Positions 1-64,000 of a stretch of DNA of 64,000 nt are shown piece by piece (position 1 is the first letter of the stretch; each line of letters starts with the position of its first letter). Origin of the DNA: Gautieria morchelliformis (Eukaryota; Basidiomycota; Agaricomycetes; Gomphales; Gomphaceae). The stretch lies in NCBI GenBank assembly GCA_015179125.1, contig WHVA01000381.1, positions 49,972 through 113,971 of the forward strand, given 5' to 3'. The notes beneath the pieces were generated by a model, which was not told the DNA's origin, searched no databases, and saw only the letters and a program-made list of their open reading frames with translations. A program made the translations under genes and the position numbers.

Positions 1-310
1 GCGCAGCCAGGGACAACACTTGGCACCCGCCATCAACCCTGCATCCTCCTGACCTCCCTGACCCTTGATTGACCCTTGATGCCACCTATTACGTGAGTCG
101 CTTGATTTCCGACACTGTTCTGAGAGTGGAAGTTGGAAATTGGAGTGGAACTGGCAAGGCGAACAGAACTGGTGGAAGTTCTCCCAGAAGCAGAATCATT
201 TCCGAAAGCGGAGGTGGAGATGGAATCGGAACTTGAAGCGGAGTCGGAAATGGAGTCGGAACTGGGTGTGGTGTCGGAACTGGAAATGGAAAACAGGGTG
301 TCCCCTGACA
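1..310 (-). mobile_element. LTR fragment (GGAA-rich, D/E-like), enters from left edge
   Basis: The stretch is rich in irregular GTCGGAA/TGGAAATGGAA units (about 130-300) and stops at ...CCCCTGACA (position 310). Read on the minus strand this gives an LTR-like start TGTCAGGGGACA, which matches the start of the LTRs of the unit at 20488-26436 and resembles that of element D. The other end lies outside the window. The open frames at 133-351 and 140-388 are made of the repeat itself and are not genes. Family assignment is inferred from the terminal bases and the GGAA-rich body only. Confidence 0.4.
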
Positions 311-312
311 GT

Positions 313-1780
313 TGTCAATATTGGTTTTCAGGCGTTAATATCGTGTATTAGTGAACACAGCGAATGCCCGAATAACTTGTGCAAATAAGTATGCCGTTCG
401 GCGAATAGATGAACCGATGAATGTTCACAAGGTAAGAGGGTTGTGTAAGAACCCGGCCTTTGGCCCGTTACTTACCAGTATAACTTTCTTCTGAGCCCGA
501 GCCTTGTGATACTCGTGCCAGAGTACATATGATTCTTATCCCGCGCCTGAGCCTGAGCCCGAGCTAGAGCTCATATCCGACCTTGATCCCATGCCCGTAT
601 CCCCTTAGTTACTGATTCCGCTCCATCACGCATCATTCACATATTACCTCGCCCTGACCTCGCCCTGATCTCCACTAATATGTTCGCCCCTGACTCGTAC
701 CCTCGCCCCGTATATAAACCCCCCTGTATGCATTCCTACTCCTCAGTCTGAAAATCAACTATCGTATAACTTCGATCCTTAGTTAGTTTCTAAGCCTTGC
801 CTCTTAAGCCAAACCTCGCCTCTTATTCATTTGCCTCCAAAGTTGGGACTCGTGCGTAGGGTCGGTGCAGCACATAAGCTGAAGCCTAGTCCCTCTCCGA
901 CTTCCCCATCCAAACCTCGCCCCGTAACCTCGGACCATACCTCGGGTTTCGCTCCCGACCTCGGTCAACCTTACGACGGATCGTACCGTAACAGGTTGCC
1001 CAAGCGGGGCTCACCCTATCTACAGTCGTAGCGAAATAGCCCGTGGTACTTGACGATGTAACATGCAAGGTGTCATGGAAGGGCTGTCTAAGTCTCGACA
1101 ATCCCTTCGCCAACAGCACAGAAAATGGTTCGAAGGCTAAGGTAACGAAGACGAAGTATGAGAGCTCACCAGTGATGCCTAAGTCCTCTGCTAGTCGAAG
1201 ATGGAAATCTCCAAGGGAAGGCTTAAGACGATGACCACGGCGAGGTCAAAGCTGCACAAGATGAACGACGTATGATAATTGAACTGGGGAATATACATGC
1301 GAATGTAAACTACTTATATTGAATGCTCGTAAGGTATCAGCGAATAGGAAAGAGGCCGTCGTGGGTTAGGGCCGGATAGGGTGCGCAGTCATGATACTAA
1401 GTAGATGGAATAAACATACAATAGAGTGAGGGGAGAATGCGAACATGAAACGACGGAGAGTAAAGGGAGCGAAGGCACTTATGGACAAAACCATGTCTTG
1501 GGACCCACATACATGCTACCCTGCACGGGCTCTTCGTTTTACTGGGTTGATCCCGCACGGCCTATGGAAGGGACGTCCTGTGATCACACTTTGGCCATAC
1601 GAACACCCAATGGGGTTGGATTAAGAAGATGATGGGGTTAATGATGAACCATCATGCCGGGTGAATGGTATCGATCATATTTGATGGCGTGCCTGCTGAC
1701 GAAATGCGCGAGCAGCGAATAGCGGTTCGGAGAATGGGGTGAACAGCGGGTAGAGTGGACGTAGAGGGGGAGTCGTCGGT
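313..1780 (+). repeat. Long LTR-like repeat, family I, copy 1 (hosts a solo LTR)
   Basis: Starts TGTCAATATTGG at 313 and, apart from a nested 550-bp LTR (444-993), can be followed against a second copy at about 52780-53655 in reverse orientation. Shared landmarks are a GTATTAGTGAACAC block, a CGACTGTAGATAGGG block and a CATGATGGTTCATCA block near 1650. The inner boundary (about 1780) is approximate because similarity fades gradually, and no target duplication was found, so calling it an LTR rests on its TG start and dispersed, non-coding nature. The open frames at 886-1119, 1043-1234, 1426-1632 and 1638-1901 lie inside the repeat and are not supported as genes. Confidence 0.5.
444..993 (+). 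mobile_element. Solo LTR (550 bp), family K, nested in repeat I
   Basis: Sequence begins TGTAAGAACC and ends CCGTAACA, and is flanked on both sides by GGTTG (439-443 and 994-998), the 5-bp target duplication expected of an LTR element. The second copy of repeat I lacks this block, confirming the insertion. A TATA-type box (TATATAAA, 711-718) followed by a C-rich start region fits an LTR promoter in plus orientation. No internal region is present, so this is a solo LTR left by LTR-LTR recombination, a fossil. Confidence 0.8.
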
Positions 1781-2146
1781 GGGTGCGGCGAACTCTGGCG
1801 AAGATGCTAGGGAGTGACGAGGGGGAACATAGAGGTAGCGCGGTAGGAGAAATAAACCGGTCATGACAACAGCTTCCTCCTGACTGGCGCCCAAAGGTCA
1901 AAGGATCTTACAGCCTGCCGATATACCTGCTGATGTGGATGACTGCCCAAGTAAACCAGATAAAGGTAACCAAAAAATTCGAGCACATTTTGGACGCAAA
2001 TGCACACATAATGAAGAGTTGTGTGTTGCATCTTGTGGTGTAATACTCAGGCGTGCAACATTTTATGGGTCAGAAGGTCCCAATGGTGTTTGAGTGAGTT
2101 ATTTATATAATTTGTAATGTCTGTACACTGTTTGATATACTTGTAG
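1781..2146. other. No gene recognised; contains a plausible intron before the KDZ relic
   Basis: Nothing coding is recognised up to about 2040. A GTGAGT donor at 2094 and a TTGTAG acceptor ending at 2146 suggest a 53-nt intron directly upstream of the KDZ-like exon, implying at least one further exon around 2040-2093. Confidence 0.35.
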
Positions 2147-2567
2147 GAGTTCTGGCGGGGACTCTTCCCCACAAAAGCCTCACTCCCCGAGGTCCTTTGG
2201 ATGGACACAAACTGCATCATTTCAGTAATGCTCGCGGCTGAGGGAGACACTTACTTTGACAGATGTGTTTTCCACTATGACTGCAAACATAGTAAGAAAC
2301 ATAAATGGTGCAAAGAAAACTGCAACCCTCTCATATGGCCCGAACTAACAACACCCGAAGGACGTTGGCGGTTTAACTCGTCTGTTGCAGAACAGACAAA
2401 CGCATGGTTTGGAGGTTATCAGGCCATGGTTCGAGAGATGAGGGTAGACCGGTATAATTTTTTTCGATGAGATGATTCGGCGATGCAATAAGTTGATGGT
2501 GGCTGAGCTGCAACGAAAGCATCAAGTCCCATACAATGTTCCCCAGGACGTTCTTCTTAAAGGGTAG
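2147..2567 (+). pseudogene. KDZ-transposon associated protein, C-terminal relic
   Basis: The translation from 2147 (EFWRGLFPTKASLPEVLWMD...) continues with a Cys-rich block (VFHYDCKHSKKHKWC, KENCNPLIWPEL) and the run RWRFNSSVAEQTNAWFGGY. These motifs are familiar from the C-terminal part of proteins of the Kyakuja-Dileera-Zisupton (KDZ) DNA-transposon group in Agaricomycetes. After VDRYNFF the frame is lost in a run of seven T near 2457-2463. The continuation (DEMIRRCNKLMVAELQRKH) lies in another frame and ends at a TAG at 2565-2567, so this copy carries at least one frameshift. Upstream exons are not recognisable. The assignment is by motif memory and has not been searched. Confidence 0.55.
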
Positions 2568-3455
2568 ATTCTCTTTGTGTTATTTCCCCAATATACCATT
2601 AATTGCCCACACTATCATCTGCTAATGCATTGTGCAAAAATTGATAAGACTTGGCTATTCTATTCAGTAACCAGATTACATTGTTTGGTCTGTATGAGGA
2701 CTACAATCGTGCAAGGTATCGAAAAATTTGGTTGGTAAGGAAGCAACTGAGAGCATACCGAGCAATGACAGCAAGAAGTACTACAGCAAGTGATGATGAT
2801 GTTAGACTGGGATAGCAATGGTGAGAAATGATGAGGGTACATTATTTCAGTGACGTGACGGTAGCAAAGCAATGAGCAAGAAACAACACATGCGAGTGAA
2901 TGAGGCTACAAGAGACAACAAACAAAACATCTATGATAGAAATGAAATAGCATAAGCGATAACAGAAAGGAAGAGAGACATAACTTTAATCATTGTCGTT
3001 GATAACGTAGATGATGCCGCTACCCATACGTTCCATTGTGTAGTCAGCTACCACACGGACCTCCTCTTCCTCTTCTTTCACAGTGACCAGGGACTTCTTC
3101 TTTTTGCCAGACTTGCCTATGTTATTTCGGGTTGATTTCTTTACAATCTCAGGCAAGTCATACTCGCTGATGCAGTTGCCGTGGATGCAGATGCGTTTTG
3201 CAGGGATGCGTCGTAGGGGATGAGATGAAGCTAGCTGCCGAGTGTCGTGTTGAAGAGTAAATGGAACCACACTGTTGTTGACTTGCATGCAACTCAGCGT
3301 GAGGAGACAAGGAAAAAGAATTTTTTTAGAGTAGTAATTAGATTTAGATATATTGTGGACGCATCCTTGTTCGTTGTGGGTTGACATGGTGGTAATATCA
3401 CGTGATGTAAAATATTGTAGGGTTAGTGGGTCCATGGACACGTCCATGGACGAGT
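2568..3455. other. Mostly non-coding; one unassigned minus-strand frame
   Basis: No known gene is seen. A minus-strand frame (2986-3447, 153 codons) ends in a lysine- and glutamate-rich tail (KSGKKKKSLVTVKEEEEEVR) that looks more like real coding sequence than chance, but its N-terminal half does not, and no family is recognised. It may be the last exon of a decayed transposon gene. Confidence 0.2.
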
Positions 3456-3651
3456 TGCGAACGGCCCGGCCTTTCTGAACGGCAAGCGATTTTTGAAGAT
3501 CCGAAATCCCTGGGCGCAGTCAGAGTGGACTGGAAGATGGAGTGACGGTAGCAAAGAATGGACCACCGCAGAACGACGTGGCGATCTGGCATTGGATCAT
3601 ACATTTGGGTACGATGGGGAGTTTACAATGGAATACTCGGACTTCCTCTGA
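3456..3651 (+). pseudogene. Calpain-like cysteine protease, catalytic-domain relic
   Basis: The plus-strand frame through 3487 reads RFLKIRNPWAQSEWTGRW followed by SDGSKEWTTAERRGDL, then HTFGYDGEFTMEYSDFL and a stop at 3649-3651. In calpains the segment R-x-R-N-P-W carries the catalytic Asn, and the following W-S-D-x-S-x-E-W plus a 'D-G-x-F-x-M-x-Y-x-D-F-L' stretch is typical, so the family call is strong. The Cys and His parts of the triad are not found upstream in any frame. Together with the ZZ-finger frame at 4486-5118 this probably represents one former calpain-plus-ZZ gene that has decayed; a heavily intron-split gene is less likely. Confidence 0.6.
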
Positions 3652-4485
3652 ACATCGCGTCCCGTCATTATCCCTGGGCCTGGCAGTATGGGGACGTATC
3701 TTGTACGTATTTGTCGATTACCTTAGTAAACCTTGCCTGACCTGCACGCATTGATAGATACTTGAAAGCGTCGCCGATCATACTCGTTCTCTCGCAAGCC
3801 GACACACGATTCGGATTTGCCAGCCTGAGGACCTTATGATTGGTCTTTGAATTTCCTCCTCTTTCGAAAAGGATCCAAGAACGTCCTTGGTCGATCTGAA
3901 TTTCGAATTATTCACACGAGCCTTGAGGCAGGCGATTATGGTCCTATATGTGAGTGGTAGTGCATGTCACTCAGCGAGGCCATGTATCTCACTGATCAGT
4001 GCATACGGCTAGGTACGATTGGATTGAGAGGAACGTAAGGCAAATTTCAAGGTCTGGACGTCGTTCTGTGCTTATCAATGGCCAGAGGTTTAATTTCCCC
4101 CAGATTTATTCTGTAGGGAGATGGAATAAACGGAGTTGGAATAAATGTAAATTGGCCCCAGTGCAAGCCGAGAAAAGTATGTCCATCGCTACGAATTTTG
4201 AAGCAGAGTAAGCCAGTCGTGAGCCATATTATCTGTACAATTACTGTAAGTCATGTTAGGGTGTGGCGGTACAGAATGGTCATTTCTCCTGAAACATTCG
4301 CCGGTGACGACCTATTGAGAATCGAGGTGGCCAACTTCGAGATTTCGACACAAGAGCGGCAGCGCTTGAAGGCACGGTTCTCGCAGAGCATTGAGTTAAC
4401 TCTCCAATCGGGCAATATAATGCCAACAACGGCGTTCCCAGAGACGATGTGACTGCGGCGATAGGGGCCCTCGAATATCATAGAC
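3652..4485 (+). other. Decayed interior between calpain and ZZ parts
   Basis: No frame can be followed across this stretch. A short open frame at 4198-4452 has plausible composition (VANFEISTQERQRLKARFSQ) and may be a remnant of the same gene, but no domain is recognised. Confidence 0.2.
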
Positions 4486-5118
4486 GTGAATATGGTGGCA
4501 TCCTCCCTCGTTCAACCGCAATCCCCTTGCAACTCCCACCGTCATGGAAGGTGCGAGGGCGTAGATCGAGTCCCAGTCGCCATGGATGGAAGCTCACCTT
4601 ACATACAGAACTATGATATCTACTGCGATGGTTGCAAGGTGCCCTCTATCCCAAAGTATGCTGGAAATGTCTCGTCTGCAAGAGCCACGACCTCTGTAAC
4701 AGATGTCATGCATCGGGGGTATATATGCGCCCAGACAACCCTGGACCCAGAAGTCACGATCCAGGCACCCCAGAATCCATCAGACGGTGAGTGGGACTTT
4801 CATGACGTGCCCTGCCGTGGGTGCAAGAAGGACCGAATTCGCGGCACCCGGTGGAAATGCTTACAATGCAAGGACTATGATCTCTGCGACTCTTGTCATT
4901 CATCTAAGGCACATCCACCTGATCATAAGATGTTCGAATTAGAAGATCCAGAGCAAGCTGATGGTGTCATTGATGAGGTACATTCCCATTTTGCATATTT
5001 TACTCCCCGAGCCACTAATCGAGATTGTAATAGCAATATGATGGAGAGGACGATGCAGTGTTGCTCGGACTTCGAGTCCACACTACTCGGCGACAATGAT
5101 TGGTCAGTTGATGGATAG
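4486..5118 (+). CDS. ZZ-type zinc-finger protein (210 codons), first finger disrupted
   Basis: The frame holds a full ZZ finger at about residues 108-155: VPCRGCKKDRIRGTRWKC then CKDYDLCDSCH with paired Cys and a distal PDHKMFEL. ZZ fingers bind two zinc ions and mediate protein-protein contacts. A second, upstream finger starts in frame (IYCDGCKVPSIPKY) but its middle (WKCLVCKSHDLCNRCHASG) lies in another frame, and the main frame resumes after about 100 bases. The two shifts compensate, leaving one long open frame with a scrambled first finger. The calpain relic 0.8 kb upstream suggests this is the 3' part of a former calpain-ZZ gene. It could be a sequencing error or genuine decay. Confidence 0.55.
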   Translation: MNMVASSLVQPQSPCNSHRHGRCEGVDRVPVAMDGSSPYIQNYDIYCDGCKVPSIPKYAGNVSSARATTSVTDVMHRGYICAQTTLDPEVTIQAPQNPSDGEWDFHDVPCRGCKKDRIRGTRWKCLQCKDYDLCDSCHSSKAHPPDHKMFELEDPEQADGVIDEVHSHFAYFTPRATNRDCNSNMMERTMQCCSDFESTLLGDNDWSVDG

Positions 5119-6249
5119 AAGAATGCTATCTCCGAAGAAGCTATAGTGTCGTCTTTCGAGGCGGTTTGAACCCGTTCACCAGGCTCTGATGATTACAAAT
5201 TGCCAGTAACTGAAGTCATTTGTCGATCAATTCCAAGCTTTTAAAATATTGTGGCATCGATCCAAGCAATGACAACTGTATACATATAGAAATAAACGCG
5301 CAAAAGAAAGCAGGTACGAAGGCTCACCGGTAGGCAGACCCCAATGATAGTTCTGTGTAATTACAAGCTAGTACATAAATCTCGCATGCAGTCTGAGCTA
5401 TCCGTAACCTTGTAGAACAGTACCATGTAATGCATCACAGGAGAACGATGGAAAGAACTAGGCTCTTCGCACACTCTGTAGCTCAAATTATTAATAATTA
5501 CCTATCGATCTATATTCTCGTTCATGTTGGTATGTACACGTAAAATATGATGGAAAAATATGCCCACATCAGAGCAATATCATCGTCGGATGTCAAGTGG
5601 GTCAAACACCAATCCATTGATGCATTGTGGCGAGGCGGGGGGGGAGGGGTTGTCGTAAATCGTCAAACAGCGTAGAACGTCAGGGGGCGCTGGATAACGA
5701 CGTCATCCTCCATGGGCACAGCGAACATCATCAAGTCCACTCGGCGCCGAGGAATGTCGAGCAACGGCGGGGTCAGTGGGGTGTGGTGTACCATCGAGTG
5801 CAGCGTTGAGCAATAGAGGTCGACGGAAAGCGCCGGTGGTTGTCGGGCACGGCCACAAAAGGCCATGCCGAGGCACGATGGCCCAATGGGTCGAACCTTG
5901 GAGAAGGACTGGTTCTGTGAAGGGAGCCCTGGTGACCGGCTACGGCTGGCGCCGCCTAGCCCCGGCATCTTGACGCCAGTACATCTTGCTCCCTTGGTGA
6001 TCATCAGTAACGCGCGCGCGTGACCGTGGGAAATGGTTATTGATGACCTTAAGCGAAGCTCGGGAATGAGTCCCCTTCTCTCCTCCGCACTCATCTCTTC
6101 ACTGTCGACGCAGGTTCCTCGACAGGCAGCTTCTTCTTACTATTCACGTTTATTTTATTCTAATCACGACTGGTCGATTTCGCCCTACACGTTCTTTGCT
6201 GTGCTGGCCACATCCTCAGGCACTTGACCTATCTACAACACGTTCTGAA
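5119..6249. other. Intergenic; no supported gene
   Basis: AT-rich at first (5150-5600), then GC-rich. A minus-strand frame at 5663-6094 (143 codons) has arginine/proline-rich, low-information content and overlaps other frames, so I do not support it. The last 200 bases should hold the promoter and leader of the receptor gene that starts at 6250. Confidence 0.4.
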
Positions 6250-8521
6250 ATGCCGAATGTGTACAATGCCATATTGAATTCCCGGACCGTTACGGCTAAT
6301 GTCAACCAGGTGGTTATTTCCACCCCTTACGACCCCTTCTCTCGTATGGGGGTCTCGGTGAGTCTAATATCTCTACATGTTTCCTTAGCCGCGGAATGTT
6401 AAGCAGACTGTAGGTTGTGGTGACCACCGCTGCTATCTCCTTAGCTTGCGCTGTAGCAATACTCACTATCATGGGAGTAAGTCGCCATCCAGATGGGTTG
6501 AAGAATATTAGGTTACCAGGATTATCACTTTAGATTTCCTTTCGCAAACGGCAATCTGGACCTAGCGCTCACTTCTTTGTCCGTACACATGCCGCCGCCT
6601 ACTTCTTATGCCTACTTTTCGGCGACATTTTGCAAGGTGTGGAGAATACTACAGCCGCGGCTCCTATACTAATGATTCGTAGCTGTGGCTACAATGATGA
6701 GTATTAAATGGATAACGATTGGTGGTGTTTCCCCGGATATGTTTTGTTCCGTTCAAGGTACGAGATTCGTCGACTGTTCTTCCTAATTCCGGTACATAAA
6801 ACACATCTGTTCTCAGGTGCGATAAAGAACGCCGGTAACCTCAGTATTTCGCTTTGGTGTGTACTTCAATCCGTTTGACGAATTACTGCCAAGCTGACAG
6901 ATTCACAGGACTTTGGTAGCCCAGTCTGCTTCAGTGTGGTGCCCACATATTCAATACGTTCCTCCCCGCAGATGTTGGCGACACACACCTTTTGTGTCTT
7001 GTTCCTTCGCTGGAAGCCGAAAGATTGGGTTTTGTATGCCACGCTTGGTGGCGTGTGGCTTCTTATCGGTTTCATGGTCGTCATTGGACCTGGCGCAATT
7101 GAACAATCCAGCAAGGGACCTTACTGTAAGCGTAAAATTAACTACCGTTAGAGCAACTCTGCTAATATCATTTTCCAGTTGGCATTTCTGGATACTGGTG
7201 CTGGATATCGGACCCATATCGCACCGAACAGATAGCATTAGAATACGTCTGGGTATGTATAAGCTCGCTTAATCTTCCTTTCGACTTCCTTATGCGCACA
7301 CCCTAGTTGCTTGGTTCTGCGGGTTTATCGTTTATTTTATACGTATTGACTTTCCTTCGTCTTCGCGGAAATATATATGTGGAAGGCGGAAAAGTGCGCT
7401 TTTGCAGAATCGACTCTGACAGTGCGTGGATGTATCAAGCTGGTCGGGACTCCACCGATATACAGATGACTGCTGTTGCAAGGGGTATGATTGGGTACGT
7501 GTTTTCGTCCTCCGTTTCGACCCCTTCATGTGCTTATATCCTTGATTCTGCAGCTTCCCAGTGCGCACGATTAATGTCACTTACAGTTTATGATATTTAC
7601 TGCCCTCCCATATTAGATCTTATTCACAATCCTCGTATTACCCATTGCGATCTGTCGCTTTATTGACTGGTCTGGAGGGTTGGTCCCTGTGCAGGCCACG
7701 ATTTTTTCGTATGTCCTTATCCCTCACCTGAGCATCCCCCGTGTATTGAATTACCGTTCTTTAGTGACGCCATTTTTTCCTTGGCTGGCATATTCGATTT
7801 GATCCTTTTCGTTTCCACACGTTCCCTGATGCCCTCACAAAACGTAGTGACGCTGTGGTTCTACCCGCGCCAGAAAATTCCCGACGAGATCAAAGAATAT
7901 GGCGTCCAGCCATACAACGTCAAAGATTTCGCTTCCGCGCATGGCTTTAACGAGATGCACCAGTCCACGGCCGAGCGAAATATGGTGACGCTTCCCCCTC
8001 GTACTAGCAAATCCCTCACTCGTCCGGCCACCTCCCCCCGCTCGACCCGGCCCCTCAGTCTCGGCCAGGTCCCGCTCGGGCTCTCTGACCCCCCCAAGGG
8101 CCAGCGTGGCAACCGCGCCACAATGAAGACTATGACCACCCGCTACAGCCAGGACGACAGCAACTTCGAGTACCCAGAGGCCACGTCCCCGGCGGCCTGG
8201 GACGATGTTGACCTGGGACAACGCACAGCCGACCGCAGCACCTTCGCTAGCAAAGCAAGCCCTCGGCAGAGAGACACGCAGTACACGACGTTCAGTCTGT
8301 CGGCGTACCAATATCCCCGTGACTCGGAGGTACCGCCGATGCCATCCGCTGCCGCATTCAATTTGGGCGCAGGGAGGCCTCATGCCGACGACGATGACGA
8401 CCGATCTCCAATAGTAGGGGCGAAGGATCGAAGTTCGTATGCTTCTACATCGTCGTCGATGAGCTACGATCTCCGCAGTCCAGAGATTAAAGCCCCCCAG
8501 CCGGCGGCACGGAGATTCTGA
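6250..8521 (+). CDS. Seven-transmembrane G-protein-coupled receptor, 12 exons
   Basis: Exons 6250-6357, 6414-6476, 6534-6636, 6683-6757, 6817-6856, 6909-6915, 6972-7125, 7179-7252, 7307-7494, 7554-7560, 7617-7708 and 7765-8521 sum to 1668 nt (555 aa) with all phases consistent and GT..AG at every junction. The start MPNVYNAILNSRT gives a short outer tail before helix 1 (VVVTTAAISLACAVAILTIM). Later helices include THTFCVLFLRW, TLGGVWLLIGFMVVIGPG, LGSAGLSFILYVLTFL, TILVLPIAICRFIDW and the seventh near FSLAGIFDLILFVSTRS. The motif GISGYWCWISDPYRTE between helices 4 and 5 is characteristic of fungal Git3/cAMP-receptor-like GPCRs, which sense nutrients and couple to cAMP signalling at the plasma membrane. 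A roughly 230-residue Ser/Pro-rich cytoplasmic tail follows. Two exons are only 7 nt long. The ligand cannot be inferred. Confidence 0.85.
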
Positions 8522-8734
8522 AAGTGTTATGAGCCACTATAATGCCCCCAAAATACAGTGTGCACCACCGTCAGCTATATGATAGTTGTACGATACACTT
8601 CGTGCTGTACTGTCTAGTTGTTCGAGTTAGTACGGGCCCGCCTTCGTCGACAACATTAGTTTACAAGCCCTTCTGCATCCTGTACTGTAATGACACCCGG
8701 TTCGAATTAATTGTTGAATTTCTTCTTCCAGCTC

Positions 8735-9095
8735 AGGTACGCTCGCGGTCGGGAGATCATGGACCGTGTCACTCTCGGACAGCAGGTGTTTGAAAATGCA
8801 CTGCCAAACTTGGGTGGATTTCCAGAAGGAGTTCATAGGTCAATTCTGCCTAAGGAATGAGCAACCGCCCTCACAAAGCTTGAAGGGACCCACTGGTACA
8901 AGGCAAGGACCCGATCCTCGAGTACATTGATGAGTAACTGATAGACCTAGCCGAATACAATGATGATAAAATGAAGGTCATCAAGTTCTGCTGGGGATTG
9001 GACCTGAGCCTGCAGAACAAAGTCATGCTACTTGGAGACAGTGCCCCAGACTTTGATGACCCCAAGGGATGGTACTGTCACAAATATAATAACAT
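8735..9095 (+). mobile_element. Ty3/gypsy gag fragment (fossil)
   Basis: A short stretch resembles the gag core of Agaricomycete Ty3-type elements: KMKVIKFCWGLDLSLQNKV, then LLGDSAPDFDDPKGWY in the frame through 8971, with recognisable but broken sequence just upstream. No LTR, pol or zinc knuckle accompanies it. It is an isolated, broken and apparently old fragment with several breaks. Confidence 0.6.
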
Positions 9096-10082
9096 CATCA
9101 CATCCACTCCACCATCCACACGCCGTCAGCACCAAAGAGTCGTTCCCCATAACTCCGAGACATTGCATAAATCCCCCATCTGTCCCACCTGTCCTACTGA
9201 TCCGTGGATCAACAATCGACCCGTAGATCCATGGACGAGCCCATACCCAAAAGCGGAAGACCAAGCCCAAGCCACCCCGATTCGAGGAGTGGCACATCAC
9301 ACAGTTTTCTCTTTTATTCTTTTCCTAAAACCCCCATCTATTATTCTGATACAAAAGCACACGACGACGCTATACAACTGATAGATAGAATATGCACCCA
9401 CAGCATCATCTGGCCTTTTACACTGCGGATGCTGATACACGCTCACACATTCACACGAACCGGCGTTATCACACTACCTGACTCCTTCCCTAGTAGCCAC
9501 ACTACACCTGATGCCAATCTCAGTAGCTAGAATTGAAGGTTTTAACAAGAAAATATACCAATTATGCTTGTGTGCATGGCAGAGAATTAAGAATGGCTGT
9601 CAACCACTAAGTATTTCTGACATCTTGATGCATTTAAATTCTGCAGAGCTCAAATCTTATTCGATTTTCATGAAAAGTATTTCGTAGCTAAACTGCTTGA
9701 TTGATGAGGCAGTAAGCTGACAAGAGGTAACGCTGAGTGCCACATGTCGCGGTCAGATGCGAGCGTATTTTCAAACTCCTGTTGTCCGATAGTCTCCATC
9801 CCAATCTCCACTTAAACTGTATACACTATATCCTATCGTCACATCACCCATAACGGTGTACCTTCCATTGACCTCCTCTTAGGCTCCTTGCCTTACTTGG
9901 ACAAAATCTCCCCGAAAATTTAAGCTGATCTTGAAGGGCAACTGGTCCATGTTCATAGTCTGCTGTAATACACCCGATCGAGTTCACTCACTAATGCAAT
10001 ATCGCCTTTGCTATATCCAAGGCTATGCTGTTATAAGGGCTAGTGGCTACACCCTAAGCACCTCTCCCATCTTCCATCGAGA
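9096..10082. other. Intergenic; nothing recognised
   Basis: Open frames at 9032-9226, 9204-9530 and 9931-10116 have no recognisable motif and no splice support. The first part may be further decayed gag-derived DNA (proline-rich translation). Confidence 0.4.
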
Positions 10083-11448
10083 TCATGTATCTAACTCTTG
10101 GACCATCGAGTCGTAAACGTCGAGCATCAGCTGTATAGCGTTCCGTATCCTTTGGAGTTGTTTCTCTGCGCTCCTGGCACAGTGTTCTCGAATTTGCTCG
10201 GGGAGTTCCCGGAGCTTCTTCCTCTCGACACCTTCCCGTGAGAGCACGAGCGCAAGATCCTTCGATGCTTGCAGTGTCTAGTAGAAGGCAATGTTAGAAT
10301 TGCTCTCCGCGGAAGACAGGAATGAAGCCCCACGCACTTGAGTATCGTCCCTCTGCCCCGTAGGTCGGCTTACCCCGGTTATATGCTTCTTATATTCACT
10401 TAAAAGACTTGCGACAACTGAGCTATTATGCGCCTGCTCTCGCTAGGACAAATGCGTCAATGCAGTGTCACTATGAAGTGGGATATTGATAGGGCATACC
10501 AGATCAACTGCCTTTCCCTTCGTGTCGTCCTTCAATTGAGAGGCAATTCTGGTATTCTTGCGACCAATTTTTTCAATCTGTTTACCTATCGGATGATCAT
10601 GATCTAGCCGTGTGGGTCTACCAATGCGACGTTTGCGCGTAGAACCAGAACCCTCAATGAAAGAAGAAACCCTGCTACCGCCGTCTCCCACTGACCGACC
10701 TGAATACAGGTTAATACGAGCTGGTTTGAATTCTAAACCATCATTATCACTCCAATCTTGCTTGGTTTTGGCCTGTATGAAGTTGAACACAAACTCCAGA
10801 GGCTTATGCGCCGTGTCTTCAAGAATCTTGATAATCGTTGAGCCTAAAGACCTGGCTGATGACAAGTGAGATGCAAGAAACGTTTTCGTCGGCTTGACGC
10901 ATTTTAATAACTTACAGCTTTTCGTCAACTGTCCCGCCCGCAGTCTCTTGCCATTTCCATGTGCTTTGAACATGTAATAAGACTTCTTAGGAGTCAACCG
11001 ACTGACTAGTACTTTAAGTTCGTTCCTTGCCATAGGACTAATCGCCCATATTTCGCATGTTGCAAACGCAGGCTCGCGGGAGAAGACATGGACATTGTAG
11101 TACTGAAATACCATCGTCAGAACTGGGATAATATAATATGAGTGTTACTCTAGGACACACCGTGCCTTCTATGGAGGGAATATTGCATTCAATAGTGCCT
11201 TCGGCTGCGTCTCTGGTGATATCAACTATACCAGAGTGATGTGGACTCCTGGGGAATGTTATGCAGGCCCCAAACCCGTCCTGCTCGAGCATTTCTAGGG
11301 GAGAGGGGTCCATGAACTGGTAAGAAGTGTATGGGTCCAAAAGATTCGGCGATTGGGTGATAGAGTAGTTGCGGGGAGAAATTGGCGGATGAGATACTGG
11401 CACTCGAAAACGGAGTACTCTTATACGGTCCGCTTCGGGGGTAAACAC
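10083..11448 (-). CDS. Unassigned spliced protein with C-terminal coiled coil
   Basis: Exons on the minus strand at 11448-11161, 11102-10500, 10442-10374 and 10277-10083 join in phase through GT-AG introns (11103-11160, 10443-10499, 10278-10373) to a stop at 10083-10085. The last exons read REQAHNSSVVASLLSEYKKH and then ERKKLRELPEQIREHCARSA, a strongly helical, charged tail. The middle exon contains KKSYYMFKAHGNGKRLRAG and a basic, Ser/Arg-rich linker (TRKRRIGRPTRLDHD) with an AT-hook-like GRP, hinting at a nuclear protein. The true start is unresolved: a frame from MVEHAR near 11573 could be spliced in. No family is recognised. Its 5' region points toward the 3' end of the cerato-platanin gene on the same strand. 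Confidence 0.6.
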
Positions 11449-11841
11449 ATGTTCGCATGATGAGTCGCGAATGCCAAGGCGCCAGGTAGAATTACATCAA
11501 AGGCCTGCCTGTGCTTGAAGCAGGCCAACATGTGCAGGTAGACGTTGAAACTACCTCGTGCGTGCTCAACCATTAGAGAAAATATATTGGTCAGTTGCAG
11601 CGTGTCCTCCCGGAAAACGGCACGGTTATGGAGCAGTCATGGAATGCAAAATTCAAAAAAGTCTCGTACATTGTAAAACCTTTTACATCAGTCACCATGC
11701 AAGAAAGTGTTCGTAAAAAAATGTCCGCCAGTTTGAGTCTTATCTCTCGCAACCCGCCACATGCAACACGCCTGAGCAAATTCGTGTTTAACGAAGTAGG
11801 AGAAGCCGCGAGAGGAACATACCTAGTTTGATTTGTGGATC
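11449..11841. other. Gap between two minus-strand genes
   Basis: Probably holds the 5' exon(s) and promoter of the gene at 10083-11448 and the 3' untranslated region of the cerato-platanin gene. The frames at 11591-11857 (minus) and 11595-11831 (plus) overlap each other and show no motif. Confidence 0.35.
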
Positions 11842-12307
11842 TCACGTCAACCCACATGTTGACGGACTGACTTGAAATACAGCAGCATCGATTACCCCAA
11901 CTTCCGGCGCATGACCGCCTGTGAATATATTCATGGTTGATTCGGCTACATTGAATCCGTTGGTGGCAACATCAATCGCGAGGTTCTATGGGAAATATTT
12001 GGTAAGAGGACAGCCTTCACAAAAGGGCTGTTTTAATTGTTATACTTGCATTTATGGTTATATTGTTGAAGACTATCGCCCAACAAGTTAGACATCCCGG
12101 TGAATCAAATCCTGTCACGGCCTGTGCCCCCATGATGCGGGGAAAGCCGGGTATGGAGCTAAAAGTAGTGAAACCCCTGGATGCGAGAACGCCGGAGCAA
12201 GCCACAGTGTTGACAGACTGGGCCGAGTTGTCGTAGACGGGGTCAAAGGAGACGCGTACGGCGAGAGCGGAGGTGGCTAGGACAAGAAGTGAAGATAGAG
12301 GAAACAT
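11842..12307 (-). CDS. Secreted cerato-platanin family protein (133 aa)
   Basis: Two exons, 12307-12050 (86 codons) and 11985-11842 (47 codons plus stop). A signal peptide MFPLSSLLVLATSALA precedes the mature start VRVSFDPVYDNSAQSV. The mature chain has the family hallmarks: VACSGVLASRGFTTFSSIPG, then GFDSPGCLTCWAI, and the end VFQVSPSTCGLT, giving the four conserved cysteines. Length and order match cerato-platanins, small secreted fungal proteins with an expansin-like fold that bind chitin oligomers and act at the cell surface or as elicitors. The second exon contains NGFNVAESTMNIFTGG, the usual helix before the last strand. The only intron starts with GCAAGT, a GC-AG intron; no GT donor preserves the frame. 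It looks intact. Confidence 0.9.
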
Positions 12308-13512
12308 TTTGAAACTCGAACGTTGAACCCGCGGTGATGAATTGGTGTAGTACTACCGTGACACCAGTCCGTGGCACAAATGAGGTTTCACGTTTGTCTG
12401 AACGATGTTTTATAGCGTCTCCGGCATCCCTTGAGACGTTCCACATGACCACCCTATTAGACTCAGCCCTTTCACCTCAGGAAGCCTTCAATGGGGGAGA
12501 GTCAGGTGCAACATACGTCTGGTTAATTATGTAGCTTACCTTGCTCTTTAGCACCCATCACATAAACTTGTTAATAGAATACAGCGAAGCCTGACCCCCG
12601 ACGAAGTGATATTCAATGGGCGACTTTCCGTGGGCTAAATTCGTAAATTCGTGGCACGTTCTAAGCGGAACATCGAACCGGGTGCTAGCCGATGACAGGG
12701 AAGCGTTTTACACGTCCGCTGTGACAGAAATTAATGTTTTAAACAAAGGTCCATGTAGGACGGGGGTCTAACCTATCTGCTGTTTCCTAAACCAAAAAAT
12801 GTGTCATTTGATGACCTGTTTCTTGCCCTACTTATTCGTGCCGGCAGGATGCCGATGACAGCTTGCGTCTGAGCACCACCATTGTTTTGGCGTTACGGTT
12901 TCGAAGAGTCGGTACTCGACAGCAGTCACGCGGAGTCGGTTTAGAACCAGGAGTGTGGCTACAGAACGTCACCGCTCCACATGACCATGAATTTGGGGGG
13001 GGCGGGGAGATTCTTGCGCATAGAGATATTTCAAAATCATATAAGTACCGAGCCATGAATCATCCTGACGTAGTTTGTCAGCAGATGTAAGTTGATGATC
13101 GTGACATCAAGCAGAGAAGTAAGTAAGACTACTTATAGAAGCAGGTCAGAGGACACGCAGTTGACTGGAGAACTTCTTGGGCACATGCTGTCTTGGCGGC
13201 GGATCTAAACCTTACATAACCAGGTGGGCACTGCAGTCCTTACAGTAACTAACAAGACTGTCATATCGACGAAGGCTTATAGTATGTACACTGTTTGCCA
13301 GATTAGGCGTATCTTGTACAAAATGATTGCAAGAAGGATAAAAAAAAGGAACCAGGAGCAATAAGGAAATATACACCCGAATATTTTGAATTCGCGAGTT
13401 TCCGGTTCACTACACTACAGCCAAAATCAAGAAAAACCTGCGTTATTTGATGTGCCACCAGTAGTGGTACTTCGCTCACACATTAGTGCGTGTATTCGAT
13501 CGCGTCAAGGTT
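12308..13512. other. Intergenic; nothing recognised
   Basis: The upstream region of the cerato-platanin gene. Frames at 12243-12452, 12334-12534, 12832-13056 and 12863-13090 overlap on opposite strands and carry no motif. The right end is the 3' flank of the membrane-protein gene. Confidence 0.4.
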
Positions 13513-14733
13513 TTAATTCCCTGGAACGAGGGGGGCCCTCTCCTCATCACGCAGGACACTAACCGAAGAGCCGCGCCACGAGGTAAGTAGGCCATATAGA
13601 GCCTTCAAGATCCAGAATAGTGACAACAGGGAGAAGGCAAGCGCCGACCAATGAATGAAAGGTTCATGCTGGTCTATATGGGACGCATCGTGAGCGAAGG
13701 ATACCAAGGAAGGAAGCACAACCCGTACGAGCGAAGATTGCGAAAAGACCCCATGCGATGGCGATGCTAGCTGCGAGATCACCCTCAGGGCTGGAGAAGG
13801 CATACGCAGCCGAGGTAGCCTCAAGGAAGAGCCTGGACTTGGGTATAAATATCGAGAACCATAGACAAACAAACAGGACTCACAAGCCGAGGAAAACAAA
13901 CACTTTTGTGAAAATTCCAGCTTTGTGGGTTGCTGCGTCGACGCCGAATGCCTCGAAAGCGGTGAGGATAACCAGGAAAGTCGTCCAACCATGGTAAAGC
14001 GAGAAAGGCAGATGAACCCACACTAATGGACAAGCACGTGAGCGGCAAAGCGCCCATGTGATGGAAAGTGGATACGCACGTTCGTCATTCAAATTCTCGC
14101 TTGCGTGATGCTTTTTGACGATGTAATAGATGTGGGACACGGTCGAGCTGACAAGGAGTGCAAAGATGAATGCGAGAATGTAGTATTGGTGTCCCTGCCA
14201 TCTCTGTCAACAGGATGCCCTCAGAGTAAAGTTAAGATTACACACCCAAAGGTTCACGTAAATTGAGTTAAGCACAGCAAGAAGGGGGAAACGCCAGCCA
14301 ATTCCATCGATGATAATCCTTTTTCCTTCGTCGAAGAACTGGTAGACGATGGCACCGAGGAGAAGTAGATGCACAAGGGACCTGCAGTCGATGGTAAGAA
14401 TCAAAAGATCCGTGTCACGCAACAAAAAAGTCACCAAATTCCAAAGGCGTATGCCTGTGGGGTGAAGTATGTCTCTTTTCCAGACCGGTAGATTCCTTCC
14501 GGAGTAGCTACGGTGTAGAGATTGGATCCCAGGAAAACAAAGTAAACAACTACGTTTACGATCTAAGGGCAAACTGTATCAGAATCGTCGTGGTAAAGAG
14601 GACACTTTGAGCAGTGTACGGGATGGGAGGATGGCGGACATGAACGCGCGAGACAGATCAAAATGTAACATGAAATGTAAAAGTTACCAACCTTGAGAAA
14701 TATCCCATCTTTCCAATGAGAGGTCGAAGGCAT
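13513..14733 (-). CDS. Multi-pass membrane protein, 7 exons (277 aa), unassigned
   Basis: Minus-strand exons 14733-14692, 14562-14435, 14381-14246, 14203-14080, 14022-13884, 13832-13729 and 13673-13513 total 834 nt with consistent phases; introns are 42-129 nt. The protein starts [14 protein letters not shown]. It has about seven hydrophobic segments, among them [51 protein letters not shown] and [20 protein letters not shown], and ends in a charged tail [13 protein letters not shown]. The segment [16 protein letters not shown] resembles the 'P-x-x-W/F-x-F-x-I-W' theme of TspO-like proteins, but I cannot assign it to a family; similar fungal proteins are often labelled hypothetical. The first donor (GTTGGT) is unusual and intron 3 is very short (42 nt), so those junctions are least certain. 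Confidence 0.7.
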
Positions 14734-15916
14734 GATTACTGTGTTGTTAGTGTGTGGTAGTTGTATGTGGGGCGCTGTGCCGGTTTCAAGGTACAAAGAA
14801 AGTTATATATGCCTGCGGAGGCACGTAATCACGTCATATGCGTATTTTGCGGAGTTGAACGGAGATTGCCTTCTTCCGAGCTAATGGCTTCTACTTCCAC
14901 TTCCGCTTGGCTCTGGAGCAAGGGCTGCGCTGTTCTGCTACGTCCCTCGTGTGCCTTATAACTTGGCTTGGATTTCAAAGTCCCTGGGAGTATGTTTTAG
15001 TGGAGGGCTAGCTGACCATCGCATCGTCTATGGATATTGGAATGGCCAAAGTAAACTTGAAGCGCATCTGTCACTGATTGGCGAATGTCTCCTTGACTTG
15101 CATTGACAAGAACTCGGTAAGTACAGTACTGTTTGTCGCGCCAAGACAGATGTAGGCATGATGCGATCATGAACAGGAAGTACAAGTAGGTAGGCACTTT
15201 CATTGCGTGACCTGTACACAGCCATGACGTTGTTGGTTGTTGGTCCCCGGTCCCTACCTCGTGTGTTCTCCAGAGGGGCTTGCCGGCGCCCATTGGTAGT
15301 GTTTCTACTTTAAGTGTGCCGGTGTTTAACAGCACAGCCACCGAGCGTTCAAGTGGAAAATCATTGAAGCCTATATTTCTATGTAATGCGGCCGCCCTAT
15401 TACAACATCCACCTTTACTTCCCAAACATACGGGAGGTGCAAACGTATTCAGAATCCTCAGGACGAGCCTCAGGCGGGACAACGGCCCAGTTGGACGCAA
15501 ATATTACTGTTTGAGACGTCTACCAGGTATCCTTGTTCTTCACATGGTGGTCCTCCAAGTTTGACGACACAGCTGAAAGGTTTTTGTCACGAGTGGAAAA
15601 CGTTGTACCAGGCATGTAATTTTTTTATCACCTTGCCGTTGGCTTAGGTCACTATTTGGCGGTCCTTGACGGTTTTATATCAAAAAATGTTTATTAAACC
15701 TCGTTAGGTCAATCATTAGGTCCGTTAGTTACTCGTGAATATTTGGTACCACATTACTTTTGTGAGTAACATACCATCCATCTCGCATTTTCAAGCCATA
15801 TCGAGTGGCGATCAAAGGCACGTGGGCCGTCACTTAAGTGTAAGCGGCGATGCACTGTCCCGGTCGGAAGGGTCTGTTCACCCCTTCACCTTTCCCTCCT
15901 CAAATCGTCGTCCACG
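14734..15916. other. Intergenic; no supported gene
   Basis: Upstream of the membrane-protein gene and downstream of the gene at 15917. A minus-strand frame at 14997-15500 (167 codons) lacks any motif and is crossed by others. A TA-rich block at 15600-15780 contains short repeats of GTTAGGTC(A) type but no recognisable element. Confidence 0.35.
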
Positions 15917-16857
15917 TCAAGATATTCTGGACTTCAGGCTCTCAAGTTTCTCTTCTTTTGCCTTGATTTCAGCCTGCGAATATCATATTTAATATTCGAT
16001 TTATCAGCGATCAATATTATACCGGTACAAACCTCCAGTTCTGCATTGCTTATACCTTCCGGCCGATGCGCTACCGAATGTGTGTATTTGGCCTGGTATA
16101 CATTGCAGAGCTGTCAGTCTTTGTAAGTCATTTTGTTGCGGGTGCTCTGGCTTACCGCAAGGTTTCTAATTCTGCGCATGAGAGACTGCTCCCATTCCTC
16201 TTTGTCAATCTCCAGGACCTCATCCAAATCTTCGTCTGTCTGTCTCGGGTCATTGGGACCGGTAGTGCTTTGAAGCGACGAAGCCTCTTTCGCGTTTTCT
16301 TTGCCGGGCCGTACGCGCTTCTTCTTATCAGATGGGTTGTCGGTAGACACTAACACTGCGTCCTCATCAATCTCGTTCATCTTCACAAGCTTCCTCTTCC
16401 CACTAGATGGACTTTGGTTAAACACCGTCGGCTTCACATCTTCTTGCGATGCAGCTGTTGGGGCCGAGCAGGTACAATTGCGTGGCACCGGGAGTCGGAC
16501 CACAGGGTCTTTCGACTTTTTCTCCTTCATCTTGGGACTTTGTCCCGCCTCTCTTAGGTCAAACAAAAAGGATACGTCGGCCCAGGGCGCGTGAAACGTG
16601 GCGTACGGGTCCTCGTCACCTTCTAAAAGTTTGACGGTCTCTAGGGTCTGAACAGAAACCTTCCGGCACATTCGACGAACGTCGACACGGATTTGACCAA
16701 GTGTGTTGGCTGAGTAAAGGTAAGCAGCGACTTGACAGAAAATCAATTGAGCAATCACAATCCAGTATTGCTTGACCTGCTTTGATGTAATCACGGTCAC
16801 CGTTCTTGTTCCAACACTTGCCCCAAAACCTATGCTGCGTCTTTGGTTCGCTAACAT
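15917..16857 (-). CDS. Acidic, coiled-coil protein, 3' exons (5' end unresolved)
   Basis: Minus-strand exons: main exon down to 16156, then 16110-16033 and 15973-15917, joined in phase by GT-AG introns (16111-16155, 15974-16032) to a stop at 15917-15919. The main exon reads TLETVKLLEGDEDPYATFHA, WADVSFLFDLREAG, a basic linker (KKKRVRPGKENAKE) and EVLEIDKEEWEQSLMRRIRN. The final exons give ISNAELE and AEIKAKEEKLESLKSRIS, a short coiled coil. Composition suggests a nuclear or scaffolding protein, but no family is recognised. The frame is open to 16857, yet the segment upstream of about 16700 looks intronic; further 5' exons probably exist, possibly including the Cys-rich frame near 17050-17194. 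Confidence 0.5.
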
Positions 16858-18589
16858 GCATGTAAGACTGAATGCCCAGACTAAATGACCGCCTAGCGGG
16901 TGATACGGTCCAAACGCGACATTGAAGATTGACTGGGGAGTCCACCGCGATTAGTTGCACGAAAAGTCTCTAAAAGGTATGGTAATGTGTAAGCCCGGTG
17001 AAACCACAATGCCTGCTACCACAAGTGCAACCGGTACATGAGATGTACTTAACTTGATTCGGTTTCACTGCTACGGTTCTAAGGATGGTCTGCGATGAAT
17101 CCCGGGTTGTAGCTCGCCCAGGATCATAGTTGGTCGGCCCTTCGAGAGCAATCAGGTTGCATTCAATACGGCAGCTCTCCGAGTCGCTGCACATCGTGTG
17201 CTGAGGATAGACAGTTGCAGTACTGTAGGCTCGGACAGACCAGGAGGGTCTTGAAAATTTAACAAATTACAATCGCGCCTATGGTAAAGGCGGGCCTTTT
17301 CAATAATTACAGTAAATAACACGTAACAAGCCAAGATTAGATTTCAGATCGGGTGGCGGGTGTTGTGCTTTCCAGAGGACCGGCCGGCCAGCCGCAGTGA
17401 AGCATGAACACGGTCTACTGTTCTTCCTGCTACATGCTTACCCAAGATCACCCCAACCTAGTGATGTTGAGTGTCGTCGAAGTTTACTGTAATTGGATTT
17501 ATATGCAAGAAAAAGTTTGGTGACCTACCTAGTTTTAAAATGTTCTCTCCTTGTTAAACTTGTTTACGCTGTAATGAAAGCAGTAGTTGGTATGATAGTA
17601 TGCCTACTAGTATAGTAGTAGTAGAGACTGCGAACAATTCCACGAAAGACATAGCATATATGTGGCGACTAACACGCGAGCCCTGGACATGAAGGTACTT
17701 GTCTACCATCAATACGGCTAAGCTAGGAGCACTTAGTTTGTTTCGCAGGAGTTCTCGTGATCTTCCTAGCTAGCATGGGTTGTCACCGGAACTACGCCCG
17801 CATGAGCTTCCCTCTAGTAAGCGTGATATTTTGACGACCTGCGTTGCTCCACTCTACTAAAGGAGGGTCTGAGAGAGGCTTGTAGAACTCAGAACTATCA
17901 ATGGGCAAAGTCTAAGACTCATAAAGAGCTCTCGATAACACACGAATACAGGTCAACAGCGGGCACCGCACCCCACCTGGTCAGGAAACAGTACTCGCCT
18001 GCAAAAGTTTCAATATATGAGTACACGTACGGTCTCGCCTATAGTAACCCCGTGACACCTCTGGCCCTGTATACGGGCCTTTGTTCCAAAGCTGCACACT
18101 GCGCCTTCAACTCTTGTTCGCGTTGAAGCAGAGTACGCCGCTCATCCTACGTTATTAATTCTAAGCGCGTCAGCAACCAAAGGCTAGCACGTACTATGCC
18201 TGCTGACCTTCAACTTCATAGCTGCGATCTCAAGCCTTGCGAGCACCATCTTCCTTCTGAGTTCTGTACGACGCTTGATGTCCGAGATCTAACGTGCAGT
18301 CGCAAGTGAGTCAGAGCATTCAGACAATTAGGCGAAGCCCACCGACCCCCATGGTGGATTGGAGGCTTTTCTGAAGCCTGAGGCCCTTGCTTTCCCGAAT
18401 CTGGCGTTCCTGCCCGATATTATGCTCCGTCATATCCGAATGCTGCTCACGTGGATGGAGGGTTAGAGAGCGTGGTACCCGGTGATGGCCCGGGCCGCCT
18501 CCTTGCGCTTTGCTCATAAGCAGAAACTCGAACGTGATGTAGGGCCGCATTCCACGTTCGTGGTCGTCAATAAACTTCAAATAAGCCTT
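16858..18589. other. Possible 5' exons, then intergenic sequence
   Basis: The minus-strand segment 17194-17050 (CSDSESCRIECNLIALEG) could be an upstream exon of the gene at 15917 but is not anchored. From 17300 to 18300 nothing is recognised. A minus-strand frame at 18320-18580 (KFIDDHERGMRPYITFEFLL) has plausible coding composition but no known match. Confidence 0.25.
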
Positions 18590-19015
18590 TTGGGGTGTAC
18601 CTCTGATCCGGAGCAGACATTCCGGGATGGTATGAACTCGACGAAATTCCAGCCTGGCGATACCAGACCTTGCCGCCTATCGGTCCCATCTACTCTCTCT
18701 CAGCTTCCGAACTCAAAGCACTTCATGAGTTCATTGACGAGCACTTGAACATCGGTTTCATCCGACCTTCGCGCTCGCCTCATGGTGCACCGGTATTGTT
18801 TGTCCGCAAAAAAGATGGCTCACTTCGGTTGTGTGTTGACTTCCGAGGTTTAAACAAGATCTCGAAAAAAGATCGGTACCCATTACCATTGATTGCTGAC
18901 TTACTTGATGCTCCAAAGAATGCTCGCATCTATATGAAGATTGACCTTCATCACGCTTACCACCTCGTAAGGGTGGCCAAGGGTGATGAATTGACTCACA
19001 GAGTAATATGAGCAT
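18590..19015 (+). mobile_element. Ty3/gypsy pol fragment: reverse transcriptase N-terminal part (fossil)
   Basis: From about 18665 the plus frame reads [54 protein letters not shown] and [19 protein letters not shown], the opening motifs of Ty3-type reverse transcriptase, close in sequence to the corresponding part of element A. It stops abruptly after [11 protein letters not shown]. No LTRs or other domains are attached. A broken, isolated fragment. Confidence 0.8.
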
Positions 19016-19113
19016 CCCTGCATGCGTGCGGTGAGTAGCGAAATGATGCCCTGAGTTCCAAAAAATGGCCTGGCGAGTTTTGTATCAATTTTCAAATGAT
19101 ATCCAACTTTCAT

Positions 19114-19253
19114 TAGGGCTGCACACCATGCCGTACATCCACGGCTGTACGGTGCCATGTTACGGCCACGGCACCCGTACCGTCAAGGGTTTGGGTGATG
19201 TGCCGACGGTATGGCATACGGTACGGTGTGATGCCGTATGTACGGCATGTACT
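19114..19253 (+). mobile_element. hAT-like MITE fragment, GTACGG-rich (family F)
   Basis: Begins TAGGGCTGCACACC at 19114, a hAT-type terminal motif, followed by CCGTACATCCACGGCTGTAC and further CCGTAC/GTACGG palindromic units. Near-identical starts occur at 20628 (plus) and, inverted, at 28735 (minus). No transposase and no opposite terminus is found here, so this is a partial, non-autonomous element. Confidence 0.5.
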
Positions 19254-19942
19254 TTTCAATCTCCGCCTCGTTTCAATTTCAGCCTCGATGTCGTTTCCTT
19301 TCACTCAAGTACCCACGTTCCTACGTATTACTGACGACAACGTTAAACATTCTAGCTATGCACGACTGCCCCTTTCTCAGGTTGCGACGCCCAGGTGTGT
19401 GTCCAGTAGTAACCCCCCTAGCAATTTCTCATATAGTGAGCAGTCCCGAAGTATCCAGAACATGGCATGCTTCGGTGCCGAGCACAGCCTCCGAGTGCGT
19501 TGCCTCCAATATTCACCGCGTTTTAGGGGTTCGTAATCGTGGTGGGAATTCTCACGAGTAGGTGAGATCTAGCGGGGTTATAGTGGGTGCTCGGGCTGTG
19601 ATCAGTCAGGGTACTCGGATCATGAATATGGCGTGCCTTGCGTTCAGTTTAGATACCTTCATAGATGTTAGTCCTCGTTCGTAGGTCCAAACAATATAGG
19701 TATTCAGCATCATAACACGTGAGCTCATCACAGCCTGACCGACCCGCCTCCTCTGAGCACAAGCTTTTATGAACTTGTCAAATTGTGCCCGTGCATATCG
19801 TGTATTTGCAATGCTATTACCTACATCCATGTTTAAGCCTCGCAAGTAGTCCTAATCTAATTATACTTGAGCCCCTCGAAACCAGGCAGATCAGTGGAGA
19901 TAAAATTAGTTCCATTACTCTAATAGGTAGCACCTCAACGCG
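19254..19942. other. No gene recognised
   Basis: Overlapping frames at 19195-19536, 19238-19561 and 19606-19845 have no motifs. Probably degenerate repeat DNA. Confidence 0.3.
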
Positions 19943-20287
19943 ATGCGTCATAGCTACATCACGTCCACACCGCCCCATAGAATTTTCTTTTCTACCTTAA
20001 GAGCCATTCCACTGCCTTCCCTGCACCCTGAAAACATGCGGGTTGTTCACCACGACCCGAGCGACCCATATCCGAACCCACCGCCAACTCTGACAAATTC
20101 GAAGTTGCGTAAGAAGTGGCATGCAATGGCTCTTGAGACTCGAGAAGCATTGTGGCAGGAAGTTGAGGGTTCGACAGCTGAACCAGAGAGTGATGACAGA
20201 ATAGTTGACCCCCATGAGCTTCTTCGCGGCATTAACAACAAAAAACATTCGGTCTGCCGACGAATGTGGGCATCTCAAACTGTGTAA
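19943..20287 (+). CDS. Unassigned small open frame
   Basis: A 114-codon frame whose second half (NSKLRKKWHAMALETREALW, ESDDRIVDPHELLRG) has convincing helical, charged composition, beginning perhaps at Met 32 (MRVVHHDPSDPYPNPPPTL). No family is recognised. It abuts the broken C-terminal end of the Plavaka relic on the other strand and may be an exon of another decayed transposon gene. Confidence 0.25.
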   Translation: MRHSYITSTPPHRIFFSTLRAIPLPSLHPENMRVVHHDPSDPYPNPPPTLTNSKLRKKWHAMALETREALWQEVEGSTAEPESDDRIVDPHELLRGINNKKHSVCRRMWASQTV

Positions 20288-20487
20288 AAATTTAATGAAT
20301 CAGCATATAATTACATATAGCCGTCCAAACGCACGCTATTGAGATACTCGTGAATTAACCCAAGCTTGCGTTTGACCTTGGAAGTGTTCGATCGAAGGCT
20401 ACTCCCCTGTATCCATGTAGCATACCAGTGATTCTTGATCACACCTGCACACCAAATTGTCATCTAGTCTGGTTACAGAAGGTCATC

Positions 20488-21025
20488 TGTCAGGGGACAG
20501 CCTGGTGGTTCTTCTTGTTCTTCTTTCCCTTTATCTTCTGTTATCTTCTGCCTTCCTCACCTGCTTGTCCTTGCCTGTTCCTCCCTTTCCTTAAATTTGA
20601 GTTCCATACTCCACCACCCATGTTCATTAGGGATGCACACCGTGCCGTACATCCACGGCTGTACGGTGCCGTATTACGGCCACGGCACCCGTACCGTCAA
20701 GGCTCGGTGTGCTGTGCCGACGGTACGGTTTGACACTGTATATACCGTACAAATACGGCCGTGTACGGTATGTACGGTATGTATACGGCATGCATCGGTA
20801 AACGCCGAAAACGTGTTAGCCGAGCCAAAAACACAGGGCGCCTGATGGGTGCTACTGCTGGCATGTACACATCGGGCATGCCTAATTAGTCTGCATAGGC
20901 TGACATAAAGCGCAGCAGGTGTGTACGTCGCCTATGTAGTTACTGAGTAGTGTCTTATATAGCTTTGGATCCCCCTTACCAGTGCTCTGTGTGACTTACC
21001 ACGAGCAGGTAGGGTTGCCCTTACA
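20488..21025 (+). repeat. Left LTR of unit E
   Basis: Matches 26164-26436 at both ends; the middle is occupied by a GTACGG-rich MITE fragment starting at 20628. Preceded by the TCATC target duplication. Confidence 0.75.
20628..20960 (+). mobile_element. hAT-like MITE fragment (family F) inside LTR
   Basis: Starts TAGGGATGCACACCG, continues with the same CCGTACATCCACGGCTGTAC block as the copy at 19114 and many GTACGG/CCGTAC units up to about 20795. The uninterrupted right LTR lacks it. The far terminus and an 8-bp duplication could not be located, so the right boundary is approximate. Confidence 0.5.
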
Positions 21026-24000
21026 GCAGAATCGGGTGACCAACCGAGGACCGACGGTACAGTTGTGCAATCCGAATGCAGACGATTTTCCAAGTTGCAA
21101 TTCCACTTCCTACGCTGTCCTTCTTCACACGCGGAAGCCCACCGACCTTTCAACTTGCACAAGTAGCGGTCCACTACAGGTGTAGGTGAAAGGCGACGTA
21201 GGAGGTCTTACAAAGCGACCGCGCCCCTTCCCGTGCAAACTCGTTCTTGCTTCTGCAGGGTACTAGTAACGGTCCACTGCGGGTGCAGGTGAACGCCGCC
21301 AGCAGGAGACAACGGGTTAACGTAGGACCGTGCACCGCCCTCTGATTTAATTCAAGGCGACACGTTAAACGCTGCCTGACACGCAGTAGGGTGCACCGCT
21401 CCGTGCGACACCGTAAACCCCCACTGACACTTACACTTCCGATCTATCTACAGCCTGAGCCATTGGTGTCTACTCTACGTTGCCCACACCCATGACACCA
21501 CACTTCGACCCGCACTTCACACACTTTGAAACCGCACCATCGCACCCGACTACCTTCGTGCTCCCTTCATCCGAAACTCCCCCTGCTGCACGATCCTCAC
21601 CCCGACCCTCTCCTATACCCCACAATCGTTTTAATTAAAATTTCACCGAAGGAAGGAGCTGTAAAGAAGAAATGGGAGACAAGATGAACAAGAACGGCTA
21701 GACGCACCGCTGTCCAAGTACGACCCCGCCGCCGTGCCATGTGTGCACACGTCGCGCACCTGCGACGCAGCCATTACCTCCGTACCACCTCTTGCATACC
21801 CGTCTTCGCACTTGTCAACACTGCACACGCGTGCATCTATGTCCCAGAAGATATCCGAAGGGGTGGAAAAGGATCAGAGACGGGTGAAGACGGCCGTGGA
21901 GGGACTTGAAAAAGTTGTGGCTGTGTAAAGATATCATGACGTACGGTCCCAAAAGCGCACATATCTCCTCAGAAATGTCTAGCTGGTTGCACTGTGGAGA
22001 AGCGGTAAGCGGGATGTTTGAGAGAACAGGAGGAAGTCCCGCGTCACCTCAGTGGGGATCTGCCACGGATCCTTCCTGCAATTCTGTACACACTCCAGAC
22101 TCCCATGTGCCGTGCACTCCCAGGCCATGGCACGTCCCTGCACATGTGTACCCTGCGCTTCCTTTCCACATAGACTTCCCACGTAGATCTGCATGAACCA
22201 GTCCTGCACTTCGGCACGCAGCCAGAGGTCCTCCGCCAGCTCCAGCACATGGTCCGACATTCCATGCACGCCACGCGATGCTTCGATCGATGCATGCTCC
22301 ATGGTCCCGTATTGCGCCGCCTCGAACTACCACTCTGCACCGCAGCCGACCAAGGACTGCGGGACGCACCCCTGTCGTTCACATGCCAACCGCAGACCGC
22401 ACGAGTACTACCCCGCCGCCGCCGCCGAAGGACCACCCATACGGGCTGTCACCATACATGACAGCGGCATTGACGTCCCAGCTAACCGTGGACACGGCAT
22501 CCAGCTCTGCGCTCGCCTTCCCAGCTCCCGCCACACGCATCCTGCGCCCCTACGACGCCTGCCCTATCTTAAGCCTGACGTGTCTGAGGGCCTCGCACCA
22601 CAGCTCACAAGCCCCTCTTGAACTCCCCTGGAGCCGGATAGGCTGCCCCGTACGCGACGCAATGCCACGCATGCGTGTGCAGAGGGACGGCGCACACTAG
22701 AGTGCCAGCAACTCACAACCCTGGAACGCAGAGTGTGCAGTGAGGGAAGGAGGTGACGGTGCGGGTGGATACAGTATGGGGATTGTATAGGCACCCGAGT
22801 TGGCAATGGCAGGAACTCCCCGTACCTCCCCCCCCATGTGCCCTCTCAGTGGTCCTTTCCCATCCATGCGTGCACATGTCTACATGTCTACACACGACAT
22901 GGTGCTGCGCGTGGCCCTGTGTCAACGACCGCGGTGCCATGCTTACGCGTACTCGCCTCCACTTGCTCACGCACGTGCACCTACCCAGCCGCATCCTGAG
23001 CAACGATCTCGGCGTCAGGCATCCAGTGCAGATGTCCCTACAGACCCACAGGGCCCTGCAAACACCCCGCCGTGCATCACCATGACAACCCACGTACCAC
23101 GGACTCTGGTGGCCTTACAGCACCACCAGCCATAACTTGGGGCCCTGTAGCCACGCTACCACTGACGCCGCACGCGTCGTGACATCACGAATGCATGCGG
23201 ACTCCCGTACAGACAAATGTGCCCATGCCCACTCATGCATGCACGCGCGGCCACAGGGGGGCGTACAGAGGTTGCAAACAGAGCACACCCCCACGCGAGC
23301 GGCCATGAAGCCACGCAGTCTGGCGATGTTGGTCTATGAGACACAGTGCGAGGTTGCGCTGCCACCCACGGACGAGGCTGCCACGAGAGACCCGCATAGC
23401 ATGCAGTTCCGACGGCTCGCCAATCGCCATGCTACATACCCGGACCTTGTCGAGGGTGACTGCTTGCGTGGGTGACACGACCGTGACCTGCGTTGCCGAC
23501 ACGACACCCTCGTCATGCCCCGTGGTGTAGGCCCCTCCCATCCGCGATACGGCGAGAGCCACGACAGTCCTGCGCAGTGTATGCAGGTGCGTATGGTGCC
23601 GCGCGGCCTCGTCTCCGTGCAGCACCGTTCACCCGAGGGACCCGCATCCCTTCGCCCACCACCCTGCAACGCGATACCCCACCCTCGCGTCCCTTGTCCC
23701 ACTCCTGTCACCTGTTCCAGCTCCCACCAACGCACGAGCATATTCTCGCGCGCCGGACACGAGCTGGGGGAAGAGGGAGAGGGAGAGCAGACAACGGGGA
23801 TAGAGAAGAGAGAGACATCGGGCCGATGTGGTATAATGAGGGAGGATGCGGAGATGTAGATGGGCAGTGTGTAGGTGCTCGACAGAACAGACACACTGGT
23901 GGCGCCCAGCTCCGTATTCCCCATCTACACCCCTCGGAAGCTCCGTAGACTGGACAGGAATGCCCCAGACACCACGGTGACATAGCACCCTATCAGGCGC

Positions 24001-25283
24001 ACACTGCCTGCACGAGGTTTCCTGTTCTGTCACCAAGTCACGGCGCCCACAACCTCCGCTCTTCACCATGCTGCGTTGTCTGCTAGTGTGTGGCAGATCG
24101 TATGGGATGCTTGATGCCTCCGCCACCTAGCCATGCACCGGGTGGGTCAAGGTCCATCGTGAGCTGGTCATACTGCTGTTGGCACTGGGGTCAGCAGTGC
24201 CTGCCCATATTGGTTGCTGTCCTGGGAAGTTGTGGGGCGCCCTTGCGTGAGCTGTACCAGGAGGGAGTTGGTGTATGTGTGGATGGCACCATACAGGGTT
24301 GGACAGCAGCACCAATCACACTATTGCTGCGGTGTATGTGGCGTTTTGGCAGCGGCCATGCAGACGGAGGACACGTAATCCTCACGTACATCACTGCACT
24401 TGTCCATCCGTGAAGCCTCGCTCCCATAACGATTGCTGTGCTGACTGTGCATGCTCCCCCCGATGCATCCCGACAGCCTTGAGTGCAGATGCAACGGCAA
24501 CCAACAGTGAGACCTACCACCTCACCGTGCCTACCCATGGTTGTCCAGTATTCCCCAGGGAGGGCAGGACATGGAGCACCTAGACAAACTCATATACATG
24601 AAGAAGGAAAGCGATGGCATGAGAGGAAGGTGTCGTTAGGGGCAGTGGTGTCCAAGAACATCCATTACTGGGAAATATTGGGAGTTGATCAAGGGTGGAT
24701 TTGAACAGATAGTGGTGTTCCTCAACAAGAATGGCCCTGAAATGCCCTATGTTGCAGTTGCTGCACCTGAGATGTGGAGCCATGAGGTCAGATGTCGGAG
24801 TGGAGGTAGATGGGAAGGAGTGTGGAAGATATCAAAGTCTTGGACCACAAGTCACCCAAACATCATGGCATGTGTGTATCCCAGCAGTTACTTCAAACAA
24901 GGAGGTTCGTGGAAGTGGTGATATGGAATGGTGTTGGGAAGGGATAGTGACTTGAGGGTGCACCGGGATGATACACTGTAGAAGGGGGGTGATATCCTGC
25001 AGCAGCGGCCCTTCCAGCAACCCTTCCTCTGCATGAAGACACCAAGCACAGTGACTTGCAGATGCTGTTGCTGGACATGTGTGCACCACTTCACAACACC
25101 GTGACAACTACAGATGCAGTGAATCCCGTACAATGCCCCACATGTCTTGAGCCTGCTGTACATGCCGCGATGCACAGGCAGATGTGTGACGGCCCAGACC
25201 CCCAGAGACAAGCGTCGGCTAATACCTCCATGGCCTAATGGAGCAGAGATAAGCATTGTCGGCTAATACCTCACCAATTCACT
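21026..25283. other. Interior of unit E: GC-rich, no recognisable coding sequence
   Basis: Many long open frames overlap on both strands between 21.9 and 24.6 kb because stops are rare in this GC-rich DNA; none shows a domain. A diverged pair of blocks at about 21170 and 21270 shares GGTCCACT(A/G)C(A/G)GGTG(T/C)AGGTGAA. From 24.5 kb composition becomes more even, still without motifs. Confidence 0.45.
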
Positions 25284-25354
25284 ATGTCAACCCTAAACCC
25301 TGATAAACTGTATATTAACCCTCTCCTCACGGCCACTCTTTCCCTTACACACCC

Positions 25355-25980
25355 ATGTCCTCACCCGCTATGGAACTTGTTGCCCTCCCCAGTTTCACCA
25401 GAGGCCTGTCAGAGCTCCCGACCATGTCAGACGTTGATCCCAACCTCCTGCACTTCTCCGGCTTCTCCAAATCCAGACCGGCCAGTGAGGCCAAGCTGAG
25501 AGAGACACTCAAATGTCATGACCCTACCACCAATAACTCAAGCAACAACCAGCCCTATGAGGCCTCGCCACCCTTGAAATGGACTATTGACCCAGAGGAC
25601 CTTCGGTTGGCCACGATCACCCATCCCAGCCAACCTCTGCCTGCCTGGTCCAGACCTTGACACAGGCGACGGAACACCTACTATCTTACCGACCCCATCA
25701 TTGTTGGTGATGCAGATACACCTTACACATTTGAAGGGTATGTGGGGAGGTCCTTCCGCAATGCAGCAGGGGAGTGTGTGCGTTACGTGAGATTCAAGGG
25801 TCCGGAGCTACCCACGGAATCCCATCCCAACGAGCTCATCATTCCCATATACCAGGAGGGCAAGAGCAGCCATGGTGACGGCAGGGCATGTTCCCACCTC
25901 TGGTGTACATGGAAGCGAAGCCTTATGGGATGTTTGGGGTTAGGCGATGACTGCACTCGCCAGGACAACAAGCATTGAGA
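25355..25980 (+). mobile_element. Accessory frame of a D-like element (in unit E)
   Basis: The frame MSSPAMELVALPSFTRG, then DPNLLHFSGFSKSRPASEAK, is clearly homologous to the minus-strand frame at 45959-45678 of element D (MSSPAIELVALPSFTQN, LHFSGFSSSRAASEAK). The continuation (TFEGYVGRSFRNAAGE, HPNELIIPIYQEGKSS) matches the frame at 45671-45423. In both places it is followed by a GCATTGAGAGGGG purine tract and an LTR start. The product is unknown. It lies downstream of the chromodomain in D, so it is an extra 3' gene of this lineage; this copy is broken. Confidence 0.6.
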
Positions 25981-25987
25981 GGGGTGA

Positions 25988-26163
25988 TGTTAGGGTTTAG
26001 ATGTTGGGGTTTGCCTTCTGGACCGTTCCCACGTTTCCAGACCTTCCATGACCTTCCGCAAGTTTCTGCTCCCCCAATTATGTAAAGACGGTGGCAGGAG
26101 GCTTGGGCTCACTTGCTTCAGGGGTTTCATACGTCGAGACGCCGTACCATAGAGAGGGGGTGA
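25988..26163 (+). mobile_element. Partial D-like LTR
   Basis: Starts TGTTAGGG after a purine tract and shares with the D LTR (read in sense) the blocks CCTTCCATGA, CAAGTTTC and ATTATGTAAA. It does not reach an LTR end before the purine tract that precedes 26164. Confidence 0.5.
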
Positions 26164-26436
26164 TGTCAGGGGACAGCCTGGTGGTTCTTCTTGTTCTTCT
26201 TTCCCTTTATCTTCTGTTATCTTCTGCCTTCCTCGCCTGCTTGTCCTTGCCTGTTCCTCCCTTTCCTTAAATTTGAGTTCCATACTCCACCACCCATGTT
26301 CATGTCCAGTAGTCCGGCCTGCTCAGTAGCTGTATAGTTAGTCGCTTAGGTAAGGGGATCCTCACCCGATTCTCTTTGGATCCCCCTTACCAGTGCTCTG
26401 TGTGACTTACCATGAGCAGGTAGGGTTGCCCTTACA
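26164..26436 (+). repeat. Right LTR of unit E
   Basis: 273 bp, TGTCAGGGG...GCCCTTACA, followed by TCATC. Confidence 0.75.
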
Positions 26437-27556
26437 TCATCCACACACCGATTAGCAAGTTGTGCATGGGGTCTATGATCGTCATTCGAACAGCGTCGAA
26501 ATACGGCAATCTGACAAACTTGGACCATTGGGTTCCAGTGGCTTTGAAGAATTTGTCGCGTGCTGTAGGATTCTGGAATGAGGTGTATTCATATGCCTGA
26601 CTCCGATGGAGTCTTGCATCCCACAGAGGAAAACCTGAGGACGATCAACTGATTGTCAGAATTAGGTACCTAGATAACACGACTTACCATTACACAGTGG
26701 TTCCTGGCAGTATAATTCTGCTTGGGTTACCTGGCAACGAGTACAAGGTTGATTTGCATGGCCATGATCACTGAATCTGCCCATTTTTACAGCCGCTGGG
26801 TGATCACAGACAATACCTATGCAAATAAAGCGCACAAGTTGTCCTAAAATGCACATGAGTGCATAGTTTGGTAGCTTCAATATATATGGACTGACCATTT
26901 GGAAATCTTGGAGTCTTGATCATTATCCCCCTCGTGTAAAGATCCTCCAGTTCATCGACGACTCGCTTAGTCTGACATTGCAATTGGTTGGCGGTTGGCT
27001 CAGTTGGTCCAGCCGTCATGGTGGATATCATCATATTGTCTACTTGATATCTGAAATAAAAATATTAGCTATACCTGCTAGAAAAATAGGGAGGCTTATC
27101 GGTGACTTGATTTCAGTAGGCAAGTTTGCGATGGCCCAAGACATGACACCAGATGAATGACTCAGTGATAAATCACCCCACTGTGCCTGGAACCTGACGT
27201 TGTAGGTATATTAGATCATGTGAAATCAGAGGAGTGCATGCGTACCAATCCAGAGCGCAAGTTCCTGCTATCCGAAGCTCGTCGTCATCACAGCGCTTGA
27301 AGAATAGCCTACCATCTGCCCCTTTAATCTCATTCCATAGCGCGCCATCCCAGATTGCACTGTAGGTACCTGGACATCGAGGGTGAGTTCTCCAGGCCTC
27401 TATCTGATCTTCCATACCAGGCCGGGATAGGAATTCGGCGAGGAGTTCAGCCAGGGAGGCATATGGAACCACGACCTTCGGTTTGGGGGGTTTCTGGAAG
27501 ACAGCTCGAGTTTCGACACTTTGGGCAAAGTACGACTCACTGACACCAGCGTATAA

Positions 27557-28044
27557 TGTTAGCAACTTGGGGTTATGGCAGGGAAGGTTCGGTAGAGTTC
27601 TTAGAAAGCTAGAATCAAATACACTCTCTCAGTGAATTTATTGTCACTGTTATATTAATACAATACCTAGAATCAAATACACTACATGATTTTCAGTTGA
27701 CATGCTATGTAAATATGAAAGATACTACTCGCCTCTCTCAGTGAATTTATTGTCACTGAGAGCGGAGCACTATCCTGTCTCAGAAGGCATATACGTGCAC
27801 CCGGCCCTTTAGCGCTCAAGAGCTCGCGCGTTGAAGTCATTTCAAACTCCGCTGGGTGCAGCCGCCTGTGAAAATAGAGATAACAAAGTGAAATAGAGAG
27901 ATAGGGAGTGACTGGAATTTTTCGAAAATAATCAGAGAAGTGAATGCATGGTACAAGAACAATATGAGAAAAGATTGAAACACCATACAATAAATCGAAC
28001 ATATTATGCTTGATTTTGGTGCAGGAGCATAAATGCACCCAACA
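27557..28044. mobile_element. Solo LTR G, copy 1 (488 bp), TSD TATAA
   Basis: TGTTAGCAACTTGGGG at 27557 to TGCACCCAACA at 28044, flanked by TATAA on both sides (27552-27556, 28045-28049). An inverted copy of exactly the same length lies at 49073-49560. It sits in the N-terminal part of the Plavaka gene. Internal short repeats of CTCTCAGTGAATTTATTGTC occur twice (about 27628 and 27736). Confidence 0.85.
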
Positions 28045-28241
28045 TATAATACCGTCCCACATCCGCTGCATGGACCCTCATGATCAAGTACAGGGCTCGG
28101 GACTGGTGGACCGCAGACAGCTCGGCAATTTGGACAAACGACCAAGAGGGAGAAGCAATCCTGGAGTCCAAGGTGTGTAAAGATGCAAGTAGGCCCAGGG
28201 ATATGAAAATAAACCGGAGGCACCACAGGAGCAGACCACAT

Positions 28242-29281
28242 GCTCGGAACGATAGGTGGTGTTTAGTATGGAGAAATCCTACTAATAAAAGGATGCATCT
28301 AACAAACCAGTGCTCATGAGCATGCGTACTATGTCGTTATTGGAGTTTTGGGACTGACATTGTTGTTATCCTAGGATCTGCTGTCGCTGTTGAGTGAGTT
28401 TTCTCAGGAGGTCGTGAAACAATCTTGTTGCGACGGGCAAGTCTTTGGCCTGAAACCATCAAAGTTTTAATGCTCAGCAAACAAAAGCTTCATCTTGCAT
28501 GCGCTCAGTGCACAGCGGGATTACATCGTTAACATACGATTATTAGACGACCTTGTATCTAAATTTACCATGCTCAAATAGATCCGTCAACCGTAATATG
28601 GACGGTACGGTACCCGTACCGTACTGTCAGAGGGGGTGAGGTATGGATTATATGGATGGTATATGGCCTGCCATATCTGTAAACTTACCGTGGATTATAC
28701 GGCCGTAGCTGTAATAGGGACGGTGTGCAGCCCTAACTATCATCCAGAAGTCGCATCGGGGTGTTGCCAGGTTTATTCCCAGATGAAATTTGAAATATCT
28801 CTGGTGCGAAAAGTGGCAAGCTGAGCGTCGCTATAAGCAATATATATTTCTATGCCAGGATTAATTGACTTAGGCTAATACACAAGATGCAGTTCTGCCA
28901 CAGTCACGTGAGGCCGCGTCGCGCCGCATCTTCAACGTCCTGATCAGCGCTCCCACTGCTCTGAGTCATAGCTAGGCTTGTTTGACACCACGACTTCGTA
29001 GAATGTTTGGTCTTCGTCGCTTCCCGTGTACCCTGTGCAAAAACACGGTTATGCCCTGGCAGCAAAGCCAGACAATCAAGTGGCATCTGCAGCGGGATGC
29101 TGAAGCCCTAGAGCTTGCGAACTCTAATCACGTCGAGAATGATGCCAGAGAGTTTAGTTTGGATGGTGAGAGAGATGCTAATTCTCTCCCCTCCAATCCA
29201 GAAAACTACATCTTGGCTGTTGACATGAGAGAGATGCAAGATCAAGGGTGATGATCTCTGTTCATACTCCCAGTATGATGG
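28242..29281. other. Repeat-derived stretch with MITE fragment and a short frame
   Basis: 28242-28560 shows nothing recognisable. 28585-28735 is an inverted family-F MITE fragment. The frame at 28982-29251 contains FPCTLCKNTVMPWQQ with a following H and is reminiscent of the zinc-finger N-terminus of basidiomycete transposases, but is too short to assign. Confidence 0.3.
28585..28735 (-). mobile_element. hAT-like MITE fragment (family F), inverted
   Basis: Ends ACGGTGTGCAGCCCTA, the reverse complement of the hAT-like terminus seen at 19114 and 20628, and contains GGACGGTACGGTACCCGTAC palindromes. Only one terminus is recognisable. Confidence 0.5.
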
Positions 29282-30060
29282 TGTTTTGGAACCCTTAAAG
29301 ACTTTGGTGTTATTGCTAACACTTAAATCTATCAGAACGTGTCGTTTACGAGACTCAAAGAATATTAAACAATGCTGCAGCACAACTCCGGAAATAATTT
29401 AATATTTGTACCTTGGTTGCAATCCATGTAAAAACTAGTCCAAGTTAATACGGATGGAAGGCAATGCATTTCTTAGCAGCACTGAACAATAAACTAAAAG
29501 AAAGTAGGTTCGAGGGCACTATCAGGGTCCCAGCGTATTCCAAAATATGAGGGAATGTGCTTAGCAGGCGAGTTTATAAATGGACTGACCTGATAATCTA
29601 CCAACGCACTGCAATTAAACGAGAGGCAAAGAATAGAATCTAAAGCGGCCTTTACAAGTACCAGGAATTGACTTGTGAAAGATATTAACCAGGAAAATCA
29701 ACTGATCAACTCTCTCGGGTATTGGAGTGCGAATGGCAAGACTATCAATTGACAGACTCACTCTGTAGAATTACACCTGGAGGATTAGTCTAGGTGGCTA
29801 AGCAGAAAAGTATCTACTTAACAAGGAATTAGACACTAAAGTAAGTGAATAACCCTAGCTGGGATTAGCAGCTTAGTAAGATGCAAGTCACACGAGTCAC
29901 GTGTAGGATAGAAGCAGTAGATTGCTAGATTGGATGATGATGCTAGGGGGTCAGAATGGCCTCCTTTTATATTGTAATTTACACAGGATTATGTAAAATG
30001 GGGAGCTTCTATCTATTAGGCGAGTGATGTCATAAGTAAATATTTGTGCAGCTAAAACAC
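29282..30060 (-). mobile_element. LTR of family C (divergent or partial copy)
   Basis: Read on the minus strand the end ...GGGTTCCAAAACA (29282) and some 670 bases upstream match the solo LTRs at 32267-33828 and 58491-60147 (shared blocks AGTTGTGCTGCAGCATTGTT, TTACTTAGTG, CCTAGCTGGG). Beyond about 29960 it diverges. A matching target duplication was not found, so it is a divergent subfamily or a partial copy. Confidence 0.6.
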
Positions 30061-30097
30061 ACCCTTGTAACTATTGTGGTGTGTTTGTGCAAGGAAA

Positions 30098-30620
30098 TTA
30101 CAGCTTTTTCAGGTACATAGGGCAGAGTCTGAAATACATGCCGCCCGGTGCCGCTCGAAAAGATCAAGCTGTATCTCCACAGCAATTGATGATTAAGGGT
30201 TGGTACTTTGTATATATTCTGTACTATGTAGTAGCTACCCTCTTATATACAAAACCTGGCTTATTCTGATTTATTGAATATTTGGATAATTTCACTTATA
30301 TGCATCATTATGCACTCAAATTCCTTCAGTAAGGTCTGTAACTTTCTCAGATTATAGTAATATACATGTATAAATGTTGGAAATAGAAAAAAATGATGTA
30401 ATCTCCAGGTTAGGGAAGGGGGGAGGGGTGCATGTCTGTTTGCCTTCTCCCAGCCTTTTTAGCCTTCTACATAGCCAAAGCCTCAGGTTTAAGGACTTAA
30501 ATATAATATAACCTCTATATATACTCTAATTACAATGATGTGACACTATATTTCTTCATCTGCAAGTCTTGCCGGCATGATGTCATGACATCATGTGCGA
30601 CCACGTCACGTGACAGGCAT
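30098..30620 (+). repeat. Dispersed repeat B, copy 1 (upstream of a transposase)
   Basis: About 520 bp, nearly identical to 54584-54809 plus 55498-55795, including GGTACATAGGGCAGAG, TTATATGCATCATTATGCAC and TCATCTGCAAGTCTTGCC. This copy is uninterrupted; the other carries a solo LTR at the position equivalent to 30319-30323 (AATTC). Each copy directly precedes a protein-coding stretch (30650 and 55863). Confidence 0.7.
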
Positions 30621-30649
30621 TACATGTTGTACATGTACTTGTGCCATCG

Positions 30650-31875
30650 ATGCCTAGATACATCCCAGAACACCTACGACAATGACAAACGTACTCAGAG
30701 GATCTACAAAAACGTGTTATATATCAGAGGTATACACGCGAAAAGAAGATTGCTGATATCGCAGTGGATCTCAACATGTCGCAACGCATCGTCAAACACG
30801 TTCTGCAACTATGGTGCACTACCGGTGAGGTTATGCCACCAGAACCTGGCAAGAAGGGTAAAAGGAGAAAAATCATGGATCCTGAGGAAATGCAGGTAAG
30901 CAAGCAGCGAACCTTGATGATACCGGATTATGCTGACTCTTATCTGGTTTCTCTCCTAGTTCCTAATTTGGCTTGTAGAACACTTCCCGGACCTCTACCT
31001 CGACGAAATACAGGGTGTCATGCAGCATCTATATGGAATAACTGTTGGAGTTAGCACTCTCTGGGATACACTGACAGAACTTGGGCTCACATGGAAACGA
31101 GTATGTCCTTTTTTTTCTTGTGATTCTTCAACTTATTTACTCCCTTGTTAGTTGTTAAAGGTTGCTGCGGAGCGAAATGAAGACCTCCAACTGGTTTTCC
31201 GTTTCCGAATTGGTCACAAAAGCCCCAGCTGTCTTGTATTCATTGACGAGAGCCGGATCGATTGCCGCACCACATATCGCTTGAACGGATGGGCACAGAA
31301 AGGGAAAAGAGCAAGATCAAAGGCTAGGTTTGTGCGTGGCACAGGGTATGTCTCCTTCCATGTCTTACTTTCCTCTAATATTTACATCAGTGTAGGTACT
31401 CCCTTCTACCCGCCCTCTGTGATGAGGGGATAATTTATTCCGATGTCCGCGAGGGATCATATGACGCCGACACCTTCCTGACATTCATCACGAACCTCAT
31501 GCCATATCTGAACCCATGGCCCCAGCCGCGCAGTGTCTTGGTGATGGACAACTGTGCCATTCACCATGGTCCTGAGGTTGCTGCAATTTGCCAAAAACAG
31601 TAAGCAATCCTAACAAATTTCCCAAGTAATCTCAAAAATATCTGTTACGCAGTGGTGTGCGCCTCTACTACTTACCGCCATACTCCCCCGACATGAACCC
31701 GATTGAGGAGGCCTTTTCTTACCTGAAGGCATACCTTCGCCGCCATGGCGCAGAATTTCAGCAAGCAGTAGATGGCAAAGATGAGATGGCTATTTTGTTA
31801 TTCCTTCACACTGCTATGCCTTCAATATCAGCTGAACACTGTAAAGGTTGGATGACACATTCAAGGTACTTGTAA
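30650..31875 (+). pseudogene. Tc1/mariner-type DDE transposase gene with four introns
   Basis: Exons 30650-30895, 30960-31100, 31152-31345, 31396-31599 and 31653-31875, with introns 30896-30959, 31101-31151, 31346-31395 and 31600-31652 (50-64 nt, GT-AG). The N-terminal part (TYSEDLQKRVIYQRY, DIAVDLNMSQRIVKHVLQLW) is a helix-turn-helix. The catalytic part has VFIDESRID (first Asp), SVLVMDNCAIHHG (second Asp) and YLPPYSPDMNPIEEAF (Glu), with 34 residues between the second Asp and the Glu, the DD34E spacing of the Tc1 group (DDE_3 family). The frame from the first ATG meets a TGA at 30683-30685, so either this copy is inactive or the start lies elsewhere. Terminal inverted repeats were not found; repeat B lies upstream and a minisatellite downstream. 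The rest of the enzyme looks intact. Confidence 0.75.
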
Positions 31876-31957
31876 ATGTACACATCTGTCCTATCCCTGT
31901 ACCAGCAGCTAGTGTCAAATATTATGACTATGCTATTCCCACAGCTCTGCACTTTGT

Positions 31958-32266
31958 GGGTGATGTGAGTGATGCAGGGGAAATAATGGAAGCCATGAAT
32001 GATGTGGAAGTGCAGGGATGTGGGTGATGCAGGGGAAATCATAGAAGCCATGAATGAAGTGGAAGTGCAGAGATGTGGGTGATGTGGGGGAAATCATAGA
32101 AGCCATGAATGAAGTGGAAGTGCAGAGATGCGGGTGATGTGGGGGAAATCATAGAAGCCATGAATGAAGCAGAAGTGCAGAGATGCAGGTGATGCAGGGG
32201 AAATAATAGAAGGCATGAATGAAGCAGAAGTGCAGAGATGCGGGTGATGCGGGTGATGCGGGTGAT
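31958..32266 (+). repeat. 55-bp minisatellite, about five units
   Basis: Unit: GTGATG(C/T)(A/G)GGGGAAAT, then AATAGAAGCCATGAATGAAG and TGGAAGTGCAGAGATGYGG; five consecutive units with few differences, ending in pure GCGGGTGAT copies. The solo LTR at 32267 interrupts the array, which resumes at 33829. Confidence 0.85.
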
Positions 32267-33828
32267 TTTTTTGGAACCCTTCAAGACTTTGGTGTCAGAG
32301 CTAACACTTTGGTCTATCAGAACGTGTCGTATACGAAACTCAAAGAATATTAAACAATGCTGCAGCACAACTCCGGAAATAATTTAATATTTGTACCTTG
32401 GTTGCAATCCGCGTAAAAACTAGTCCAAGTTAATACGGATGGAAGGCAATACGTTTCTTAGCAGCACTGAACAATAAACTAAAAGTCTGTAGGTTTGAGG
32501 ACGACTATCGGGGTCCAAGTATTCCAAAAAGATAGGAATGGCTTCACAGGAGAGTTTGTAAGTGGACTGACCCGATTAACGTCAATGCACTGCAATAAAC
32601 GAGCGACTAGGGTTTAAGAAGTGACTTGTGAAAGTCACTGAACAGGAAAGTCACTGATCAGTTCGTCTCGGGTATTGGAGAGCTAATTGACAAGGAAATT
32701 GATTGTCAGACTCACTCTGCAGAATTTCACCTGGAGTGTTAGTCCGGGTGGCTAAGTAGAAACGCAACTACTTAACTGAGAATTAATACACTAAGTAAGT
32801 GTAATAACCCTAGCTGGGGTTAGCAGCTTAGTAAGCTGTGCAAGCTTGGCAAGTCGCACGAGGTACGTGGATAGTAGATGATGATGTATTGGCTGATGAA
32901 AGGTGGGCAGTAAGGCCCCTTTTATATTGTATCTACCATCTATTAATAGACTAGAATGAGTCATGAAAAAATAGGGTAGTGAGTCATTGAGAAAAAGGGT
33001 AGTGAGTCAGAGCATGTGTTGGCCAATCGCAGTTCACGATTTGGGTGTGAGTCATGCACTGAGTCACAAAGAAATGGGGTAGTGAGTCAGAGCATGTGTT
33101 GGCCAATCGCACCCCACGATTAGGGGGTGAGTCATGCAGAAATGGGGTAGTGAGTCAGGCATGAGTCACGTCTAAGAATAAGATACACCCTTATTCTTAA
33201 AGAGGATTAGCTCAACACAGCCTTTCATTGGTAAGCGGCCTCTCAGCCAATGATACACCAGAGTTCAAGCATGAGTCATGTGCCGAGCCAGGCTCTGAGT
33301 CATGCAGGAGTCATTTCCCAAGTCACAAGACTTTGGACCAATAATACTCCAGCTTGGCAGTGAGTCATGACCCTAATTCTATTTTAGGAGTGTAGTCATG
33401 GCACAGCACAGCTTAGCATAGCCTTGTTGCTATGGTAGCATAGGCTGGGCTGAGTTTGTATTGCACAAACTGTGTTGTGGAGGCTTGGGAATAAATTGCT
33501 ATTTCCAGAGTGCTGAGTCTGAACCGGTAGGTTGGCCAGAGTTTGTGGGTGCGTAAGTGTCCACAGGCTCGAGTTCGGGTTCGCGCGCGTCGGAGTTTGA
33601 ATAAGCAGAGTTGTGGATACATGTGGATTCATAACTCTGCTGCAACAGAATAGAAGTGTTTTGAGCCAAAGACTTCGTTAAAAATGGCGAAAAAATGGTA
33701 GGAAATTAGAGGAAGTTTAAATAGTTCATCCCCAATGATAGCAATACCTGTATGCTATATTTTAAGGTCACTATATCGAAAATACATGGAATTTCTCCTA
33801 ATTGACCGGCAAAGCAGGATCCCATACA
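32267..33828 (-). mobile_element. Solo LTR C (1562 bp), TSD GTGAT, in the satellite
   Basis: On the minus strand it runs from TGTATGGGATCC (33828) to the GGGTTCCAAAA end (32267) and matches 58491-60147 throughout. GTGAT flanks both sides (32262-32266, 33829-33833). It contains many copies of a GTGAGTCA/TGACTCA motif between 33000 and 33330 and a TATA-type box near 32925 in sense. No internal region: a solo LTR fossil. Confidence 0.85.
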
Positions 33829-34999
33829 GTGATGCGGGTGATGCGGGTGATGCAGGTTGATGCGGGTGATGTGGGTTGATGTGGGTGATGCGGGTGATGA
33901 TGCGGGTGATGTGGATGATGCAGGTGATGCGGGTGATAAAATAATAGAAGCCATGAATGAAGTGGAAGTGCAGAGATGTGGGTGATGTGGGTGGTGCAGG
34001 GGAAATAAAAGCTTCTGTCACCCGCATCACTGCATGCCATGTGTTCAAGGAAGGGTGCAGTTCATGGTGTTGGTTTGGCATGAGAATCAGCATCAATCCA
34101 TGCACCAACTGTCATGGTCTGGGCATGAGGATGTCCCTCAGTAGCAGCTGTGGGTCTTTGGGTAATGTAGAGACTTCTGTGGCAGGTGAAGTTGACATGT
34201 GTTGCCAGGGAGCATGTTATCCTCTGTCAAGTTGTTGTGAATTTTCTTTGAATGGTGATGCAGATGCAGGTGACGGAAGCTTTTATTTCCCCTGCACCAC
34301 CAGCATCACCCGCGTCACCCACATCACCCACATCCCCTGCACCACCCGCATCACCCGCATCAACCCGCATCACCCGCATCACCCACATCACCCGCATCAC
34401 CCGCATCACCCGCATCACCCGCATCACCCGCATCACCCACATCTCTGCATCAACCCACATCACCCGCATCACCCACATTACCCGCATCACCCGCAATACC
34501 CACGTCACCCACATCACCCGCATCACCCGCATCAACCCGCATCACCCATATCAACCCACATCACATGTATCAACCCGCATCAACCCGCACCTGCATCAAC
34601 CCGCATCACCTGTATCAACCCGCATCACCTGCATCAACCCGCATCACCCGCATCAACCCGCACCTGCATCAACCTGCATCACCCGCATTAACCTGCACCT
34701 GCATCAACCCGCATCAACCCGCATCACCCGCATCATCACCCACATCACTGCATGCTATGTGTTCAAGGAAGTGTGCAGTGCAGTTCATGGTGTCAGTTTC
34801 GGCATGAGAAATCAATCCATATGCTGACTGTCATGGTCTGGGCATGAGGATGTGCCTCAGTAGCAACTGTGAGTCCATTGGGTAATGTAGAGACTTCTGT
34901 GGCAGGGGAAAGGTCGACATGTGTTGCCAGGGAGTGTGTTATCCTCTGTCAAGTTGTTGTCAATAATGGCCTTTTCTTTGAATGGTGATGCAGGTGATG
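33829..34999. repeat. GTGATGCGG satellite with strand switch and duplicated spacer
   Basis: 33829-33940 is a 9-bp array of GTGATGCGG; from 34290 to 34740 the array is in the opposite sense (CACCCGCAT). A spacer of roughly 260-270 bp (34017-34290) beginning CATCACTGCATGCCATGTG is repeated at 34737-34999 with about 85-90% identity. Because 9 is a multiple of 3, all frames on one strand stay open and give HPH, ITR or SPA repeats; these are not genes. Element A is inserted at the right edge. Confidence 0.85.
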
Positions 35000-35466
35000 T
35001 GTTACGTATCGAGATTTCCACTAAGTCGGAACTGGAAAGGACAGCGGCTTCAACTTATAGGTTGCGCCCCCAATGAACTATCGTCCTAGGTATTTCGGAA
35101 AATGAGTCGGAAGTTGGAAAGTACTGAGCCAAAGGTTTGGTCGGAACTTGAGGCGGAACTGAGGTGGAAAGCGGAAGACGGAGAGACTGAGATCTTGCTA
35201 GACTCGCTGTACTAAGAACAGGAGATGGAGCGAAGGAAATCAAGTATCGAAGGTGATTATCTGATTGCAGAATAACAGACATACATGAGGGGTTTTTTAT
35301 ACAAAGCGCAGAGCAACAAGTAATGGTGTTGTACTAAGCAAATTCCGGAGGAAGCGGAAGTCGAGTACAATGTGTGGGAACTAGCGGAACATTGTGCGGA
35401 ACTATTGGAGGGGCGGAAGGAGTGGCGGAACTGAGGGTCGGAAGTCGGAAATGAACGGTCGTAACA
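35000..35466 (-). repeat. 3' LTR of element A
   Basis: 467 bp. A TATAAA box on the sense (minus) strand lies near 35310. Contains about a dozen CGGAA. Confidence 0.85.
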
Positions 35467-35588
35467 GTATCTCCCTTCTAAGGTCGAGCCCCGCGAGACC
35501 ACAAGTCGGAATCACGTGACTTGTGAACAAACGCGTCGGAGTTTGAAATATAGACGGGAAACAAGACGCGTCTTCTGTTTACTCCATC

Positions 35589-36794
35589 ATGAGCTCTTCA
35601 GTCGATTTCTCTAAAATGTCCAGTGCCGAGATGAAGCAGCACTTTGCTGATATTCTTGCGCAGAAGGAACTGGCCGAGAAGCGCGAGGCCGAGGAAGCCG
35701 CGCGGAAAGAGAGGGAGCGGCTGGAGGAGGAGCGCAAGGAACTGGAGCGTCGGGAGCAGGAACGGAAGGAGAAGGAGGAGCGTGACCGTAAGCGTCGCGA
35801 GGAGGAGTCGCGCGCCCGTGAAGAACAACGGAAACGGGATGCGGCCGAAAAGGCTGCGGAAGAAAAGGCCGTGGCGGAAAAGGCAGGGAAGTTCCGGGTG
35901 AGTCGGAAATGTCGTGGGGAGGTTCCGGTGCTCACAGAGAACTGCCAGAGAGTTGCCGATTCCGAGGGGGAGTCGGAAGCGGAAAGCACGCCGACTCCAG
36001 AGGGCAAGGGGAAGCAAAAAGAAAGTGCTCCCATGCCGAACGTAGTTGAGGAGCGGAAACGGAGGGCGGACGAGTTCCAGCAGGCTCGGAAAGAGAAGCT
36101 GGCTCGGATACTGGAGTTGCGAGAGCTGGGGCCAGAAAATCCTGCGACCCGGAAAAGGAAGACCAGGGACGGTGAGGAGGAGAAGGCTCCTTGCGATACG
36201 TGCGAGGTCAAGGGCCTGGAGTGCGTGTGGTCGGAAAATCCGCGGGAGACGGCCTGCGAACGGTGCCGGGACAAGAAGTGCCGTTGCGTGGTGGATGGGT
36301 GTGCCGCGAGGGTGGAGCGGAAACGGCGCAGGGTTGAGACCGAGGGGCCTGAAACCCCCAAGTCAAAACCGGGACCAAGCGGAAAGAAGGCGGAAGGATT
36401 TCCGGTGACCGGAACATCGGAGACAGCGGTGCTGAACCGCTTCAGCATGGCATCTCCGCTGCTAGACATCGCGGAGTCGCTGAGGGGGATCCGGAAAACC
36501 CAACGCGGGATCCGGAAGCTGCTGACGGATATGGCGGTGGTTCAGGAACAGCAGTTGCTGTCGTTCCAGAACCAGATGACCGTCATGTCGGCGGTCCTGG
36601 AGCAGTTCAAGCGCGAGTACCGGTGGCGGAACGAGATGGTCCGGGAAAGGATGGAACCACGGGTGCAGGAGGAGAACGAGGCGGAAACGAGGGAACGGTT
36701 AGACATGGAGTTGGTGGTCGTCGAGGTAGGAGGGTCGGAAAAGGATCCGGAAGCGGAAAGGGAGGTCGAGGTGGAGACCATGAGGGAGGAGTAG
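35589..36794 (+). CDS. Opposite-strand accessory frame of element A: coiled coil plus Zn2Cys6-like cluster
   Basis: A 401-codon open frame running against gag-pol, between integrase and the 3' LTR. Residues 1-35 contain SSAEMKQHFADILAQKELAE; about 25-105 form a long E/R/K-rich coiled coil; about 195-235 hold APCDTCEVKGLEC, a 10-residue spacer, then ACERCRDKKCRC. The spacing C-x2-C-x6-C-x10-C-x2-C-x6-C is that of the Gal4-type binuclear zinc cluster (with one extra Cys). A proline/basic linker and a second helical region (LLDIAESLRGIRKTQRGIRK, QFKREYRWRNEMVRERME) follow. Zn2Cys6 domains of fungal regulators bind CGG triplets. Basidiomycetes also have many proteins with this cluster and no known DNA-binding role, so the function is inferred only. 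The frame is fully open. Confidence 0.65.
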   Translation: MSSSVDFSKMSSAEMKQHFADILAQKELAEKREAEEAARKERERLEEERKELERREQERKEKEERDRKRREEESRAREEQRKRDAAEKAAEEKAVAEKAGKFRVSRKCRGEVPVLTENCQRVADSEGESEAESTPTPEGKGKQKESAPMPNVVEERKRRADEFQQARKEKLARILELRELGPENPATRKRKTRDGEEEKAPCDTCEVKGLECVWSENPRETACERCRDKKCRCVVDGCAARVERKRRRVETEGPETPKSKPGPSGKKAEGFPVTGTSETAVLNRFSMASPLLDIAESLRGIRKTQRGIRKLLTDMAVVQEQQLLSFQNQMTVMSAVLEQFKREYRWRNEMVRERMEPRVQEENEAETRERLDMELVVVEVGGSEKDPEAEREVEVETMREE

Positions 36795-36928
36795 GGTGTC
36801 AAGGTGACTTGTAGTATTTTTCTTGAAGTGTCGGAAATTAGCATATCGGAATAATAATCGGATTTTCTTTTGAATTATGACTTGAGAAATGTAAGCAAGC
36901 CGTGGTGTCGGAATGAGGTCGGAATTGA

Positions 36929-38307
36929 CTAGGGCGCGGAAATGGGGCCAGGCTTGTCAGGACATGACTTGTGGAAGTCAGAGACGAGGTCAGAGGCGTG
37001 GTCAAGTTCCGTGGCAGAAATCCACGAGGTCTCTTCGTCGGTGTTTTCATAGCCTGCCCACTTGACTAGGTACTGGAGTTGGCAGCGGTATCGTCTGTCG
37101 AGCTTGGAGTTGAGAATTTCCGAAATCTCATATTCCGGTTCTCCGTCGATGACGACTGGCGGAGGCGGAGGTTGTTCTCGATTCGGAATTGTATTCGGAA
37201 CTGCTGGCTCAAGCATAGAGACATGGAATACCGGATGTACTGCGCGCATATTGTCAGGAAGTCTGAGGGTGAAAGAACGACTGCCGGCCTTAGCGATGAT
37301 CTCGTAAGGACCGAGGTATTTCTCAGAGAGCTTCTTCGAGGGGCGAGTGGTGCGGAAGTTTTCCGCTTTGACAAAGGCTTTGTCGCCTATCTCGAATGCC
37401 GGTTGCGGAAGGCGTTTCCGATCGGCGGAAGTTTGGTATCTCTTCTGGGCAGCTGTAATGTTCTCTCGGAGGTGCTGGTGAAGGTCGTCAAGTTCCACAA
37501 CGAAATCTCGGGCTCTTGCAGAGGCGAGGTCGCGTTCAGGGTGGATGGCGAGATTCGGGTGGTAGCCCTTGTTGGCGTAAAAGGGTGAAATTCCGGTGGT
37601 AGCGGAAGGCGCATTGTTGTAGGCAAATTCCGCAAGTGGAAGAAGGTCGGACCAATTGCTATGTTGGTAGTTGCAATAGACGCGGAGATACTGCTCAAGG
37701 GTCTGATTAGTACGTTCCGTCTGTCCGTCTCCTTGGGGTGATAACCGGAGGTGAAGTGGAGTTTCATGTCGAGAGCCTTGCCGAGTGTGCGGAAAAAGGA
37801 GGACACAAATTCTGATCCACGGTCGGAAGTGACATGGGAAGGTATTCCGTGCTTGGAAAAGACGTGGAGCACAAAGAGCTGTGCGAGCTGGGCGGAAGTT
37901 ATGGTGTCGTAGGTCGGAATAAAGATGGACTGCTTTGTGAGGCGGTCAACGATCACTAGAATGGTATCATAGCCAGATGACTTAGGAAGTTTCTCAATGA
38001 AATCCATGGATATCGAATTCCATGGTTGTTCCGGGATCGGAAGTTGTTTCAGGAGGCCGTAGGGTTTGTGACGTTGAGGCTTGGCTCGCATACAGGTGGT
38101 GCATGACTTGCAGTAGTCTTGGCCATCGTGCGGAGGAGAGGCCAAGTATAGGTACGTCGGATTATGTCGAGGGTCTTGTTCTGGCCTTGGTGTCCTGAGA
38201 GCGGATGATCGTGGCTTTGCTGGAGCACGCGAAGTCGTAGATCGTTGGTGTCCGGAACGTAAATCCGGGACTTGTACTGGAGAAATCCGTCGGAATCGAG
38301 GGACCAT
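36929..38307 (-). mobile_element. Element A integrase with chromodomain
   Basis: Integrase zinc-binding CxxC (SCTTCMRAKPQRH), catalytic core MDFIEKLPKSSGYDTILVIV and SDRGSEFVSSFF, and at the C-terminus a chromodomain (YRCQLQYLVKWAGY, DEETSWISATEL). Chromodomains target chromovirus integration to modified histones. The reading frame is broken, about once or twice. Confidence 0.85.
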
Positions 38308-40475
38308 CCAGGACTGGTGGGGTCATCGAGGTGGGTTGCGGAGGTGGGGTCGGAACGGAGTGCGGAACGGATGTCGGAATGGAGAGACTCGGTGTCCATA
38401 ATAATTGAGGCGCAGAGTAGCGGAAACTGCAATGCTGTGGCGCGCAGGGACGATGCCAGTTGCTCAGTAGAGAATACTGGGCGGAAATTGTGCGGATTAA
38501 CGCTGGCATAGTCGCTGCTTCCCTCTTTTGGGTAGACGTCCCAACGTCTAGTGAGCGCGTCGGGTTTTGCTCCGAGCTTTCCGGGGCGGAAACGGATCAC
38601 CATGTTGAACTGTGAGAGGTATTCAGACCAGCGGACTTGACGGCGAGTCAAAATCTTAGTGGTTGCAAAATACTCAAGGTTCTTATGATCCGTTACAACG
38701 TCGATCGGATAAGTTGGACCTTCGAGGTAATGTCTCCAGATTTTGAAGGCTTCGAAAATCGCAAGTAGTTCCTTATCGTGGACGTCGTAGTTGAGTTCCG
38801 GGGCGGAAAAGGTGCGGGAATGAAAGGCGATCGGATGAATTTCTCCGTCGTCGGGTGAAATGATGGAAAGAATGGCGGCTACCGTGTAGTCAGAAGCGTC
38901 GGTTTCGAGTACAAGTTGGGCATCAGGAATCCAGAAACCGAGTATGGGAGCCGTGGTGAAGGCCGATTTGAGAGCTTCAAATGCGGAACGGCATTCCGGT
39001 GTGAAATTCCATGGGGCACCCTTCCTGGTGAGACGCGTGAGCGGAACAGTAATGTCGGAAAAATTATAAATGAAACGCCGGTAAAAGTTGGCGAAGCCAA
39101 GGAAAGACTGCACATCCTTAACACGTCGGGGTTCCGGCCATTCTTGAATTGCCTTGACCTTGTCCTCTGCCATGGTAAGACCTGTTGGAGAGAGGATGTA
39201 GCCGAGGTATTCGACCGTGTCGCGATGCCATTCGCATTTCTCTGCTTTTGCGTAGAGATGGTGTTTGCGTAGGCGGCGGAGTACTTCGCGGACATGTTCC
39301 CGATGTTTTTCCGGTGTGTCGGAATAGATGAGGATGTCGTCAATGTAGACTAGAACGCATACGTCGAGGAGGTCGGAAAATACGTCGTTCATGAATCGCT
39401 AAAAAGCGGCGGGAGCGTTGGTTAGACCAAAAGGCATGACAGTCCACTCAAAGGCACCGTAGCGGGTGCGGAAGGTGGTTTTCCACTCGTCACCTTCCCG
39501 GATGCGGACAAGGTGATAAGCGTGCCGGAGGTCAATTTTGGTGTAGATCTTCGCCCTGCGGGGAGTGTCGAGTAAGTCGGAAATGCGCGGAAGCGGATAT
39601 TTGTCCTTTTTAGTGAGGGCATTGAGTCCGCGGAAATCGACGCAGAGGCGGAGAGATCCATCCTTCTTCTTGACGAAAAGGACCGGAGCACCGTGCGGAG
39701 ACAGCGAAGGGCGGATAAAGCCCATGTTGAGATGTTCATCGACGAACTCTCGGAGAGTTAGGAGTTCACTTTGCGAAAGAGAGTAGATCGGTCCAAGGGG
39801 CGGAGATGCTCCTTCTTCCAAATCTATCTTCAAGTCGTAAGGTCGATGTTCAGCAGGTTTGTCGGCTTTGGCCTTATTGAACACATCCGGGAAGTCACGA
39901 TATTCATCCGGAACTGAGCTCATGTCGACCGGAGCGGAAGTTGAGGCGGAACGAGCCTTGACTGAAGCCGAATCGGAGAGGTGAAGCTGGAAGACGGTCG
40001 TATCATCTTGCCGTTGCAATACGCGGAAAGCGGTGGCGGAAACGAGCGCAATTCGAGGGGCTTCGAGGGGCGGAGGTGCTAAAGCGGGACCGGAGTGCGG
40101 AACTGAATCCACGAGCGGAGTTGCAGAAGAGGCCTGTGCCATCTTTGCAGAAGACGTCGGAATAGATGGAAGTTGATCCGGGGTACGGAACTGTATTTGA
40201 CCCAATGCCCAGTTAATCGACGGATTATATCGGGTGAGCCAATTGTGTCCTAGTACAACGGAACAGCTAGCATCTAGCGGAGTAACGTAAAACGTAACTT
40301 CATGGTTGTCCCCAGTAGCGAAACGGATAGACAGATCCACAACTTGGGAAATTCCCGTGTTGGAAGACCCGTCGAAAAGGCGGAGCAGAATAGTCGGAAT
40401 GTTGCGGGTCGGAAGTTTATGTTTCAAAACAAAGTCGGAATCGAGGAAACAATGAGTCGAACCGGAGTCGACCAA
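38049..40475 (-). mobile_element. Element A protease, reverse transcriptase and RNase H
   Basis: Protease motif near the start ([15 protein letters not shown]), RT motifs [20 protein letters not shown] and VYIDDILIYSD, and RNase H with LETDASDYTVAAIL and HDKELLAIFEAF. The order is that of Ty3/gypsy pol. One break lies within RT. Confidence 0.85.
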
Positions 40476-40630
40476 TGCTGTAAACGGGGGTGCGGAAATG
40501 GTGTCGGAAGTGAGCGGAACAGAGAGAGAGTCGGAGGACGAAAGAGCGGATGCGTTGAGTTTAACCTCGTTTGTCGCACGAATGGGGTCAACACAGCCCT
40601 CAGCTTGTGCGGAGGCCGGAGGACTGCTGA

Positions 40631-42043
40631 CTATTTTTTTGAATCCGCAGTGGGAACCGCTTCGGATTTCTCTTCCGTCTTTGCTGTGCGGCCCTTGGCC
40701 TTAGCAGCGGAGGCGGAAGCGCGAGTGCAGTCGCGAGCGACGTGACCTCCTTTGCCGCAGAAGAGGCAAAGGTTGTTGTCCATGCGACGCTGGCGTTCTA
40801 CAGGGGTTAGTTTTCCGTCCTTCCCAAGTTTGTCGGAAAGATCCGGGGTACTCTTCCGGGCGTTGGTGTTAGAACCAGAGGCCTGGTTGTTCCGAGGGGT
40901 GTTGTTGTTGTTCCGGTTGCCGGAGTTGGATCCGGAACTGTTGTTGTTGTTGTTTCCGGAGTTGGTGTTTCCGGAATTGGTCTTCTTCTTGTCTTTATCA
41001 GACTTCTTGTCGGAAGACTTGTCGTTCTTGCTCTGGGCGGAGGTTTCACGAGCAATCTCGGAGTGTCTTTCCCAGTAGCGCGAATCGATGGATTGGGTGA
41101 GGTTGCGGAGGTCGGTAAGGGTGGCGGGTTTTCCGACGCGGGCAATTTCATCCTTGATGCGGGATGGCAAGCCCATGTAAAACTGGCGTCGGAGTGCGGC
41201 TTCTCCCCATTGGACTCGAGGAGCGAGCTGCTGAAACGTGACGATATATTTAGCTATCTTATGAGTGTCTTTCATGCGAAGCTTATCGAGTTCGTTTTCC
41301 GCATCGGCTTCCATATCAAATGGTCCGAAGTTACTGCGGAGTTCGGAAATGAAATTGGGGTAATCGTCGGCCCAGTCGACGAGAGCGAACTGATCCATGA
41401 GGGCGGGTTCGAAATAGTCGAGCGCCGTGCCTCGGAGATAGGAAAGGGCATAATTGACCTTTCGTTCGTCGTCGGGAAAGGCGTCGGGACGATCACGGAA
41501 ATTGAGTTGAAGCTGAACCAGAAATGGCTGGAGCTTCTTGGGGTCGGAACCGTCGAACTGATCTGGTTCGCGGACCTTTGTCTTGGGGCGTGGTGGTGCT
41601 TGGGCCGGGCACTGGAGTTGTCCGGCTAGCATGGCGATGGCTTGTGCAAGATCCGGAACTGGCGCGGGCGGAACTGGGTTGGCGGGAATCTGAGGTGGAA
41701 TTGGAGGTGGAGGACCGCCGGGAGGACCGCCTGGGGGACCGCCGGGTGGGCCGCCATGAGGGCCGCCTGGAGGTGGTGGTGGTGGAGCTGGGCGTCGGAA
41801 TGACGCTGCTGTTTGTTCGCCGCTGCTACTCGTTGAATTCCCGTCGTAGTCGGGATTTTCGTCGGGATTAGCGTCGGGAACTTCTTCGAATCGTTGCGGA
41901 AAAGCATCGGAAAGCTCATCGTCGGCACGAGAGCTGCTGGAGGGTTCCGCGTGCCTTGGTGCTGCGGATCTAAGACTGCCAAAATAAGAGAGAGCTTCGA
42001 CAGCTCCTGCTCGAGCTGAAGTAGCTGTGGTACGAGGAGGCAT
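40631..42043 (-). mobile_element. Element A gag (470 codons)
   Basis: An open frame with a proline/glycine-rich low-complexity stretch (PPGGPP repeats), a capsid-like core (REPDQFDGSDPKKLQPFL) and a CCHC zinc knuckle (CLFCGKGGHVARDC) near the end, followed by a Lys/Ala-rich tail. Appears open along its length. Confidence 0.85.
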
Positions 42044-42076
42044 AGTGATAGTTATCGGGTGGGAATCAGATAATAC

Positions 42077-42271
42077 TGTTACGTATCGAGATTTCCACTA
42101 AGTCGGAACTGGAAAGGACAGCGGCTTCAACTTATAGGTTGCGCCCCCAATGAACTATCGTCCTAGGTATTTCGGAAAATGAGTCGGAAGTTGGAAAGTA
42201 CTGAGCCAAAGGTTTGGTCGGAACTAGTGGCGGAACTGAGGGTCGGAAGTCGGAAATGAACGGTCGTAACA
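42077..42271 (-). repeat. 5' LTR of element A (short copy)
   Basis: 195 bp with the same termini as the 3' LTR and identical where they overlap. The gag frame starts 33 bp away on the sense strand. Confidence 0.85.
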
Positions 42272-42310
42272 TGATGCAGAAGTGCAGTGATGTGGGTGAT
42301 GCACAGTACT
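42272..42310 (+). repeat. Right remnant of the GTGATG satellite
   Basis: TGATGCAGAAGTGCAGTGATG followed by GGGTGATGCACAG continues the array interrupted at 34999; the first five bases are the target duplication of element A. Confidence 0.7.
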
Positions 42311-42483
42311 GTGTTGAATTTTGCCAATGGCACAAAATATAGACTGATATGAGTACCACTCCTAATTATCTATGCTGTTCTAGTGGTGTCTAGCCTTCTT
42401 GGACCCATTCTGCCCACCTCCCACTCCAAAACCATACCTCTTGCCAGCCTCTTCAAGCTGCTCTATCAGAAACAATGCATCTA

Positions 42484-43395
42484 AGATAGAAGTCATCTTA
42501 AACCGGCACCTTTATGTAAGCGGGCGCTTAGGTCACGTGATGCGCCAAATCCTCGCCTCGGGGAAATTTTTTTTTTTTCCCCCTTTCAGAAGGCACCTTG
42601 GTGCAATGACATGTTCTATAATATAATTAGTGACATTGAATCATATTACATGAATTCCTTGTCCAACTCAGACATAATGTTTGGAGGTAAAGTACGATGG
42701 GCATGGTATTTACGGTTTGCCCAGACAGCTTGTGCCCCATTCAACCCTTTTTTGTAGGCATCTATAAATCGGGCCAACCTATTAGCATACCTGTTGAGGA
42801 GTTAGAATCTCCTGATAGGAAACAATTCTCACACACCTCTGAATCTGTACCAAGGGGACATCATCTTGACAGCCATGACCCCTGAGGCCTGAATGTGTGA
42901 ACGGGGTCAAGAACAACCTGCGGGGCAGTCAAAGTGACGACTAAGTAAGCGGCCTGCAGTGGAACTCACCTAGTGTAAGGTTGTACCTACCTAAACCCCA
43001 ATTTAAGCAGTAGAAATGTGTAGCAAGGGCCCCAGAGCGGTTTGAAGCTTTTTTCATGCATCGTCCAAAGGTTCGAAAGGCTGACAAATATGTCACGTGA
43101 CCTATCACGTGACCGCCAAATTCCATCGGTCGAAAAACCGAAATTGCAGGAAATCATTCTAGGACATTGGAAAAATAATTTGATATTTTTTCTATGTCAC
43201 ATTTTGGATGCTATATATCTCCTCAATAAATATAGATATATCCTAAGTCTCTCCTAAGGATTGTAGGTAGACATGTCCCAAAGAGACTCTAGGAAGCCAT
43301 TTGGCAAAAAGTGTTTGCCTTCGAGTGTTATTGAGCTTGCCGTTGGACTGTGCTCAGCTTATGTAAGGGGTGCCAGTTTAAGATGACTTCTATCT
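42484..43395. mobile_element. 912-bp MITE with ~38-bp inverted repeats, TA duplication
   Basis: Terminal inverted repeats AGATAGAAGTCATCTTAAAC (left, with CGGCACCTTTATGTAAGC following) and the reverse complement at the right end (25 bp with one mismatch, then weaker similarity). TA flanks both ends (42482-42483, 43396-43397), as in the Tc1/mariner superfamily. There is no transposase; open frames inside are short. It lies in the last exon of gene J. Confidence 0.8.
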
Positions 43396-43989
43396 TACTA
43401 CTTTGAGCTCAAAGGATATCTTCAGGGTCTCCAGAGACATCCATGCAATGTGTGTAAGGGTGATATCGAGGCATTCCTCAGCTTCAAATCTGCTGCACAG
43501 AAAATCCCACCTGGTGTAATGACTGAGCTCTTGCTTGCCCTTCAACTCCATAAGCCAGTCCTGAATTGTTGGTACAACCTGTGCATGAGTATTAGCATTA
43601 CCAGCGGTACTCATTGTGGATGCTGGCAAATGAGATCATTTTGCGGGTTGTGAGGTAGCGCGAAATGCCTGAAACACTTCCAGTGGGAAGTTGATATTGA
43701 TGGCAGGGGTGGGGGTGGGCTGTTGCAGGGGCTCAGTGCTGGTGTACCTCGTTCCACCATGATGTGCGTGGTCAGATGCCGCCGGGTTCACGCTGTAGTG
43801 AAAAAATCTGAAATACTCCACATTTGGCGGCATGTTGAGATCAACGCCCGGTTTATGATCCATCTATTGACAAATAGGTGAGTATACACATGTTATGGAA
43901 AGAAAACACAAAACTATACCAATTCTAATACCCACACCAGCTCCCCTTCATTGCTGATAACCTTATGGTGCTGTGAGGGCAACACTAAT

Positions 43990-44975
43990 TGACAGAAGGA
44001 TAAGTCTTGGATAGGGTAGGGATGCGGCCTTTGACTCGAGGCCGAGTTCGATGTAGATCGCAAGAGGGGAAGGCAACTCGGATGTTCGACTAGTGACTCG
44101 AAGTCAAACAAAATATCAAAGAGGTTCGTGTTCATTAATTATTCAGTCATACATTGCATACTACTTATAGCTGCTCGGATAGGGGTCTCGGTATGTGGGG
44201 ATGAGCGATGGGGATAGTGGAATTGTGCATATGGTAGGTGCGTACATACCGCCGCTATTGTACATCCGTGCTGCAGATCGCTTACTTGGTCTGGCCTGGA
44301 CGTGAGGTGGAAGGGATACCCTTATGTGGTGGCTCGAAGGATAAGGCGGGATGGTAGGAGAGACTGGGTAGGAATAATATGTGCGGCTCGAAGGTAATGG
44401 AGAATATATGTTGCGTTCCCTGATCGTGATGTGTGATCGACTCATTCCATCCTGGTACTTGGCTCGTCAACAGTGCTCGTGCCTCGACTCGACTCGTGAT
44501 ACGGATCTAGGTGCTCGGGAGTAATATGTTGGTCTCAACTCGACTCGGTGAGTATCGGTGTGTGTCTGTGGTGTCGTCTCATGTGTCGATGGCTCGGGTG
44601 TGTGCGTATGTATCTCGTGGTGCTTGGGGTGAGGTTAGATAGTGAGAGAGATAGATCGTTAGGATAATCGTGAATAGAGATTGTTGTAGTAGACATTATG
44701 GGTCATAATTTGTGTGTGCGAAGTTGTGAAATAAACCGAGTGGCATAAGAGTCCGTAACCGTTAAGTCTTTCCTCACGACACTCCCCCTCAAGCCCGACG
44801 TATCCCTAGAAGCTCTAGGGTATGGAGGTGCTTGCGCGGTGTGAGTGGTTTCGTCAGTATGTCGGCGGGATTCTCGATGGTTTTGACGTAGCGTAGATCG
44901 ATGTTGCCCGCAGCGACTTGTTCTTTCGTGTAGTGGTAATGGATATCGATGTGTTTGGTACGGTTGTTACTGACG
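43990..44975 (-). mobile_element. Ty1/copia 3'-end fragment with one LTR, TSD CTAAT, inside the D LTR
   Basis: CTAAT occurs on both sides (43985-43989, 44976-44980). On the minus strand the fragment opens in the last part of pol: NNRTKHIDIHYHYTKEQVAA and NPADILTKPLTPRKHLHTLE, the end of copia RNase H. A GGGGGAG purine tract and an LTR from TGTCGTGAGG (44781) to CTTCTGTCA (43990), 792 bp, follow. Only this 3' portion is present. It is unusual for an LTR element to have a target duplication around a partial copy. Confidence 0.75.
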
Positions 44976-45397
44976 CTAATGACGAAGCCACAACCTAAAG
45001 ATACTCAAGGGGATAGTGGCCGATACAAGGACAATAACCAACTGTGTAGTGGGTATCCTCAGTTTATAAGTCTACCAACGATAGATACATGGGGACTTGC
45101 CTGTGTAGTGGGTATCCTCAGAGATCAAGCTGAGGAAACGCCACCACACTGGCTACAGTCTTATAGCGCTGGCAAGGCTTACATAATAGGGGAGGCGGAA
45201 ACTTGTAGAAGGTTGTGGAAGGTTGTGGAAGATGATAGAAACTCATGGAAGGTTACGGAAACTGACGGAAGGTTATGGAAACTGACGGAAGGTGACGGAA
45301 ACTCATGGAAGGAAATAGAAACTTGTGGAAGGAAACGCGTGAACCCTGACATCACCCCCCTCTCAATGCTTGTCGTCCCGAAAAGCACAGCTGCCAC

Positions 45398-45959
45398 CTA
45401 GCCCCCAACATCCACCGAGACATCATTTCCAAGTATGCCACAGGCGGGACCACCATCTCTCCTGGCCCTTCCCTTCCTGGTAATGCAGGTCAATGATGAG
45501 CTCAGGGGGATTGGGGTCCATGGGCAAGTGCGGCCCTCGGAACCTTGCTCGACGTAGTCGCTCTCCTGCCATGTTACAGAAACGCCGCCCCACCCAGCCT
45601 TCGAAAGTGTGGGGGGTTCCACAAGGGGGGGTGCCATCATTGAGGAAGACAGGGTCGCCGATGTAGTACATGTTCTCTCATCTGTGTCGAGGTCTGAGGA
45701 ATGCGAGTGCAGGGCGAGTGGGTGCCTGACTCTTCGCTGGTGTGAGGTCCTCAGAGCTGATGGACCACTTTGAAGACCATGCGACATCGAGATCATGGCA
45801 GTCAAGCATCCTTTGTAACTTGGCTTCACTGGCTGCTCTGGATGACGAGAAGCCGGAGAAGTGCAGGAAGGGGGGATCGACACGTGACATGTTTGGCAGG
45901 TCAGAGAGGTTTTGGGTGAAGCTGGGGAGGGCAACAAGCTCAATGGCGGGCGAGGACAT
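45398..45959 (-). mobile_element. Accessory 3' frame of element D
   Basis: Lies downstream of the chromodomain on the sense strand; MSSPAIELVALPSFTQNLSD opens it and TFEGWVGRRFCNMAGE follows in a second frame. The homologue at 25355-25980 shows that both halves are conserved in another element. No known domain is recognised. Broken in this copy. Confidence 0.6.
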
Positions 45960-46065
45960 GGTTGATGGATGTGGTGGGGTCGATGCAGTGGAAGTGAGTG
46001 GTCACAGGTGGAGAGGGGATATATAGCTTATTGGAATGAATTGGTTAGGCAGAGGCCGATATCGC

Positions 46066-48943
46066 TTATCTTTGGGGTTCTGGACCCTTGACATTATGAG
46101 TAGAAGCCCTGCCTGCTGTCCAGTCGAAGAGAGTTTGCCTGGAAGGTTCTGTGAAGTTCTGAAATCTCTGGAAGGGGAGGGACATGTATGTGGCTGCTGA
46201 GATACGCTGAGGTGCCTCTGGGTTCTGCATGTGAAATTCCTTAACGAGTCGCTTTGCCCCAGAGACATCTTTCGCCGGTAGCCAGAGATCGTCAGCAGCT
46301 CCATAGCCCTTGCAGCGCACGAGATACTCCAACCTTCCACGGAACATCCTGCTGTCTAGAATCCTTTCAACTTCATATTCTTCGGCTCCATCCCATATGA
46401 CAGGGGGGGGGGTGGAGGGGCATGATGTTCAAGAATTGGGTCATCTTCATATTGCCAAAGCAGGATGACAGAGAACACTGGATGTGTGCGACCAAAGGAT
46501 GCAGGAAGATTTAGACCATAGGCATTTTGTGAGACCACCTTATTAACAGTGTAGGGGCCTAGCCACTTGTGGTCTAGCTTCTTCATTGGGCGAGTGGTTG
46601 TGATGTTTTATGCATTGAGCCAAACCTTGTCACCAAGCTTATAAACTGGGGCTGCTTTATGGTGCATGTCATAGAAGCATGCCATGTCCTCTGCTGCCTT
46701 GGACAGGGCTGAACGAGCTTCCCTTGTGGCCGCTTCCATCCGCGTTGTGAACTCATCCAGGGCCTCAAGTCGAGTTTCCCGGACTGGTTCCAGTCCCAGC
46801 CTTGGATGTTGGCCACTGTCCAACATGAAGGGTGTAGTCTGGGTTGAGGCATGGATTCGGTTGTTATAGGCAAACTCAGCCAAGGATATCCATTCAAACC
46901 AATCATCCTGACGCTGGTTGATGAATAGTCGATGGTATTTCTCAATCTCCTGATTAACCCTTTCAGTCTGTCCATCAGTTTGGGGGTGATAAGCAGTAGA
47001 GGCAGCGACTTTGACACCAAGAAGTTTGTTCAGTTCACGCATGAACTGGGAGATGAACTGTGTGCCTCGATCACTGATGATTTCTTCAGGGAGCCCATGA
47101 AGTTTCCAAACATGATCACGGAAGAGTCGGGCAACTCCCACTGAAGTTACATCTGAAGTGGTGGGAATGACATGTGCACGCTTTGAGAGGCGATCGACAA
47201 CAACAAGGAGAGCATCATAGCCATGACTGGTAGGCAGTTCTACAATCAAGTCAACAGACATAACCTGCCATCTACGGTCTGGGATACGGTTTGGTAGAAG
47301 CTTGCCAATGGGAGAAGCAGGGAAGGTTTTTGTCCGGTTGCACAGGTCACAGGCCTTCACATATTTTGCAATGTAACGTCCCATCCCAGGCCACCAGTAA
47401 CTCCGAGCAACTAGTTCAGTGGTTCTCCAACGACCAGGGTGACCGGTGAGAGGCATGTCATGGTGCGCTTTCACTATGTCATGTCGTAGTTTTGCATCAA
47501 GCGGCACGTACACTTTGTTGTGATAGAGGACAAGCCCATCCCGGTCTACACAGTTCCTTACTTGATTGAGGAAAGCATCACCTTCACCTGGGACTAACTG
47601 TGCGCCAGCCTCTGGAGGATTTGCCTTGATGTGGAACAAGTCAGGGGTAAGTAAGACTTGATTTTGGTTGTCTTCCTCACCCCGCTTATGATCCACGTGT
47701 CATGAGAGTGCATCAGCCTTGGCTGAATGACGACCAGGACGATGGATCAGCTCAAAATCAAAGCGAGAGAGGTAGAGTGACCAGCGTGCTTGACGACGGT
47801 TCAGGTTTTGTGCGGTGCAGAAGTAGGTGAGATTCTGATGGTCATTGAGAATCTCAATCTTGTGCTTTGTTCCCTCTAAGATGTGGCACCATTCCTCTAA
47901 TCCCCGAATCACAGAAAGAAGCTCCTTGTCATGGATGGCATAGGTGCGTTCAGCATCATTGAGGCTTTTGGACACAAACCGCACAGGCCACCATTTGCCA
48001 ACATCACATAGCTGGGACAGTACTGCTCCTGTGGCATAGGCCGAGGCATCTGTTTCAAGATGGAAATGTTTGTCTTGATCAGGGAGGACAAGGATCGGTG
48101 TTGAGGTGATGAGGAGTTTGAGCTTGCCGACGGACGCTTGCTCTGGGCCATTCGGATCCCAAGACCATTGGGCATCCTGTTTTGTCAACTGGTTGAGGGG
48201 CTTTGCAATGTGTGAGAAGTCTTCCACAAATTGACGGTAGAAGTTGATGAAACCAAGGAATGATTTGACTTCAGTGACGTTACATGGCATTGGCCAGTCC
48301 TGCACTCCTGCAACCTTGACTGGGTCCATGGCAACCTGTCCTTGAGAGAGGATGAGGCCAAGATACTCCACCTCTAGTTGCTCAAATAGGCATTTTTCAG
48401 GTTTGAGGTACAGGCTGTTGGCCCGGAGGATTTCAAGGACACGTCGTACAATCCTACGATGTTCTTCAAGCGACTCTGTGAAGATAAGAATGTCGTCCAT
48501 GAACACCACCACAACCCCTTCATTGATGAGACTCTTGAAGATGTCATTCATCATCGTCTGGAAGGTTGCTGGGCTGTTCGTGAGTCCAAAGAACATGACT
48601 AGAGGTTCATACAGGCCCCTATTTGTCCGAAAGGCTGCCTTCCACTCATCTCCCTCTTTTATGCGTACATTATTATATCCCCAGCGAATGTCAACTTTGT
48701 GAAGTATTTAGCCCTTCCAGCAGCAATATTATTCATGATGTCTGGAACAAGGGGCAAAGGATAGGCATTCTTGATTGTTATATCATTGAGCTTCCGGTAG
48801 TCTTGCACAAATCTAAGACTGCCGTCCTTTTTCTTCACAAAGAAGACTGGAGATGCCATAGGTGACTTGGAAGGATGGATACGATGGCTCTTCAGGTTCT
48901 CCTCAAGGAAGTTATCCAGTTCCCTTTGCTCAACCGGTGACAT
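46066..48943 (-). mobile_element. Element D RT-RNase H-integrase-chromodomain
   Basis: RT motifs [18 protein letters not shown] and VVFMDDILIFTES; RNase H HLETDASAYATGAVL; integrase HHCC zinc site (HDMPLTGHPGRWRT, KACDLCNRTK) and core motifs LLVVVDRLSKRAHVIP and AYHPQTDGQTERVNQE; chromodomain RGRLEYLVRCKGYGAADDLW. Several breaks. Confidence 0.85.
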
Positions 48944-49072
48944 TGGGTAAACCTTTGTGCTGAAGGGTTGTGCAGCTCAATCACAGTCCCAGGGCTTTCA
49001 AGGAGGCAGTTGGTCAAATGACTCCTTAGAAAACACATCCTTGAACTCCTGGTATGGTTTAGGGACAAGGTC

Positions 49073-49560
49073 TGTTGGGTGCATTTATGCTCCTGCACCA
49101 AAATCAAGCATAATGTATTCGATTTATTGTATGGTGTTTCAATTTCTTCTCACATTGTTCTTGTACCATGCATTCTTTTCTCTGATTATTTTCGAAATTT
49201 TCCAGTCACTCCCTATCTCTCCATTTCATTTTGTTATCTCTATTTTCACAGGCGGCTGCACCCAGCGGAGTTTGAAATGACTTCGACGCACGAGCTCTTG
49301 GGCGCTAAAGGGCCGGGTGCACGTATATGCCTTCTGAGACAGGATAGTGCTCCTCTCTCAGTGATAATAAATTCACTGAGAGAGGCGAGTAGTATTCTTT
49401 GTATTTTCATAACATGTTGACTGAAAATCATGTAGTGAATTTAATTCTAGGTACTGTACTAATATATAAGTGACAATAAATTCACTGAGAGAGTGAATTT
49501 AATTCTAGCTTTCTAAGAACTCTACCGAACCTTCCCTGCCATAACCCCAAGTTGCTAACA
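49073..49560. mobile_element. Solo LTR G, copy 2 (488 bp), TSD AGGTC, inside element D
   Basis: TGTTGGGTGCATTTATGC at 49073 to CCAAGTTGCTAACA at 49560; AGGTC on both sides (49068-49072, 49561-49565). Inverted relative to the copy at 27557-28044, same length, with scattered differences. Confidence 0.85.
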
Positions 49561-49889
49561 AGGTCCTCGAAGGATCTGACTGGTGCAGACTTGCTGGCCC
49601 GTTCAGCAAGCTGTTGGGAGACAGTCCAGCCTGCGCCAATTGTTTCAGGACTCTCATTCACAAAGATGACAAAGGTCCTGTCTCCTTCCTCAAGTAGGGA
49701 GCGGGTGTGCTGTATAGGAACCTCCTCTTGATCTACACTCTCTTCTGGAACAGTTTCGACTGTGGGCCCTCTGACAGCAGGTCTGCCCCCACATGACTTG
49801 GGACAGCGTGTCATCTTCACATCTCCTGTACGCCAGTTAACTTCTGGGTTGTGTTCAACAAGCCATGTGTGACCAAAAATGATGGCAAG

Positions 49890-51487
49890 TCATCCAAGGC
49901 TTGTGACAGAGAATGTGGCACGTTCCGTATGATCCCCAAAGGTGCAAATGAGGTCGACTTCTTCCTTGATTGAGCCAGCCTCATTTGGAGTACTATCAAT
50001 ATTGTAGACGGGGATGGCACGGGGTAGGGGACGGGTCCGAAGTCTGTGTTCCCTTACAAACTCCACATCGATGAACATCCCTGTAGCACCACTGTCAAGG
50101 AGGGAGTCAATTGCAAGTGGATGCCCTGTGTCAACAGAGTGGACCTTGAGAGGTACTTTGGTGCATCGGCGGAGGTCAGCAGTACGGACATATAGAGGGA
50201 TTGGAAGGTTTGCATTAGCAACTGGAGCGATGGGTTGGGCTTTTGGCATGGCTGGTTTGGTTTCAGTTTGATCAGGGGTAGGAGAAGGATGCATCATATC
50301 GCCTGTGATCCCTATTGTACATGTTTCGAGAACTGAAAATCGATTTGTCGAGCGGGGCATGTCTTTCACCGCTGACTGGCCTAAAAGCCCTTTCCCTCCT
50401 CTTGGACAGGGGGTTCTACCTTCTGTTTGCGTTCCTCCATTGCCACTGCTACAGATTTAGAGACAATTGCTGCAATGTCTGCCTCTGTGAGGTTTTCACG
50501 GATTCGTGGCTTGCGAGGTTCAGGACAGTCTGGTGAAATGTGACCAGGTCTCTTACAGTTGTAGTAGGTCCGTGTTTCTGTGCAGCGGCGGGATGAGTCA
50601 ATGTCCATAGGTGTCGCATTACTGGGTCGTGCTGTGACAACAGGCGCCATAGCAGGAGTGTGGAGTGGTCGGGCAGGAGGAGGGTGATTAGGAACATGAG
50701 GTGTCTGTGCCTTCCTGACCTCTAACAGACGGCGATGATTGCGGTCAATCTGACAGGCTGCTTCCTTCCAGCCTTTGAGGTTGGGTGGAAGAAAGGGCCG
50801 GGCGTGGATCTTGTCAAGGATACCTGCTGGAAGGCCACGAGCATAGGCATCCTCGAGTGCCTCATCATTAAAGCCTGTCCTGCCTGCCAGGATCTCAAAT
50901 TGAGCCGTGTATTCATCTGCCGACATTCCTGATGTCATCCTGAGGTCATGCAGCTTAGTGCGAGCAGTTCTGGCACGATCTGGGTCCCCAAAGGCCTCCT
51001 CCACACGTTTAATGAACTCCTCCAGAGTGGATATAGAGGAGGTGCCATCAATGACAGCCTGTGTCTCGTTGTGTGCCCATATCTCCGCAGAGCCTCCCGT
51101 CATGAAGGAAAGAGCATATAGGATCTTTGTGCGCTCATCTGGGAAGGATGCTGGCTGTACGGTGATGGACAACTTGATAGACCTGATAAACCCTTCAGTC
51201 TCTGCACGGTCTCCATTGAACTTCTCTGGTTCTGCTGCTTTGATAGAGCGAGTAGATGGAGGGACACTGTGAGGTACTGAGGGCGCAAGGGCTTGAGCAG
51301 CAGCAACAGCAGCATTGGTGGCAGCATTGGCTAAGTGGTCATGAACATTAACAATCCGATTGTGCAGCTCCTGATTCTGCAGTTGAAGTTGCTGCAGCTG
51401 CTGTGCTTGGCTGGAAAGGAGGCCTCGAAGAAATGGCCCATGTTCACCCAAAGAGTTCCAGTATGCCTCCAGGAGTTGGTCTGCCAT
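49890..51487 (-). mobile_element. Element D gag and protease
   Basis: Gag opens MADQLLEAYWNSLGEHGP, has a capsid-like core (AEPEKFNGDRAETEGFIRSI) and a zinc knuckle-like YYNCKRPGHISPDC. A separate frame carries the protease motif AIDSLLDSGATGMFIDVEF. Some breaks are present. Confidence 0.8.
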
Positions 51488-51547
51488 AGGCTGAGATGAA
51501 GGTTGGTTAAGAAAAGTGTGTGGGGTCGTCCTACGAGCTTGATCTTC

Positions 51548-52016
51548 TGTGAGGGCAACACTAATGATGAAGCCACAACCTAAAGATACTCAAGGAGATA
51601 GTGGCCGATACAAGGACAATAACCAACTGTGTAGTGGGTATCCTCAGTTTATAAGTCTACCAACGATAGATACATGGGGACTTGCCTGTGTAGTGGGTAT
51701 CCTCAGAGATCAAGCTGAGGAAACGCCACCACACTGGCTACAGTCTTATAGCGCTGGCAAGGTTTACATAATAGGGGAGGTGGAAACTTGTAGAAGCTTG
51801 TGGAAGATGATAGAAACTCGTAGAAGGTTATGGAAGGTGACAGAAACTGACGGAAGGTGACGGAAACTGATGGAAGGTTACGGAAACTGATGGGAGGTGA
51901 CGGAAACTGATGGAAGGTTACGGAAACTGACGGAAGGTTATGGAAACTGATGGAAGGTGACGGAAACTCATGGAAGGAAATAGAAACTTGTGGAAGGAAA
52001 CGCGTGAACCCTGACA
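51548..52016 (-). repeat. 5' LTR of element D with internal minisatellite
   Basis: 469 bp. About 51780-51990 consists of a variable array of 'GGAAACTGATGGAAGGT(T/G)AC' type units. The corresponding array in the 3' LTR (about 45187-45335) has fewer units, which explains most of their length difference. Confidence 0.8.
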
Positions 52017-52286
52017 GGTGCCCATTGAGGGCACGCGCCATGCAAATTGACCCGGTGTGTTGAGCGCAAGTCCAGACGTCGCACAACTTCTCCAGCTGCG
52101 CTTTGTATCCGTCCAAGTTTGTGGCATTGAGGGCTTGCCTGTCCACGACTTCAGGTTCGACCGGTTCTTTCTGCGAAAGGAACGGGTTGACGAGTTCTTT
52201 CTTTTTAGTCTTCGGTTTACCTGTGGTGCCGGTCTATGCTTTGACCGCCTCTTCTAAAAATTGAAAGAACTGTGAATTAGAGTATA

Positions 52287-52779
52287 TTAGTTTGAATCAA
52301 TGATGAGAAAGATATTGCATGGTGTGCATTTTTCACTAGATTTTGTGCCAGTAGCAAGTCTCTTTGTAGTGTACAACTTGCCTTGACATTTAGAGTCAAT
52401 GCAATCTGGTGAATCAAGAGAGTACAGTGTTTCTGGTTCGTGTCGCATCCAGCAAAGATCACAGACAAAGTAGTATTTGATATACAAGCTGGTGTTGACA
52501 CCGAGGCACCTTTCGACAGTAGTGAATGTGGTAGCAAAGTTATTAAGATCGATATCTGCAAGCGAAGGGTCACGAAGTAAGAAGGATGCAATAGTGATTT
52601 TAGATCCAGCAAGCAGATCATGGACATGTGAGTGCGTGGCTCCATGAAATGCGCCAGCAATGAAGGCACAGATGTATGCTTGCCAGACAATGGGGTGTTC
52701 AGAGAAAAATGGTGGTGGGGCAGGGTTAGGGTCATCTTGTTTGTTGCCTGGTTCACAAAAGGGGAATAGCTGAATTTGC
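52287..52779 (-). pseudogene. Tnp2 (CACTA) transposase, N-terminal relic
   Basis: The minus frame reads HPIVWQAYICAFIAGAFHGA, FATTFTTVERCLGVNT, YFVCDLCWMRHEPETLY and SPDCIDSKCQGKLYTTKRL. This order (AFI..AF.GAT, TVE.RLGV, C..CW..H, SP.C....C.G.LYT.KRL) is the familiar N-terminal part of Agaricomycete Tnp2-type transposases. The frame is lost after FLIID. A second piece of likely the same gene lies at 53656-54168 on the other side of repeat I. Confidence 0.6.
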
Positions 52780-53655
52780 TCTTCGCCGAATTCGCTGAAC
52801 GGCCATTTGCTACTCACATCATTCACCAGGAGGCACGCCATCAAAACACGATCGACATCCTTTACCCAACATGATGGTTCATCACTGGCCCCATCATCTT
52901 CCCGACTCAACCCCCTTTGGGTGTTCCTATGGCCAGGATGCATTTGGGGGATGTCCTACCCATGGATCGTGTGGGATCAACCCGGCAGGCCAAGAGTCCG
53001 TCCAGGGTAACATGTATGCAGGTCTCAAGGCGTGTTTTCTTACATAGGTACCTTTGTCCTCTCTCCCCCTGTTGTTTCATGTTCACACTCCTCCCTATTT
53101 CCATTGTATATGTGTTTCATCTATTTGTATCCTGACTGCACACCCCTATCCAACCCTGACTCATGATGGCCTCTTTCCTACTTGTTGATATCATATGAGC
53201 ATTCGGTATAAGTAGTTTACATTCACATGTATATTCTGCAGTTCAATTATCATATGTCCATCTTGTGCAAAACTTGACCTCACTGTGACTATCGTCTTGA
53301 GCCCTCTTCTATACACTCCTATCTTAGACCAGAGGAGGACTTAAGCACCACTGGTGAGTTTTCGTACTTCACCTTCATTACCTTAGCCTTCATACTATTA
53401 TCGGTGCTGTCGGTGAAAGGATTGTTACTACTAGACAACCTTTCCATGAGACCTTGTACATTACATTGTCAAGTATCACAGGGTATTTCACTACGACTGT
53501 AGATAGGGCGAGCTCCGTTCGGGCAGCCCTCTTACCTTCTGAACAATTATTGGTTCATCCTATTCACCAAACTACACACTTCGCTGCACAAGACATTCAG
53601 GCATTCGTTGTGTTCACTAATACATGATATTAATGCCTAAAATCCAATCTTGACA
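52780..53655 (-). repeat. Long LTR-like repeat, family I, copy 2
   Basis: Reverse-oriented homologue of 313-1780 without the nested LTR, ending (minus-strand start) TGTCAAGATTGG at 53655. It separates two Tnp2-like pieces. The inner boundary is approximate and a target duplication was not found. Confidence 0.5.
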
Positions 53656-54168
53656 GCGTGGTACAAATGAAGGATCTTGTCGGATGTCTGGTGCCTCAGA
53701 GTTAGAGTCAGATCCCACTGGTGAGCTATCAGAAACAGATAGTGTTGATTCATCATCTTCATGCCAGATGGTGGAGTGCTCTGGAGAGTTACACTGAGAA
53801 AATGGAGCAGAAAGCAGTTCAAAGTCATTGAGGGCGAACTGGTGAACGGGCGGCTGATGCTGGTCTGAGAGTGAGTCAGAGGCCTCAGAGCCATACCAGT
53901 CACCACCACCATCTGTGTAAGAACCGTCTTTCTAGTCTAAAAATCTCGAAAAAAGCATTAAAAAGTCTGTAAAAAACCTTTTTCCCATCTTAACATCAGC
54001 CAATACACGCAGCTTTGATGGGGAACTGTCTTTAGAATATTCCTTGAATCTTCTGGCATTTTTTCGCCAATTGTTCTGACCTCCTTGGCTCAACACTGTT
54101 TTATTTTGCTTGACAAAGGCTATGAACCCATGAGAGTCCATAACTTTGTCATTGGCGCTCAATTTCAA
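53656..54168 (-). pseudogene. Probable 5' piece of the Tnp2 gene
   Basis: Minus-strand translation contains DWYGSEASDSLSDQHQ, DESTLSVSDSSPVGSDSNSE, an acidic Ser-rich stretch typical of the N-terminus of Tnp2 proteins, and upstream the frame MDSHGFIAFVKQNKTVLSQ ending at 53932. Frames differ between these blocks, so either introns or decay intervene. Assignment is mainly by position and composition. Confidence 0.35.
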
Positions 54169-54583
54169 ACTCCAACCGGAGCGATCCTCGAACGCGCTAA
54201 TTCAGAGCCGCACATCCTCAAACACCCACAACTCCGACACTTTGGCTCTTTCAATCTCAGCTGGTGAGATTGGGAATATTCAGTGCAGCTTACACAAGCC
54301 TGTACACTTAAATATAGTTCAAACCCAGCAGACACATGACTTGCTTCATAGCAACCATGGCTGTGTAAGGCTGTGTGCAAGACTTCCCAATGATATGCAG
54401 AGCCAAAACTAGGTGCATATTCAAGCAATCTCATTGGATGCTGAGCCTCCAAGCTTAGTGCTACAACCCCTGAAATAGGACCCTTGACATCATAGGGCTG
54501 TGCAGGGCTATGCAGGGCTATGCAGGGCTGTGTAAGGCTATGCTGAGCAGTGCAAATCAGGGAAGGTGATTGGCTATCTATTC
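54169..54583. other. No gene; contains a 10-bp tandem repeat
   Basis: At 54494-54545 the unit AGGGCTATGC occurs about five times with C/T or T/G variation. Nothing else is recognised. Confidence 0.5.
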
Positions 54584-55795
54584 TTACAGCTGTTTTGGGT
54601 ACATAGGGCAGAGTCTGAAATACATGCTGCCCAGTGCTGCTCGAAAAGATCAAGCTGTATCTCCACAGCAATTGATGATTAAGGGTTGGTACTTTGTATA
54701 TATTCTGTACTATGTAGTAGCTACCCTCTGATATACAAAACCTGGCTTATTCTGAGTTATTGAATATTTGGATAATTTCACTTATATGCATCATTATGCA
54801 CTCAAATTCTGTTACGTATCGAGATTTCCACTAAGTTGGAACTGGAAAGGACAGCAGCTTCAACTTATAGGTTGCACCCCCGATTAACTATCGTCCTAAG
54901 TATTTCGGAACTGAGTCGGAAGCCGGAAAGTACTGAACCAAAGGTTTGGTCGGAACTTGGGTCGGAACCGAGGCGGAAGCCGGAAAGACGGAAAGCGGAG
55001 TGACTGAGATCTTGCTAGACTCGCTGTGCTAAGAACAGGAGATGGAGCAAAGGAAATCAAGTATCGAAGGCGATTATCTGATTGCAGAATAACAGACATA
55101 CATGAGGGGTTTTTATACAAAGCGCAGAACAACAAGTAATGGTGTGGTACTAAGCAAATTCCGGAGGAAGCGGAGGTCGAGTACAATGTGTGGGAACTAA
55201 CTGTTGGGAACAATGGGACTACAAGGGGGGTTCAGGGTAAGGTAGAACAATGGCAAAGAACAAGGGGTCGGGAAAACATATCTGACAACGAACTACAAGG
55301 GTGACCGGATATATGGTTTTGATGAACGATGAAGCGGGTCCGGTGGGTCCGAGTAATAGAGTCGAAAGAACAGGGGAATAGAACAATGGGCGGAATGTCG
55401 GAAATGTCGGAGGGGTGGAACGTGTTGCGGAAATATCGGAGGGGCGGAAGATGTGGCGGAACTGAGGGTCGGAAGTTGGAAATGAACGGTCGTAACAAAT
55501 TCCTTCAGTAAGGTCTGTAACTTTCTCAGATTATAGTAATATACATGTATAAATGTTGGAAATAGAAAACAATGATGTAATCTCCAGGTTATGGAAGGGG
55601 GAGGGGTGCATGTCTGTTTGCCTTCTCCCAGCCTTTTTAGCCTTCTACATAGCCAAAGCCTCAGGTTTAAGGACTTAAATATATATAACCTCTATATATA
55701 CCCTAATTACATTGATGTGACAGTACCTTGCTTCATCTGCAAGTCTTGCCAGCATGATATCGTGACAGTTGCGCGACCGCCATCAGGTGACCGCT
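54584..55795 (+). repeat. Dispersed repeat B, copy 2, interrupted by a solo LTR
   Basis: 54584-54809 and 55498-55795 together match 30098-30620. The interruption is the solo LTR at 54810-55497. Confidence 0.75.
54810..55497 (-). mobile_element. Solo LTR of family A (688 bp), TSD AATTC
   Basis: Same termini as element A (TGTTACG...CGTAACA) and high identity over the shared parts, plus a middle block not present in the A LTRs, suggesting a longer subfamily. AATTC flanks both sides (54805-54809, 55498-55502), and the intact copy of the host repeat at 30319-30323 has a single AATTC, a pre-insertion site. Confidence 0.9.
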
Positions 55796-55862
55796 ACACG
55801 CCACGTAGTGACCTCCATCGCTGCGTTCAACACATACTAAGCTTCATTCTAATCGCTTCATT

Positions 55863-57032
55863 ATGGCTGGTATCAAGAAGAAAACTGCTAAAGCTCTCAC
55901 ACCTTTGGAGCCGCCCCCTGAAAACAACCCCAAAAGTCGTCAGTGCGACACACTTGACACTGCCCTTATCATCAAAGGCAGGCGCAGCCGTACTCCCTCC
56001 ATTCGAATGCGTGAGGGAAGCATACCTCCTATCAAGATACCTCCTCCATCAAAGAGGAATGGTGCCATCAATGCGTCCACTGAGGCTGGGTCAAAACCGC
56101 GTTCAACGGCCAAATCCAGGGCCAACGCCGAACCTAAAGTCCCCACCGCTACTCTCTCCACCACATCCAGAGCATCCAGTACTGTTGTCTCAGCCAAAGA
56201 ACCCACCTCCACAAAAACGTGCCAGGCCGCTGATATCGCAGGCAAGACGCACCTCAGCATGGTGCCTGAGGACGATGAGGACGAGCCCAACATCCCCATT
56301 GTGAACAATGGTCAGGGATACGCTGAGATACTCGACATCGGTGATGATGATATTGAGTATGTGGATGAGGAGGGAGTGTCTAGCAGCGATGATGATCGCG
56401 ACGGTATGACGGAACCCTCGCCATCTCCACCTCCAGCTCCAAAGAAGAAGGGCAAGGCTGTGAGCAAAGCCAATGCAGTGGCAAAGGATCCTTTGCCTGC
56501 CTGTGCATATTTTTCTTTCTTTTGTGTTTCCTTTTTTTCTTTTCTTATTTTATGCTTACTGACTAATTTTTTCATAGAAATGAAATTTTTTATACCGTTC
56601 CGTAACCAAATCGGGGTGATTGCTCATCGAACGCAGCTCGTCAATCCGATGAGCACTCTTGACGAGGTGAAGGGGACACTCCACTTCGTACTTGGCCTGT
56701 ATGCGATCTCCGAAGAGAAAAGGATCGGCCTTGTAACTCATTTCTACAAGGACCCAGCAAAGCGCTGCTTTGCGTTGGAGACTGAGGACGACTGGATGGC
56801 CTTGAAGGCCGAGTGGGTAAATCAGGTGGCGAAGAGGGGCGCGGAAGCCTGTATCGACATCGTTCTTCCCCCCAAGGTCAGCTCCCTTATGCTCTGCTTA
56901 TTTGTGCCATCCAGTGCATTCTACTTTGGCAAGGGAAGGGGGAAGACTTCCAGCATCGGCGTGGACCTGGCGATGAACCTGGACAATCCCCACCACTCAG
57001 TTGAGGCCGAACAGTTCGACCTGCGTGTGTAA
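55863..57032 (+). CDS. Unassigned protein with disordered N-terminus and PB1-like C-terminal region
   Basis: A 389-codon open frame beginning MAGIKKKTAKALTPLEPPPE. The N-terminal half is basic and Ser/Thr/Pro-rich with an acidic stretch (EILDIGDDDIEYVDEE) and a KKKGK tract. The segment ACAYFSFFCVSFFSFLILCL looks like a translated intron: a GTGCAT donor at 56503, a TACTGAC branch site and a TCATAG acceptor ending 56577 (75 nt, in frame). A second in-frame intron (56877-56933) is possible. After it, TLDEVKGTLHFVLGLYAISE and FALETEDDWMALKAEWVNQV resemble the ubiquitin-like/PB1-like fold seen in many uncharacterised Agaricomycete proteins. Repeat B lies directly upstream, as it does for the Tc1-type transposase, so this may be transposon-associated. 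Function unknown. Confidence 0.5.
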   Translation: MAGIKKKTAKALTPLEPPPENNPKSRQCDTLDTALIIKGRRSRTPSIRMREGSIPPIKIPPPSKRNGAINASTEAGSKPRSTAKSRANAEPKVPTATLSTTSRASSTVVSAKEPTSTKTCQAADIAGKTHLSMVPEDDEDEPNIPIVNNGQGYAEILDIGDDDIEYVDEEGVSSSDDDRDGMTEPSPSPPPAPKKKGKAVSKANAVAKDPLPACAYFSFFCVSFFSFLILCLLTNFFIEMKFFIPFRNQIGVIAHRTQLVNPMSTLDEVKGTLHFVLGLYAISEEKRIGLVTHFYKDPAKRCFALETEDDWMALKAEWVNQVAKRGAEACIDIVLPPKVSSLMLCLFVPSSAFYFGKGRGKTSSIGVDLAMNLDNPHHSVEAEQFDLRV

Positions 57033-57378
57033 ATAACCCGTGTATCTACATGTACATTAGTTATTACATAATCCCGGTGGGCCCCTTAGGGACCCACTGT
57101 ATAGTTTATGCGTGGGAACCGGCTAGCGGTCCCCATCGCATCTTACCCTTACACTGTCACTACGTAGCATCAGAATACCACACATTGGTCAAGTTCTGTC
57201 GTGCTCTTGTGACTTAAGGCTTAAGATAGACATCTTTACACCTTTTTGAACTATCCTGCGGTTGATCGCCATGCAACCAACCGATAGTGGATTCGAAGCA
57301 ATCTTGAAAAAGATCGCTACGTCAACGACTAACAATCGTTGAGACCCTCCAGTAGACCTTCTACTGTCGGCTGCGAGC
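57033..57378. other. Spacer before element N gag; possible LTR or leader
   Basis: No gene. Contains palindromic GGTGGGCCCCTTAGGGACCCAC (57077-57098, not fully perfect) and probably the leader, perhaps part of the 5' LTR, of element N, but no LTR boundary can be set because the other LTR lies outside the window. Confidence 0.35.
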
Positions 57379-60300
57379 ATGATGATTCCACGCAGTCGAA
57401 GACGGACACGAGCGACGAGCTCGAGGTCCACGCCCCAGGCGCAGCCCAGCGACACGACGGCTGACGCTATCCTGGACCAAGAGGACAGGACGATAGAAGA
57501 CAGAGAGATCGTAGATCTCACCGCCCTCGTCCCCTCAGTAGAGGACGAGGAAAACCCCGACCACGTCTCGTCGAGCGTGGCCGAAGAAGAGACGACGCCG
57601 GGCAACGAGCCGGCGCCGCCCCCCCATCTCCCTCTGCCCAAGGACAAAGGAAAGGGCAGAGAAGTCTCACCGTCGTCGGACGGTAGAGCACCAACGTCGA
57701 GGTGGGCACAGAGCCACGACTCAAACCGACGCTCACAAAGTAGAGCGACGACGATCGTCCCTGAAGGAGGACGATGGCAAAAGAGACGAGCCCCAGATGA
57801 TGGTCAGGACTCGGAATACTCGAGCTCTAGTCGCAAGAGCTCGAGGGCTCACGCCATCGACCACGAGATGGCAGAGGCACTGAACAAACAGGTGCAGGCT
57901 GCGCTGCACAGAAGTACGCTGACGCGCCACAAGCACGATCAGCCGGCATCGCAGCTTGACAACGCCGCCGCCGCCCTAATGGCAATCGGCAAGGAACTCC
58001 ACCAGGTGGAGGAGGTCAGGCTGCAAGACGCAGCCACGCTGGAGGATGTCCAGAAAGCACTCCGCCCACGCGGGGAACGCGATGCAACTCGTCCGAGCTC
58101 GTGACAGTCCGCAGCCAACGAACGCAGTTGCGACGTAGAAGACCCGTGCCGAAAGGAGCGAGACAAGCAGCGAATGCTGCCGCCAGCCGTCCCGGTCGAA
58201 CAGGACGTAAGGTTCAGGAACGAACCTCAGGAACAACTGGCTGCCCCAACGGACAGCCGTAAAAAGATCCAACAGATCGTTAGGGATCAGGTCGCCTCAG
58301 AGCCTGACTCCAAAACGATGACCGAGAGCTTAGAGCTCGAAGTCGCACATTGGCAGCGTAAGGAAGCCCCAGCCGCGCGCCGCCACACATGGGCACTCGA
58401 GCTACTAGCGAAGAATGCTGAAGAGACGGTGGCCCACAGCCACACCGCTCAGCTGCCCGACGAGCAGCTCACGCAAGCCGTACAGGACGCTGTATGGGAT
58501 CCTGCTTTGCTGGTCAAATAGGAGAAATTCCATGTATTTTCGATATAGTGACCTTAAAATATAGCATACAGGCTTTGCTATCATTGGGGATGATCTATTT
58601 AAACTTCCTCTAATTTCCTATCATTTTTTCGCCATTTTTAACGAAGTCCTTGGCCCAAAACACTTCTATTCTGTTGCAGCAGAGTTATGAATCCACATGT
58701 ATCCACAACTCTGCTTATTCAAACTCCGACGCGCGCGCGCCCGAACTCGAGCCTGTGGACACTTACGCGCCCACAAACTCTGGCCAACCTACCGGTTCAG
58801 ACTCAGCACTCTGGAAATAGCAATTTATTCCCAAGCCTCCACAACACAGTTTGTGCAATACAAACTCAGCCCAACCTATGCTACCATAGCAACAAGGCTG
58901 TGCCGTGCCATGACTACACTCCTAAAATAGAATTAGGGTCATGACTCACTGCCAAGCTGGAGTATTATTGGTCCAAAGTCTTGTGACTTGGGAAATGACT
59001 CCTGCATGACTCAGAGCCTGGCTCGGCACGTGACTCATGCTTGAACTCTGGCATATCATTGGCTGAGAGGCCTCTTACCAATGGAAGGCTGTGTTGAGCT
59101 AATCCTCTTTAAGAATAAGGGTGTATCTTATTCTTAGACGTGACTCATGCCTGACTCACTACCCCATTTCTGCATGACTCACCCCCTAAATCGTGGGCTG
59201 CGATTGGTCATCACGAGTTCTGACTCATTACCCTTTTTCACTCTGACTCACTACCCCATTTATGCATGACTCAGTGCATGACTCACTCCCTAATCGTGAA
59301 CCGCGATTGGCCAACACATGCTCTGACTCACTACCCCATTTCTGTGTGACTCAGTGCATGACTCACACCCTATTCGTGGACTGTGATTGGCCAACACATG
59401 CTCTGACTCACTACCCTTTTTCTCAATGACTCACTACCCTATTTCTTCGTGACTTATTCTAGTCTATTAATAGATAGTAGATACAATATAAAAGGAGGCC
59501 TTACTGCCCACCTTTCATCAGCCAATACATCATCATCTACTATCCACGTACCTCGTGTGACTTGCCAAGCTTGCACAGCTTACTAAGCTGCTAACCCCAG
59601 CTAGGGTTATTACACTTACTTAGTGTATTAATTCTCAGTTAAGTAGTTGCGTTTCTACTTAGCCACCCGGACTAACACTCCAGGTGAAATTCTGCAGAGT
59701 GAGTCTGACAATCAATTTCCTTGTCAATTAGCTCTCCAATACCCGAGACGAACTGATCAGTGACTTTCCTGTTCAGTGACTTTCACAAGTCACTTCTTAA
59801 ACCCTAGTCGCTCGTTTATTGCAGTGCATTGACGTTAATCGGGTCAGTCCACTTACAAACTCTCCTGTGAAGCCATTCCTATCTTTTTGGAATACTTGGA
59901 CCCCGATAGTCGTCCTCTAACCTACAGACTTTTAGTTTATTGTTCAGTGCTGCTAAAAAACGTATTGCCTTCCATCCGTATTAACTTGGACTAGTTTTTA
60001 CGCGGATTGAAACCAAGGTACAAATATTAAATTATTTCCGGAGTTGTGCTGCAGCATTGTTTAATATTCTTTGAGTTTCGTATACGACTCGTTCTGATAG
60101 ACCAAAGTGTTAGCTCTGACACCAAAGTCTTGAAGGGTTCCAAAACAGACGCACGGCAAGCGCGCGCAGCCTACAACAGCAGGCTACAGATCCGCAATGC
60201 GGGACTAACCGGGGACACCAGGCACAAAACGCCCCCGGAACCGAGAGCACAAAATGCTCCCAAGCCCGAGCCCGACCCGGGCCCGGGGCCCGTCAGGGCA

Positions 60301-63300
60301 TATAACAGCCTGCCCCGCGCGGCGTCACAACCGCGCGAGCGATCCATGACCCCAACGGAAGGCCAGGGAATCCCTGACCAGGCCGACGTCGTACCAATGG
60401 AGCCGTACGACGGGATCACACGGATGATCCGCGTGGCGTTAGCAGATGCCGCAGACACAGACCCGGAGAAGTCTGTGCTAGCGAAGGCCGGCGTAAAATT
60501 GGCCCACCCCGAGCCATATGCAGGGGGATCGGACCTCGAAGAGTTTGAAATCTTTGTGGCAGCCATCCTACGATGGCTAAAAATGAATTGCCTCCAAGGG
60601 CCAACCAGCATTGACACGCAGGTCGGCTATGTGGGCACTCGCCTCACCGGCGAAGCCCAGGAGTGGTTCCTTCGAAACGATGAATGCTTCGATCGCCAGG
60701 TCTGCAGCTGGACGCTGGAATCTGTGATGCAAGGCCTTCAAAAGAGGTTCCTGCACACACTGACATACCATCACGCATCGAATAAATTCGACATGGTCAT
60801 GCAAGGCATGAAAACCGTTCAGGAGATGCTGAACGAGCTCATGAAATACGCAGCACATATGATACAGCCACCAGACGATTACACGTTCCGGAGACGGTTC
60901 GTATCAGCGCTGCACGAAATGCTGCGCAACGAGGTCCTCAAAAAGGGCTATAATGCCGAGAGCAGCTCAATAGAGCAACTCTTCGAGACGGCCCGGATGA
61001 TCGAGGAGGCATCCCGATACAACATGGGGATGCGCCCCGCAGAAAGCGCAGCAGCAACGGCAAGTGCTTCCCGGCTCACAGGGAGCAAGCCGTTGACACA
61101 AACGGGCCTGACCAGGCCCAGCCTGTTCGCAAGAAGTGGAACAGGACTACGGCTACCGCCCTCACGCCCAGCACAAGCTGGACGCCCGCCTGAAGCTAAA
61201 CAGCCTCAAGCGTCAGGGTCATCCCCACGACCTGCCCCACCGACGAAAACGTCGGGCCGGCCCAACGACAGGCCCAGCGGCAGCCAAAGCAACTCCACAT
61301 GCTTTGAATGCGGCCAACCTGGCCACAAGAAGGCAGAGTGCCCCTGGCTTAGGTCCGGTATGAGGACAGCGGCCGTGAGGCACGACAATGAAGCCGAGGA
61401 TCCGGAAATGGATCTCGGTCAAAATTCTCTTCAACAAATTGATGAAGAGGGGGAGGGTGATCCCCAACCCAATGACACTCCGGACAACGGAGAGGCGCCC
61501 ACTGAAGAATGGGACCCAGAGCCGTCCCAATACTATGAATGGGACGAGGAGGTGGAAAATACCACCTACAGGTCCAGTGCAATCAGATTCGCGCTGGAAG
61601 ACGAGACCACCATGAAGGTTATGGCGGCACGCACATCGATCACGCCAGACAAGGCGGCCGAGCCGGCGTATCACCACCGAAGCAAACACAGGACGCGGCC
61701 AACGCGTCCGCGCAGTGAGAACCGTACCCTATCGGGGTACTGGGAAATAAACGGCGTAAAAGCCCACTGCCTGCTAGATAGTGGCAGCGAAGGGGTACTG
61801 CTGTCCCCCGAATTCACGTGAGCTACAGGGATGAAGACGTTCTCCCTGGAGCAACCAATCGCGCTGCACTAGCCTGCATAGGCAGCCCTTCCACGATCAA
61901 CTATGGAATGAACACGACCATCAAGTTTGGTCGTGGGACATACGACGAATATTTCGACGTAGCAAACGTCGAATATTACGACGCAATCTTAGGGACACCG
62001 TTCCTAAGGAGATTTGGCATAACCCTGGACTTCTCGAGCCCAGGGACGATTCGCAAGGGAAACGAGGTGATCCCCACGGGCAAGGTCTCATTCAACGACG
62101 ACGAATCGAGAACGAGGACAAAGGGCCACGGGTGAGCATGATCACCCAGGCGCCGAAGCCGAACCTGGCTCATTGAAGCCAGGAGGACGAGTTGCGAGAC
62201 AACTCGTCCTCGAACTCACCCTACAGCTGTAGGGAGAGACACTCTCACCTAAGGTGAAAGCGATGGGAAAGAGGAAAGCGGGCCGCGCGCCGCGGGACCT
62301 AATAGACGCCAACAGCGCCTAATGGCATCTAAGCCAACCACTACCATCATCCTCACGGATGATGACCTTCCTCGCCTCCGCGAGGAATGGATGGAAAGAA
62401 TCACTGACCTAGTCAGTGGAATTCCATTAGAACTCCCGCCACTGCGGGAGATCAACCATGAGATCAACCTCATCGATCCCAACAAGCACATGCGGTATCG
62501 ACTACCGAAATGCCCCAAACACTTCCGAGAGGAACTGTCAGCAAAGATAGAAGATACACCACTGCAAAGTGGTGGATTCCGGCAGTAGCCACAGGCAGTG
62601 CCCATGCTGTGTGTGCCGAAAAAGAATGGTACGTTGAGAACCGTCTTCGATCTGCGCCAGCAGAACAAGAACACGGTGAAGGACGTCACGCCCTTCCCGG
62701 ATCAAGATATCATATGCAGCGACATGGCTCGCTGCCAATATCGAACAAAACTCGATATGTCAGAAGCATACGAGCAGATCCGGATTCATCCAGATCACGT
62801 AGCAAAGACAACCTTTGCCACGATCCTCGGCACCTTCAGGAGCCAGGTGATACAGATGGGGGACTGTAACGCCCCATCAACATTCCAACGGCTGATGACA
62901 GCCATTTTCCGCGACTGCATAGGTCACTTCGTCCATGTATACATGGACGACATCTTCATATTCTCGCTCTCAATACAAGAGCATGAAGAGCACCTCTACA
63001 TCGTCTTTGACAGACTGAGGAAGAACCACCTCTTTCTGAGCAAGAAAAAGGTGGACCTCTACTCCATCCAAATGGAGTGCCTCGGCCATATGATCGATGG
63101 CAGAGGGTACATGCCGACGAGGATAAGATGCAATGCATCCGTGAGTGGCGCAGGCCACGGACGTTCAACGACGTCCAGCGTTTCCTCGGGCTGGTACAGT
63201 ATCTGGCACACTACATGCCAGATGTTAGCGCATATACCACCCCACTATCGTGCTGTGCGTGTAATAACCGTCCATTCGAGTGGACACCACTGCTCGACAA

Positions 63301-64000
63301 ATGCTGGCAAAGCATTAAGGCGTTGGCCTGTAAGGCCCCGATCCTGCGTCCAGTAGACACAAGGTGCCCAGAGCCGATCTGGGTGATCACCGACGGATCA
63401 AAAGCCAGCGTCGGTGCGGTCTACGGCCAAGGTCCTGACTGGCAAACTTGTTGACCAGCCGGCTTCTTGTCAAAGAAGTTCAGCATTGCTCAGCAACACT
63501 ACCGGACTCACGAGCACGAGACGATCGCGGTGCTCGAGGCTCTCATGAAATGGGAGGACAAACTGCTGGGGCGAAGGTTCACCCTCATCACAGACCACAA
63601 GGGGCTCGAGTACTTCAAGACCCAAAAGAGCCTATCTGACTGACAGGTCAGATGGTGGGAGTTTCTATCCGGTTCAATTTCAACACCGTTCATGTAGACG
63701 GTGTAGAGAACAAGGTAGCGGACTGCCTGTCGCACTACTACGAGAGCGACACGAGTGATGATAATCACCCGGACCACGTCTTCGTGAACGCGGATGCGCG
63801 TTTAGACCGGGACGGTAAGTTATTGCCACCGACCGGTATGTCGAGTTGCGAACAGCGGCGACAAGACGCTCTAAACGCCTCGCTGAGAAGGCAGAGGCGA
63901 GAGTAACGGAAGCAGCCACATTAAACGGGGGCTCACCAGAGCCCACGAATGTCGCCGCGTCCCGCGACGACGACGATGACGTCAGAGCCATCGCCACAGG
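57379..64000 (+). mobile_element. Element N: Ty3/gypsy element, 5' and central part, runs off right edge
   Basis: gag begins about 57379 (MIPRSRRRTRATSSRS), is interrupted by a solo LTR at 58491-60147 and resumes at 60153 with a capsid core (HPEPYAGGSDLEEFEIFVA, RLTGEAQEWFLRNDECF, ASNKFDMVMQGMKTVQEML) and a CCHC knuckle (CFECGQPGHKKAEC). Protease (AHCLLDSGSEGVLLSPEF) ends near 61820. RT (PMLCVPKKNGTLRTVFDLRQ, HVYMDDIFIFSLS) covers about 62598-63070 and RNase H (VITDGSKASVGAVYG) about 63080-63750. Integrase is not reached. Coding regions contain several breaks, so it is an old, inactive copy. Confidence 0.8.
58491..60147 (+). mobile_element. Solo LTR C (1657 bp), TSD GACGC, inside element N gag
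   Basis: TGTATGGGATCC at 58491 to GGGTTCCAAAACA at 60147, flanked by GACGC on both sides (58486-58490, 60148-60152). Highly similar to 32267-33828 in reverse orientation. A TATA-type box TATAAAAG lies at 59487-59494. Between 58930 and 59460 the motif TGACTCA/GTGACTCA recurs many times (GACTCACTACCC units), an AP-1/Gcn4-like sequence. Confidence 0.9.

Follow-up and report, generated by a model that had tools for sequence, protein, structure and literature searches.

VANDAL elements are DNA transposons that carry a Mutator-type transposase. In Arabidopsis, VANC proteins counteract the silencing of VANDAL copies, and both binding, to motifs of 8-9 bp, and loss of methylation are demonstrated (PMC5735166, PMC10398659). 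Most of these sites are in tandem repeats of non-coding DNA, and the unrelated transposable element (TE) AT9TSD1 is also affected by VANC6 (PMC5735166). Apart from these two papers, nothing of the kind described below was found among the literature matches listed.

Here we analyzed a window of 64,000 nucleotides of the Gautieria morchelliformis contig WHVA01000381.1, in which an LTR retrotransposon, element A, is dense in the pentamer CGGAA and its complement TTCCG. The parts of the element, and a related remnant in the same window, are as follows.

34995-34999, no strand: left copy of the target-site duplication (TSD) TGATG, read from the sequence
35000-42271, minus strand: LTR retrotransposon A, a Ty3 chromovirus with gag-pol on the minus strand; 106 CGGAA and 30 TTCCG
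35000-35466, minus strand: left LTR, with TGTTACG...CGTAACA ends; 13 CGGAA and 1 TTCCG, counted over 35000-35469
35589-36794, plus strand: antisense accessory gene of 401 aa, convergent with pol; 23 CGGAA and 4 TTCCG
36929-40700, minus strand: pol, with protease, RT, RNase H, integrase zinc domain, SH3 and chromodomain
40631-42046, minus strand: gag, with retrotransposon-gag and Ty3 capsid matches; 13 CGGAA and 10 TTCCG on the plus strand
42077-42271, minus strand: right LTR, internally shortened; 7 CGGAA and 0 TTCCG
42272-42276, no strand: right copy of the TSD TGATG, read from the sequence
54805-55515, no strand: A-like LTR remnant, 91.8% identity over 392 bp; 14 CGGAA

The assignment of A to the Ty3 chromoviruses rests on its LTRs and TSD and on gag, protease, RT, RNase H, integrase zinc domain and chromodomain in Ty3 order; it encodes a Ty3 gag-pol and no Mutator-type transposase. 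Pfam matches above cut-off were obtained for Retrotrans_gag, Ty3_capsid, RVP_2, RVT_1, RNase H, Integrase_H2C2, SH3_Tf2-1 and Chromo, and the zinc knuckles scored under the cut-off. The pol of the window copy is broken by one in-frame stop and a frame change, and the frames of this broken copy gave no Pfam match to the integrase core (rve).

A first-pass annotation, made by hand, had put the word at roughly 105 CGGAA and 30 TTCCG, spread over LTRs, gag, pol and the accessory frame in different reading frames. The exact count is 106 and 30, all of these parts are dense and the sites fall in all three codon phases; the first-order Markov expectation for CGGAA in A is 16. The annotation's statement that neighboring DNA is less dense was borne out as well: outside A the window holds 58 CGGAA and 34 TTCCG in 56.7 kb, and masking the LTR remnant and two LTR arrays of a neighboring element leaves 32 and 33 in 55.2 kb, or 0.6 per kb per strand. 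The pentamer count against codon-preserving shuffles that it had proposed gave 108 sites in the coding parts of A against 36 when protein and codon usage are kept (z about 15), which places CGGAA/TTCCG first among 512 pentamers at a level reached by none of 400 shuffles. Its claim of a strong strand bias held only in part. Summed over the coding DNA, the two orientations are each enriched about 3-fold (47 against 16.7 and 61 against 19.9 in shuffles), so codons and base composition account for most of the difference between plus and minus strands, and the similar enrichment on both strands makes it a property of double-stranded DNA. The bias stands in the LTRs, which are lopsided by orientation (13:1 and 7:0), and in the pol segment 39399-40630, where one orientation reached 19 against 7.7 and the other 0 against 0.5. 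As the annotation had also held, codon or peptide constraint does not explain the density, and neither does composition. Such constraint, including codon pairs and RNA-level effects, can be set aside as highly improbable, given that nothing was found for it except strand base composition and that the excess survives synonymous shuffles in both orientations and all codon phases, includes the LTRs and is missing where other elements of this genome were examined in their coding parts.

The word is sharply defined. Of the 15 one-mismatch neighbors of CGGAA, A has only CGGAT raised, and weakly (1.74x); CGGAT is also raised in D (1.60x), a distant Ty3 family described below. In both families position -1 is preferentially T or G and position +7 preferentially G, giving KCGGAANNG. 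All 114 A sites within 35589-42046 and 97 of the 98 D coding sites lie in distinct 15-mers and not in tandem repeats; short arrays occur in the LTRs. The mean word interval in the four families A, B, D and E is 55-123 bp through the whole element. No regular spacing was found along A, B or D, whose gaps match random placement, and those of E are a little more even than that, a level reached in 20 of 1000 simulations. At short range, same-strand spacing of 12 bp is raised in the coding parts of A (6 against 1.3), several CGGAA pairs 12 bp apart occur in its left LTR, and spacing at multiples of 6 bp is raised in D (26 against 5.5, with a short hexamer array contributing part). The genome contains 894 + 897 CGGAA triplets at 12-bp steps, copies counted, compared with 0 + 4 for the reversed pattern and none at steps of 13 or 11.

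All 58 A loci, at 52 distinct places, are dense in CGGAA. The pentamer ranks first in nine of nine A-type accessory frames, which are mutually homologous and between which sites were both gained and lost. D, whose pol is about 40-42% identical to that of A, has gained KCGGAANNG as well, at positions that differ from those in A (98 sites against 28.5 under synonymous shuffles, z 15.7). In the part of pol that was aligned, one of 18 A and 19 D sites fell at the same place and strand, and five of the 18 lay within 6 nt. Short stretches of DNA match between A and D (31-369 bp, 67-87% identity, mostly in pol); they do not bring motif sites together. Closer relatives of A have other words, CCTCG in B (z 7.7) and GCGAA in C (z 5.2), as does E, a relative of D (ATCGC, z 6.8); none of 400 shuffles reaches any of the three. 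For C, D and E the word comes from one element each, and for B from one element together with short segments of two more, of which one is weak when taken alone. The D word is present in E at one of 54 aligned D sites, and at one of the 20 sites at which all amino acids are identical in E.

In the coding parts of F and G, two other Ty3 elements of the window, and of four Copia loci, codon shuffles gave no word enrichment; together with the unenriched background, this indicates that the effect is not genome-wide. The first-pass annotation had counted an equal level in other elements against its proposal: D shows it, whereas the four Copia loci, the two window Ty3s and the background do not. Three foreign Ty3s inside bacterial assemblies, from a scan of genome contigs, were not saturated, and no relative turned up in viral contigs scanned with the accessory protein, with A pol and with a section of D pol. 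Locus L083 was considered as a new family and rejected, being 92% identical to B over 1453 nt; alone and codon-controlled it gave a weak signal (CCGAG, z 3.1, rank third). L071 combines at least two elements in a mosaic and was left out as a family; its accessory-like frame did not match the cysteine search pattern.

Fungal Zn2Cys6 regulators have the spacing C-X2-C-X6-C-X5-12-C-X2-C-X6-8-C, with basic residues in the first half of the cluster in the canonical layout. They often read CGG triplets, and the sites of yeast Stb4 and Rdr1 include CGGAA. The accessory protein of A shows C-X2-C-X6-C-X10-C-X2-C-X6-C, within the Zn2Cys6 (PF00172) range, and all nine A members examined keep the six cysteines at X2, X6, X10, X2 and X6. 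Like the fungal regulators it has basic residues around the cluster; unlike them, it has these in the second half, and the cluster scores 12.7 bits in Pfam, under the curated cut-off of 21 (14.4 bits for that of L065). Searches of solved structures with the protein and with its alignment gave a best E of 0.078, to coiled or charged proteins. The frame evolved with dN/dS of 0.15-0.24 in five comparisons, with dS above 1 in three. The antisense frame of B has similar cysteine spacing but X15 in the middle, outside the Zn2Cys6 range; its protein matched nothing in Pfam at E up to 1, and its BLAST similarity to that of A was no better than chance (E 3.4). D and E hold only gag-pol between their LTRs, and C, examined in its 3' part, has no antisense frame of at least 100 aa past pol. 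With D and E saturated in this way, and C lacking such a frame, the antisense protein is not the whole explanation.

Collectively, these elements are saturated with exact, strand-symmetric and family-specific words, and two distant families have converged on one of them. Of the two causes named in the first-pass annotation, selection for a binding site fits best, and the mutational process is disfavored. We tentatively read the words as selected binding sites for sequence-specific readers, the best of several accounts even if its standing falls a little short of probable. On this reading, silent point changes would account for most of the rewriting of A and several other Ty3 elements of the genome, and the word would be the predicted recognition site of a protein that binds double-stranded DNA, most likely of zinc-cluster type. 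The candidate reader in A and B is the antisense zinc-cluster-like protein that each of them encodes; D and E would use one made elsewhere, by another family or by the host. Dense binding may mark an element's own copies and keep their chromatin unsilenced, by analogy with VANC and VANDAL. On the other side, among young A gag copies no clearly slower motif CpG decay was seen (12/638 against 78/2929 from window to copies and 0/631 against 141/3000 from copies to window, the same few sites being reused).

A less likely but still credible account is that host DNA-binding proteins (activator, architectural or boundary) read the sites, that the Ty3 families filled up independently and that the antisense gene serves something else. 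It would accommodate D and E, saturated without an accessory gene, the convergence of A and D on the same extended word at about 40% identity in pol, and the phased 12-bp triplets. Against it, A and B both have antisense zinc-cluster-like genes and differ in word, D could borrow the protein of A, much as AT9TSD1 is affected by VANC6 (PMC5735166), and ordinary activation should need sites in the LTRs only and not in all of pol. Dense sites might also serve the element's own control, through an element-coded copy-number repressor or a block on self-insertion. Conservation of the antisense gene and its convergent orientation to pol are in line with this, and the random-like spread of sites over A, B and D suits coverage and not promoter control; nothing else speaks positively for this account, and we consider it unlikely.

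Equally improbable is that context-dependent mutation, or protection of bound CpGs from decay, built up the words without benefit to the element. All four words contain CpG, TGGAA or CAGAA stands at many of the sites lost in diverged copies, and in D non-motif CpG (0.80) is near the level of the rest of the window (0.76), with TGGAA at 1.47x. The non-motif CpGs of A are undepleted (1.07), however, so that retention alone could not raise its counts. Five positions are exact, with preferences at -1 and +7 besides, and the close pairs A/B and D/E differ in word whereas the distant A and D agree, which fits neither RT type nor genome-wide mutation. An unusual mutational process therefore appears disfavored from these comparisons.

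Returning to selected binding sites, a broader and more speculative proposal is a genome-wide code of retrotransposon address words, in which each of several Ty3 families would be silently recoded over its full length with a short word that contains CpG. The reader would be a zinc-cluster protein, either encoded by the family antisense to pol or borrowed from another family. The code would provide self-recognition against silencing, with words switching between close relatives and being shared by parasites of the system. It is unusual for selection on a DNA word to be strong enough to recode several kb of gag and pol, and it would recur here across families with different words. If the reader is TE-encoded, retrotransposons would own a self-recognition system, to our knowledge otherwise found only in one plant DNA transposon group. 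Were this true, the words could be read directly from genomes, and an arms race of silencing and anti-silencing could be tested in fungi.

Compared with fungal Ty3 chromoviruses, the elements share LTRs, gag, protease, RT, RNase H and integrase parts, with a Pfam chromodomain in A, C, D and E, and differ in the antisense zinc-cluster-like gene downstream of pol (A and B) and in word saturation. The likeness to VANC and VANDAL is a formal one. In both, a short family-specific motif is dense in an element's own copies, although in A not exclusively, since D has the same word; the word differs among related families and may be common to an unrelated TE. Here the carriers are Ty3 retrotransposons, the word fills coding and non-coding DNA alike by largely silent rewriting, mostly through point changes in unique contexts, and two saturated families have no accessory gene. 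The reader is TE-encoded in VANDAL, and a TE-encoded protein is the candidate reader here.

The pentamer CGGAA/TTCCG, for which the first-pass annotation had estimated by hand about 105 and 30 copies in the Ty3 chromovirus element A, occurs there exactly 106 times as CGGAA and 30 times as TTCCG. The rest of the window contains 32 CGGAA and 33 TTCCG in 55.2 kb, after masking of one A-like LTR remnant and two LTR arrays. The element and its antisense gene are arranged as follows:

35000-42271, element A, gag and pol on the minus strand, ends TGTTACG and CGTAACA, flanked on both sides by TGATG
35589-36794, plus strand, antisense gene of A, 401 codons, convergent with pol

Pfam matches over cut-off were obtained in A for gag, Ty3 capsid, protease, reverse transcriptase (RT), RNase H, integrase zinc domain, SH3 and chromodomain. 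The integrase core had no Pfam match in the frames of the broken copy in the window; in A copies elsewhere, open frames reach 1257 codons. The right LTR (42077-42271) is devoid of an internal stretch present in the left LTR (35000-35466), flanked there by two CGGAACT-like repeats, as if a deletion had occurred between motif copies. The insertion site adjoins short tandem repeats (33829-34750) rich in ACCCG-type words.

The null model permuted synonymous codons within single gene segments, leaving the protein and its codon usage intact; as some of the effect is already contained in that codon usage, the test is conservative. In the coding DNA of A (6204 bases) the word was observed 108 times against 36 expected and ranked first of the 512 pentamers, so the excess claimed earlier withstood codon-preserving shuffles; none of 400 shuffles contained any pentamer so extreme. 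The two orientations were enriched to a similar degree overall (47 vs 16.7 and 61 vs 19.9 expected), although one pol segment shows the excess in a single orientation, and all five coding segments were enriched. The LTRs and the short gap 36794-36928 are the densest parts. The 114 sites at 35589-42046 lie in 114 different 15-mers, and the 98 coding sites of D, another Ty3 family of this genome, in 97; most of them were therefore not made by tandem duplication. Elsewhere, about 20 tandem copies of the 12-bp unit CGGAACGGAGTG were found at G000:C2:271307-271551, and CGGAA triplets at 12-bp steps number 894+897 genome-wide versus 0+4 in the control, with none in the genome at steps of 13 or 11.

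Sixty loci were fetched through a match to A gag or RT. Fifty-eight of them (30 via gag, 28 in one RT cluster) are A loci, corresponding to 52 distinct places including the window copy, and CGGAA or TTCCG was the first or second raw pentamer in all 58; the remaining two, L035 and L036, carry the word at about one per kb. The antisense frame of the window was compared with eight diverged frames, four of which contain stops; tblastn gave amino-acid identities of 59-77%. CGGAA was the top pentamer in all nine of these mutually homologous frames (z 3.2 to 6.3, the lowest of which, taken alone, falls inside the shuffle range of the best pentamer). L061 and L065, lowest in DNA identity, have 9 and 12 sites in common with the window copy and 10 of their own each, and the other six have 9-18 common and 2-8 own sites. 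These comparisons indicate that the sites of A turn over at a maintained density. Many losses are TGGAA or CAGAA, i.e. CpG decay products.

Among the 15 one-mismatch neighbours, CGGAT was raised in A (1.74-fold) and D (1.60-fold), and TGGAA (1.47-fold) and CGGAG (1.23-fold) in D, the others being about 1 or lower in A and D alike. In both, T or G is preferred before the word and G at +7. This pattern of neighbours and flanks reads like the binding preference of a protein.

Families B to E were picked from the best-scoring RT + RNase H places, with one element per family unless stated, so the sample leans to well-preserved families. B (L070; pol 69% identical to A over 427 amino acids) is rich in CCTCG/CGAGG (61 vs 28 expected, z 7.7), C (L035 with L064; about 55%) in GCGAA (z 5.2), and E (L079 with L077; 61-72% identical to D) in ATCGC (39 vs 15, z 6.8-7.2). 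The proposal that CGGAA density sets A apart from other Ty3 elements of the genome held for B (14 vs 11 expected) and for F and G, two broken Ty3s of the window, and failed for D (L078 with L076; 40-42% identical to A), which is equally CGGAA-rich (98 vs 28.5 expected, z 15.7). No coding pentamer beyond the shuffle range was found in F, G, four Copia loci or three Ty3s in bacterial assemblies, the longest frame of each locus being shuffled for Copia and foreign Ty3s. On the basis of one genome and few elements per family, saturation was seen in five of the seven Ty3 families sampled from this genome, and these five use four words.

The three foreign Ty3s (L080, L081, L082) come from assemblies labelled alphaproteobacterium, Synechococcales cyanobacterium and Tolypothrix, and are probably eukaryote contamination. 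Two shorter B pieces lie in L083, where the codon-controlled signal alone is weak, and in the mosaic L071:1-5601. The latter combines RT sequence rich in CGGAA, an accessory-like frame whose top pentamer is CCTCG (z 3.7) and a segment matching B at 92% identity, and probably represents nested insertions. Another Ty3 at 44973-52016, whose broken, minus-strand pol shares 38% identity with that of A, has YGGAA arrays at 10-bp steps in its probable LTRs (about 44973-45359 and 51558-52016), many units being TGGAA or TAGAA, and none in its genes.

In the aligned part of pol, 18 A sites and 19 D sites coincide in place and strand only once, and for five of the 18 A sites a D site is at most 6 nt away, little more than the approximately 3 given by random placing. 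E carries the D word at 1 of 54 aligned D sites, and at 1 of the 20 where all amino acids are identical; D carries the E word at none of 31 aligned E sites, including 16 where the amino acids are the same. Likewise, the A word is present in B at 2 of 31 aligned A sites, and the B word in A at 2 of 24 aligned B sites. As judged from these alignments, the words arose separately, often with the protein unchanged.

The antisense protein of A carries C-X2-C-X6-C-X10-C-X2-C-X6-C in all nine members examined, and dN/dS values of 0.15-0.24 in five comparisons, three of them with dS >1, show purifying selection on its gene. At least 106 matches to it were obtained when 103 of 1078 candidates were scored. 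B has a separate antisense frame, in which the middle cysteine spacing is X15; its protein shows no BLAST similarity to that of A beyond chance (E 3.4). Scoring of 133 out of 567 candidates gave at least 139 matches to this B protein, and the majority of the listed ones have no internal stop. Pfam Zn_clus matched below cut-off in A and L065, and gave no match in the B protein. D (LTR to LTR) and E (from within the left LTR to the right LTR) contain gag-pol and no further gene. In the 3' part of C, to which the search was confined, no antisense frame of at least 100 amino acids was found beyond pol, where two sense frames (149 and 164 amino acids) are present.

Collectively, these results point to the words being selected double-stranded binding sites, with a putative reader protein that varies by family, because both orientations are similarly enriched, the word is exact, distant families converge and close ones diverge. 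In A and B, their own antisense proteins would be natural candidates for this reader. Since D and E are saturated without an antisense gene, carrying one is not required, and D may borrow the candidate reader of A. Alternatively, the readers may be host proteins. A mutational process building up the word is a weakened explanation, since A shows no depletion of CpGs outside the word (1.07, against 0.76 for the remainder of the window) and the word does not follow RT type; the corresponding CpG level in D (0.80) gives no argument against it.

Among the open-access matches listed, we found no description of such saturation, and on these it appears undescribed so far. With selected binding sites as the preferred reading, the closest described system is that of VANC, the anti-silencing protein of Arabidopsis VANDAL elements (PMC5735166), from which parallel we infer the effect that dense binding may have. 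The logic is alike, and it extends in Arabidopsis to an unrelated transposable element that carries a shared word.
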